Program-made: the position numbers and the translations under genes
Origin: Allacma fusca
Taxonomy: Eukaryota > Arthropoda > Collembola > Symphypleona > Sminthuridae
Assembly: GCA_947179485.1 (NCBI GenBank)
Contig: OX359249.1
Location: 35,884,250 to 35,948,249 of the forward strand
Length of the DNA: 64,000 nt
Direction: 5' to 3'
In this document: positions 1-64,000 of the stretch, one piece after another
Layout: the number at the start of each line of letters is the position of its first letter
How positions within the stretch are numbered: position 1 is the first letter of the stretch
Notes under the pieces: generated by a model
The model's database searches: none
What the model saw: the letters and a program-made list of their open reading frames with translations, nothing else
What the model was told of the DNA's origin: nothing

Positions 1-1578
1 TCAAAGCATTTCATAATATACGTACAGTATTTGTTTCACGAGAGATCAGCACAACTCTTTATTCTTGGGAATAGTTGTAGGTTTAGCAGTGACTGGGATT
101 TTATAGAGAGAAATACCGCTCGTATAAGTTGATAAATAAAGTAGTAAAAATCAGCGTACTATTTCCCCTTGTCAGTCCTCACTCCTTATATCAAAGGAAA
201 GGGTAACAGGGGAGGATGTACAAGCTGTACGGAACATAAGTGATTGGGCATCCATGTAGATATAGACAATATTTGAGGGAGAGTTAAGTTGTCAGTTAAC
301 TTGGCTAGACAAAATAATTCCACTCTTTGCCATTCATTTATTGGACAGGTACCTGTTTTCGGCAAGAGAGTCAGCGATAGTATAGCAATGTCTGTATTTT
401 TTTTTCTCTAAACCGTCTTCATTATTCATACACATTTGTCACATTGATTACTAGGTTAACTTGTGCTGTGCTGTACAGGAGCTCCTCCAACAGAGCTGTA
501 AGTCAGCAGGACTTGATTTCTTCGCTGATTTCGGCACCGCACTGAGTCCACACACTTTTAGCTCCACTCAACTGATCAATTATTATGATTCAAAGTAACT
601 CACAATGCTCTCATTTAATGTTTGCCTCCTCCATTTGACTGTTGTTTTCGGCTCACGCATTTCAAATCAGCAAATATGTAATGTTGAGGTAACTATTGGT
701 GCCGGCCTCCAAATCCACTTGGGCATCAGATAAATGCAGAACCCGTGTAATATCTGTAAGATCAGGAGCTCCTCAACCTAACCTCAACGACTCTCGCTCT
801 TGCCATAGTCTCAAATCATACGAAAAATACATAGCCAGAGATATTGGTTGCAGGTAATTCAACTCGGCAGTTCTGCCACTTATGCATGTCTCCCCAGCAG
901 CTAATCCCTGGGAAGAGCTTAAGACAGTAAAGCGTCATTTCTATAGGGGAAATACTCAACCTGGTTAATAAGATTCATGTCATACAGCATTTAGAAGCTT
1001 GCTTATAAAAATACATTTGAGATTATTCCGTAGTTGACTGTACTAAAAGTGTGGACTATAAATTCTCTCTTGACTCTCCCCTAATGTCATGTCACAAACT
1101 ACTTAATTGCTAGAGATGAGCTATCTAAAATGTATTTTCCCACGTCTCATCTCTCCAACTCCTAAATTTGAATCAGCGTTAATAATTGGAGTGTTAAACA
1201 AGATTGCAGACACAGATTGCTGTCAAACAACCACACTAAGTGAGTGGAGAGGAGCAATAAGTAACAAAATCAGGTTATTCATGCACACTGTTCCCCAACT
1301 TGTAATCAAGGTTAAGGCGTCGAGGTAAATTTTCTAAGTTGAATCCTATTTTGTCAAAAATACGACAGGAGTCAGGCACAAAATTCTGAATCAACTTTTG
1401 TTCCAATGATCTAATCAACTCTATTGAGATCTATTTTGATTTTTTCAGACTCGTTCTAATTCCTCATACATTATCCTAAGGAGAGAATGAATAGTAGTAC
1501 CAGTAATATAGATACTAATTCTGTACTCACTGTATACTCTCAGGGCTCTGTTCTATTCTCATTGATTTTGTTCCTTAC
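1..1578. other. No gene recognised at left edge
   Basis: AT-rich sequence with no convincing exon on either strand. The next downstream exon of the minus-strand phosphodiesterase-like gene should lie here or beyond the left edge. I looked for a minus-strand exon continuing the 1579-1625 exon and did not find one with good splice sites. Confidence 0.5.
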
Positions 1579-4500
1579 CTCATCTACAATAGCAGGGTGG
1601 ATGGTAAGGTAAGCCTCCACCGAATCTAGAACGAAATCAGAATATACACAGAGTCTGCAGAAACTAAAGATGGATGTGGAAATGATACAGATGATCGATT
1701 TTTTTCTGCTTTGTCCTTTGAATATGGAAGAATGAAGATGAGGTGAGTGAGGGGAAAAAAAGAATTTTGGGCTTGCCTCATGATACAGTACCAACAGTCT
1801 AGGTAAATCCTTTCCTCATAAATACCATGAGGATGTGAAGATGTCATTTCTGGTATGTGCAATGAATAGCAACTCTTAAGAAATAACTTGAAAATCTTTG
1901 TAGTACTGAACTATTTCAAGGGGAAAATTTGGCCATTTTGAACTTGAGAGAGAAAAATTAATGTGGGATTTGGGAATTTTGGGATGAAATTATACGTCTG
2001 GTTTTGGTTTTGTCCTAACTGCTTGGAAAAATACGTGCACTAAAAATGATGGATTAATAACTATGCTCACGTTCAGTGAAGCTTCTTCAGCTTATATTGG
2101 CATATATATTGGTTGGACTTCCGTTATTAAAATGGAGTTTTTCTGGTTGACGGAAACTGAAGTAATAGCTTGTAACTGAGTTTTCCTGTATGAGACTATA
2201 TAAGGGAGTCGTATATCGACATGTGTGCGTATTAGTAAACGATGTTGACTGAGGGAATGGTTAAGATAATGATTTAGTTGACTTCCTTAATTTCATTCGG
2301 CAAGTTATTATTACCCAACCTACCTTTCTATAAATTATATAGATTATCATCTTGGTGGGTATCTCATTTATAGATTCATCCTATGATGAGCCTCTAGCCA
2401 AAAAAAAAACGCAATGGAGCAGAGGGTGAATAACCTCCAACTGAATCTTCCCCCTTGCTGTTCCCTAGTGCCATAAGCATCACAGCGGAAGACAACTCAA
2501 ACGTGAGTACGTCCATGCAATGATGTTCATCCCTTCATCCTGTATCTGTATACTATAGTCTCTGTACTTCATTAGTTTTTAAAGATAACTTAACTGAGAA
2601 GAGTAGATGATTGATTAACCAATGAAGGCTTCTCCTCCACTTTGTTTCATACAACCACATATCATTTTTTTCCTCTCCATTTTTTTTTTACTTTCCTGCT
2701 GACCGATTTAGATTACTGACATAGTTCTCTCACAGATGTAACAAGTATTTGTCTATTTTCTATGACACTTAATAGAAATATCCGCTTGCATCGGAAACTT
2801 ATACCTGCTATTGTCCTGCCGACGGATGCTAAACAAGCTATTTTTTCATGTTAACTGCCATGTTGAAAATACGAAGAAAAAAAAATGCGAAGAATGAGCA
2901 GCTATTGTATTCGGATGGCTGCATTATTACGAGGACTAGATACTTCTTGATGACTAAAGGTCGCTGAGAAACCTTTTTCAATTCATGGAAGTATGTGTTA
3001 CTTATTCTAATTTCCTTGGAAAAATTGTGCGTGGAAATGAAACAGGTTGAAGAACTGGGTGGAACGGAAATTGTTCAGTGAGCTTACGTAATAATTCCTC
3101 ATCTGCAAAGGTTTTTTTGTCTCCCTCTTGACACACAAGTCAACAATAATTTATTAAAACAGGTGATAAATGGAAGTGTTAGATAATATCTACGGGTCAG
3201 ACTTTCCGTGGTGTCTGGTGGCTTACATTGTTCTAGTAGGAGTGCTGAAAGGGTAAGAAGTAGTATTGATTAAAAACACCCTACTGTGCCAGTGTAATTT
3301 CTTGACTGACTGGTCTTAATGTATTTTGCGTACGTAATCTATAAAAGCCCAGGCTGGGACGTACATGTTCTTCATTGGGAATCCCAAGAAACTGGAGCTC
3401 GTTGTTGGAAGGGAAGACGGCGGCGGAATGTGATGATGGCAGAAGAGTGCCAGAAGAGAATTGTAAGATTATAGAGACACTCAAAATCGTCTTTCAACTG
3501 ATCCCAATACATTTGCAAGGGCTATTACATTACGTCTAAACCTAAAGCGGATATTTCCGTATGATTAAGTTATGCTGAAAGGATGGGAAAAACATGAGAA
3601 AAAAAATATGATGAGTGGTGTCTGCTCCGAGTCATATGCTATTTGCAATAATCCCAGGATCTGTCTGTAGTACAGTCGTCATCTAAATGCAACAAACGAA
3701 TGAGAACTCATGTTCGGAGGGGCTTACGAAGCTCCCGCTACCACAGATGAAATAACTTTATGGTCATGGGCTCTTCTCCCGCAGAATGGTTACTACGCTC
3801 AAAGCGCCCTGTTTGGAGCATTTAACCTGCAAGGCACGCGCGAATCCATTTGCTTTGAGTAATTCAATAGGATAATGCACTTCAAGTGGCAAATTCAATT
3901 CATTATGACGTATGCTACGCCACGCTACTACTGCAAAAAAAAAAAAAACTCCACCGAGTTTAATTCATCCACTCTCCCCATTGATACTTATTAGCTCCCG
4001 AAAGAGGAATCTTTTGTAGGACAGAGTTTAAATCGAATGAAAAAATCCGAATACATTTTTTAACAGGAAAACCTACATGGGAAAAAATAAATCCGAATAA
4101 TATTTTCCCAATCATATTTACACGCTCCCACATAGGGGCTGATGTTTCCATGAGTATATTCAAGCCTGGAGCTGTACTGGAGTCGTTACAAGATTCAATG
4201 TACCAAATGAAACCAATAACTTATCTCTTTAGGTGGCCGGATAGGACCAGTCAGATGGAAGCGATCATAAAAACGGGGTAATGTGTATATTATTGCCAGA
4301 ACTGAAAAAAAACGCTGAAAATGTTTTTGAAGAATCTCCCCCCTGTAAAATTCTCAAAGTTTGTGTCACATATCCAATAACTAATTTCATTTCAAATGAA
4401 TTGGAATGCGTGCATGGTAATACACAGCAGGTACGTATGAAGTACTAGTTTCCTTGAGGAAACGCAGGTAAAATTTGTAAAAAATATTTGGGCTGTGATG

Positions 4501-6676
4501 GATGTGAACTGTTTTTTTCCAAAACGTGTTGAAAGGTACATACATGGATAACATTTCTTTGTAGGAAGTACATATTTTCCAAAGTAAAGGGTTTTGAGTG
4601 ACAATGAATGGAGGTCATAAGTCATAGGTCATATCATGCGTAGCTTGCAAACGTCAGTACACAGAGGCACACGAGATTATTACAAACGGACTAATTGCAT
4701 ATACAGTATGTAGATGTATTGGTGTATGTTCAAAAGCACTGTGGAGGCTAGATCGAATAAGATTCCTAAAGAAATGGGAGGACATTTTTTCGGATTATTT
4801 AGATGATGTGATTCATAGGAAGGAAATTAAGTTGTCTCTGTCCTATTTCTTCTTCCTCTACCCATAAATAATTGTGTTTAACAAAAGGAATTGAGCATCA
4901 TGATAAAAGGTATTTTGCAGGGTGGCATGCCCATAATAAAAAGCAGGGTGGAAGTTCCATCTTCCACTGTCACGTTGAAATGAACAGTAAGAATTAATTG
5001 AGAAATTGTTATTTTCAGATGCGGAATCAATGTTTCAGCGGAAGTCAAGTTTATTGAATCGTGCAAAAGTATGAAGAGATCCCAAGTCTTCCATAATGTA
5101 TTTCTCACTGCACAACCCAAGATGTACCAGCTACCTACCACATCCGTCATGGTTGACGCTGGGCTCTGTGACTAAAACCAACGGAGAGTCTCAAAACGGA
5201 AGAGAATCATCATTTTGGAGAGAGAAAATTCTGCCGAGTTTTGGTTTCTTGAGACGCGAGCATTGAACTTGCCAAATTGCCATTTCATGTCATGCCTCAA
5301 AGGTCCTTTTCAAGTTCAATTTGCTGTTTAGTCAACGTGAGTACATATCCAATTACCTCAAATCCTCCAAGACTAGTGGAGACAAATTCGTATGAGATGA
5401 CAACATATGATGCTGGACAAACACTAAGAGTATTTATGGAAGAGTCGAGACAGGTGGTTCATTACCACATAGTAGAAAGAGAAGTTTATTTTTGAAATTT
5501 CCTTGGAATGGTCCCACTGGAGAGAGCCCATTCTGACTACAGTCTCTAGCATCATCATAGCCTCCCTGGACATGAAGGAAATAAGACTCTGTTGAGGGAG
5601 CATGACCGAGCATTTTGTTGCCTCAATAGTTTTAGTAAAATCATACAACTTCCGTCTCCCTTGATATTCAAAGGTTGCATTACAATGTTTCGTATTAGTG
5701 GTATTATGCATCCATATGTATGTATGTACACCCCTGCAAAAGCCCGTCAGCATAATGATTCGACGCTAAGCTCACAATCAGCAATGCACAAATGTTTTAC
5801 GTGCATTCGTGCAATTCGTGACTGTTGATGAGCATTAGAAGGATCCATTAAGCTACGATACAGTACAGTAAAGAGCAAGGAAGGTATAATCCCTAACTTA
5901 ACACAATTTGACTCTCCATGTATTTATTACTGTAAAATTTAAAGGCTTTACTCTCGCATAATATGACTCATGTATTTGAGTATTCTCATGCAGTACATTC
6001 ATCCGTATTATAATATTAAGTAATGATCCCGGTTGTCAAGGCGTTGCTCGTGTTTTCCAATATCAATAACTGTTTATGTAGGGCACGTCAAGTCCTATCT
6101 GTCTGTAATTTTGCGCACCCAGCTCCATCCCGATCGAGGCCCATACATAACACCAAATATACTGCAAAATACTGATGCGTTACGGATTACCGTGCCCGCT
6201 CTCTGTACACTCACAAGTCTCACAAAAGACACTTGAGGACACAGGATACATCCCAAAGAGCCAGCGGAATGATAGCAAGTTATGAAACGGATCTGCTTTG
6301 TTGGAAAATAATCCTTGTGAAGTTACATGTCTCCACTCACCGCCTCTCTGCTCGACTGCGATATCATTCCTTAAAGGTAAGATCTTAACCTCTCAGAGAG
6401 AGGAGAATTCAAACCACTGGACGACTCTTTTGCAATACCGTGAAGTCATAGGACATGGAGTGGATATATCTGTATCTAGATATCTATATATATAGGAAGG
6501 AGAGAATGAATCTTACCAAAATCCAAATTGAGTGACCGCTGCCGTCTCAGCGTGTCCTGGGGACGTCTGATCGGAGTTGCGTTGGTGGGAGAATGATGAT
6601 TAGCTCCTGGAGACCCTCCACCATTGGTTGTCACCCAGGGCAAGTACCAGTCATCTTGCATCACGTACCAGTAAGC
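1579..6676 (-). CDS. Partial gene, PDE11-like cyclic nucleotide phosphodiesterase N-terminus (two exons)
   Basis: Two minus-strand exons join cleanly. Exon 6517-6676 follows the acceptor CCCTTACAG, begins in phase 0 with AYWYVMQDDWYLPW, holds a Pro/Asn/Arg-rich stretch, and ends LNLDF plus one G before GTAAGA. Exon 1579-1625 follows TTCGTTCTAG, supplies the two bases that complete the codon (GAT, Asp), encodes SVEAYLTIHPAIVDE, and stops at GTAAGG. The joined LDFDSVEAYLTIHP resembles the LDF-x-VE-x-FL-x3-HP segment that, as I recall, opens PDE11-type phosphodiesterases just before their GAF domains. Those enzymes hydrolyse cAMP and cGMP in the cytosol. The GAF and HD catalytic domains would lie beyond the left edge, and upstream exons should lie above 6676, ending in phase 0. 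The splice sites are good; the family call rests on a short motif and is inference. The 4.9-kb intron between the exons shows no convincing gene. Confidence 0.42.
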
Positions 6677-9600
6677 CTGTAAGGGAAAAGAATTAGTGAG
6701 GATATAATTCATCATATTTAAACGTTACATAAGTTACATTTGTCAAAATTCGAGGTAAAGTAAATTCCGGCAGATGAGCCCCACCAAAGTACCAGCCACA
6801 TACATAGTCAAGCACGATTTGTCACATTTGGAAGGATAAAAAGCAAACTCTTTGCAAACTCCTGTCCTGTAACAAAAACGTAAACGTTCGTTTGGCATGC
6901 TCTGTGCACTTGTACAGAGCTTGAGTATACGTGATTGGAGCTTTCAGGACTGTCAGAGAGGGGAAAGACAACCGTGAAATTATTAAGTCAGAACTTCAAA
7001 TTCTTCCTCTTCATCTTACTCCACACACACAGATTAATTATGAGGGAAAAATTGTCTTGGGCGTTGTTGCATTGAATGCAGGTAAGAAAAACAACCCCAT
7101 CCAAGTCATACTAACCTATAAGTTCAAATAGAATACTTTAAATCACACTGTGATTATCACAGGCATGTGGGCTTACTAATGGTCCTGGGCTGACTCCCTT
7201 CAAATGGAGGTAATCTCAAACAAACAATGGTAACCTATTATGCTAAGACGGCATAATAGAAGAGCACACACATGGACGGAGATCCAACGTGCTAGCAATA
7301 AATCAGCGGGAGGAGATATTGCGAGCTATCAGACGAAGAGGGTTACTCTCCTAACCTTTTGATCTCTCGTTCCTGGCTTCTTGTCACGTCCAGTGTAAAA
7401 TTGTCCAGTTTTACAAATTGTTTCACCACTGTCCCAATGTCCGAAATTCCCCAACTGTTGTAGTAATCTAACGCCCACAATTGTCACATCCAAGCTTTAT
7501 TTCTACAGAGACCCTACAAAGGACGTCACAATCTCCCAGCCTGGTATTAGCTCAATTCTCACACACACACACACACACAATTTTTTATGAGGAAAAAATT
7601 AATCTGACTTCCCATTTGATTTATATGGAATTTTTCCTTTCCTGCTACCCTCCACATATCCATCCCTGCCATCTTCATCAACTATTTATTACAAAAGTAA
7701 CGTCATCAGTCTGAGACTACGTACTTTCGCCTACTTCCTCTTCTCGCTACTGAAATTCATATAAATCTCCCAATACTAGCCCAATTGTATAGGAAGTTAG
7801 TCTTATATAAACTCGGACAAACAGTTGAAGCACCATATCCAAGTACGCTCCAGGCAGGGACTTCCATGCAATGGCAATGTGCTTGATCTTACGCATACCC
7901 CACATTAGGATTGTTATTCGGAAGAATTAAAAATACCAGCATATTTTTTTTCGCATATAATTCTGAGGCTAAATTCCTAGTGGTAACATTTTGCTATTGT
8001 TCCCACGCTTCAAGATCAATTTCAAAGTTTGTGCGATTAAGGGAGACCAAGTGAAAAACCAACTTTGATGGAACCCAGGGCTAGAGATGAAAGGAAAGTT
8101 ACCGATGGAATTTCTCTCAAAAAGAATGGCAAAGGCCGGAACAAATTTGTAACCATACAAAATTTCTTGAAAAATATCCATAATGTATAATGTGTGAGTA
8201 CAGAAAGGAAACCAAATTAGGTCAAAAAGTGTTGGGGGGAGGACTGAGTGAAAACAAATAATTTGTTACACAACTATACAGCATATGTCGCAGTGCAACC
8301 ATGCAGATTAAAGTCAAATTTAAAAAAAAAAGAATCCTCACTACCATCCACTTTTACTATGGTTACATCAAATTTCCAAGGAATTTTCTATTTTAGCACC
8401 ACACTCTCTCAATCCCCAATCTACAAGTACTACTAGGAGTCTTTACATGCTTCTGTCATACCCTTGAGATCATACCCTTGGGAATACCATTAACAACATA
8501 CCGCAGCAGGCAAAGGATACAACAGTGATTTGGGTTTAAAAAGCATGGCTCTCCGCAGAAGGTGCTATCTGCACGTGTGGTTGTGTGAGGATTACACCTG
8601 AGCTTACCATGAAGTTATTTAAAGTATCTTTCATCTCAATACACATCAAGAGTAGCAATGGACTTGTTTATTTTTATCACCCAGCTCAAACGAAACTTTT
8701 TACAAATTACTCTCTTTTCCTTGAAAGGGAACATTTAGTGGTTGCTCCAACATGAGAGAAGAATGAGCATGAATTAAATTCAATTTTGATCCGCAAAGTC
8801 TCCTCGGAGTAGAAATCAACCAGAAAGTAGATATATATATATAATCTTCTAACACGAGAAAGTGAAATGAGAATCCGTCAAGCAGAAATTATCTGTTGTG
8901 AGGGCCACTTCACAGAAAAACCATTGTATTTTCTGAATCGAGGTCGACTAGGGCTTCAAGAGGGTTGAGGTAGAGATATTAAATAGACGGCATCTGGCCT
9001 AACAGCATTTTCTGAATAAGATGCCCATGGTAAATTCCAATGTACAAACACTTGAAAGTGTCAACTCGGCCAAACACTGCTGGTGTAATAAATGTAAAAG
9101 CATTTGAGAAGTTGGCAAATGAAACATTAATTTATAGTAGAGCTTAAATATCATCTTATCTTCCTATGCATGTCTCAATGTCTGTGACAACTTTCAGGGT
9201 ACAGGGTTTTACCTCGTCATCAAAAGTAGATAAAATACTTAGCTGAACTTGGGCAAACTTGGGCTACCTAGCTTTAACTTTTCTGTACTTACTGATCCTC
9301 TCTCATGGATCAATCACATGACAAAATATTCGGAAATTTTTGGAAACTAAAATGACACCTCTCCTCCCTTCCTCTTTATACGCAATGTCCTTTCTTAGAC
9401 TTCCCTGAGAATTTGTAGACATCGATTGGGGATATCTACTCAAAGTGTTAGTGACAGGGAAGGCTGGGTGCTCAAAATATATTTTATGAGTTAATTTTCA
9501 TGGATGACCACTTTTTTCGGCTGTCAGGTCTTTTACAGGAAAAACTTTTACTAATGAGTACGTTTGAATTGGAAAATATCAAGTGATTATCTCATGTATG

Positions 9601-11418
9601 TGGTATTCATGTCAATGCTAACCCTTTTTTGTATTTACTCCCCAAGAATTTGATATAGAAGGTGTTTCGGCCGGCTGAAGGAAGATGAGAGAGACAAATA
9701 ACTAAATGGAGGTTTACTGTCAAAAAATCCCCCAAAACTTGATCATGTGAGAAATTATGGGAAGATCTTCTGGGAAATTCTTTAATCTTTTAATGCTCCG
9801 CTCAGTCCTCAATGGCTACTATTAAAGTGTCTTAATGTACTGCTGAGTCCCGACCTAATAGAAATGTTAAACCCAAGGATAGTCTTCCCTTCAAAAATAA
9901 TCGTTACCGCATACCTACGTGCAAATGGGAGATGGGATCTGGGAGATAAAGCCACTCAATTTTTTTAACAAAAAAAAAATGTTGTTTCGTAAAATACAAG
10001 CCCTCTATTCAGCAATAAACATAAACACAGTGTCATGAGTAAAACACACTCTGAGTCAAATCATGGGAAAAGTCTCTCATGACAGAGTAGGAGTTTCTTG
10101 TAAATATTCAGATATGGATAAATAACTACACAGTAGATTACACAAAAAAAGGCCCAGAGAATATTTACGAAATAGTCAAATTGAGCAGTGCGGTTCCCCA
10201 TAAACTATATTAATTACTCAATAATTACTTATAATGATGTAGCTCGGCAGTGGTGCGGACGTACTATGACGGAGTAATGCAAGAGTCAATGTGTCAGAAA
10301 TGACTTGACTCTGAAGATTTATGTCCTCGAATCTGTCACGTAATAATAGCATTAAATTGCATACATACCATACCCACCAAAAGATTTCTCCTATGACTAC
10401 GTGCATGGGTCGAACCAACACATTCCTCCATTAAGGAACTGCCGCCGTGAAATAGTAGCACTGTACGCGAAGTCACTTTATTTTCAAAACCATCCCGACT
10501 CCCATCAATCTCCTCTCTTTAGCATATCTATATGCTATTGGACCATACAAGACGAGGTTACAGGTTACACACATGAGGGAGAAAAATTACCCTTCATATT
10601 TTATCTCTAACTTAAACACAAAATGATGGACCAAATCCAATTTACAATTCCACCTTTAACATAATGATTAAAGTTCCTATCGTAACTAGCATATACCCCA
10701 CACACAACCGCCAATAAAAGTCAAATTTGTAGTTACTATCCCCCAAGATCTGCATAGTTTTTCTTCTCAGCCCTCAAGGAAAGGTTTTGATTGGATTTAT
10801 ATTTAATTGCATATAAACTATGAAAGGGAAATTTAAAAATAAATTGTTATACATGCAGACTGTTCATTTTACTCCAATGTCCTGGTATTACTTACGATTT
10901 TTGCCGAAATTGAAAGCTTTTTAATTCCAAGTCAATAACAATAAATTCCCGGTAATAAAATTACTCTTGACAAGCTGTAATGTTGGTGGAGAAGCGATAA
11001 TGTTGGAGATTTTTGTGCCAACCACATCACACACACACACAGATGTGTGCACATTTCTGCCCTCAGACTAATCTCTGTAATATCTAATTTGTAGTAAAAC
11101 AGTGTACACTTACATAAATCTATAAAGAACGTTTTTCAGGCGGTTTTGGGGTCAACAAACTCGACGAGACCAGTCAGACACACTGTAACCAAATGGGATT
11201 TTTCAGGGATTGTATAATACAGAGTCCCTTCTTATTTCCCTAATTTCTGGTGTAATATTGTTCCAGCCTTTTGGTTACAAAAATTTCGTTTTAGAAGCCC
11301 TGCTTAACTATAATACTTGGTCTACTGGTCCTATGATCTACATTTTTGGTAGCAATGCTGGCTATTGTATATCGTAGATACATAATAAGTCCGTATGTAT
11401 TGGGAGGAAATATCTTAC

Positions 11419-11506
11419 GGAAAGGAGTTTTGTGTGATCGTAGCTCGTACATGACTTGTAAATAGAATGATTTATCAAGTTTGTCTCTCGTGCATGTCAG
11501 GATTCG
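11419..11506 (-). CDS. Candidate internal exon, unknown gene
   Basis: This minus-strand segment is bounded by a good acceptor (TGATTTCTTCTCAG) and donor (CC|GTAAGA). It has 29 codons open in phase 0 and one leftover base: RILTCTRDKLDKSFYLQVMY, then ELRSHKTPF. The amino acid make-up is mixed and protein-like. No family is recognised. It lies upstream of the phosphodiesterase-like exons on the same strand, but it ends in phase 1, so it cannot join 6517-6676 directly. It could be chance, since the frame stays open beyond the donor. Confidence 0.3.
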
Positions 11507-14055
11507 CTGAGAAGAAATCAATCAAGGGGTGTATATTGTACTGACCTTATGATTCCCATTGTACATGAGGCAATCTCAGAATTTGATTTTTCGGCAAATA
11601 GGATCAGTTAAGGAATTCCGTTAACAAGCTCTCATGAACTGAATATGGGAAAATAACAAAAGCAATTTTCTTTTCCTCCGTGTAGCCATAACTGTTCATT
11701 CCAAAAGAAATGCAACCAGAACAAATATATTCATGAAATTGTAGGGGAAAAAAGAGTGAGAGACTACTATCATTTCCTGTCTACACTACGCATGCTATTA
11801 CTCCATCTGACAGCTGATAAATAATGTTCACATTGTTTTTTTTTTTAAATTAATTATTTTATACTTTATTTTAAAGTCATTTATTTCAATTTGAAGCACT
11901 TCTAATAGCATGTATTTATACATGCATAGCTTTTTCCCTTATAAAATAAAAAGCTTAGTCAATTAATTTAAATTGTTAAATTTCCCTCTCAGGCTATGTG
12001 TTTCTAAAAAAATGTTGACTGCAAAAAAATTTACACATTCATTCAGTCATCGTTATTGCCTCATTTTGTACAAGCGGCTCAAAAGTGTTATAGAAGGAAG
12101 AGACAACAAAGCGGAATTGGAATCCCTTTTTGTATGCCAGCGTGGAAGAGGCAACAAACTATAGTGTTTGTTTTGACTACAGTAGATTAGGTACATGCAT
12201 ACAATTACTTTAGTATTTTGTTGTGCTCCTTTAACATGTTTACAAATGACTGAGTATGGTGTGCACCGGTCTGGATATATACATAATTATAATTATGCCA
12301 CTACTACATTGGATGCTCTCGTTTAAATAAATTTAATTAGTAAGAATAAACCAATTGTTCTATTGAATTCCCACGAATTTAATTTTGTAGTAATTAATTA
12401 GTCAATAATTACTGTTGGTGGAGTCACCGGGTTTTTTACAGTGTTGCTTGCATTGTGTTCTAGTTCACTTAGCTATTGTGAGTACCGTCACGTCATCGAG
12501 TTTTGACATTTTTATAGTTTAGGATGGTCTCTGTGAAGTGCAATTAATTTCTTGGGTAGCTCAAGTATGTACATCTAATGGGACGCTCGTCCCAGGTACT
12601 GTAAACATTTGTGTATTTTTACGTATACGTACATATGCCGGAGTGCAGTGCAGTAGCAACATTGTAACATTTGGAAAGTATTTTTTGGCTTAGATACAAG
12701 GAATCTCAGCTACTAATCCTAGATTCTATGGGAGTTTGTAGAACCGTTTGTCGAATGTTAAAAACTGTAGTGTTTTGCCCTCGGGAAGTAAGTAAAAAAA
12801 AAACTGTCTCACAGACAGTAAATAAATAAATACTACGGTTGAATTAAGAGGTGAATCAAACAGTCAAGCTTTGGCTCCTAAGAACCTCAGCCTTTTTTTC
12901 TTACAAGTGAACGTGCGAAAGTGGACACAAGTACCTCAGAAAATATTTTCGCAGAAGAAACACGCAAATACATTTTTTTACGCAAATATTGTATGTACAT
13001 GTAGGGAATGCAATGGTCACAATTCAGGACTCTTTATTCTCTTCACGTATTAAAATGACTTAATTATTTGAGGAAGTATTTTTCTAATTTGAAAGCCAGC
13101 GGGACCATTTAAGAGAAGAATTAATGACAACAAACAATAAAGAGCCGTTGAAACTTTGAGAAACTAAGGCAATAAGTAGGAGGATACGTCTGTTTATCAA
13201 AGTCGTCACTGTGTTTAAATAACATCCCTGAATTGACGACGACGACAGGAGCAAACAGGAATGACTACTTTAATAGCAGCTATAATAATAATACTGCCAG
13301 ACTGATAAGGATTCAGCACCTTCTTCAAACACATCCTGAAACTTCACCTGTGTAACTCATCCTTTGAAACCATGAGAAATTGTAGAGTCTGGGATGCAAA
13401 AAAAAACTTGCTCGTATAATTATTAATCTTTTACACATTTGTGGGAAAAATGAATCTCCACTTCAACTGTATTATAATATCTTTTTTTTTTTACTTTTTG
13501 TCTCACACACACTACACCCTAATTGGAGACTTGGCTCACACACAGGGGCAAAATTATTTGAGGTTGATATCGTGGGTGAAGAGCCAAAATGATTTAAATG
13601 AAGTTTTTTGTCGATTAAAAACACTATAGTGAAACTTCTGGAGGGAGTTTCTTCACAAGCGACATGATCTATGTAGCACATCGTCTCGTCTATATTGATG
13701 CTTGTATGTATAATTAGTCCGGTCTGTTTTTAATCAAAAATGTATCTAGATCATTGTGCCTCTTCATTGACGATATGTAACTTTAAACCCTGATAACGAG
13801 GAATGTGACATTGGACAAGAGACCAGCTGTCTACCTGCTCGTGGGTGAGTATTATGTGGTAGTAGTCATATATGTAGATATACTACGTACAAATAGGTAT
13901 AAGTATCTACATCCAGTTAGTACAACTCTCAACGGCCCGCAACTTGAAAGGACCACATTGGGTACTCGAGTTTAAAATTTGAGTTGGAGCTGGGCTCAAA
14001 AGAAATGGTAATAATTAAAATTATAAACAATTTCAGTAGTCGGTTTTCCAAGTAC

Positions 14056-14226
14056 CAAATTTGGAAGCATGACCATTTCATTTGGAAGGATTTGACCCCG
14101 CGAGGAGCAGTAATACTTTTGTTGTAATGATCCTATTCCGGGTGTCAATGTAGAAGGGGAAGATACAGACGCATATTTTCGTTTATTTGAGTGTATGAAG
14201 GAATCATTAGGGTTTTCATTGGGAGA
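14056..14226 (-). CDS. Candidate exon, low-complexity Ser/Pro/Asn-rich
   Basis: A strong pyrimidine-rich acceptor (TTTCCTCCGACTCTCCTCACAG) precedes a minus-strand open frame starting SPNENPNDSFIHSNKRKY. The frame runs 76 codons to a stop at 13996-13998. A weaker donor at TTG|GTACTT would close a 57-codon exon with phase 0 at both ends. That is the phase needed upstream of the 6517-6676 exon. The sequence reads like a disordered protein segment. Its assignment to the phosphodiesterase-like gene is speculation based on strand and phase only. Confidence 0.28.
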
Positions 14227-17200
14227 CTGTGAGGAGAGTCGGAGGAAAATCCCCCGCACTTTTAATTTGCAGAAACCATTAACCAAGTTGGAATTGTGTG
14301 CCTGTGGTTTTCAAATTATATATACATGCTATACGCGTAACCTCAAACCCTTTGGATGTGTACGTAGCTGTACAAAGGTTGAGGAGACTCCTGTAATTTT
14401 ATTAACAAATGTCCTCGAATGAGTCAAATGAATGGGAACATGCTGGATACACAATAAATAAGTCAGGAATAACCAAAGTTACGTTAGATATGGAGATGAT
14501 TATCATTTGCGAATTGGAACGAATTCTGACAAAACAACTATGAGATATCTACATGTACATAATTATGTATGAAGGAGCTCAGGCTCATATATGGAGTACT
14601 TATATAGAATAAAAATCAAAGGGTTGTAGTTTCAAGTATCTGAGTTCTTCAGAGTGCGAGTACATTCCCAGTCTTTTTTTCAATGGGAAAGAACTTCGGT
14701 GAGTGCCTCAAGAAATATAGACTCGTGAGTAGTTTCTAACGGGATTGAAATTCTTTGTAAACGTGTATTGAACAACTTAAAACATACACAGGAACAACAT
14801 TGTGGCTACACGTTTCCTTTTATTACTGTCCATGTTTGCTCTCGTGGCAGTACAGATATGCTAACCGTGGGGTTTATTCACATCCCATGTTAACACTTGC
14901 GTTCAGAAAAACCTGCGGACTTGACTCCTGCTGAATACTTTATGAATCACAACCTCGAAGACCAACTTGAAATTACCATTACAAAAAAAAATACCCTCCG
15001 TCCGCTTATACGCACATGGTTATGTGCTCACATCCTCGTCATATGAAATGTTACTTGCAAATTGGGAAACGAAAATTGAAATGGTTAGGCAACAAATAAT
15101 CAGACCTTGGAGCGCTCTTGTTCGAATTAGTTTTTTTTTTGAGTATCACTATATGCAGGAAACACTCGTCGATGGGTTTACATGATTTCCTTCAATTAGG
15201 TGCAGGTACTGCGGTACATGCCAGCAAAATGAAGCATCCCTGCCTCATGACATTCAAATACATAGGCAGAGCGGATGCAGTTAATGGTAAAACTGCAAAT
15301 AAGTTACAGGTGCAAATTCAAAGTAGGGTTCAGGACTCTTCACTTTGGACGACACTCGAGACCTCAGAATATATTTGACTGATGTAATCTAGTACAGGAG
15401 AGATGTATGACTTTATAAAGATGCAGATGATAACTCTATCTTTGCATTTATCCGTTTAAAAATAGTGACTAAATATTGAATGAGTTGTACAGTTGTGGAA
15501 TAAAATAAAATTTGTTCCCTAGGGGCAAAATGCAGTATGAAATTAAGCCGTTTCAAAAGTATCAAGACGTTCAAAGTTGAACCGGTACCGGAGATTCATG
15601 GACATGACAAAAACAATTTACTTTCGAGAGGTTACCGCTCTTCCAACTTTGTATAGATTGAGGCTATGCCTTATTATTGTGTGTAGCTCAACTGATGGAG
15701 GCTAACAGGCGGATGCCTAGTATAGCGTACATTGTTGATGGGGCATGGCATAGGGATAGGGATAGAGCCAGGGATGTACATTGAAGCACATCCTAAATAG
15801 AATCCATGCTAAAACTCAAGTCATCCTCTTCATATTTATGCACATATGTATCTATGTATATATGCCCATAGCACAGACTCCGCGCATTAAATACTCAAGT
15901 TGATATTTTTTTTTTCTTCCTTCATAACATTCACCAACTGACTCAGCTCACGCACTCACCACCGCCTGAGTTCCTTTCCTTCCTCCTTCTTTCACAGTAA
16001 GTATGCATGTCCGCAGCAGCAGTATAATCCCAGAGGATGGGAAAAAGTTGAACTCCTAATGAGTTTTCATCCTGAGACGCAAACCAAGGAACCTACCAGA
16101 GTCGTAGGGAAGAGACGTACAATTACATACATGTAATTATACACATGCAGTACAACAGGACGCTGCACAAGTACCAATCTGACTGCAGCTTGTAAATTAA
16201 ATATGCCAATGCATGCACATACATATCTCCACACGATACAATTGTACAGTTGACTAATTCCAAGGAATGCAACTATATCAACTATATCCAAGTATATCGC
16301 ATTGCAAATAGACACACACGAGCGGGTTTAACATTTTACAACGTTGGCCATTCACCATGTAATCTCACTCGGCACTCACACAGACGTCTCCTAAATTCTA
16401 AAATCAAGGCTGCGAATATAACAACGGAATCCTCCTTACAGTCCGTCCACCTGGCTCATCTGGAGAGAGAGAGAGAGAGTAATCTGTGAAGCTAGTAATT
16501 ACACTAATGCTGAATTAGCTTCTCCTCGTCAAGACCCTTTGAATGGAACCTTTGGAAATCAAACAGGAATTCCAGGAGAGCGGTGAGTTGGTTTTAAAGA
16601 GAGAGATCTCAAGTGCTTGGAAGAATATGTGCGTCGTGTAGGGAAGAAATACCTAATGGAATTTGGCAGGTCATTATTAAACTTGTAAATTCATAATGAG
16701 CTCAATTTCATTGAGATGAAGTCCCACTGATGTATTACTACTGCTGGCCTCTGAATACGACTACTACTATTACTGCTGCTGTTCCTGCTGTTTGTCCTAT
16801 TTCCAGTAACTTTTTTTTAATCTTTTGAAACTATTCAGAAAAAGGTAAAAGTATGGTTGAGAGATCAGAGTTGAATCTCTTCCGCGCCCAAAAAGACGAT
16901 CGATTCCGCCCAAACTGCATGTCAGCCATATGTAGGTACTATGGATTGGAGTTGGTCTATGCATGCATGCACAATATGCAAGTTATGTTATGCATGCTTC
17001 ATAAAATCAAGTTTGGGAGAAAAACTCATTTGAAGCTGATCGTGCAACTAATTGCAAAAGCACAGGCTTGGTACTACTGGCACATTCTTCTTCTTCTTCT
17101 GGTTCTTCTTGTTCTGTTAGTACCAACTGCTCGGGTGTATAGGGAGCGTTAATAATAGGTGAACCGTAACTTATGTTGTTAGTACGCATAAACAATGCAA

Positions 17201-20200
17201 CAGTTCGCACACAGCATACTTAAAAAGTTACAGGCTACAGTTATATGTATACAGGCAAACGTTGGAACATCACTCTGAGGTATTTGGCTGGTTTCTATTG
17301 AAAAACGAGTTTGTGCAAAAGCAACAAGTGAATAATCAGAGTTTGTATTAAAATCAACCTCAATCGCCACTCTAAACAAGCAAGTGAAAGAAAATATAGC
17401 ATAGATACCACTTGCCTCTTCATTTTTCCCTGCCCCCACTCCTGTACTGTGTAGTTGGAGTCTGCTCCAAGGAGCTATCTGTACATGTGTCCATATGTGT
17501 GGAGTTGGAGGGTATACAATGGGGTATGAAAAACAAATTTATTCATTAAATTATATGTTGTATGTGTGGAGATTACTGGGTTCTCTCTCAAAACATGACA
17601 TTCCACCCGTCATAATAATAATAATAATAATATAAAAACCAAACTTGGAAATACTTTTTGAAACTACATAGGACGGGCAGATGAGACTTGACACTGGCCT
17701 CGTTTCTACTCTACTCCAGAAACATCAATACCCACATCTATACATTTTGCTTACTCATTCCCTCATCCATGCATCATTCATGAAAACACATTGAACCATC
17801 TCTTTATTATTCCAAGAAGAACAAGAGCCGAAACACATGCACTCTGAGGAGCCTCTGCATTAAAGAATCAATTCATTCAACGAATCTTGTTCACCTGAGC
17901 TAAAACTCGTATTTGGTAAAAATCATATAGGTATGATGAAGTTCCCGTCATTACTTTAGGATACACAGAAAATTTCAGAGGCATTTCATGCAACCTGTAA
18001 ATGAGCACTTGAGAACATATATCAATAAAACTGTTTTACTCCTCATCAAAATCAACTTGGCATGCAGGTCTAACAATGAATACGGACTAACTTTCTTCAC
18101 CTAAATATTTTTTTTATTCCCTTTTACTTCTCAGCTTGGAGCATTAGAATAATAATAATGAAGTACAAATGTCCGGATGTTCCGTCCGTTCCATTCAATT
18201 CAAGATTTAAATGGGGTGTGTATTGAGAGGATTAATTGGTAGAAAGATGTCCGCACATTTTTTTTTAAATATTTTAATTGAAAGGCCATGCTCAAAAAAA
18301 AATTATTTTTAACTCAGAGGCATTTCACAGCGCTCCTTTATAGTAGTAGTAGGTTATTGTTAATTTATCATGTAATAATTGTCATTGTTATGAGCGCTCA
18401 GGCCGTGTGCACCTACCTCAGGGCTTGTATACGCTCATATTAGGATTTTAAATGAGTTTGAACCTCAAGAGGCCAAGAGCCCTGCTGCTTGGGTTGAGAT
18501 ATAATGTCAATTATATGGGAATTGATCCTAAATGAGCCACATAAATAATGAAGAGGTTTTGAATTTGGTTAATTCCAACTCCAAGTATTAATTGGCATTT
18601 TCCCAAACTTTTTTTTACAGCATTATAGGTTGTTTATTTCATGTCACGACCAGTTGTTATTTTTTCCTTGACAACGACATGACATGTAAATAAACTGATA
18701 AATTGGATTGAATTTGGCACAAATTGTAATTTATATAATTTTTTGAGACCCTATCCCTTGAACCGCAGTACGCTTCTAGGCATTTCAAAATTCTGATTGA
18801 ATATGGATCGGTAAGTATCTTGGCACTGTGGTGTGAAGACTTGATGGTGGACTTGGCTGTTGTTCAACCAATTTTTTAACCAAAAGATTTTTAAGTGGCA
18901 ATAATTTCCTTCACCTTGCTCATCATGGTTGCAGTTTAAAGAAAGTAAAATGTTGAAGGTGCAAGTTGCACATGCGGTTGGTTACAGGATTGCATGAGGA
19001 CGAGCAATTAATGGGAAAATGCTTCTTTTTGTCTCATTGTTGTTTCTCTCCCAGTGTTGCAAAATGCTGAGCCTCTTCAAGACGATGAGGCTTGTCTTGG
19101 GCAAAATGGGGTGGTAGGGAGAGGAAAATATATATAAAAAAAGGGTTAAAAAATGTTTTAATTTTTTGGCATCTCGATGGAATTTCCATTACTCACACCT
19201 TTTCAGAGAAGTTGTGCGGAGTGTGGAGTCAGTCAGTGCTCTGTGAAATGTTTACGTTTACTGTCTAACACCGGATGGTATTTACTTTTTTTCAAGTTCC
19301 GTTGATTCCCTCCGAAAGGGAAGGGGAAAAAATGCATTTAGTAAGGGCTTTGCCCACACATGGAAATGTATTTGTAAGGCTGTGTGTATGATACGAATGA
19401 AAAGGCTGGCTTTGGTGGTATTATTGATTGTGAGTTGCTTCATTTGTAAATTACATTTGTATCTTGTTGTTCTCTGCATTTGAAGAATGGGTGTATGACA
19501 TGGAAGTGGGGATAAAAAGTAAAGGTTATTTGTCATGTAAGCGAATTCCTGGGAATTATGTAGTGGTTAATTGTGAAGCACTTAAATAAATTTGATTGCT
19601 CGCCACAAGAGAAGAGATTCTTGAACCCTGAGAGTCGGAGATGTCTACAGGATATGTTAAAGCAGGTGGAAGAGGAAGGACAATGGAGAGGAGATGCAGT
19701 GGAGGAAAAAGTGCAATATCTCTTGTTCAGCTCCTGCCGCCTCTTAGTCCTCCAGAAAATCCAAAAAAATCACCATTTACTTGATTTCCTTGAAGGGGAA
19801 AGCAAGGCACGAAATGTCTCTTAAGTATGTGGAGATGGCTTGCTTCCAGTTTGCTCAAAACTATAATCCCAAGTGCGTACAAGTAGTACAAATTACAAGT
19901 TTTTTGACTCGGGGTACTAGCAAAAGGGAGGGTAACATTCAAGACTGTAATAACAAGTACAGATATGCTAAGAAAGACAATAATCTCAAGCCGTTTGGAG
20001 TCAGTTTTTTTTGCTAATAATTTAGTTTTGCGTTCACACACAAATACACCTGAGGATGTACGCTGATTGTAACTTGGGATAAATACCCTCTCATATTATC
20101 CGCTCCACCATCTTCCTCCTACCCTGGGCACTCATGTACATATGGATACGCAGAGGAGACAGAGACCTCCGTTTAGTCGGAAATTTCCGCATATCATGCA

Positions 20201-20548
20201 ACGGAGCTATTGCCATTTGCCATTAGGTCACTTATATGATCCTATGTTCCAGCTAAAAAGATAAGCCGCCATGGAGTTTCTTCTTGCCATGTCGTGTGTA
20301 CAGAGTTTATACGAATCTACATATCTATATCTACCTATACGCTCACAGTCATTACTTCCCTATGTAGTACACTCTCAACCAGAAGAATACACATATGCAC
20401 ATATGTATGTATGTATACGTGTGTGTGTACCCACAGATTTTTATGCCTCCCTACAATATGTACGCATGTGTGCAAACTGAATACTAATACTTATACGTAC
20501 TACGTTTTTCTGCACTGTACTTATGTATAAGATGTGCATTCATTCCCG

Positions 20549-20556
20549 TGTGTGTA

Positions 20557-20620
<64 letters not shown>

Positions 20621-20638
20621 TGTGTGTGTTTGTGTGTG
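20549..20638. repeat. (TG)n microsatellite
   Basis: About 90 bases of TG repeat, interrupted by ATGTA and TTTG units near its ends. The translated Cys-Val or His-Thr strings on either strand are artefacts of the repeat. Confidence 0.97.
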
Positions 20639-23600
20639 AATATGTATAAGTCAGGAAACTTGCATAGATGTTATCGTCGTTGTAAAACTCTGCGTGAATT
20701 TTTCTATTGGAGTTGAGCATATCATCACCAAGTCAGACGTGGATTCCCATGTTTTAAGTCCATTACATTAAACTAAATTGCACCAAATTTTCATGCTGAC
20801 TATAGGATATATACGTATCTAACTATACCTTGGCGCCCCTTTTGTTCTAATCATGAGAAAAATTAATCTTGCCACAGACGGATGGACGCGCGGGTGAACG
20901 TGAACTTACAATTAGATGTATGACCATTGCTACGAAGGTAGAAATATACCTACGTACATATGTATGTTGTATATAGTTTTAGCACTTATAGTGCATTGTA
21001 TGTATATGTATGTATTTCTTCTACCTCCTCAGGTCACACTAGGACGCCTGTCCCTGCATATGCGTCTCTACACGGCGGATCATTAAATACACGTATGTAA
21101 ACACCGCGGAGAGAAGAGTGGAAGAGACCTGAGCAATTTATCCGGACATAAGTAATAAAATAAAACGAATCCGTTCTCTCTCCTTGAAGACGAACCCGAC
21201 TGAGGCCTCAGAGTAAGATATAAATAAATTAATGTTCTTGAGGAATGTCATGCAAATTCTGTCCGCAGAAAATTGCTTTGCATTTCCCAATATTTTATAC
21301 TCTCCAAGAACAATTCTCAAGTCCTTACTGGCTGGGTTGCTTCATCATTATTGGCAGGGTTATTTATCCACACACTTGAAGCACGGGATTGCTCTGGGGG
21401 ATGTGAGGAAATGGCCATTTAGTTTCTGTATCTATTGAGAGGGAGATTTCCAAGGAATATGCTAACTAAATGTGATTTAATCTTTCTCTCCCCGTAATTG
21501 CAGCATTGCTCTTGAGATTTTTGTTAAACATTAAATTGTTTTTGGTACTTATCAGTTTTTTTTCTAACCTTTATTCACAATCAGGTTCCCAGAACCCTTT
21601 GTGCTGGGGAGGAATTTGAGAGCTGTTGTGGTTAGATATAAACCGTGATTTGAAATAAAAATGGCTTTATTTTTTATCTTTCCTCACTCTCCCACTCATT
21701 ACCTGTAATACTTCCAAGAATGCAATCAATCTCTTAATGGCGGTGCTCGGGACGTTTAGTAGATCAAGAGCACTTGGATCTAATCAGGATGTAATGTCTG
21801 ATCAATAAAATATCGATTGGCGAATTACTATCGATCGTACAGACTTCACCATTCTTATATTTGGACTGGAGTTTGAATCCCCCCAATAAAATCTTGGCTT
21901 TTGTTAATTACAAGACCCAGAACTCCATCGACTTGTGTGACATTCACGGACTTGTCCTCAGGAGAAGTACATAGGAAGTCTGACTCTTAGCCTTGATCAA
22001 GTCAAACTTTGCCATGAAAATTTCACTGTTGAAATTCTGCTTCCTCCTTACACTCGAAAACCCATTCAAAAAATTGATTAAGCCATTGCCTGTAGCTGTC
22101 CCAATGTTAATTACTCCTTCTTGAAAGTAAAACTGCAAGCAACTTTGCATACCAAAATGAATCAGAGATCTGATTAAGACTGATACACTTACAACAAAAA
22201 GAAAAACTGTCGCCTCAAAAGAATTTGATTGATTTGACGATACAGCTATAGAGAATATTTTGTCAATTTTCTTACACTTCCTACGCTCCCCCTCACAGTG
22301 AACTCCTAGGAGAATCTTTCCCATTAACTAAACTAAAGCACAAACTCAAAAAGTGCGTTTCCTCATTCCTTGTACTAAAACTACACTTACTCATGCACAT
22401 ACATAATTATGTATATGTGACATCTGTCAAGGGAGCAGTTACCTCATATAACTAGAACATAAAAATGAGGGGATAGACAGTCCTACTGATTTCTGAACTC
22501 AAATAATTATTTTTGATATGATTTGGAAAATAATGGTGGAAAAAGTCTCTAGTTTTTAATAACAAGTCTAACAATTATTATTATTGTTAGGAAATAAGTA
22601 GTAATGGTGGCTTGACTGCCAAAACCAATTTACGAAACATCTTTGGAGCTGAGCAACTCTTAAGCTTTCTTTTCAATCCTGATTGCGCATTGAATCCATA
22701 AATGGTGAATCCGCATTATTAATGTAGCAATGCTTGGACTTATATGACTGTATTTATTTGTCAATACCAAAAGTCTAGGTGCATAGAGCACACGCAGGCT
22801 CCTCCAAGTCCTAAATCCTCCTTATATAGCCGTCCCCATCAAGCCAAGTAGTAAAGTCGAGTCAGTGAGGAAGGATGCATGGGATACTTAAGTAGAGGAA
22901 AAATTGCCCCAAGTTTGCCTAATTCCCTCTACGTGGGAATAATTAAACCTAGGTAATTTCCATTCATACCAAAAAAAGCCCCCACTTGCTGACAATTACT
23001 TCCGCTCCAACTCGACACTTTACTGAACTAGGTTGATTTTTCTTGCCATATTCTTCTGAAGACAATTCAAGACCTGTACATGCACCACTCTGTAAAATTA
23101 CAACGTAATAATTCCTCCTTTGTAGTACAAATTATTTTCTTCGGAGTTTCCAAACCACTTAAATCCACCCCTCACTGCCGTGCATAATACATACAGAGCG
23201 AAAGAGGAAATGTAAATTGAGAAGAGGGATTATTTCTTTTGTGTATTGTAGCCTACAGTCCACAATTTGTAGGCATTCGAGTACCCTATAAAAAGTAGTC
23301 AGATTGGAAATAACACTCATTTTTACAGTTGTCTAAATAATCTTGAAGTCTCCCATCCGTAAATTGGTTTCAGTTGTATATCTAATGGGCAGATAGAGTT
23401 TTGTATCTCTGTAGACAGGGTGCGAGCGGAAAAAGACTCTCTATTTGGTACTCCAAACGACCAAGTGTGTTCTCATACAATGCTTGAAAAATGGATTTAA
23501 ATAATTAAGCCGTCACTGACCAACATTTTTAGTGCTCGGACGGCGTGGGTACATTAGCATAGCCCCAGAACTACTGAACTGACACACTGACTGACGGTTT

Positions 23601-24724
23601 CAAAACAAGGAGTATATAGTAATAGAAAGTAATCAAATAATTACCAGTAATTATTCATATGTGTTTTGTGCCTCCAAGAAACTGCCGGCGCATTCAAAGT
23701 GCTGGGTTACAAAAAATATTAAAATTCCCAACATTCAACTGTTACTTAAGTGTTCCTTGTTCTAAAATGGATAGATAGCTTTATTCAATAATATTATTAA
23801 ATGTATGAGTCTTACGTGGACGTGGAGTCGACAGTCCACAGAGTCACGTTATAGACTCTGTCAAAGTAAACCATATGTTGACAAATGTGAGGAAGAAAGT
23901 ATTAAAGAGTAATAATTACTCCTACCAAAGTGAATATTAGTCCTCATTTGTCACACTCAAAGTGTTCATTCCGGCTTTGTAATGGTTACTTGATTAACAA
24001 TAATATCTTTTTTTTTTGCATATGTTCAACACATGTATCTATTTAGTTAATTTGAGGCCGAGAGCATCTTGTGCCGGAATATTATTGCAATCCCGTGACT
24101 GACTAGAAGTCACTTTGATCATTAACATAAACTTACGCATTCACGTGAACGTGAAGGCAAACAAATTACGAAGGGTGAGAGAGCTCATCAGACTGTACAT
24201 ACCAATGGAGTGCTCCATTATTCACAACTGATAGGGAGTGAGTATCCACAGGTCTGTAAAATGCATGGAAAATGTCAGGTGGCTTGTAAAATCCGCGTGT
24301 AATTTTCCTCCAAGTCATTTGCATGTTGTATTACAATTCCAACCCTCTACATTACTACATGGTTGCAATTAGTCCTAGAAATCACAAGGATTGACTGTTT
24401 CAGTTCCCTACGTTGTAGCCAGCCAACACATAGGGCTTTATGAATGCTCATTGCTTTTAACTAATTACATATTGTTGTGGCAGCGTTATTGAGGATAAAG
24501 TATGTAGCCCTTATACGTGCTCACTCACATTATCCGCAATATTTTTTTTTTTTGAGTTGAAATTAAAAGTAAAAGTATGTTTAATGTGTTTAAGCTTGAC
24601 TGTACAAGGTCTTGAGATAATTTCAGATTTTAATTGCTCCTGTCAGTTCCTGTGTTGTAAGCTGTGCTTGCCTGTGCAGTGGAGCATGTGCTACGAACCT
24701 AAAATCCTTATGCAAAGTAAACGA

Positions 24725-24749
24725 TGAGAGAGAGAGAGAGAGAGAGAGA
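24725..24749. repeat. (GA)n microsatellite
   Basis: An uninterrupted GA dinucleotide run of about 25 bases. The Ser-Leu-rich open frames on the opposite strand come from this repeat. Confidence 0.95.
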
Positions 24750-27700
24750 CGGTCTCGGGTACTTGGCATGTACTGTATATGTACAGATTGCAACAGGGGG
24801 GATCCCAGAGATGCATGCATATTGAGAGGGATGATATGTGCATATAAATACCGTGATGGCAGTGTATAAAATGCAGGTATGCTAAATCCCGAGAGATTCT
24901 GAGCAATTGTGACAAGTGGCAGGCGTGACTGACTACAGAGACGTGTCCATCTGCTATAAAAGATTTAGAATCTCAGCATGTTCATCATACAAGATAATCA
25001 ATTAAGTCGACTGGATGCGAGCAACCTGTTGAAATCCTTCTTGTATGGATGGGTTTTAGGACTGTAAGTATACAGTCGGACTCCTCTTCATTTCATCTAA
25101 TTACATGCTATTAAACACAAGACGTCAGGTCTAAACTGCTAGCGTTGGGGTAAACTGTCTTCTCAAGTGAAAGTGTCACAGGAAAATCACCAACCCACAA
25201 GTACCATCTTGTCAACAAACAAATACTCATCACATGTACAAACACACATGGAGTCCCTTCTAGTAATATATTATTACACGGCACTCTCACAATCACCAAA
25301 TTCATTGGGTTCCTTGAGGGACAGGGAAGGCAGGCGATTGCATCTTCCCCAGCATTTCTTTTCAAGTAGGACTATTATGAGTGAAGTTAAGCAGAAGCAG
25401 GGCCTCCAACATTGGATCTTCCCAGACTTGGGAGTTTATTCTGCTGTAATGTCTCTGCTCCTATACTGGGGTATACTGCAGAGTCCACAATCAAATAAAG
25501 GAGTAAGCCATAGGCGGCCAGACACAATGAGTACACAGGGATATAGAGAAAACGTGGAAATCTCTTGTTTTACAAGACGAACAAACGTAAATCAATGGTG
25601 TGGTGAAGTGCGGTGGCTGAACATGGAAATTACACAAAAGCCCTTTTACCTACATACGTACGACTGGTTAAGTATCAGCCTGATTATTGCTCCTGATGAA
25701 TGTGAACAGTAGTTGCTGTCCGTCACCAATAATCGACAAAATTTGTTTACTGGCATTTCAAAAGTCATTTTTCTTATTTCTTCCCTTCCCTTCATTCCTT
25801 CATTCGTTCGGATGGGGATCCAACTTTCTCAAAACTATTTGTCTCATTAAAAATGAAACTCACAATAATTATAATTATTAATACTATGACTCTTGTTGGT
25901 AGCTTTTTCCCCTCAGGATGACTTAACTCTTGGGTATAAATTACCCCATATGTACATACATAGCTCTGTTACGTTACAACTCCCAACTCCGACAATGCCA
26001 CAGTCAGACTATGTATACTTGATGTCATAACAGTTATTAATCCCCCTTAATTAATGACTTGCCTGCAATCGAGTGACAATCGTTTCAGTCGATGAGCAAA
26101 TACAATGTGCTCAATTTAGAAAAAAATAATCATGTCAAGTCAAATGTAACTAGAGAAACTTTGGATGTGCCACTGGGAGGTTGTAAATACGTCAACGAGA
26201 AATCAAATAAAACAATCCAAATCCTACCCCTCTGGAAAGCCTCTTTCTTTTTTTCTTTTTTTTTTTTGAGGAATCAATAATACTTTTTTCAAAATATAGC
26301 TGTCTCAAAAAGCCAAGCAGTAAATCAATGCTTTGTTCACCTATTACTAAAAGTGTGTAGGAATTTTCCCTCATATACAAAACTTGTACTTATGAGAGCT
26401 GACATTGCCTATGGGAATCATGCACGGAGAGGGTAGGAGGACAAAGACGAGCTCTGCTAGCCTAAAAATGCCAACGTTTTTATCTGAGCATTGAAGGGGA
26501 GAGAGAGGAAAACAAGAATTTCCATATGAGCTTATCTTATGTAGCTTCTTCATTATACAAAACAAATATTTGGCTCATATAAAACGATAAAGATTTTCGT
26601 GGGCACCAAGCCATGTGCAAAACCTATACGGCAGCATTAATGCCAGAAATGAAACTTGCGCAGTGTCTCTGGTACATATATCCATCCACTGGTTGGTAAG
26701 TACTTGTGTACTTAAAAAATCTTGGAGCTTAGATGCTAACTATTGTTGTTGTCTTGAAGCACACATTTTCTAATTTTTACAGCTTTCTTATTTTCTTACA
26801 CATGTGACTATTCCATGATACTCCTCCTTGTCATACAGAGAGTGTATATACCTTCTTCATTGGGACTTTTGTGGGAATCCAAAAAATAGTAAATTCGCTC
26901 AGTCTGTCATTACAAGTGAACTTGTTACTCCCCCAGATTTTTTCTTGTTTCTGGGTAGATATTGAAATCGGCAAAAGAGAACCATCTCTTTGATAATACC
27001 CATTATGCCTGTTAGCCCCTTGGAAGGGGAAAAAAACAGAAAATGGTTCCATCATTGTTTCACAATTTTTAAAAAGTCTGCAGATCATTAAAATCCTTGT
27101 ATTAGTACATTCTCTCATTGTCAGCCCGAGTGCTCTACAGAGAAATATTTTGGAAAATCACAGCTTGGGATGTGATAGACTCATTGGTCATTTATTCGTT
27201 ACGTTATTATCCTCAGAAACCAGAAAACATGGGTTAAGAGAATGTAAAATTCACGACGTGCACATTTATGTTGGGCAGTTGGACTTTATGTGGATCTCAA
27301 GTGGACATGGGTGTACATACATGCTCGCAATTACTTTTTCTATGACAGAAGACTATTCGCTATTGACTCAAGTCAAGGCAGGTCAGTTTAATGTGGGCAT
27401 CTCACATGCATATTATGGGAATGATAATAATTATTGTAAAATGAAATAAAGCTGAAGCAACGAGGTTTTATTGGAGTGATAAATACTCTTGAAATGTAAT
27501 GGGTAGCCTTCGATTTCGTATGGAATTACGTCTACATATTATCAATTATTGCAATTATTATTGCCAATCTAATGTGTTACTAGGAGCATGGGCGTGGAGG
27601 TTTATGTATCTTCAATATTTCACATCATTCCCTCATACTCTCTTAGTTCACTTCTGAGAGAGCGCAAATGCAGTCAAATACTATTACAGGAGACGTCACA

Positions 27701-30700
27701 GGTACTCCAACGTTCTTGAAAGCATTTCCTTCGGGAAGAGACTGAGCAAGAGAGTGAAAAAAAATCAAATTCACCCATAAATACACTTAACATTCTAATC
27801 AGTAAGGTAAATGACGTAAGCTCGAGGAGCATAAGCATAAAAACTCATGTTCTTGAAGGTAGGGATCTCCATGCATAAAATGTAGGTACAGCAACCATGA
27901 TACTCACCCAACAGTTTTATTTTCAGTAGGGATCTCTGAGCTAGGCACATGTGTGTATGTATGTGCTCAGATTTTACGGCTCAGCATTTTAAAAAAAAAC
28001 GTGATAAAATTTTCTATACCCTATAAACATGCTTGTTTATTACGTAAACCCTAACTTTTTAAGTTTCTTTTTATTTTAATTTCCGTATAGATATTTACTC
28101 TCCAGTAAGGTACACTCTTTTTGCCCCGCAAAGTTACCATATCAAACAGTCCTTCTGTTCCTACTTGTGTTTTGTTAGTCAGCATTCCTAGAAACGGAAC
28201 CCAATGTTACACCTTGTTGATAGTATTAAGAGAACTGCACCCTATATCTGCATCCACGCTGAGTACTATTACTTAAAAAAATGATGGGTTTGATCATGCA
28301 TCTTATTACACCTGTGGCTTGGGAAAGGGGAGAATAGATAGATACATAAATACGAGAAAAAAAATTATTAGTCCCTGATACCTTCTTTCATCACTATACT
28401 TGAGATATTTGTACACTGAGAACAGTTTCCCATTGCACCACTCTCGTCTGATACAAAGGGTGTAAATAAACTAAGCTCGTTGGATTTGTGTGTGATAACA
28501 AGACTTTCATAAATTAGCGACAGGAATGAGAGTAAGGATAAAAGTTTTGGAATGTTCTCATGCTAAATTTCCCAAAGAGTGGGGGGGGGAGAGAGACGAT
28601 GCGTACATACAGAACCGTATAATTTGTTAAAGAGGCAAAGATGATTAAAAACTGCAATGCTCCTTGCTTACCTCACTCACGAGCTCATAAAGAACAAGGA
28701 AATCTATTTTGTCATGATTGGGAGGATGAAATGCTCTGAAGATGAAGGCGATAAATTACATTGGTGGGAATATTTAATTGAAGCGTGTATGCGCTCAGAG
28801 AATATTACAGATAATATTAAATCAACTTGAAATACGATAGCTTCTTCACGTGAAGCTCATAATGAGCAACTGTATACCGGAATGGCTGAACTTTCCGACT
28901 TGCTTCAGAAAAAAAAATACAGTATTTCTTAACCACTATGCCTATTATATCATCTATTTATATAAGGGGTGAGAGTAGAGAAGTAACGTGGCAATAAGCA
29001 GCAGCGTGCATGTATTTACCTCGAGTGGCTGTAATACTCCACCATTAGTGTCGTCCCGAGAGATGTCAAGTGTGAGGAAACAAGGTGCGATCATTCAAGT
29101 TGGGTCACCAAAGCTGTGAAATGATATAGCTGATAACCCACAGAGGCTAGCTGGGATTTCCCTTGAAATATCCTATCTGGCATCATTGTATGAAATGGTT
29201 CGCATTGAAATCTAGCTTGAAGGAGTATGTAAGTTCACAATGGAAGTGACGGGAACTCCATTGTAACTGCATCGACAACGAGTCCTTTCGAGAGACAAAT
29301 GATTGAGAACTACTTGCAGTAAGTCGTTTGAGCATATGTGAGTCCCATGCTTTGAAGCTACTATCAAGTTGAAATAATGACAAGAAACATGTTTAAAAAA
29401 AAAAATGTTGGAACACTGAGGAATCATATTTTTATAAAAATATTCAACTGCAAATCCACTTTCGAAGGTAACAGCTAATGTGGCATTTAGCTCATAGTTG
29501 CAGCCCCGTCCGAGCACTCACGTAAGGGAATGTACCAGACAAGATGCATAATTCTTGCATCCACTACTTGTCATCAAGAGTGTACAACTAAACTCTCAGG
29601 CCTTATGCGATGCTCAGGTTACACAAAAAAGAAAAAAAAAGTTACAGAGACAGAGCCAGTGAGTCAGTCCCTGATGTTAATTGTGAGCATAATTTCCAGA
29701 TAATGCAGCAGAACTCACTGACAATGAGTGCAGATACTGCTGGTTTTGTGTCCATGTGTTCTGCAATCCAACCAGTTGCAATTTTTAGGTCCCTTATATC
29801 ATATATATCCACTCCTCCAATTTTTCTCTCTCTGTGACTTAGCAAATTGGCAGTACAGACTGAACATTTTAAACAAGTAAGGTCAGTTGGGTGCAAAACA
29901 AGTATTTCCAAATGCACTCGCCTTTGTGTAATCAAAATCAATCCTAGGGAAGTTTTGCCGTCCACACGATCCATGTAGTCAATAAATGGGGAATTCCATG
30001 GAAGGTACTTACGGCCAGAGGTATAGATAGATAGATATATCTATCCCTACAGCCCAGCTCTCCCCATCAGGTGCACACATCTTTTCCCTCGACCTTTTCA
30101 TCAATGTCCAAATTGAAAAGCTGTCTCCACACACACTCGTTGGAACAATTAAATAAATTTCAAAAAGTGACTTCTGACAATGAGAAGGTAGTTAAGCATG
30201 AGCTTTTCCACTTTAATACGAGCGTGTAATTGACAATGAGATATCTATATTACTTTACACATTTAGGAGAGCAGCTGAGCTGGGAATAAATTAATGTTTC
30301 TAAGCATTATTAGCGTAACTCCACCACCAGCTCATTCTGGCACCAGTGGTGATCGGAATAGGTTGCATAAACGTTCACACGTTCCCATCATATGTATGTA
30401 CATATGTCTTCTGTATGGTACAGGGACACTGACTAACAACGCCACGTCGGCCAGCCAAAGAGCGTATTCTTCCAACGTAACAACAAAAACAACAATGTAA
30501 ACGTAATCACAAACTGCAATCAATGGAATATTTTGAAAGCTCATAGTTGAATTTCATTAGTCATGCTGAAGGTTGACACAAATCCTCTTTTGAAATGTAT
30601 AGCAATGGAATTATCCACGGACTATTAAACTGTAATAATTCCCCATCCTGCAGCAAGGAGTAAATACTTTGGTTCAACTAATTTATCCAATATGGATAAT

Positions 30701-31249
30701 TTCATGGTCAGTGGAGAAGTGTTTCCAAAATTAAAATAGTAGAGGCACAGAGGAGGATGCATGCAGATGCAGCCTGCCCAGGGTACCTTATGCATAACAG
30801 ATCCTCCAATTACGCAAGTTCCTCTCCCGCTGTATGTATACATTGGAATTGCTAATTGCATTGCATAAAAAAGATGTTATGCGGTCATTGAGTCATGGAA
30901 AATGCAATTAAGGGATTAAAAATTGGATGATCTTTCAGATTAAAATCATGAGGGCATGTCATTTGGAAGTCAGAGAGGAGAAATGGTAAACTCACTAATC
31001 AAAACAGGTACCTTTCAACCTGAAGGGTACGGTCTGAATTGGAAGAGGATGATTCACAAGATATATAACATTTCACAGTGATACTCTTGATACTATACAT
31101 AGATAGGGTTTGTATTCCTCGTAAATATGCATTCATGATCTGGGAAGACACCATGAGGATTAATACAAATAAGAATGGGATGATACAACAACAGAGCCAG
31201 AAAGTATTATCATGTAAGCTCAAGAATGCAATTTTTAGTGCAGACTTAC

Positions 31250-31322
31250 AGCCATCCTTGCCCGGCTTGGCGTGACGAACACCGGTCTCGTCTTCGGAAC
31301 GAATCTTCGTTGGCGCCGCATC
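31250..31322 (-). CDS. Candidate internal exon in a CpG-rich patch
   Basis: The minus strand shows an acceptor (GGGGGTAATTAG), 24 codons and one base, then a consensus donor T|GTAAGT. It encodes DAAPTKIRSEDETGVRHAKP followed by GKDG, a hydrophilic charged segment. The patch 31260-31322 is rich in CpG against an AT-rich, CpG-poor background, which fits coding or regulatory DNA. An in-frame stop sits immediately before the acceptor. No family is recognised and no partner exon was found. It could belong to a long minus-strand gene covering this area. Confidence 0.38.
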
Positions 31323-34113
31323 CTAATTACCCCCGTACACACTTTACAATCCGTCACACTTTATTGCTTCGAAAATCCATCTGTGTAAAATCTGTCAAAG
31401 TTTTGGGGGTTTTTCATTGCACATTTTATGTCAACTACAACAGGTAGATTTTGTATGTGTAGATATGTGTCTCTGCACTAGTATTACTACAACACAAGAA
31501 GAAGGAATTCCTCGCTCCTCTTGCCAACCTCCGTTGTTGTTGTGATTGTGCGTTGATATTGAGAAGGAAGGAGAACGTTTCCTCAGTTCCTGTCACTGAT
31601 GTCTTGAGAAGTAGCAAATGATTGAGATGAAATTGCTCGCTTCCTTCCCTTCTTTTTATAAACTGTACTTGTCTCAAACTCTAAACGATGGCTGTACTCA
31701 AGTCTACCTATATAGAATCTGACCACTCGGAGTCTTGAAAGTACAGTCCTGAACCAGCTCGAAGAACTTTAATACTTTGTAACTTTTACAAGAAAAGCTG
31801 AAGGAGCTACATAAGAGGAGAATCATTAGCCAGTAGCTCCTACTTGTTGGTAGTTTGTATGTTTGTGTGAAGTTATCTCACAGTCCTCGTATGCTATTCA
31901 CATAAAGATATATTTTTATTTCGCTCATACTCAAACACGCAGTGATCATTAAGATCATCTGCAGAGAACCTTGAGGAACAGTTGGCTAGAGTCTGTGCAG
32001 CCTTAAGAATGGTAATTATTATTATTACTTGAATAATCTTACACTTTTATAAAAATCACCTTACACTTGCTTAAGAGAAGATTATTTTCATGAGCAAAAA
32101 TCGTTTTCCTTTTTAGTGGCTACACACAACAAGGAGGCAGAGAACTAACGTAAGGGTAGCCACATATTCAAAATATACATGTGTAGAGAGGTAAACTATG
32201 GGGACACTTCTTGCGTAGTCAAAAATCTTAATTCAAAAGAGGTATACTGCGGAGACAGATGTAAGAGCATAAAAAATAAGTGAAAAATTTCACAAGTCTA
32301 TAAAACTGATACCATTTCCTTGACACTTCCTCGACGATCTTGTAAAAGGTGAGCACACATCTAGTAGATACATATACAAAACCCCAGAGAAATAACATAC
32401 ACAGAGTCAGACTTGTCTCACCAAAAAAAAAAAAATTACTGTTGTAACTCTGAATCCTAACACTGCAGCTCATTGATATCAAATTACATTGTCCCGTTCG
32501 AACGTTTCACCACTCATTTTCTAACGACAATAACATCTAATTAACTTTTAAATTTCCATCCCACACTACACACAATACCAATTCCCAATTCAATACAAAC
32601 TATTTATTATACACGGGCAACCTTAAAGGATAAATCTCTCAGTTTTCCCGTCAGGTGTGTGTTCACCTCAGCGTTTGACAAAATTTCAATCAATTGAAAA
32701 CACTCTTAAAAATTAAAACTGACATCTTTGTAAAAAAAGACTTTTGTGTTCGTTTTATGGAATGAGAGTCTTAGGGATTAGGGAATCACTGTAAAATTTG
32801 GGAAATATTTTTTTGATGTTTTCAGCCTTACAAGGTAGAACGACTGGAGGAAGTTTGAATGGTAGAATATTTAAAGGGGTAAGTAATGGTTACTTTCCGA
32901 TTTACACCAACTCTCTACGGTGTTGTGAATACAGATAGAGTCATACAGAATGATGCATGTGGTGTGTGTTCAAGTGATGCAAACTAAGAAAGAAATAACG
33001 ACAAGGTGACGGTGCATGAGACTAAGAATGTCCCATTGTTGCTCCTTGGAACTTCCTGTCTTCATCCTGTACCTTCTGTGTCGTTTGTGTCGTTATTACT
33101 CCTCTGTATATTTACAGAGTGCACGAGATGAGCAACTCTTTTTTTTTTTTTACTATATCTTGATATACTCTTGGCCTTCTTCTGGTCCGCTTGACTTATC
33201 TTCCTCTCTATGGCAGCTCTTATTTAACTTAGTTTCATTTTGTTGACAGCAAATGCATCGGAGAGCCTTTTACACTGTTGGTTCATGCACGTGTTATTAT
33301 TCACCAAGAACTTTTTGTATGGTTGTATTTTTCAAATTTATTACACTCACTCTCTAGTAACTTCCGAGCACTAAACAACACACGTATGGGTTAGCAGAGC
33401 GTATTACGAAACTAGGATTTTCATGAATGAGAGTCAATGTGTGTAGTAGAGGGTCTGTGTATATATATGTTTTTTATCTCTCACTCCAGTAACTTTACAG
33501 TGGCTTGTAAACTGGAAGATCCCTGGAACGACAATGTTTCAATGAAATCGAAGTAATGTAAGAAGTTTTACGACGGAGAGGAATCCCAACAGAAACACTC
33601 GGGGCAGGTGATGGAAGACAAGGAAAATTCTGCATATATAAGAGTGTATAATTTTTAAAATTTCTATAGCGTTCGTAGTATGGTGTAAAAGTTGTTGGAA
33701 GCAGGAGCAACTGTAAAAGTACGGTGAGAGCAGCGACACTTTACTGACTTGCTCTTCCCAACAAGTCACTAATGACAATGGAAAAGTAACACGTTACTGC
33801 AGTCCAACTCTCATTGCAGATTCCTTTGACACTGTATGAGAAAAGGTGCAAAAACTGTTGCAGTCAGTAAGGAGAACATGAAGCTGTAGTTAGTGTAAAT
33901 AGATGTACCTATATCCCTTATACTTATTAAAGCAGCAACTTCAACTCTTCCATCAGCTGTTGCCTCTCTCTGTACTTACTGTAAGTACAAGTACCATAGC
34001 AAAGCAGGAGCAATAAATGGTCCGCCGTCTCTCAACAATAATGCGGCATTACATCCAACAATTCATCCAGCGACTTCAACAAGAAAACCTACGGACTCTG
34101 TATGGTGAAGAAG

Positions 34114-34136
34114 TTTTTTTTTTTTTTTTTTTTTTT
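34114..34136. repeat. Poly(T) tract
   Basis: A run of 23 T. It could be the poly(A) tail of a minus-strand retroposed sequence, but no recognisable retroelement body lies beside it. Confidence 0.9.
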
Positions 34137-35771
34137 GCTATACACTATGCCCACATCCCATGCATCAAGCAGCGTTGAAAACCATGTGCTTCCCAGCCTC
34201 TTCAGGTATAGATGTATGTATCTCCACCAGTAATCACATTTTGAAATCCTGCTCGTGGCCAAGATTTGATAGTGGAGTAGTAACTTCCCATCGTATCCGT
34301 GTGCATTTGGTTTGACTATCGGGCCATTATAGGGCTCTGTAGGCTATACGGGACATATAGAGACTACCCCATATCTACACTACAGAGACAGTGGGTAAAC
34401 CATCCATGCATATATGAACCATTATTGACGTATGCACGTCCCCTAGTCTCCACGATATGAATATGAAGCCTGGGAGTGCACCGTGTGTGTATCTATAGGT
34501 TTGTGAGAGTGCAATCTCTGCGAGAAGGATGTCCCTCATGCATAAATGTGTGCTCAAAGAAACTGGTAAATCAAAGCAAAAAGAGTTTTTATTAGGGGAA
34601 CTCACGGGGCAACAATCTTCATAACAGTTGTAGTGAACATAACAAAGCCAAGATTATTACTACTAGCATTCACTCCTTCTTCCTTTTGATCCAAGTACGT
34701 TCATGTAGGTTCATGTACGACTGGTTGGTTGTATGTAGACTCAATGGAGAAACCCAAGCTAGACTGAAATAAAGTGCAAAAATGTTTTCTCAAACACCAA
34801 ATACACCCTGAGAAGCGTACATAAAGGCTGAGAGTCATGGAGTCGTTTACGCAGTTTAAATCATTTGTGGCTAAGGACAATTTCCCCATTTTTTTTTCTC
34901 TCTTTCTCATTCTTTCCCTTACTTCGCCAGGGTTACTCTCCTGGTGCAGTTACGTCTATGATGGGTTATATCACAAAAGGGAAGAATCATTCTCATTTAT
35001 TCTCCGTACTTCCAAGTGAACTTAATGGGTATTAAATGAGGTGGAAAAAGCAGCGATTATCCATACACATGAAAGCCCGACGTTCTTTTGGGATAGTATC
35101 TTAGTAGTAGTCGTAAAATGATGATATTTGTCTTCCTCAATAATTACTACTAGCTACGACTAGAAGCAGTACCAAGGGAGTATAATTCACCAAAAAGGTA
35201 GATATATTTGTCCACTTCAATCATTTTGGAGAAAATAATTCTCGTAATTTTTTTTTCCATGCTGAGCTTACATGCTGATTTTCAGGCTTCATAGTTTCAT
35301 TTATATAACATATACAGTATTGAGAATGAGCTGGAAATAAAAGTGAAGTTGAGTTACATGTTTTTATATAGATAGTAGTTATATGTATCTAGTTATAATT
35401 AATTGTAATAAATATATATGTAGAGTTACATCCAAAGAAAAATGAAACTGACCGCAGGTTCTACGCGAGTAATCGTATTCAACGATTTTTTTAAAAGTTT
35501 TTAACGTCTGAGCAATTGTTGACGGTGGGATGTCGCATGCCTCTCTGGTTTTGAAAATGTGGACGCTAAACATGAGCAAACGCTGAGAGAGTTAACGGAA
35601 GGTGGTTTAATGCTTTAATTTTCGTAAACATGAATCTCCATCCATACTTCCACATCTCCACAATAATTTAATGTATACTATTTGGGAGGATTTCCAGAGA
35701 TGGGGGGAGATATGTTGACTACACAATTTTCAAGACAACGAAAGAAAGATCAAAGAATAAAATTAAGTGTT

Positions 35772-37057
35772 TCAGCTGACTGTCCATCGTTCCTCAATAT
35801 TTAGAACTCCTTCTCTATCCCTGGCAATACGAAGTTTCTCTGGGAACACTCCAGCTGGTAACTCTAAAACTTCCACAACTTTTCTCGCGTTCATCAAGTT
35901 CTTCCTGGGACGATTTCCAGTGATCTATATTTGAAATTGAAGTGTAGGGTAATTCATTCACTACAGGCAGAAACATTTAGGGAATGTATTCCCAAACTAT
36001 ATACATATAGATACACCCAAACAAAATAAAACATGCTGACATATCTGCATTTTATAGGTTAATATATGTATCTACGCATGTACATATGTACATACATTCG
36101 TTCGAGTAAAAAGTATTCTATGTATAAATACTATTTTTATCGCTATGCATAACCGTACGTATATTTTTATGTTGGTTTTATTTCTTTGGAAAATCTTACA
36201 ATTAATTTCTTCCCATCACACTGAAAGGAAACTTCACTATCAGCAAACCCTACCATATCAATTTTCGTACGGAATCTAGGTAATCCTGCCGGGTTGGAAT
36301 CGTCCAGAGCCCTTCAATATAAAAACGTTAGGAAATATACCTCAGAAGTTCGACTTAAAAAATGCTGGAACTATAATAGCAAAAAATTGAAATTACTTGA
36401 AAGATTCCATTTTAGCAAAGCTATTGACAAAATCGGGATTGGCATTATCATAAATGTGAGTATTTCCAATGACGACGCATATCTGAAGAACTTTATTCCG
36501 ATCAATTTTTTCCTTCGATGGGGTAATTTTGGGAGGAGGAAGGCTTTTAATTGGAGGAATGATGGGATTTGTCTTGTAAATTTTCAAAGATGCCTGTGTT
36601 CCTTTCCGACCTTCCGACAGGACCTGCTGTTTTTTCTTGTCCGTATCCATCGGCAGCTTACTCATACCCATCAAGCGAGACTGCATTGCTTGTGAGACCC
36701 GTACATTCTTACCGCCAGAAGGAATCCGCTGAGTTTTATTTAACGTCTCACGGATCTGACGCACCTCCGGGGTTCGAGGGAGACTATGCCGAGGAAGTGA
36801 ACTGCCCTGATTATCTCCAAAAGAACGAGTTACTAAATCCAAAGCGTGATCAATCCTAGCCTCCGTTTCACGAAGCTTTCGTTGATGAAGGGCAATACTT
36901 TCGGAAATACTTCCGCCTGTGATGGCTTTGCTCCGTGAACCTGCTGACTGCCGCCGCATCCTCAACAATGCCATATCCCGCGGAGTCTCCATGCTTGAGT
37001 CGAGAGTTGTTCCCAGATGGCCGGATTCAGGTATTGCTAAAGCATTCAAAACATTTT
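35772..37057 (-). CDS. 3' part of a gene with a C-terminal alpha-crystallin/HSP20-like domain
   Basis: Three minus-strand exons are supported. Exon 36397-37057 (acceptor TCATTAG, donor AA|GTAATT) gives about 219 residues rich in Arg, Lys, Ser and Pro, including LRMRRQSAGSRSKAI and IIPPIKSLPPPKI; no known domain is recognised. Exon 36200-36311 (acceptor TTTTTATATTGAAG, donor ATT|GTAAGA) gives LDDSNPAGLPRFRTKIDMVG and SFQCDGKKLI. Exon 35772-35924 (acceptor TTTCAAATATAG) gives ITGNRPRK, VVEVLELPAGVFPEKLRIAR and DREGVLNIEERW, then TGA. All phases match. The pattern VxxDGKKLIITGxR ... LPxGVxPEKLxxxxxxxGVLxIE is that of the alpha-crystallin domain of small heat-shock proteins, which hold unfolded proteins in solution. 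The domain is C-terminal, as usual, but the long basic N-terminal region (at least 220 residues) is unusual. The first exon, supplying at least one base, was not found. A weak ATTAAA polyadenylation variant lies at 35667-35672. Confidence 0.72.
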
Positions 37058-39748
37058 CTAATGAGTTTTTAAAGGGAAAAGAGATTACTTAATTTCTTCG
37101 TATGAAAAAATACTTGTGTAAAGTGACTACACCAATTTAAACCTACTATGCTCTTTCCGACCACTGGCATTCTGTAAGAGTTGGTAATGGTGAGCCAAAG
37201 GATGAGTTGCCATTAAAGAGTCTGAAGGAACTTGCCAGGTTGAACTTCAGTTGGTACTTCAACAGTTGTAAGTTGTAAGTCCTAGCTTCATTAATTAGCG
37301 CCTCACTTCACCTATCAGTAAATAAGTATTTCAATTTTCAACATGTGGTTACATTCACAGGCATTAATTTCGTCTCATGGAATTTTTCAGAGCTAGTAAA
37401 TAACACGTGTGTGTGTGTGTGTAGTGTGAATGTGAATGTGTGCACATACACTGTGCACAACACAGGTGTTTTACAAGGGAATAATTATTAATGATAAAAA
37501 TGCAGAAACCAGTAGCCTCTATAATTTTGGATTTCCTTACTTGTAATAGTGACATCAGTCGACCAGGAAGGGTCTGCTAATCCCAAAAGGGAGGGTTGGA
37601 GGACGAAAGAAGGAATCCCTTATGCACTGCCAGGAACCATTGCGGCTCTCGGAAATTTTAAACGTTCTTCTTTCTCATGTAGACATAAATGGTACTTCAA
37701 TTTTCAAAAGCCTGATTTGTACTTGTAACTTCCAACGCGAATAATTAGCATTGAGGGATAATTTAGAATTTTTGACTCCTGATCAAGTCTTGATAAAAAA
37801 TTGACCGTACATTGTTGTATACCGTACATACATATACATATGGACCCACTAAGGTCCTAGTACCAGGTTACTCACCAACCATGCATTTAACTATACTGGA
37901 AATAACTTAAAAATGTACTTAACACTACAAATTTACTATGTACTTACGACACTAAACCATTTAGGTTACACTGCAATGCATTCACAAAAAAAAACTTACA
38001 CTATCATTTTACGATTCAAGAAGATTACATTCTTTGAACTAAAAAAATTTCACTACATTTTTTGTTCTGGAATCTGCAGGGAAGTTTTCAGACAATACAT
38101 ATAATTTCTAAGGCAACTATGTTCCTTATGGCAAGAGTATGAACTAAGAGAGGAATGGATCCTATTTTCTATTCCCTCTCGTTATAATATAATCGTGGGA
38201 ATCAAAATAAACATTATTATGCAGAACAAATCCAGCTAATAGCTTGATTTGGTATGTGACAAAATACATTTATCTGTTGACACAAGATGCTGGTCTGCTG
38301 ACGGCATGTACCTGAGAATATAATCAAAAATTGCACAAATAAGTAAAAGCAAACAGGGGGGGTTTACTAAATGAGAACTTGAGCCACGAAGCAGCAAAGT
38401 GTAAAGTGGGAAATATATCCCGTCGCAGAAACAGCTCTTAACAAGTAACATTCAAGATACACAATTTGTAGTTCATTCTGAACATTACTCAACTTCAGCA
38501 TCCATTGTTCACAGACGAACCAGATGCTCAACCCTAGCAAAGACTTGAGGAGACCGTCCGCGATGGAAACGCATCTGAAATAATTTTGACACTCGCAATG
38601 AATTCTTGGTCGACACAACATTGCACTTAACTCACAGTGCCTACATGTATCTGTCCGCTGACTGGGTTACTAGTGCAAACAGCGCTCAAGTGTTTCAACA
38701 TCGGAGGTTTAATCAGAGCGTTTAGCAGTATGACGTTGAGTGTACAGTTCGGATAATGAGATTAGATCTATGTATCTAAGGTCTATGACTCCCTCATGTT
38801 TACTTGCATTATCACTTGAATTTTACCTCGAAACTAATAATCACTAGTACGAAGAAATGTTGTCCAAGTATACTGTGCGATGAGAACAGTAATTATGATT
38901 ACATAACATTGTCTTAAGAACTACCAAGCGTGGACAAGATTCAACTTAATTTTTTTCATCACGCCCTTGTGAAACGATTTCATACAGAAGTATGATTCAA
39001 CACTTTATCAGTGTATGTATGTATATGTATATGGCTCATGTATCCCCTGTACACATTACCTCAAATGTACTGTTACCTATTCAAATCTAATTAGGCACGT
39101 ACAAATACACTGGGTTTTCGGGAAGAGGACGTGTCTCTATTCCTGTGGGTAATAATATATTAAACTTTGCATGTATACACAGATAGAATTAGATACATAC
39201 ATAATTATGTACAAGTTACAGAAAACAAATGCGTAAAATATCTACAGTACGTTAAAATGCACTACTGTCACGTTTGGACATTTAACTTAATCAAAATAAA
39301 ATAGTATTTGTACCCTCAATTAAGGGACTTTTTGATTGAACGGAACAGAATTCCCCACAGATGTGTTACATCATCCTCTATTCCTTTTCTTGCTTTGCTT
39401 CATTTATAAAAAGGGAAAGTGCCCTGTTACTGTTGCTGTTTCTCCCACCCTGATTTCCGTAACTGTTGTAGATTATTATGTACTATTATTATCAGCAAAT
39501 CGTTTCCAAGTGCTACGCTACCTTAATTTCTACATTCTCCTAAAATTTGCTACTACAGTTCAATTCCTACAATTCTTAAAATTATTTTTCACAATAATGA
39601 CTCTAAACGGGTCCCACATTGGTCCTTATATGTATGTATGGAGATAAAACTTAAACTAATATCGGCACCTGTGTTTATACACTTGTTAAAATTTTACAGC
39701 TTCGCATTTCAAAACCGGTGGATCTAACTTTCGAGATCCGTATCTGAA
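37058..39748. other. Intergenic, first exon of the HSP20-like gene expected here
   Basis: No clear coding exon is seen. A minus-strand ATG-TCA-CTA-TTA-CAA before GTAAGG near 37550 has the wrong phase for the 37057 acceptor. A TG/CA run sits near 37408-37440. The remaining open frames look like chance. Confidence 0.45.
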
Positions 39749-41758
39749 CTACACCAACTCAGTTGTTGATGTGGTACTCCCGCGTATGTCATAATCAATA
39801 TCAACAGCCTGCGATTCTTGGAATTTCTTTAATTCCTCCACCAGCTGTGGATTAATCGGTTGTTTCTTAGTTACTTCTATGAACTCAAGCATTTCATCCT
39901 CAAAATGCTGGAGAAATAACTGGGAGAACTTGGGGTACTTCTCATTGATGCTCCCATCCACGGCTATTGTAACTTTCAGCTTCCCACAGTAGCTGAGGAT
40001 CCCAATGCTGACACCCGTGCGGCACTGGGTCGGAGAGAAGAGAACCAAATTGCTGACATTCTGTCCACCGAATAAACTCAGAGGATTTGTAGGCCCAGGG
40101 AGATTTGATAATGTCACGGTAGATCTGGAAGTGAGAGCGAGATTAAGTCGGGCTAAAGGTGTGATTAAGGATCCGACCAGACTTGTCAGTAAGCGCCGAA
40201 CTCCAGTGTCATGTTTCGATGTAGCCGTGCGACTGTTTTTGTCATTTATCTTTAGTCTCCTTTGCCTATTCCGGAGGAATCTCGTGGGAAGTGGAAGAAC
40301 AGCCAGAGAGAAATTATTTATAGGTTCCATAGTTTTGTACGGGAATTGAGCATAAGGCACTGTTGCGAGGACCTCATATGGAACTTCCGTGTTCGTAATG
40401 GTAAAGCACCGCTGGAAGGCTTTAGTCGCACAAGAGAGGATGACGGCCGTGAAGAGAACCGGCTTCCCACTCTTGTGTCGAATGGACTTGATTGCATCGA
40501 TAGGAATATCCTTATCCGTCCACTGACATATCTTTGATCCTTTGGCAAACGGTCCGTGAAAATTGTTCCTCTCTTTCAGCATCTTGGTCACTAGTGAGGC
40601 AAAGGAGTGGGGGAGGGACACCAGGTACCGCAGATGCTGGATGAAGCCAGGCATCTCCACTTGTGACTTGACAGAGGCGAGGGAATTCCTGGGAGTCTTT
40701 AAAGGATCCATTGGGAGCTCCACAGGTTCATCAGCTAGGCAATGCCGGAACATTTGTAACCACGAGAATCCATCTCCGTAGGAATGATGAATGCAAAAAA
40801 TAAGACCATAATCGCTACTCCGAGATGCGTTTCCTCCAATTGGGGCAATTATCCTGAATTCCCATTGTGGTTTCAGAGAGTCTAACTTGTACTCCAGGTA
40901 TGCTTCACACAAAGCTTGGATCCTGTCGTTTACATTGGTTCCTACATCCATAACCCTCTCCATGAAGAAGTGATTCCGAACGCTGAAGGCCTTATCTTTC
41001 TCCCAACAGTACAGAAGGAGTTTTTTCCGTACGATCCATTTTAACTTCTCGTATGGAACGTACATCTCAAAGATACCATCTTCGTTATCATTTGCACGCT
41101 CCAGTGTTCGGAACTTCAACACTTTCCTCTCAAAATCATCAACGATCCTGTCAAAATCCGGAGTTCCTTGACATTTCATCACAAATACAATATTTGAACT
41201 TGCGCTTTTCGACTCATTGCCCCAGAGAGCATCTTCGGGTCTCCTGATGAGTTTCACTTTGGACCCGTACACACAGCGCAAGAGGACTTTTGCCAGCTGA
41301 CGGTAAACTATGCTTATAAAGTAAAAGATTACTGTGAGGAAGAAGAAGAATAGGGAAGCGAGATATAAAACAATGTTTGAGAGGACCTCGGAAATGCTGA
41401 AACTACGACTGACGTCGTTGGGTATCTTGACTATCGTGTGCTTAGACTTGGTGGTGACTTCACAGGCAGACTCAACTTTATCTTGAGCTTCTATTGAAGC
41501 ATAAATGTTTTCCTTCACGATCAAGTGATGATGATGCTTGAGCTCTGGATCCTTGTAGATATTCTCGCACTTAGATGGTCTCTGCTGAAATCCTGTTTTA
41601 GGGGGGAGGTCATCCCAGGCTTTAAATTTTTCGGAATCGAAACCCAATGGAGTGAATTTAGTGGAAGTAACTACTCGATTCATGGCCTCTTGGCTCAGCG
41701 GAGAGTCACTCTGGACGTTCTTAGTTCCGAGAATCGCGGAGGCAATGACGGGTAACAT
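39749..41758 (-). CDS. WS/DGAT-like O-acyltransferase (wax ester synthase / diacylglycerol acyltransferase family)
   Basis: A single uninterrupted frame of 669 codons. I start it at the ATG encoding MLPVIASAIL, because upstream in-frame codons include no ATG before a TAG stop. Numbering from that Met: a variable, His-rich N-terminal region; one hydrophobic helix at about 126-152 (LSNIVLYLASLFFFFLTVIF); the acyltransferase signature HHSYGDG at about 324-330, matching the HHxxxDG active-site motif; and SNLPGPTNPLSLFGG from about 551, the conserved N-[VL]-PGP region of the WSD C-terminal domain. Enzymes of this family join fatty acyl-CoA to a fatty alcohol or diacylglycerol at a membrane, giving wax esters or triacylglycerol. 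Storage as wax ester is characteristic of many marine copepods. The catalytic residues look intact, so the enzyme should be active; which acceptor it uses cannot be read from sequence. No intron is evident, in contrast to its neighbours. Confidence 0.9.
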   Translation of the reverse strand: MLPVIASAILGTKNVQSDSPLSQEAMNRVVTSTKFTPLGFDSEKFKAWDDLPPKTGFQQRPSKCENIYKDPELKHHHHLIVKENIYASIEAQDKVESACEVTTKSKHTIVKIPNDVSRSFSISEVLSNIVLYLASLFFFFLTVIFYFISIVYRQLAKVLLRCVYGSKVKLIRRPEDALWGNESKSASSNIVFVMKCQGTPDFDRIVDDFERKVLKFRTLERANDNEDGIFEMYVPYEKLKWIVRKKLLLYCWEKDKAFSVRNHFFMERVMDVGTNVNDRIQALCEAYLEYKLDSLKPQWEFRIIAPIGGNASRSSDYGLIFCIHHSYGDGFSWLQMFRHCLADEPVELPMDPLKTPRNSLASVKSQVEMPGFIQHLRYLVSLPHSFASLVTKMLKERNNFHGPFAKGSKICQWTDKDIPIDAIKSIRHKSGKPVLFTAVILSCATKAFQRCFTITNTEVPYEVLATVPYAQFPYKTMEPINNFSLAVLPLPTRFLRNRQRRLKINDKNSRTATSKHDTGVRRLLTSLVGSLITPLARLNLALTSRSTVTLSNLPGPTNPLSLFGGQNVSNLVLFSPTQCRTGVSIGILSYCGKLKVTIAVDGSINEKYPKFSQLFLQHFEDEMLEFIEVTKKQPINPQLVEELKKFQESQAVDIDYDIRGSTTSTTELV

Positions 41759-43661
41759 TTTTGGAATTTTCACGTTTTCTTCTTGTATTCTCTACACGAA
41801 ACACTACATTTTATGTAGGATACGCTCTGTCACAAAATACGGGATTAATCTTGCCTTAAAAGAAAATCCATTAAGAATTGCTGCACAATGTGGTTCTCGG
41901 ATCTCCCCACCTCCGCTTTTGTCATTGTCACTTTGGGATGCAAACTGTAGAAAAGAGAGCTAAACCTGATCCTAGTAGAACGTTGGAGGGAGTAATCCAT
42001 GGAAGAGACAAAAATGTCTGTATGACAGACACAGCTCTCCGCTTGGAAATGAAGGTGAGATTGTTTCCGCCAGCAAAAATTATTGCAGTTTCCCTTTCGT
42101 AACCATTACTTTATGGTAAGAGTGAGTGAAACCAGCAGAGCCTAAAGTTGCAGTAATATATGAATTTTGTAATGCCCTGCTTAACGTCAGACTGCACCAC
42201 ATCTTATTACTCCTTCCAACTTACAATAGTACTACAGATTTTCTACTCAACTTGGTTTTTCTGAGGATTAGCTAATTGTAAGTACAGTATTGGAGTAACC
42301 GGCCCGTCGTAAAGTCTCGCAATCAAAATGCTAATCTCATGTGTACCAAGTACAGCCAATGCATCTCTATCAAGATTTCAAGATGCTGTATCTCAAGATA
42401 AATAACAACTTCTTTAAGAGCTACTTTGAGAGTAGACTGTATAGCCAACAGATTACAAAATAATTTCCATTTTTCAAGCTTGCTTCAGCCTCCTACTCAC
42501 TGGGACTTCTTTATTCAAATTTCAATGGTTTACTTCGATCTCGTTAGTATCAGGTAAATTTTACTTGTCAGATTCCATGTAACTACATACATACATACAT
42601 ATCTACATAAGTTACGTTTTGAGTCCATGTCCGAGGCTCATGAAAAATACAAGGGACCATGCCCCTTAACAACCGCTAAGAAACCAATTGAGGCCAAGGC
42701 ATTTATTATAAGCTGCTTCGAATTCTTGACCCCACCATCCCATCCCTGAAACCTTTTTCTGGTGATGCAAATCGTAATGGCACGTTAGGTGTAATTATTA
42801 TGTAACCTATAATTCTACAACGCCTTTATGGGGTAGACGACGTAGGTACCCAAATCAGTCTGCATTATTTAGAATCACTTTTTCGTCACTTCCTTTACAT
42901 TTCACGCGTCCGAGCGCGATTGAGAGTCTCACGTCATAATCATTTCACGCGGGGGTTCACATTTGAGCGTGCGTTTAGGATTTACCGATTCTTGAAAAAT
43001 TATTATTACTTTCATTTCCAATTTGAAACTTTTTCAACTTTTGTAGGAGGGAAATTGAAATTAAATCCCTAAATGAACTTGGAAAGTGAATATTTAGGTT
43101 TAGGTGTTTGGATGAATGAAACATGTGCGAAGATGAAGTGGTATTGAAATTAAAAGTTTATACTTTAAAACAAGGCATTGACGCATGTACACGCAAATTT
43201 ATTTATTATGCACATGCTATGTATGCTAACTACAAGGAACTGATTTTTAATGTTACTTGGAAATGCATAACTAATCATAGCCAGTGCCCTTTTAAAATCA
43301 TAAATCAAGTATTACAATGCAAAGAGTGATCGTAAAACTTATGTAATATCCGTGTGTGTCAGTTATGCAAATGGAAAATAAATGCTTTGTTCAATCCTAA
43401 AGTACAGGAGGTAGAGAGGCTAAGGGAAAATATGACATGGGGCTTATATCAAGCCCAAAATACTACTATACCCCGTATGCACATCAATAAAAATCCAATA
43501 TTCTTTTCTAAAATGGAATATATCCCTAAGCCATACTATGGAGGTTGAAGGTTTGCTTGCTATAGTAAAGACTCCCTTGAGTTTGAACATGTGGGCAGAT
43601 AGTTAATCAAGGAATTTTGTGAAATTCTTATCTTTATTGACACAAGTGTTAAAAAAAAAAG
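41759..43661. other. Intergenic region, probably upstream DNA of the acyltransferase gene
   Basis: No convincing gene. Short plus-strand open frames at 43123-43329 and 43354-43548 have mixed composition but no recognisable domain or flanking splice sites. The acyltransferase promoter should lie just above 41758; no clear TATA box was identified. Confidence 0.4.
43633..43638 (-). terminator. AATAAA polyadenylation signal
   Basis: On the minus strand AATAAA lies about 24 bases beyond the stop codon of the cysteine-rich protein gene, the usual distance for 3' end cleavage shortly after. Confidence 0.6.
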
Positions 43662-44375
43662 TTAAATCACAAGACAAATGATGAGAACAAGTATAAGGGA
43701 TTTGACTAAGACTACGAAACTACTTTGGCGGAGGTTAATCCCTCCAGTTTTATTTTTTGACGAAGTACACCGATGGTTACGATTTGCCTGTTTCTCGTCC
43801 ATACAGCGACAAACCTCTGTGGTGTCGTAGACGAAATTGGCACAAGTAGCTCCAATGACACACTCCGTCTTATGCATAAGTCGTTTTGACATCCCTGGAT
43901 GAAATTTAGTGAAGGTTTTACAACTGGAACCCACCAAACCGAAACAACTGACGCGAGTACTATCCCATACAGCAACGTGTCCTCCAAATATCATGCAAAC
44001 ACATCTCCTCGAAGTAGAGTCACACAATAGCTTGGCATCAATCTTACAAAGATTCTCATGAAGGTAGTTTGCCTTTTCCTGTTCCGTCAACTGCAGATCT
44101 TTCACAATTTCAAAAGCCTCCAAGTCCGGGATACAAGAATGGTTGAATAACTTTTCACCACTGTACGCTGGAATTATATTTTCAACTAGGGATTTCATGA
44201 CAGAGCACATAAGCATGATTATGTGTATCACTCCTAAATAATTTTTATGGCTTCCTTTTGTGACACTATTAAAAAAAATCAACTCACGATTGAGAAAAGT
44301 GGTGTAATTCCCATCCTCCGTGTTAGTCTGAATGATTTCCCTCAGCAATAAAAGTGTCAGTAGGAGTAGCTCCAT
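43662..44375 (-). CDS. Cysteine-rich secreted or GPI-anchored surface protein
   Basis: The minus strand is open for 237 codons from a true ATG. The first residues MELLLLTLLLLREIIQTNT form a signal peptide. The C-terminus (SSFVVLVKSLILVLIICLVI) is a hydrophobic tail that ends the protein, typical of GPI attachment or a single membrane anchor. Between them are about 12 cysteines with CVC and CRC pairs, as in many arthropod disulfide-rich ectodomains (compare EB-like modules); the family is not identified. Positions 44168-44287 look like a 120-nt intron: donor AATC|GTGAGT, acceptor TATAATTCCAG. Its length is a multiple of three without an in-frame stop, so the unspliced frame stays open. It would otherwise add a hydrophobic, coding-poor insert (GVIHIIMLMCSVM). 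Spliced exons 44288-44375 and 43662-44167 give 197 residues. The true form needs transcript evidence. Confidence 0.72.
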   Translation of the reverse strand: MELLLLTLLLLREIIQTNTEDGNYTTFLNRELIFFNSVTKGSHKNYLGVIHIIMLMCSVMKSLVENIIPAYSGEKLFNHSCIPDLEAFEIVKDLQLTEQEKANYLHENLCKIDAKLLCDSTSRRCVCMIFGGHVAVWDSTRVSCFGLVGSSCKTFTKFHPGMSKRLMHKTECVIGATCANFVYDTTEVCRCMDEKQANRNHRCTSSKNKTGGINLRQSSFVVLVKSLILVLIICLVI

Positions 44376-46281
44376 GTTAGTAATTTGATGTTAATATTGG
44401 ACTATTTACACTTCAAGTCAAACTAAACATAAGGAAATCACTTCCTATGCATCATCATCGGAAGCAATCAACCATTTTAAATATTTTGATGCTTCCTTCC
44501 CTTTCTATCACGAAGGTTTGTCTGTGTAGTCACCTGAAAAATAAAATTGTGGGGAATACGTTGTAGGTAGGATGTCGTTTCAATTCAATACTTTTACATA
44601 CGCAAAGCCCAAGCGTCAATTCCGCTCCCTATATGATTATCAATGCCGTAAAAGTTCGAAAGAAATGAGCACGTTCACCATATTAGATAACTCATTATTG
44701 ATAGTACTTTCACATCGTAAAACAAATTTGAATCAATCTCATTTTTCTGTTTTGTAGTGAAAAAAAAAATACTTTCGATTTTTTGTATTTGTAAATTGTT
44801 AAAATAGTCCTGACGTTTTAAACACAGATATTATGCAGTCAGTTGGCACAAGCACGAAGCTGTATCATAATAAAATTTGTCTAAGCAGTTTATTTCTATG
44901 AGAAAAAAAATTTAAATTGTTATTCACTCTCTGTTGACTGTACGACCCTAATTTTTTTTTTGGTCTGAAGTTCTTGGAGACATGTTGGTTTGCTTGCGCC
45001 CCCTCTGATTGGGTGAGTTCAACTCCAAAGATGCAAGGGAAATTTTGATGCGATGAGAAGACAATGCCATGAAAAACGTTCCCTTATTGATGTCTTTTTT
45101 CAAGTAGAGAGGGCACATTTGGCAGTCGTTTCTGAAACGGTGAGTTCCTACAGTTCTGGGGGCTTCGACGTTCCTGTTGCTACAGTTCTGGTTGCTGTAG
45201 TGGTTGTTGCTACAGTTCTGGTTGCTGTATTGTTGTTGCTGCATAAAATTACTTGAGTGTTTAGCTTTGACAGTTTCACCTCTAAACTCTATTAAATACA
45301 GTCATAATTATTATGCACTATTCAAGTTTTTGTACTTCGTCAAGTATTCAGTTGGTTTCTGGGGAATTTGATGGCGGACTATGAATTCCAAGCATTTCAG
45401 AGGTAAGGTTATTGCTATTGCTGTCAACGCCTGTAGCGGTGTCAGTATCACCCACAATTACTACACAATTTTGACGGCCAAACAAGTTAGGTAAGGACGG
45501 AGTGACAACCACCCTGTGTTTAATTATTCCGAGGTAGTGAGTTACGGACACCGTGCTGTTGGCTCTTGATTATATGATACAAGTCGGCAGACAGTGTGGG
45601 CACCACGTATAGTTAATATGTGATGGGCATAACTCGTGTGTGTACTTTGAAGTTGACCATTCAAAAACGGGCATGGCAACCACTGCTGGGGCTTGAACTA
45701 CTTCATGGGAATCATGTAGCCCCAGTTAAATTTCACACGGTACTTTGCCGTATTGAATTCGCGGGAGTTTAAAAATTACTGTAATGTTGTTCAGGGGGGG
45801 AAATTATAAATAGATTGCTAAAGCGAAGCAACAACGTGTGCTCAATGAATTTTGTTTGTTCTGATCAATCATGATCGCGGATAAAAACAGTGTCTCTCAT
45901 TGCAGGAGATACAGTAATGGGAATTTATATATGAAACTGGGTTACATTGAAATCGGCCAGCAGGTCTACTTTAGTTCCCGGCGTGGGATTCTTGAGGAAC
46001 AAACCTCATGTGTGTGACGGGAAATGATCCGCTGGCTGCTATTGTTGAGTTGGGCATTTGGCACAAATATAGCCTGTTAATACGAAGGCCAGCTATAACT
46101 GATCGGTTTCTTTTTTAAACTCGATTATTTTTGAGACCAGATTGCCTCAGTTTTAATTGCACCTGACGCGAGGTAAAATTATTGGGTTTAAACAATGCAT
46201 GTCCTGAGTACGTGTAAATTGTCTAGGATGGGATATGCCATTTATCCTACACTCTAACCCATATAAGGGAGTGACTCTAGC

Positions 46282-47066
46282 AATATTTGATTCCACTAGT
46301 TTGTGGAGGAAATTTTTTTCCGGTTTTTGTAATATTGGTTACATTGATCTAGATCAATATTTGGGGTCACAGGGGTTACAAACGTGGAGCAAGGTCGGAA
46401 TTTCTAAGGATTTCAAATTTGCAAGCTTTGTTGGTTATTGGGAAATGGTAGACTTTTTTGTGAGCTTTTGATGGGCCAGTTCGTTCAAAATTGTGAGCAT
46501 GGCTGGCAAAAAACGGAAACAAGGCTGGTGTCAGGGATGTGATGTAAGGTTAAGATTTGTGTGAGGACATTGTTTGTTGCTGAAAACTTTTTCAAGGAAT
46601 TCAACCTTGCGACATATCTCTGGCTCCTACTGTCGTAATGTTTGACCCAAACTCCTGAAATCAAGTGAGAACGATTCCTTGTTGAAGCCAGCATTTTGGA
46701 TTTTTTTTTGCAGTGTCCAGAGTTTCTACAATAAAATTGTAATCTCGGAACTTCCTCAATCCACATATTTTCCCCACTTTTGCTCCTAGAGGAAATGTTC
46801 ACAGTTTTAAACGCATTGGTCTATTCAGTAGAGTCTAGTCTTAAGAGAGCCCTTACAATTTTCTAGAATCTAGTGTTAAACAAAACTTTCAAAAAAATTA
46901 GGCCTTATTAAAAAAAATTTAATTCTGAAATCCTTAAAATGTTCTACTTTGTTTGCCCTTGTGACGTTGTGACCCAGCAAATACCGAAGCAACCAAAGGC
47001 AATGAAACAAACCAGAAAATCTGACAAGAATTTCCTACAAACTGGGAGTTGGGAGAAGCAAATCAG
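46282..47066. mobile_element. MITE-like inverted-repeat element, copy 1 (diverged)
   Basis: The left arm (46282 to about 46340, starting AATATTTGATTCCACTAGTT) matches the reverse complement of the right arm (about 47009-47066, containing TTTCCTACAAACTGGGAG and GAGAAGCAAATCAG). It also resembles the arms of the neighbouring element at 47109-47764. Arms of this copy are more diverged, and the outer ends and target-site duplications are not defined. No transposase frame is seen, so it would be non-autonomous. Confidence 0.45.
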
Positions 47067-47108
47067 TTCATAAGTTGCTACCTTTTGTGAGTTAGAAGGG
47101 GGGGGGGC

Positions 47109-47764
47109 AAATCATACACAATTAGGGAATAACTCATAAAATATTTGATTCCCCCGGTTTATAGAAAATTATTTTTTAGATTTTCTAAAATTTGTTTCCT
47201 TGACCTGGGGCAATGTTGTCCTCACAGAGATCACGGGCGTGAACCAAAGCCAAAAATTTCAATTCAGCAGTTGTTTATTTCAGCACTAATTTTTTAATCA
47301 AAATGTTTTGAAGCTAGTTTGTAGGAAATTGTATAGGCTTTCTAGGGACCTAACACACAGGTCTCCACGTTGAGAATTGTCGACGAGGCTAATAAGAACA
47401 AATAGCAAGATTCAGGAAATTTAGCTTCAGGAGCGAAAGTATCACAGATGCTGAAAAAAAAAGATTTTTCCCTATTCTGCGGCGTCGATAAAAATATTTC
47501 AGAAGGCTATAATAAATTATTGTAGCAGACTTTCATTCACAATTCATTTTTGAGTCTAATATCGTTTTTCCAAATCAAAAATTGAGTTCTCAGGATCTAA
47601 AAATGTGTTACAAAGTTATGTTTTGTTGTAAAGCGCTGGAATAAAAATAAATATATTTTATTTGTTCCAATCTCGCCTTAAAATAAATTTTAGAAAATCT
47701 AGAAAAGAATTTGCTGCAAACTGGGCGAAGCAAATATTTTGCGAATTATTCCATTATATGATTT
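47109..47764. mobile_element. MITE-like inverted-repeat element, copy 2
   Basis: The left arm 47109-47193 and the right arm 47685-47764 are clear inverted repeats. The inner AGATTTTCTAAAATTT matches exactly, and AAAATATTTG plus the outer AAATCATA also align, with roughly three quarters identity by eye over 80-85 bases. The interior of about 490 bases has no coding frame. The structure fits a non-autonomous foldback or MITE DNA transposon; the superfamily is not assigned. Fragments resembling the arm, such as GCTAGTTTGTAGGAAATT near 47313, suggest nested or partial further copies. Confidence 0.62.
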
Positions 47765-50700
47765 AGGGGGAAACTGTCTAGGGTTTAATGAAACACCCTG
47801 TGAATACAGACATTGGGCTTTGCTGCCCGAAATTTGAGGTTTGGGTCAATTATGTATTCATATATTCCTACACATTACGTGAATATGATATAATATAAAA
47901 TGCTAATGTATCTTAATTCGATTAATTTATCGCCTTCGTTGAATGATTACAGGGTTCGAGGTTTGGATATTTAGTAGACCTTATCCTTCTTCGTGAATAA
48001 ATAAATAATTTAAATAGTTTTACTCTACTGCTGGTAGCATTCCGATGATATCTTCAATTTTGCTTCTTTTTACCCCTTTAATCTAAGTATTCAAAAGTGG
48101 TTGCTCCACTCAAAAAATGTTTATTACATTGATTTTATTGATTTTGCCTAATATTAATATTACATATATTCATTCACGCACGGATTGGTATGAAATACCA
48201 CAGTGACTCTGTAAATTGCATGGTGCACCATGTCCCGAAATATCTGCTCCTTCTCACGAGGCAGAGCAAGCAGCATGTGTTCCGTGCCATAAATCTGGGA
48301 TATCTGGTGATGCTAGTTATACGTGCCTGTTGACTGGGAATGAACTACAACTTTCCCAGTGTTTAGACGGGGAAGGAAAAATAATAATAATTATTCAGAT
48401 GGAGAAAAAAGGACAGCGCCCCGATAAGATATTGGCTCCTTAATCCATTACGGAATTGACGGGAGAGTATAATCAATACAAGAGTCCTGAAATTGGGAGG
48501 GAAATAGATACTGTTCCTCTTTATTAATCAAATTCAATCCCATTCTGTGCCAGCTGGAAAAAGATTATAATTTGAAGCGTGGAGTTAAGTAAGTGGATAG
48601 GGAATTACAGTAGTTTCAGTCTCACAACTCCTCGTTCTTATTCTTGACTAGTCCTGGCGTGTCAGTTCATTCTTTCATGACGACGATCGCTTCCTCAGTT
48701 TTTTATGAAGTAATTAGAGCCTATTAATCTTAAATTCCATAGGGATACAGTGAATAGGTAGGAAATAGAAGGAGACGAAGGAGACAGACGCAAGGCAAAG
48801 TTTCACAGAGTACAGTAGTACTGTAACAAGGCAAGGCACATATGCCAGCATCCTCACATAAATAATTTACACTGATTGGATTAAGAAAGATCTTTGGTGT
48901 AAATTCAGAATGGAAACTTTACTCTCACTATTATTAGTGCAATCTTGCTAATAATCTCTGAAATAATTTCTCATGCGATTTTTTTTCTTTTGCACACTCC
49001 TCGTACTGTGTAATAACAGTTACAGTGAGACTCATTCATTCAGTGTGCAAAGATATTTCATGCTCGATAGCCGGTATCAGTCTGGCAGTGGAGTGCTTGC
49101 TCTCATGGAATGTGTCCCAACGCTACGGTGGCAATTGGCAAGTCACAAGTAGTCCTGAGCTCTTTTCATTACAAAAAAAAATACTGTTATTTAAACATCT
49201 AATGTTATGATCTTTCACCAAAAATACTCCCGAATGAAAGATGTCCCTTAGATTGGAAATGGTCTTTTCATACTACTCCCAATCAGTTCTTATTTTAAAT
49301 GTAACAAACTCCATAGGACAAAAATGAGGTAGACACACAATGACATTTCCGAGCACACGTTAAATTGTTGGAGAATTTTTTTCCCCCGACCCGGCATACC
49401 ATTTCAGACGGCATAGTTTTCCGACTTGTTTTAGCTTTTTTTGTGATGATTGAACTTTTTCTTTTACTCCTGGAGCCCTGCCAACTTGATGCTAAAACGA
49501 CAGTGAAGTAAATTCTACGTAAAAATACACAGTTTTTGTAGTCTTGTGTGAGTTTGCACTCGTGTAATATCTGGAGGCAGGAAGGGTGCCAAAATCTCCT
49601 TTACCACCCAGAGGCGTACACACGCGGTTTTTTTTTCATTAAAATTAATTTTCCGGTTTCCCAAATGAAAATATTTGTATCATGGAAGGAGAGTGTAGAA
49701 TCAGACTTAATTATCTACGTTTTTCAAAACCGTCATAACACTCCACACTCGTAATAGTTCACATGACAGCTCCCCATATTAAATATATTACAAAATTTTC
49801 TCATAAATTCCATAAGGGCAGCATGTTCATCTGCCTCTGTCAAAGGAAAGTTGAAGGGAGAGTGAGCCGTCAATTTTATTATGAAATAGCCTTCCTCCAA
49901 TGATTGACATCTGACGTAAGTAAAACTAATAATGCTTGAGTATATTTTGTACGTAGATAAATTCATAGCATGGCTCTGAAAGATTCTAAATGTAAATAGT
50001 TCACTGACCCCCCTCCTGAACGTGATTGTGCAAAAACTGAGAAGATTTCAGAATCCTGGAACCGGAAACAAAGTGCATTGTGAAATATGAGAAAAACATT
50101 TCTGTTTCCCTGATCTGTACAAACATTCAACTTGGAACAATAAACAACTGGGATGGATTTACATTTTAAAAAATATTACAACTTTTATTTAAACATAAAA
50201 TTAAGGACTAGCATATTATTTTTTAGGATCGGAAATTCCATCAAATCGATTCACCCCATATGTTATGATTACACTCAAATTATTTCGTATTACAATGATA
50301 CAGTATTTGAATATTTAACAAATTTTTACCTTAGTAGTAATATTTTCTAGTAATTTGTCCCTCTTTTCATTGAAAGTCTATCATCATGAGTATTGCACGT
50401 TGCAATAAATGAAATTAGCCCTGTAGCTAATAGTTAATTATTATGTTACATGTACATATATAGTCCCATCAACATGAATATTTAAAGGGTAATAAGGATT
50501 CCTGGCGTATAGCTCACGCTTAACAGCATTACAAAAGCAGACGTGACATGTAAGTACGTAACCTATTCAGTACTGTCTAAACACTGACCGATAAAATAAT
50601 TACTGATTCTGGCGGCTTGACGAAGTCAATCATGAGTTCTGGTGTGGAAGGAATCAATTTGGCCGAAGTAGGAGCTAACATTGATGTAAGTCTCTAAATT

Positions 50701-51699
50701 ACATAATATAGTCATTGACTGAGTAAACTGTACCTTGACCACGACCGGAGATATCTTTTACGAGCTACAACATAATTATAATATGTATGTAATATTAATT
50801 ATCAGCCGTACAAACTCAGCAAAATACTGTCGAATTAATCCAAACACATCAATAATGATGACTCGTGGTGAGAAGCTTGTGGTGCGAGAAATATAATTAA
50901 CGTAAAATTGGTTATACTGGGAATAATAATCTTAACAAATTTACTTGTAGTAATAAATGGAATAAACTTTTCACACAGGAAGGCTCAAAAGCAATGACAC
51001 TGCATTGATATTGTAACTTGTCACATCAACACGTTCTTTCATTCAACTGCGCCAGTAGTGGTAATACAATTAATCCTCTAAACTAATAATTATGGTCTCC
51101 TCAACTTTGACTTTTAAAGTAAAAGTAAAATGTAAGTTTCATTTATAATTCGGGGGCATCGGCACAGATTTCATGAGAGCCCTGGCTTCACTGGCATTAA
51201 GCACATTTGAATTTCACAAGCACTGCCGGAATTCTACCGGAGTACTTTGTGTAACATCATCCGGAAGATTAAATTACAAGATAAAGCACTTTAATTATTT
51301 ACAGTCAGTGTGTCTGTAACTTCAAGTTCTGTATAAATAATCCAGTACGGTAATAAAAGGGTAGCAGCTGCTCTGTGCAAAATACAACTCCGAAAATATA
51401 GCGCGTACATTATACCACCTTCAAATACATTACTACTTCCTATCCCCCTTCACTTTCTCACTAACTATTAATGCACTAAAGTAAACTGTCTACGTAAACA
51501 TTTGGTTTGACACACTGCAAAACCCTATGCTGACCACCAAGAAAAACTAAGTCTGTGAACGACAAATTTGCAAGTACTCTCTGACACTTACACACTTCCA
51601 TGAAATGATGCCGATGATTTGCATACTATGAGTAATTTTTTGGTTACAATGACCTGACAACATGAGCGCTAAAACCTGGGCTCCTCGACAAGGCTAGTC

Positions 51700-54600
51700 T
51701 CAGCGACCAATGATTCTCAAGCCGTCCTCAATGGTACCATCTTCCTTCTCACCTTTTCTCTTTCTGGAAAGAACGAGGAAAATACAGCCGTTGAGGAGGT
51801 ACACAAAAAACACGGCCCAGCCCATGTGGAACGAAAAACCTGAAGAGAAAAGCATCTCCAAATGAATCATCAGTACTTAAAAATGGTAAGTAAACACAGA
51901 AATCCATTGTAATCGGTTCATATATGAGTAAAGACTACATCTTTAAAATTGGGAACAGGAAATTGATAAATAAATAAATAAAATTTAAAAAAATAAAAAT
52001 ACCGTAATACGAAGAGGATCCTTCGGGATGTTTGAAAGGCACGTGGGTTTTCTCATACCTGAGGAGAGTAATCGTAACCTCCAGGACCACAAGAACGGTT
52101 AGAGCTGTAACGTTAAAACAGGATGTCATGTAATCAAATGATTTTACATATTTTTCCAATCTTGCAAAAAAAAAATCAATAAAATAGAAATCGTAATGAA
52201 TGATGTAATCAAATCATCCTGCTCCATAATAATTACTATACTTGAATTTAAAAATACATACGGGTTCAGTGCTAGTAGATTCTCTTACTTGTTATAAAGT
52301 AAATTCCAGCTGCAAGCCTTTTGTACACATATCTTGAATTCTTGAATGTATAGAATGCGGAGAAAAGTGACATTGCCATGGTAAAAAGGCTAATTACTGC
52401 AAAAATGGTAGTAGTTCTTGTGTAGTCTGGAAAAAGACAGAATGTCAAATGGTATGAGTTTGGACAATACGGAACTTTCACTGGCTTCGGAATTATTAGC
52501 ATGTTAGGGAACGACGTTTCTTAAATTGTACATCTTCCAAAAGCCTTAGAGAGTAAAACCCTCTCCGTACTTGCTCCGACAGATCCATTAATCTACAACA
52601 TGATAGTCTAGTCTCTACGTATATTGAATTCTAGCTCAAGTAAGGATTGAGATTTCAATTTTGGATACGGGACAGTTTTTGGATAATTGGGGAAACAGAT
52701 TTTTCGCTGGATCTCTCCTATCTACGAATTTCCCCAGGCGTTATTCCAAGGAACAACAATAATTACGGACCCTCGTAGTTTTTTTCAGTATCTCATTTCC
52801 AGGAGTCTGTGAACTGGATAATAATTACGTGCATGCACAACTCTGTAGGGAATCCAAATGCAATTAAGCCGGCTTCGACTACATCTTCCCACACATTATT
52901 CCTTCCTCTGGTTACTGTCAACCTAGATCCTTACTTGTGTGGTACATACCTCGAGACATCTCGTACTCCGCTAATGTACGACTGTGTACACTCAACTACT
53001 CAGCTCAAGCATACATACATACATAGCTCGTCTCTGTTTAGACCAGCATCATTTGGTAAGTACCGCTTTCACATTTTTTCACGAAAATGAGATTGTCTGT
53101 CAGGCTGAGAGGCTCAAGATGAAGTACGTTTCTGTATATTTACGCAACTAATTCAGAAAAATTAATGAGACTGGTCGGCAAGCAAATAACCATCAGTCAA
53201 TTCGACTACAATACTGCCAGATCAGGTAGCATCTCAGGGAAAAAAACTCAGCCAATCCAGCAAAAATTAAGCTGGTATAGTACGATGCAATGATATGATC
53301 ACCAAGACACGCAAGAGCTTCCTTGAGAATTATTGCTCGAGAACCGCTCTGCGAAAAACTAGGGAGTAAATATGTATTACAATATAATAATATACAAACG
53401 TTATAGAACTTCTTGGAATTATATTAATATGAAGCAAGGGCTTTCAGTCTGATGTCAGCGATATTACAGTGCATTTTTCCACGTTTATTGGAAATAATGA
53501 TCTAAACGAAGCGCTGTTTGGCAAAAGAAAGGATGAGTTTAATTCTCCGGTTCCTTTACCTCTAAGTAAGACAAAAGAAGCGTGAATATTGGAATAAGAA
53601 ATTTCCTCGAGCGCTTACAATGTAGTACTACCTGCTGTATATGAGGGATGCGAGAAAGAAAAGTGAAGACGAAAAGTGAAAATCATTTAATCTTCATCAA
53701 AGTAAGCTTACCGACGACATGTTCATCCAGCCCAGGATCCCGTCTGATCTCCTCCTGATCCGGAAACAAGGGGTGGGGTTTGCACCAAGCTATAAAAAAG
53801 ATTGAGAAGATAGAAATGCAAACATTTCCTCGATTCAATAAAGTTATGCCACAAATTTATCACGTTGACTCAATAAACAAGTTTTACTCATGTAGAATTT
53901 CATATTCCCTGACAAGGATTTCATTTCCTGGAGCTCTCCTCCATATCCCTGTCAAGTGTGTAGGTATGTAGTTTTGAAAATATGATCTAATGTAGGGGTT
54001 ACATGCTTACGTTGATCTTGTACCACGCACAAAAAAAAGTGTAATTATGAGTTTAAGTTGTTGGGTTGTTTTTCTTGGGAATGGGAACTTGGACAAGTTG
54101 GTTATACTTCTAAAGTACTTGTAAAAAGTGTCAGCAATAATGTAGCAGAGGAAAGTTATTTGTTTTGACAGTTTATTCAATGCGGGTTCCACGTGGAAAT
54201 AATGAGGTAAAATTAGGAAACAGACGTGCCGTTACTTTCAAGCCCACAACACTATCTGTGTAAACAGAGTAACGTATGATAGTAAACTTTCGTTTAATGT
54301 AATTTGTAATTCCAGTTGTTGCTTTGAGACACGGGAGAGGCCCAAAATAAATTTAATAAACAGCAAGGGGGAAGAAAGTTTTGAGGGCTAGGAGGTTCCG
54401 GGTCCCTGTACCATAGGTTTTGTGTATCCGGCTAATTTATGTGAGGTTGTGGAGCCTCAACAGAAACTCCAAAGTGTGTACGGTATAGTGAGTCGTAAAC
54501 TCATCTGATGAGTTTAAGACTGGGCATATTTTAATTGATATTCCTGTCAGGATCTGCTCCAGGCTCAGTCCCAAAAACCAACCAAGTCCCACTCCCACGG

Positions 54601-54807
54601 CGTATAGATATATGGACATGTCCCATACACAAAAAAAAATTCCGTACATTCTTAATGAAAAACTTGGACTTACTTTCATCGGTATTGTTGGAGCGGTGCG
54701 TGCGGCACATTTTCCACACTCCTGTGTGACTCGAGACAAACACTTTAAGCGGTTGGACAGTACTGTTACTCTTGGATTGCTTTGACTCGTCGGCAGTCAC
54801 TCCGTAC
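51700..54807 (-). CDS. Four-transmembrane PMP22/claudin/CACNG-like protein (five exons, first exon missing)
   Basis: Five minus-strand exons join with consensus sites and matching phases: 54674-54807 (ends A|GTAAGT), 53712-53789, 52289-52426, 52003-52104 and 51700-51839 (ends TGA). They encode 196 residues. The first exon found holds the extracellular loop with HTGVWKMCR, the [GL]W-x-x-C signature of the claudin/calcium-channel-gamma superfamily. Next comes a second helix (TTTIFAVISLFTMAMSLFSA), then RYVYKRLAAGIYFI leading into a third helix (LTVLVVLEVTITLL), and a fourth (FSFHMGWAVFFVYLLNG). The cytosolic tail ends DGLRIIGR. RYxYKRLAxG is typical of CACNG/stargazin-like proteins, which are auxiliary subunits of calcium channels or glutamate receptors at the plasma membrane; a claudin-like junction role is the alternative. 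The start and first helix lie in an upstream exon ending in phase 2, which I did not find before the viral element begins near 55570. Confidence 0.82.
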
Positions 54808-55568
54808 CTGGAAAGAATTAACAACAGATCCCACCAGGTTCCGATTACTGATATCGCCAATCAAGTCACGCTGACGGAACGTATCCACTCAATAGACTCA
54901 TTCATTCTGCTCAATTCATTCCAAGAGTTTTTGATAATCTGAAAATCCCTCTTGTAGTACAGTAGTGGATGCTGGAAATTCAGTAGATTTCCATAATTTA
55001 AATACGAATAGGAAAATTATTATTTCTTGTTGTTCGGACCGTATGTGAGGTCTGAGCTAATAAAAAAGGACGAAGTAGATACACAATTATTATAAGTAAG
55101 TAAGCTAGCTACACGAGTACTAACAAAATCCTGCATTCATATTTCATGAGAAAATGTCACTCATAAGTCCTCGTTCCATGTCAAATAATTTTGCGGCCAA
55201 GTACATCAGAAATGAGATTGATGAAGTAGTAACGACTGATAGGCTGCCAGGGAAGCGGTGGAGTGACAAATGAAAATAATCCAAGAGAGTATTACCCACC
55301 ATTATCAACGGAACATACTCTACTGTACACAATGAGACTAGACTCACTTTGTAAATTAAAAATCCATCAGGAGAAAAGCCTGTAGTCAGGTCCTGTACAA
55401 ACTCTGTCAACTGCTTCATTCTGTTGAGTAGTGTATCTATTTAAGCCCATCCATGTTAAAACGCCCCATGCTGTAGGTATAGGTGACCTTGTTTGTGTGA
55501 CCTCTCTGGGTATATGTATGATGTATATATATGTAGATATATACATACATAAATTGTATATATGGAAT
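54808..55568. other. Flank between the claudin-like gene and the viral element
   Basis: No convincing exon. A minus-strand frame at 55144-55419 begins with ATG and contains an internal AAA|GTGAGT, but its phase and content do not fit the missing first exon of the claudin-like gene. A TA/TG-rich microsatellite (ATGTATATATATG type) at about 55509-55560 directly precedes the element's A-rich repeats. Confidence 0.45.
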
Positions 55569-55569
55569 A

Positions 55570-55652
55570 CAAAAAAAAACAAGTGCAGGTAAAAAAACAA
55601 GTGCAGTAAAAAAAAAAACAAGTGCAGCTAAAAAACAAAATAACAAGTGCAG
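55570..55652 (+). repeat. A-rich ACAAGTGCAG short direct repeats
   Basis: ACAAGTGCAG occurs at 55579, 55597, 55618 and 55643, each preceded by an A-rich spacer of 7-15 bases. A fifth, ATAAGTGCAG, is at 55786 and a sixth at about 56308. This fits terminal or subterminal repeats at the left end of the element. Confidence 0.75.
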
Positions 55653-55662
55653 CAATAAAAAA

Positions 55663-55785
55663 ATGTCCAAGTGTGCTGTTGTGGCTGCAAAGGTTCTATG
55701 CGTGAAGAAGGTAAACGCAAAGAATGTATACTGTCAGGTACCCTTCGGAAAAAGAAAATATTTGGAAGTGCATATAAAAATATAA
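55663..55785 (+). CDS. Small basic ORF at head of the minisatellite
   Basis: ATG to TAA gives 40 codons, Lys-rich, with VKKVNAKNVYCQVPFGKRK near the centre. It overlaps the first copy of the 97-bp repeat. Later copies lack the ATG and, since 97 is not a multiple of three, shift the frame with each unit. It might be a small basic viral protein or only an accident of the repeat. No family is recognised. Confidence 0.25.
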   Translation: MSKCAVVAAKVLCVKKVNAKNVYCQVPFGKRKYLEVHIKI

Positions 55786-56347
55786 GTGCAGCAATAAAAA
55801 AGGTTCAAGTTTGCTGTTGTGGCTGCAACGGTTCTATACGTAAAGAAGGTAAACGCTAAGAATGTATACTGTCAGGTACCCTTCGGAAAGAGGAAAAAGG
55901 TTCAAGTGTGCTGTTGTGGCTGCAAAGGTTCTATGTGTAAAGAAGGTAAACGCTAAGAATGTATACGGTCAGGTACCCTTCGGAAAGAGAAAAAAGGTTC
56001 AAGTTTGCTGTTGTGGCTGCAACGGTTCTATACGTAAAGAAGGTAAACGCTAAGAATGTATACTGTCAGGTACCCTTCGGAAAGAGGAAAAAGGTTCAAG
56101 TGTGCTGTTGTGGCTGCAAAGGTTCTATGTGTAAAGAAGGTAAACGCTAAGAATGTATACGGTCAGGTACCCTTCGGAAAGAGAAAAAAGGTTCAAGTTT
56201 GCTGTTGTGGCTGCAACGGTTCTATACGTAAAGAAGGTAAACGCTAAGAATGTATACGGTCAGGTACCCTTCGGAAAGAGAAAATATTTAGAAGTGTATA
56301 TAAAATATAAGTGCAGCAATAAATAAAAAAGGCTTCCAAGTGTGCTG
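55669..56347 (+). repeat. 97-bp minisatellite with 194-bp higher-order unit
   Basis: The anchor AAGT[GT]TGCTGTTGTGGCTGC starts at 55669, 55807, 55904, 56001, 56098 and 56195; a partial copy (AAGTGTGCTGT) is at 56338. The inner spacing is exactly 97. Units alternate between a CAACGGTTCTATACG type (55807, 56001, 56195) and a CAAAGGTTCTATGTG type (55904, 56098), so 55807-56000 and 56001-56194 are near-identical 194-bp duplicates. The outermost copies are spaced 138 and 143 bases away and share AAATATTT[GA]GAAGTG sequence. Recent unequal exchange or replication slippage is the likely origin. Confidence 0.93.
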
Positions 56348-56500
56348 TAGACGAAAGGAAAGTCTAACTGTAAATAAGGCAAAGTCAGAGGTTGTATGAT
56401 ATGAACCGTCTGGAAAAACCAAAAATAATAAAAAACAAAATAAGCTGCAAATGTATTCTGGTTGGTCCTTTAAGGTTAGGTGTACGATAAAAATTGGAAA

Positions 56501-56507
56501 TATAAAG
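56501..56507 (+). promoter_or_regulatory. Possible TATA box of the polymerase gene
   Basis: TATAAAG lies 146 bases upstream of the DNA polymerase ATG, with GC-containing sequence just after it and a TTGTCAAGTTG stretch about 25 bases downstream as a possible initiator. This is a consensus match only. Confidence 0.35.
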
Positions 56508-56652
56508 AAGGGTCCGCACTTATTGTCAAGTTGTCGAAAGCTGTTGCGTGAACTGTTGAGTCCCCAGTTTTTTTTTGTGGAAGTCAAAAAATATTGTCAC
56601 TAGTATTCAATTCTTGAGTTCAAAACTCTTTTATTTCGAAATTTTGAAAAAA

Positions 56653-59600
56653 ATGGCTAATAATCAAGCCGGGCAATCAAGTAGCAGGGGTGGAAATTCT
56701 ATTAGAGTCCCGCTTCCCAATGAGTTTTTGGAAGCTGTGGACGGGGTCAACGTGCTAGTGAAGAAGTTTGTTTGCATTTGCAAACAGGGGTTTAATTTTC
56801 TTCGAGATCTCCGAGACCACTTTGCCCAGGACAAGGAATGTCAAAATAAACATTTGGATTCCAAGCAGTGGCCTAAGAAAAACATGAGTTTTTTTCCACC
56901 AAAATTCTTGTGTAAGTGCAATACTGCGATCTTCAAACTTGATGACTTAACCAAGCATTTCAGAGAGAAATGCCATGAAAATATAGTCAGAGAGAGTTAC
57001 CTCACTGAAAAGAGGGCACGGGTGGCGGCAATCAGAGCTTTTGAGGAGGCCAAACGGAGGGAAGAAGCTGAGGCCAAGCGGGAGATGCGGAAGCGGACTG
57101 CTCCAACAACTGTTGTCATTCCCCGTAAAAAAAGACGTATGTGTAGCAGTAATAATTTACTTGTTTTTAAAGTTTAAGTTTACTTATACGTGAGAAAGTA
57201 TGTTAAAAATTATGTGAATAAAGTAACTGAATGAATTTTAAACGATATTATTTTATTATTTTCAGATTTGGATGGTATGGACACTGACGATGAAGAGGAC
57301 CTGTGGGAAGCTGCCCGCGTTGCAGAAATAATGGAAGAATTGGCCAAAGTACCAACCCAACCTCCCCCCACTCTAGCTCCTGCTCAGGCACTCATCCCGG
57401 AGGGTATTCATGAGGACGAAGGTAATTTTTTTAAATGGTCTAAAAACACTGTTTACGCTTTAAAAACACTATTTGCAAAAAAAATTTACCGAGTGCAAAT
57501 TTCAATTTGCGAAAGACTCTTTTTTTTTTTTTTTTTTTTTTTTAGTTGAATACTAATTGTTTTGATTGTATTTGCAGATCCTTTCGAAGGACTCAGCCTT
57601 GCTGATCTCCATTTCTGCCCCAACGATGCCTGCAGTGTGGATGATCTGTGTGATAACTGCACGGAGATGCAGACGCAGGAAGTTCTGGCAGCTGAACCCC
57701 CGCCGGTAGATGTTCAGCCTGGAGCTGGGGATAATCACGACGCCCAGCAGTGGGTGCACAACGCTCCGGACTCTCAACTTCTTCCCCTGGTATCGACTCA
57801 AGCCATGAACGAATTAATTGAAGTCCTGGACTTAAATCAAGAGCAACATCGTCATCAAGACAATACCCCACAACAAGGTCCTTCCAAATCTTATAAGTGC
57901 CCTTATTGTGCGTGTTATTTCTATACTATGTCCCTATGTAATGCTCATAAAAAAATTCATGAGGCTAAAAATTACAGATGCAATCAGTGTAGTATAACGT
58001 TTAGGGATAGAAAGGTTTATGATGAACATATTAAGATTCATGATATTGAAATTATTGATCAAGTGGTGAAGGATGTTATTAACAGTAGGAATGTACATGA
58101 AAAGGTGCGCAAGAAGCGCAATTATGTTAAAAAGACTAATAAATTCTCATTTAAACTGTATTCAACTAGCTCTAACATATCTAATAATTTAAAATCATAC
58201 AGAGTAGATTTGAGTGATATATCCCATGCTACCGATATACGTGGTTTAATGCAGTCTGTTAAACCGCAGTTAGCTGACCAGATTCAAAAGGATTTAAATT
58301 TGTTTACAAATATTAAAATTATCGTCCATATAAATTGTATATTCGAAAAATTAGATAGTGAGGGTAGCGCCCAAAGAATTGTAAAATGGATGTCATCCTT
58401 ATCGCATGTCATTCTCCATGAAAGTAACATAGACACTACAATAGAATCTATTACACAAAAATTAGTGTTAATGATAGAAGACTTTTGCGAAAACGGCTCT
58501 GGTTTAGTATTAGTTGACATCCCCATCTTTGATATGGTAATTTCCAAGTATCAACCCCTGCGGGGTGGTACATATGCAAAACTCCCGTACTTACTTCAAA
58601 GTACAGTAGATATTAATAAGAAATGTTTATTTGTAAATGTAAATAATAGTGCTCAAGCTTATAATGTAGAAAAATTAACAGTTAGCCAACAACACTACAA
58701 AAGTGACAGGGACTTAGACTCTTGTTTTCTTTTTTCTATAGCAGCAGGTATACGCAATCTAAGTCATGAGCAAATGCACCGGTATAGACATATTATCAGT
58801 CAGTTAGACCTTACAGGCATTCACATGCCTATGACGTTGGAGCAGGTACCTAGGTTTGAGAGACAGAACCCTTTTATTTCTGTCAACATTTTTGGGTTCA
58901 GAGACACAGGCGTAACCTCAGAACATAGGAATTTAAAAAATCTTAGTCCTAGAGAGCAAAGTATTAGGCGGCGAAAAATGATACACTCAAATATATTTCC
59001 TTTGTATATAAGCAAGACCTGCAACCAAGCAGATGATAGGGATACTAGTAGGAAGCAGGATGCAGATAGGAAGCACAGGGTAACTATTGACAAAAGCAAG
59101 CATTACATTTTAGACTTGCTAATGATCATACAGAATGATGAGCAGGAAGAGAACATTATAGACCCCAGTCAGCCGATCCCTTCACGAGTTGACGACAGTG
59201 TCAACGAACATTTTGTATTATGCAGAGATCTGAATAGCTTATTCTGTAATCCGCAGATAAGAACTAGGGTTCATCTGTGCAGGTTTTGCTTACACTCATT
59301 TAGGTCAACGGACACTTTAAGCTCGCATATTGAAAGATGTTCTCAAATAGGGGCTCAGAAATCTGTTTTCAACTCTGACCCTGAAGCTAAAATTTGTTTT
59401 CAGGCTTATCAATATATGGTCCCAGCTCCTTATGTAATATATTTGGACTTTGAGTCCAAACTTGTACCGAAAGACCCGACGACTGCAAATAGATATGGCA
59501 CAGTTCCGAATCCCCATACCTACCAATTTCAGTCAACTACTACTGCTGGGTCTAGGGAATATACAGAAGAGCACATACCATGCTCGTATTCATACATTTG

Positions 59601-62112
59601 TGTTGGACCCAACGGCGAGCTCCGTCACAAGAGCACATATCACATTCAAAGCGACGATGAGAATCTGATGGACGCATTTTTTGAGGACATAAATCCTTTC
59701 TCATCTGCTCTAATAGATGAAATGGAGCTTCGTCAGAAGCAGGCTTCTAGTAATAGACGGTATCCACCTGATATGTCTGGGTTTAGTAGGTATGTTTGTT
59801 ATTTTTGTGAGGGTCTCATTAATCCTGAGGGTGAGGACGGTGAACGGGGCGTAGAGCATCATGATCATTTTACTCACATGTACCTGGGGCAAGCTCATAG
59901 CAAATGTAATATTCAGGCTAGCTGGTGTAAACAGATTCCTGTAGTGGTTCATAATCTGTGCGGTTACGATAGTCATCCTATTGTAACCAATCTAGATCAT
60001 GAAACCATAGAGTCATGTAGCGTTATTCCACTCAGTTCCGAGAAATTCTTATCCATAGAAATTAATAAGAAACTAGTATTTATTGATAGTTTAAAATTTC
60101 TGAGTTGTTCATTAGATAAGCTTGCTGCAGTGTTAGGGGAGAAAGGGTCGGAAAAGTTTAGGCTTACCAAGGAGGTGTTTAGTCAGGATTATCCAAATAC
60201 GCTAGACCATCAGCATCTGCTTTTTAAGAAGGGTATATTTCCTTATGAAGCCATTACTTCTTTTGCTGACTTGGAAAAAAAGGAGCTACCCCCTATAGAG
60301 GCCTTTTATTCCAAATTAAAGAATGAGCATATTAGTCAAGCTGATTATCAGCATGCTCAGAGCGTTTGGGAAGCATTTGGGATAAAGGACATGGGTGACT
60401 ACTGCAATTTTTATTGTAAGTTAGATGTTACCCTGTTGGCGGATGTTTTTCAAAATTTCCGACATCTTTTCCTAACATCTTTCAACTTGGACCCTGCTCG
60501 CTTTTTTAGTTTGCCAATGATAAGTTGGCAGGCTGCATTAAAGCATAGCAAGGTCGAGTTGGATTACATTAGAGATAGCGACATGCATATATTTTTAGAG
60601 GCGGCTCTTAGGGGCGGTTACGCCGGGTCTGGCTCTAAAAGATATGCGGACGCTAACAATAAGTATGTCCCGGAAACATATGACCAATCCCGAGACTGTG
60701 AATATATTATGTACTGGGATGCTAATGCGTTGTATGCAAAGGCAATGGATTCGTATCTACCCACAAAAAAATTTGCTTGGGTCTCAGAGTCGGAAGTTAT
60801 GTACTTGTCCAGAGTTGAAAATATTTTGAACTTGCCAGACGACGGTCAGGAGGGCTACTTTTTTGAGGTAGACCTTTCTGTACCTGAGGACAAGCATGAA
60901 TATTTCAACGACTATCCACTGGCGCCGCGAAAACGATGCGTGGATATCAGTGAAATGGCTCTTCTCCAAGTCGAAATGCAAAGTCAGTTGAAACTAACTC
61001 ATGGTTCTATGAAAGTAGGAAAGCTAGTGGCAGATTTGCACCCAAAGAATAAATATGTTGTTCATTTTAGAGCCCTTAAAAAGTATATTGAATTAGGCAT
61101 GACGCTAGATAAGGTTCATAGAATTTTAAAATTTCACCAGTCAGATTGGTTAAGGTCCTTTATTGATTTATGCACCGAGCGTAGGAAGGTAGCAACATCT
61201 GAATTTGAGAAGGATTTCTATAAATACATTTGCAACAGTTGCTTTGGAAAATCGATTGAATCAGTTAGAAATAGAACTACGATTCATGTTTTAACTAAAA
61301 ATAAAAATTCAAATAGTAAGTACAGCGATAGAGTTTTGAACTTTTCTAGAAAGTCCTCTTTGAAGGACATAATTATGATAACTCCAAATGTTGCTTTATT
61401 TGTAATGTCTAAAAGTAGTGTGTACCTAAATAAACCTATTTACACGGGAATTTCTTGTCTAGATATTAGCAAAATTATTATGTATGATTTTTACTATAAC
61501 TATCTTAAAGCAAAATATAATAGTGATAACAACTGTAAAGTAAGCCTTATTGGTACAGACACAGATAGTTTAATGGTGAGCATAGAGAGCCCTAGCCATA
61601 ATTTGGATGTATATAAAGATATGATGGATGACCATCAGCTGTTTGACTTGTCTAATTTTAAGCCTTGTAGTAGTGTAAGTGCTGAGTGGGCCCCTTTTTA
61701 TGTGGAAACTAATAAAAAAGTTAGAGGTGTAATGAAGGATGTCTCTGCAGGGCATCCGATTAAGTCTTTTAGATTTTTAAAATGCAAAATGTATGCTTAC
61801 TTAACATGTGATGGTATAGTTGATAAGAAAGCAAAGGGTATTCCAAAATCGTATATTAAGAATCATGTTAGTTTTAATGATTATGATAGAGTATTAATAG
61901 AGTCAGCGGAATCTACTAAAGTTAAATATAGAAAAATATCGTCTGTAGGGCATAGGTTATATAATGTAAATGAGCAAAAACGGGGTCTAAATTCTTTTGA
62001 TAATAAAAGGTACCACAGTACTTTTAATTATAGCTTAGCGTATGGACATAAGAGTATTATAGATTATAATAACCTGGATGCTTTTTTAAGAACATGTGAA
62101 GATAATCCATGA
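56653..62112 (+). CDS. Protein-primed-type family B DNA polymerase of Polinton-like element (three exons)
   Basis: It copies the element's DNA; this family primes from a terminal protein. Exons 56653-57136, 57266-57421 and 57578-62112 join with matching phases (donors C|GTATGT and G|GTAATT; acceptors TTTTCAG and TTTGCAG) to give 1724 residues. In order: two C2HC-like fingers (about 41-63 and 87-108); a basic PRKKRR nuclear signal at 157-162; an acidic linker; a C4 cluster (CPNDACSVDDLCDNC); two C2H2 fingers (about 319-368); a DLDSCFLFSIAAG region near 592-604; a further finger CRFC...H...C near 781-801; exonuclease motifs YLDFES (835-840), HNLCGYDSH (1005-1013) and YCKLD (1159-1163); an EndoVII-like Cys/His cluster inside the exonuclease (about 954-991); polymerase motif A DANALYA (1261-1267), motif B NSCFGK, motif C DTDS (1541-1544); and KAKG (1631-1634). 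All catalytic residues seem intact. I start at ATG 56653 (AAAAAATGG). Introns in such genes are unusual. Intron 2 carries a 24-base poly(T). Confidence 0.9.
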
Positions 62113-62153
62113 AAATGATGTGATGTTTATGTGAAATATATAAATTATGTGCA

Positions 62154-62159
62154 AATAAA
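62154..62159 (+). terminator. AATAAA polyadenylation signal of the polymerase gene
   Basis: AATAAA lies 42 bases after the polymerase stop codon and before the ATPase start, so the two genes probably make separate mRNAs. The ATPase gene has its own AATAAA overlapping its stop codon (CAGAAATAAAAG). Confidence 0.6.
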
Positions 62160-62219
62160 AACAAATACAAAATCCTATCATTTTCAATTTAATCATTCAT
62201 TGTGTTTAATTGTTTCATC

Positions 62220-62870
62220 ATGGACGCACCTACATTTGACTACACTCTGCATGCACCATTTAACTTTGTTATTTCGGGACCTACAATGAGCGGTAAATCG
62301 AATCTCACGAAGAGTATTATTTCTCGAAGGGATGAAATCATTTTTCCGAACATAGAGCATGTCGTGTATTGCTATGGTATTGATCAGCCCAACGAATTTG
62401 CTTCAATGAAGCAGCAATTTCCAGAGATTCAGTTTCATCATGGATTACCAAAGGAATATGGCGACGACATGCTAAACCCATATCTTTATATATTAGATGA
62501 CCTAATGGAGGAGGCTTCAAAGTCGAAAGATGTCATGCAAGCCTTTGTTAGAGGAAGCCATCATCGGAATTGTTCTATTATCTTCATAACGCAAAACTTT
62601 TTTCATGATGGACTTAGACCTTTAACAACCAATGCCAAGTACATTTGTTTATTCAAAAATCCAAGGGAAACACAAGTCGTGAATAAAATTGGAATGCAAA
62701 TGAACTGTGGGAAAAAGCACTCGCTCATGGAGGAAGCGTACAAGGAGTGCATTTCAGTTCCTCATGGATACCTTATGATTGATTGCAGTCAGACACAAAA
62801 TGATAATTATAGACTCAGAAGCAATGTATTTCCAGATCCGAATTGTATTGTATTTATTAATCAGAAATAA
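62220..62870 (+). CDS. Viral DNA-packaging ATPase (A32/FtsK-HerA type)
   Basis: 216 codons from the first in-frame ATG (TCATCATGG). It hydrolyses ATP to drive genome packaging into capsids in Polinton-like viruses and relatives. Visible motifs: Walker A GPTMSGKS at 20-27, Walker B YLYILDD at 88-94, GSHHRN at 112-117, the IFITQNFFHDG sensor region at about 121-131, then LFKNPRETQ and PHGYLMIDCSQ toward the C-terminus. This order and spacing match the compact ATPases of adintovirus/Polinton-type elements, and the length is normal for them. It lies 107 bases after the polymerase on the same strand, and 17 bases separate its end from the end of the convergent zinc-ribbon gene. No intron or break is seen. 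Codons are AT-rich like the polymerase. Confidence 0.9.
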   Translation: MDAPTFDYTLHAPFNFVISGPTMSGKSNLTKSIISRRDEIIFPNIEHVVYCYGIDQPNEFASMKQQFPEIQFHHGLPKEYGDDMLNPYLYILDDLMEEASKSKDVMQAFVRGSHHRNCSIIFITQNFFHDGLRPLTTNAKYICLFKNPRETQVVNKIGMQMNCGKKHSLMEEAYKECISVPHGYLMIDCSQTQNDNYRLRSNVFPDPNCIVFINQK

Positions 62871-62887
62871 AAGGTTGTATAAATGAT

Positions 62888-63610
62888 TCAAAAATTAATA
62901 ATGTAATGCATAGCAATATCCTTGAAATCAGTCATCAGCATGGTTATGGTACTTTGATTTTGAGTTAGAGTAATTTGACTCTCGTCACACGATTTACATC
63001 CCCAATCAATTTGAGCAAACGTAGTCTTCGTAATGTCTTGCCTATCATATTCATCCTTGCATGCGGAGCAGAAGCTTGGCAAAGGTTTGGAATAAATCTT
63101 GTCAGATCGCAAAGCGCGCTTTTGCCTGATAGGAACATCAGTTCCCTTCATTTTTTGCATGATGCTTTTCACAACGGCAGCGTTCTTAACGGGTGCAGCT
63201 GGTTTCCGCTTATTGTATACCAACTTCTTGTTACATCCCAGCGAGGTAACTTCAGAAGTCATGGGGGGATTCTTGTCCCAGTCAAATGTTCCACAAACAT
63301 CCTGTCCAATTGAACTATCCGGTTCTCTAACAGAGTCCGCTACAACTTCTGTGAATTACAAAAATTAATTAATACCTCAACTTAAATATTATGCATGCTT
63401 CCGAACGAGGTACGAAGGAAGGGTGGGACGATGGGTAAGGTTTGGGATTTTTTCCCTCCCCCTCCTTTTTCGCCAAACCGTAACGGAAGCGCGGCGGCGG
63501 CGGCGGGGAGCAGGGGCGGGAGGTTATCAGTGGGGACGGGATTTTGTCCACTTACTATTAATGGTGTGTTCAATTTCCATCGCGGCCTTAACCAGCTGTG
63601 CTTGAGCCAT
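62888..63610 (-). CDS. Two-exon zinc-ribbon-like protein of the viral element, unknown function
   Basis: Minus strand. Exon 63556-63610 starts ATGGCTCAAGC (MAQAQLVKAAMEIEHTIN) and ends A|GTAAGT. Exon 62888-63348 follows acceptor TTTGTAATTCACAG, completes the Lys codon, and runs to TGA, giving 171 residues. The middle is Lys/Arg-rich (KKLVYNKRKPAAPVKNAAVV; RQKRALRSDKIYSKPL). Four cysteines at 112, 115, 136 and 139 (CSAC ... CKSC) form a CX2C-X20-CX2C zinc-ribbon-like pair. No family is recognised. A basic, zinc-binding protein next to the packaging ATPase could bind DNA, but that is inference. The 207-base intron contains an unusually G/C-rich (CGG)n-like block at 63488-63531, which is read through only by spurious frames. 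Confidence 0.72.
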
Positions 63611-63806
63611 TACTGCTGCTGTTAATGTGAGAAATGCTTGAAGTTCGCACGAATGAACAATGGTTATGGAGGTAAATCGATAGTAGGCAGTTAATGCCGA
63701 TTGTCAGAAAAAAGAAAAAAATTGAGATGATTATTTGAAAAGCCATGCGGGTGAGATGCGTTCAATGGTTGTCGCTAGAATGATTTAAGAAATGCGTCGA
63801 CTGCTG

Positions 63807-63814
63807 TATTTATG
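63807..63814 (-). promoter_or_regulatory. Possible TATA-like element for the zinc-ribbon gene
   Basis: The minus strand reads CATAAATA about 200 bases upstream of the start at 63610, between that gene and the end of the next minus-strand gene. It is a consensus-like match without other support. Confidence 0.2.
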
Positions 63815-63829
63815 CTCAGAATATTCTCG

Positions 63830-63835
63830 TTTATT
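63830..63835 (-). terminator. AATAAA polyadenylation signal
   Basis: On the minus strand AATAAA lies 27 bases beyond the stop codon of the gene entering from the right edge, a normal position. Confidence 0.6.
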
Positions 63836-63861
63836 ATTGTTGTTGTTTTTTCTGGACAAGG

Positions 63862-64000
63862 TTAAAAATTTTCTGGAACGTTTGGGTCGCGATTGAAACC
63901 CTTGTTTAGACGTATCCGCCCATCAACATGGGCCATACAGTCCATCAACGTATCATGAATGTCACTTATTTGACCCCGGCATGTGTTGTAGTAGTACACA
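63862..64000 (-). CDS. C-terminal end of a further viral-element gene, cut by the window edge
   Basis: The minus strand is open from the edge for 45 codons to TAA, ending with segments such as CRGQISDIHDTLMDCMAH and NRDPNVPENF. A canonical AATAAA follows 27 bases after the stop. Amino acid composition is protein-like. Gene order (head-to-tail with the zinc-ribbon gene) makes it part of the viral element. The product cannot be told from 45 residues; structural protein, protease and integrase are all possible. Confidence 0.6.
   Translation of the reverse strand, partial: VYYYNTCRGQISDIHDTLMDCMAHVDGRIRLNKGFNRDPNVPENF

What the first reader, a model, noticed from the sequence alone, without database searches (positions are those of the whole stretch)
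56653..62112. Polinton-type DNA polymerase gene interrupted by two spliceosomal introns
Exons 56653-57136, 57266-57421 and 57578-62112 join by GT-AG sites in matching phase. The first intron separates a two-finger, nuclear-signal N-terminus from an acidic linker; the second separates that linker from the catalytic body. Polymerase genes of Polintons and adintoviruses are, as far as I know, normally described as intronless or nearly so. Introns would mean nuclear transcription and splicing are built into the element's expression, or that a host copy has acquired introns.
Basis: partly seen in the sequence, partly recalled or inferred. Interest (0 to 1): 0.8.

Follow-up and report, generated by a model that had tools for sequence, protein, structure and literature searches.

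The report
Polinton polymerase gene with conserved introns
A virus-like jumping element in this animal genome carries its DNA polymerase gene split by two ordinary introns that are kept in dozens of copies and three diverged families, so it appears to depend on the host's splicing machinery, which such elements are usually said not to do.

Summary
In detail: exons 56653-57136, 57266-57421 and 57578-62112 join in phase 1 at GT-AG sites. The window alone cannot prove introns: both are multiples of 3, and equally good site pairs occur 0.09-0.36 times per kb elsewhere in it. The host genome decides. Exon 1 matches at 58 places; of 55 loci read, 50 gave boundaries, in three families (16, 11, 23). 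The introns sit at homologous sites in all three. Exon 2 is a multiple of 3 in 49 of 50 copies while introns vary freely; in 38 of 44 copies the three exons do not share a frame unless introns are removed. Exon 1 is constrained as protein between families. The carrier is a textbook Polinton: AG...CT ends, 6-bp target duplication in 5 of 6 copies, mostly 17.8-19.3 kb, rve integrase, A32-like ATPase. A second element gene (minus strand, 63610-62888) has its own conserved intron. A fourth family seems to keep intron 1 only. Papers whose passages I read call such elements intronless. No RNA was available. New variant of a known kind.

The parts
55427..56284 (+). Left end of the element (starts AGTAGTGTATCTATTTAAGC) and tandem repeats beside it (55571-56284); extent of the terminal inverted repeat not measured
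   Evidence: The window and six other family-A copies start at the same base after different flanks; an eighth, L019, shares about 190 nt of the window's flank; inverted copy of the end 23.7 kb away and CTGTTG on both sides; tandem repeats
56653..57136 (+). Exon 1 of the PolB gene: 161 residues, two CxC-x12-H-x5/6-C finger-like motifs, basic RKKR end
   Evidence: Cys/His invariant in one representative each of families A-C; pN 0.34-0.39 against pS 0.79-0.88 between families
57137..57265 (+). Intron 1, 129 nt, phase 1, GTATGT...TTTCAG
   Evidence: homologous boundaries measured in 50 of 55 loci read
57266..57421 (+). Exon 2: acidic linker, 156 nt, phase 1-1
57422..57577 (+). Intron 2, 156 nt, phase 1, GTAATT...TTGCAG, with T-tract and TACTAAT
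   Evidence: measured in 45 of 55 loci
57488..57519 (+). Conserved palindromic core inside intron 2 (GCAAATT-TC-AATTTGC)
   Evidence: 40 hits in the whole genome, 38 exact, 0 for the reversed control; shared by families A and C
57578..62112 (+). Exon 3: N-terminal extension, two C2H2 fingers, exonuclease, Endonuclease-VII-like Cys/His motif, protein-primed-type PolB body, stop
   Evidence: domain names recalled and by homologues' Pfam labels, exon 3 itself has no Pfam match
62220..62870 (+). A32-like packaging ATPase
   Evidence: Pfam Pox_A32 7.3e-5; 93-95% identical in families B and C
63556..63610 (-). Gene X exon 1 (18 codons + 1 nt)
63349..63555 (-). Gene X intron, 207 nt, phase 1, GTAAGT...ACAG, with a highly conserved core of about 85 nt
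   Evidence: same intron in the window and in 9 of 10 loci fetched, families A, B and C
62888..63348 (-). Gene X exon 2 and stop (unknown function)

Best explanation
This is a recently active Polinton (Maverick/adinto-like element) whose replicative DNA polymerase is a three-exon gene. It is transcribed in the nucleus. Two phase-1 spliceosomal introns near the 5' end must be removed to link a small finger domain and basic tail (exon 1) and an acidic linker (exon 2) to the polymerase body (exon 3), giving a protein of about 1,724 residues. Without splicing, the window copy would give only a 174-residue finger protein. The introns belong to the element, are shared by families A, B and C by descent (or with an exchanged 5' module), and are copied along because the element replicates as DNA. 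Shown: exon structure, conservation, frame logic, element identity. Inferred: actual splicing, nuclear import by the basic tail, and what the fingers bind.
For: Same two introns in families A, B and C although exon-1 identity to A is only 47-52%; the donor-1 phase counted from the ATG is 1 in 38 of 40 loci. In 38 of 44 copies with both introns measured the exons are not all in one frame: A 10/14, B 11/11, C 17/19. Exon 2 is a multiple of 3 in 49 of 50 copies, with a 27-nt in-frame difference in B, while introns vary by any number. Exon 1 is constrained as protein between families, and its Cys/His ligands are invariant in the three representatives aligned. Composition and codon signal change at the splice sites. 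Catalytic motifs are intact. Twelve copies besides the window's share the 400-residue PolB core at 100% as the tool rounds it. Paired AG...CT ends and 6-bp duplications.
Against: No RNA data. Donor 1 of the window copy (GTATGT) is mediocre: 12% of window GT sites score as high; 10 of 15 family-A and 7 of 7 family-B loci have GTAAGT. Both introns are multiples of 3 in the window copy and five others. Two loci (L050, L059) give phase 0 at donor 1, with broken or shortened exon-1 matches. An in-frame ATG at 57667 in exon 3 could start a shorter polymerase. Within family A, exon-1 changes are 12 non-synonymous to 2 synonymous, about the neutral ratio. No relative of exon 1 was found in the protein collection. 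Five of 55 loci could not be measured. Whole-intron identity between families is near that of shuffled controls, with short shared stretches only.
Confidence: 0.9

Rival explanations
1. A single intronless frame has been broken by stops and AT-rich insertions in a decaying copy; there are no introns.
For: In the window copy both gaps are multiples of 3 and all exons share one frame.
Against: Other copies have gaps of any length with exon 2 intact, at homologous GT-AG sites in three families; 38 of 44 copies have no common frame. Terminal and PolB integrity argue against decay.
Confidence: 0.03
2. Exons 1 and 2 form a separate upstream gene, and the polymerase starts inside exon 3 at 57667 or at another start.
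For: In-frame ATG at 57667; relatives L014 and L015 have single-frame PolB genes of 1286 and 1313 residues.
Against: Exon 3 begins at the acceptor with a conserved D-P residue pair whose split codon needs exon 2's last base, in families A, B, C and L105. Exons 1 and 2 keep phase with it. In the family D loci shown the acidic linker is continuous with the body.
Confidence: 0.06
3. A host gene derived from a Polinton polymerase acquired introns (domestication).
For: Introns are typical of host genes.
Against: Dozens of dispersed copies, element ends, 6-bp duplications, neighbouring ATPase, integrase and candidate capsid genes.
Confidence: 0.01

Closest known systems
Polintons / Mavericks / adintoviruses
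   Same: Protein-primed-type PolB, rve integrase, A32-like ATPase, AG...CT ends, 6-bp duplication, mostly 17.8-19.3 kb. That AG...CT ends and a 6-bp duplication are typical of Polintons is recalled.
   Different: Polymerase gene has two conserved spliceosomal introns and gene X one. PMC10120064 (passages read) says endogenous viruses of this kind 'do not contain introns'; PMC8547959 (passages read) found none in Cafeteria virophage elements.
Human adenovirus E2B genes (pTP, DNA polymerase)
   Same: Related protein-primed replication (recalled); the pTP coordinates in PMC2397415 (table passage) are two joined pieces, a 9-nt first piece and the body. That table lists the DNA polymerase as one piece; that it too gets its start from a spliced leader exon is recalled.
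   Different: There the extra exon adds a few residues. Here it adds a whole finger domain and an acidic linker, in an integrating element.
Ginger1 DNA transposons
   Same: Element-borne introns (1-4), nearly all GT-AG, in an integrase-type gene (PMC2836005, passages read)
   Different: Cut-and-paste transposase, no polymerase or capsid genes (recalled in part).
Endogenous giant-virus KDM4-like genes of Amoebidium
   Same: Virus-derived integrated genes that keep a multi-exon structure (PMC11244446, passages read)
   Different: Captured eukaryotic genes in giant viruses; the same passages say most genes of those insertions have few or no introns.
Polinton-like viruses of cryptophytes and other protists with group I introns
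   Same: Introns in a Polinton-like element (PMC12220804, passages read)
   Different: Self-splicing group I introns; where located, in a short gene upstream of the capsid gene.

Membership tests
Polinton/Maverick | Protein-primed-type family B DNA polymerase with intact catalytic motifs | tested here: met
   2079 homologues at E<=1e-3 (best 120 listed), best 875 bits; Exo (DFES), motif A (DANALY), B (NSCFGK), C (DTDS) aligned in A1 (motif names recalled); Pfam itself gave no match for exon 3
Polinton/Maverick | Retrovirus-like (rve) integrase | tested here: met
   Sister copy L074:1543-2475-, PF00665 2.5e-13; that part of the window copy was not fetched
Polinton/Maverick | A32-like packaging ATPase | tested here: met
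   Pox_A32 7.3e-5, 22.8 bits, at the curated cut-off
Polinton/Maverick | Terminal inverted repeats, AG...CT ends, 6-bp target duplication | tested here: met
   Inverted 22-nt ends; duplication exact in 5 of 6 copies, the sixth (L109) 3 of 6; full TIR length not measured
Polinton/Maverick | Jelly-roll capsid proteins | tested here: inconclusive
   ORFs of 444 and 499 residues in L075 look like capsid candidates by eye, but no Pfam match and no useful PDB match for the 444-residue ORF; no structure was predicted
Polinton/Maverick as described in papers read | Genes without introns | tested here: not met
   I treat this as a descriptive generalisation, not a defining trait.
Spliceosomal intron | GT-AG ends, variable length, homologous position and phase, exon frame restored by removal | tested here: met
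Spliceosomal intron | Spliced RNA observed | not testable with these tools
   no RNA data held
C2H2-type zinc finger (exon 1) | Ligand spacing and beta-beta-alpha fold | tested here: inconclusive
   Best AlphaFold model has pLDDT about 80-90 over two strand-strand-helix units, but the five models range from 50.8 to 80.7 in mean pLDDT; best PDB match CTCF fingers at E 0.45; Pfam below cut-off

The most novel reading that the evidence does not exclude
Splicing is a control gate for the element, as intron retention is for the P element (recalled). Spliced RNA gives the polymerase. Unspliced RNA gives a 174-residue finger protein, which could bind the ends and damp replication. The conserved cores in PolB intron 2 and in the gene X intron would be the cis-acting RNA elements that set the choice, and the fast-diverging finger exon would be under conflict with the host.
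Probability: 0.2. Interest if true: 0.85.

Novelty: new variant of a known kind. Interest (0 to 1): 0.62.

Why it matters
One large survey of endogenous Polinton-like viruses called genes with a prokaryotic/virus gene finder because these elements are said to lack introns (PMC10120064, passage read). Here the start of the replicative polymerase and of a second gene would be missed or truncated that way. It shows a Polinton lineage tied to nuclear transcription and splicing, which bears on how Polintons relate to adenoviruses and how hosts could control them. It also gives dozens of natural copies with which intron constraint can be tested.

Tried and rejected
Exon 1 against the 120 best PolB homologues of 2079, against 5.8 billion proteins as one sequence and as a three-family alignment: nothing; those searches only consider proteins of about 88-282 residues that share short words, so a full-length three-exon relative would be missed. 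Single-sequence scans of viral and genome contigs: nothing. The alignment scans gave 13 contigs from bacterial or archaeal bins and 2 IMG/VR loci; only the two IMG/VR loci were read further. Rfam on the gene X intron: six hits, all far below their gathering scores, best E 0.0086 for a lncRNA at 15.6 against 50 bits. RNA fold of its core: z -1.5 on the sense strand and +1.0 on the other, so no structure claim. Introner-element idea for intron 2: rejected, since the core has 40 hits genome-wide, 39 of them beside an exon-1 match by my comparison of coordinates. Foldseek of exon 1: inconclusive. PDB search with the PolB alignment and with the 444-residue ORF: nothing useful. Families E and F (40-44% in the PolB core) were looked at but their 5' structure was not resolved. 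In family D the finger ORF with a strong phase-1 donor was found in 7 of 9 loci fetched (not in L092 or L096); a good acceptor is clear only in L097, weaker in-phase ones exist in L091, L093, L094 and L095, none convincing in L098, so D is suggestive. Of two further A-C-like loci fetched, L105 shows a two-finger exon and the intron-2 acceptor, L104 shows no exon 1. ATPase identities printed used a frame off by one and are replaced. First coordinates noted for the gene X intron are replaced. PolB core matches outnumber exon 1 matches (106, with 104 of 709 candidates scored, against 58), so some copies are truncated or belong to D-F.
Full report
What was claimed and whether it is there. The coordinates, the sites and the phases are right. 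Exon 1 (161 residues) has two finger-like motifs of the form CxC-x12-H-x5/6-C and a basic end. Exon 2 (51 residues) has 15 acidic and 2 basic residues. Exon 3 is a long open frame with two C2H2 fingers, an exonuclease region, an Endonuclease-VII-like Cys/His motif and the PolB body with motifs A, B and C intact. Base composition drops from 45% and 53% G+C in exons 1 and 2, and 44% in the first 500 nt of exon 3, to 21-23% in the introns. The codon signal disappears in the introns.

Why the window alone is not enough. In this copy both introns are multiples of three, so the whole gene lies in one absolute frame with in-frame stops. Donor-acceptor pairs of equal or better score occur 0.09-0.36 times per kb in the first 55 kb of the window, depending on intron and strand. 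A broken frame could look much like this.

The decisive test. The host genome (392.7 Mb, 91 contigs, unnamed) can be searched. Exon 1 matches at 58 places. I read 55 oriented loci including the window. Boundaries of intron 1 and exon 2 could be measured in 50: family A 16, B 11, C 23. The other five (L084-L088) were not measured; they lie at partial matches. The boundary anchors were written from these loci, so they would not by themselves find an intronless copy. Intron 1 is 125, 126 or 129 nt in A, 83 in B and 102-115 in C. Intron 2, measured in 45 loci, is 138-158, 233-247 and 147-181 nt. Exon 2 is 156 nt in A (155 in one copy), 240 or 213 in B (27-nt in-frame difference) and 129 in C. Counted from the ATG, donor 1 is in phase 1 in 38 of 40 loci; L050 and L059 give phase 0 and have broken or shortened exon-1 matches. 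Of 44 copies with both introns measured, 38 have exons that do not all share a frame unless the introns come out. Some of the length variation lies in T-runs, where assembly errors are possible, but the between-family differences do not depend on those. Between families, whole-intron identity is near shuffled controls, with short shared stretches: the 3' part of intron 1 in A and B, and a palindromic core of intron 2 in A and C.

Exon 1 is real coding sequence. Between families pN is 0.34-0.39 and pS 0.79-0.88, so synonymous sites are saturated and replacements are held back; the fingers' ligands are invariant in the three representatives aligned. Within family A two allele groups differ by 12 non-synonymous and 2 synonymous changes, roughly neutral, while 300 codons of exon 3 are nearly identical. 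That pattern suggests recombination between copies at the 5' end. The best AlphaFold model shows two strand-strand-helix units with pLDDT about 80-90, but the five models disagree in confidence and the structural match to known fingers is weak.

What carries it. The window and six other family-A copies begin at the same base after different flanks; L019 shares about 190 nt of the window's flank. The 22-nt end occurs 38 times genome-wide (35 exact, 3 with one mismatch). I paired 28 of these as 14 inverted pairs: 11 span 17.8-19.3 kb, one 17.0 kb, one 28.3 kb, and the window copy 23.7 kb. The 6-bp target duplication is exact in 5 of 6 copies tested, the window copy included. The ATPase is in the window; an rve integrase and candidate capsid genes lie in sister copies. 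The capsid identity is not proven. Twelve copies besides the window's have a PolB core that the tool rounds to 100% identity, so spread was recent.

How it most likely works. The element must be transcribed in the nucleus and spliced to make its full polymerase. If splicing fails, the window copy yields a 174-residue finger protein. Import by the basic tail and DNA binding by the fingers are inferences. Because Polintons copy themselves as DNA, the introns are inherited.

Depth and spread. Family D (62-67% identity in the PolB core) has a one-finger exon 1 with a strong phase-1 donor after a basic stretch in 7 of 9 loci fetched. In the loci shown its acidic linker runs straight into the PolB body, so it seems to have intron 1 but not intron 2; the acceptor is clear in one locus only. 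Exon 1 has no relative within reach of the protein searches, and two IMG/VR relatives have single-frame polymerases. Between families A and C the ATPase and the 444-residue ORF are about 95% identical while exon 1 is 47% identical: the 5' part of the polymerase evolves fast or is exchanged as a module, so family identity in exon 1 should not be read as age.

A second spliced gene. On the minus strand, gene X (63610-62888) has an 18-codon first exon, a phase-1 intron of 207 nt and a second exon. The intron is present in the window and in the nine of ten fetched loci that matched (L065 gave no match), in families A, B and C. About 85 nt inside it show one or two differences between families (counted by eye) although the next exon is only 50-69% identical in protein. 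Its genome search scored 40 of 68 candidates; all 40 are 97-100% identical, and by my comparison of coordinates most lie at the expected distance from a PolB copy. None of those 40 is one of the family-B loci, so the list does not show B's copies.

Against print. PMC10120064 (passages) states that such endogenous viruses do not contain introns and predicts genes accordingly. PMC8547959 (passages) found none in Cafeteria elements. PMC12220804 (passages) reports group I introns only. PMC11244446 (passages) describes few or no introns in viral insertions of Amoebidium, with multi-exon KDM4-like genes as the exception. PMC2836005 (passages) reports introns in Ginger1 transposases. Ten library searches, nine of them on Polintons or their relatives, listed no report of spliceosomal introns in a Polinton polymerase that I recognised from titles, abstracts and the passages read. 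The founding Polinton and adintovirus papers are not held, and most subscription papers are missing, so absence from print is not shown. Adenovirus pTP is listed as two joined pieces in PMC2397415 (table passage), so spliced replication genes exist in a related virus family.

Verdict. The finding is real and its first interpretation holds. The introns belong to the element and are conserved. RNA proof is missing.

Noticed in passing
window 63349-63555 (-): Intron of gene X holds a core of about 85 nt nearly identical in three element families though the adjacent exon diverges to 50-69% protein identity; possibly a regulatory RNA or DNA element.
   Followed up: partly
window 57488-57519: Palindromic core in PolB intron 2, shared by families A and C, not seen in the B intron printed; 40 genome hits against 0 for the reversed control.
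   Followed up: partly
G000:C5:35939676-35963409 (window copy): Copy is 23.7 kb against about 19.1 kb in several sister copies, with a second copy of the gene X intron core 4.4 kb downstream: probably an internal duplication.
   Followed up: partly
L019 and window 55235-55426: L019 shares about 190 nt of the flank left of the window's element at 99.9% identity: insertion into the same repeat or a duplicated locus.
   Followed up: no
L075:4016-5572 (-): 518-residue ORF with a weak BIR (inhibitor-of-apoptosis) match, 4.4e-4, 21.2 bits against a cut-off of 22.9.
   Followed up: no
window 63588-63746 (-): Small hydrophobic ORF of 52 residues, similar in the three families by eye, overlapping the start of gene X in another frame.
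   Followed up: no
L074:2923-4923 (+): 666-residue Lys/Arg-rich ORF with long internal repeats.
   Followed up: no
L036-L040, L058, L063 exon 2: Family B exon 2 carries a variable 9-residue repeat (LPQDPVLEV-like); lengths differ by 27 nt between copies.
   Followed up: partly
window 39749-41791 (-): Uninterrupted 680-codon frame of a wax ester synthase/DGAT-like gene, presumably the host's.
   Followed up: no
P0003: Best-scoring PolB relative (42%) is filed as a Candidatus Delongbacteria protein on a 5.4-kb contig, and further relatives sit on short contigs of bacterial bins: probably eukaryotic contamination.
   Followed up: no
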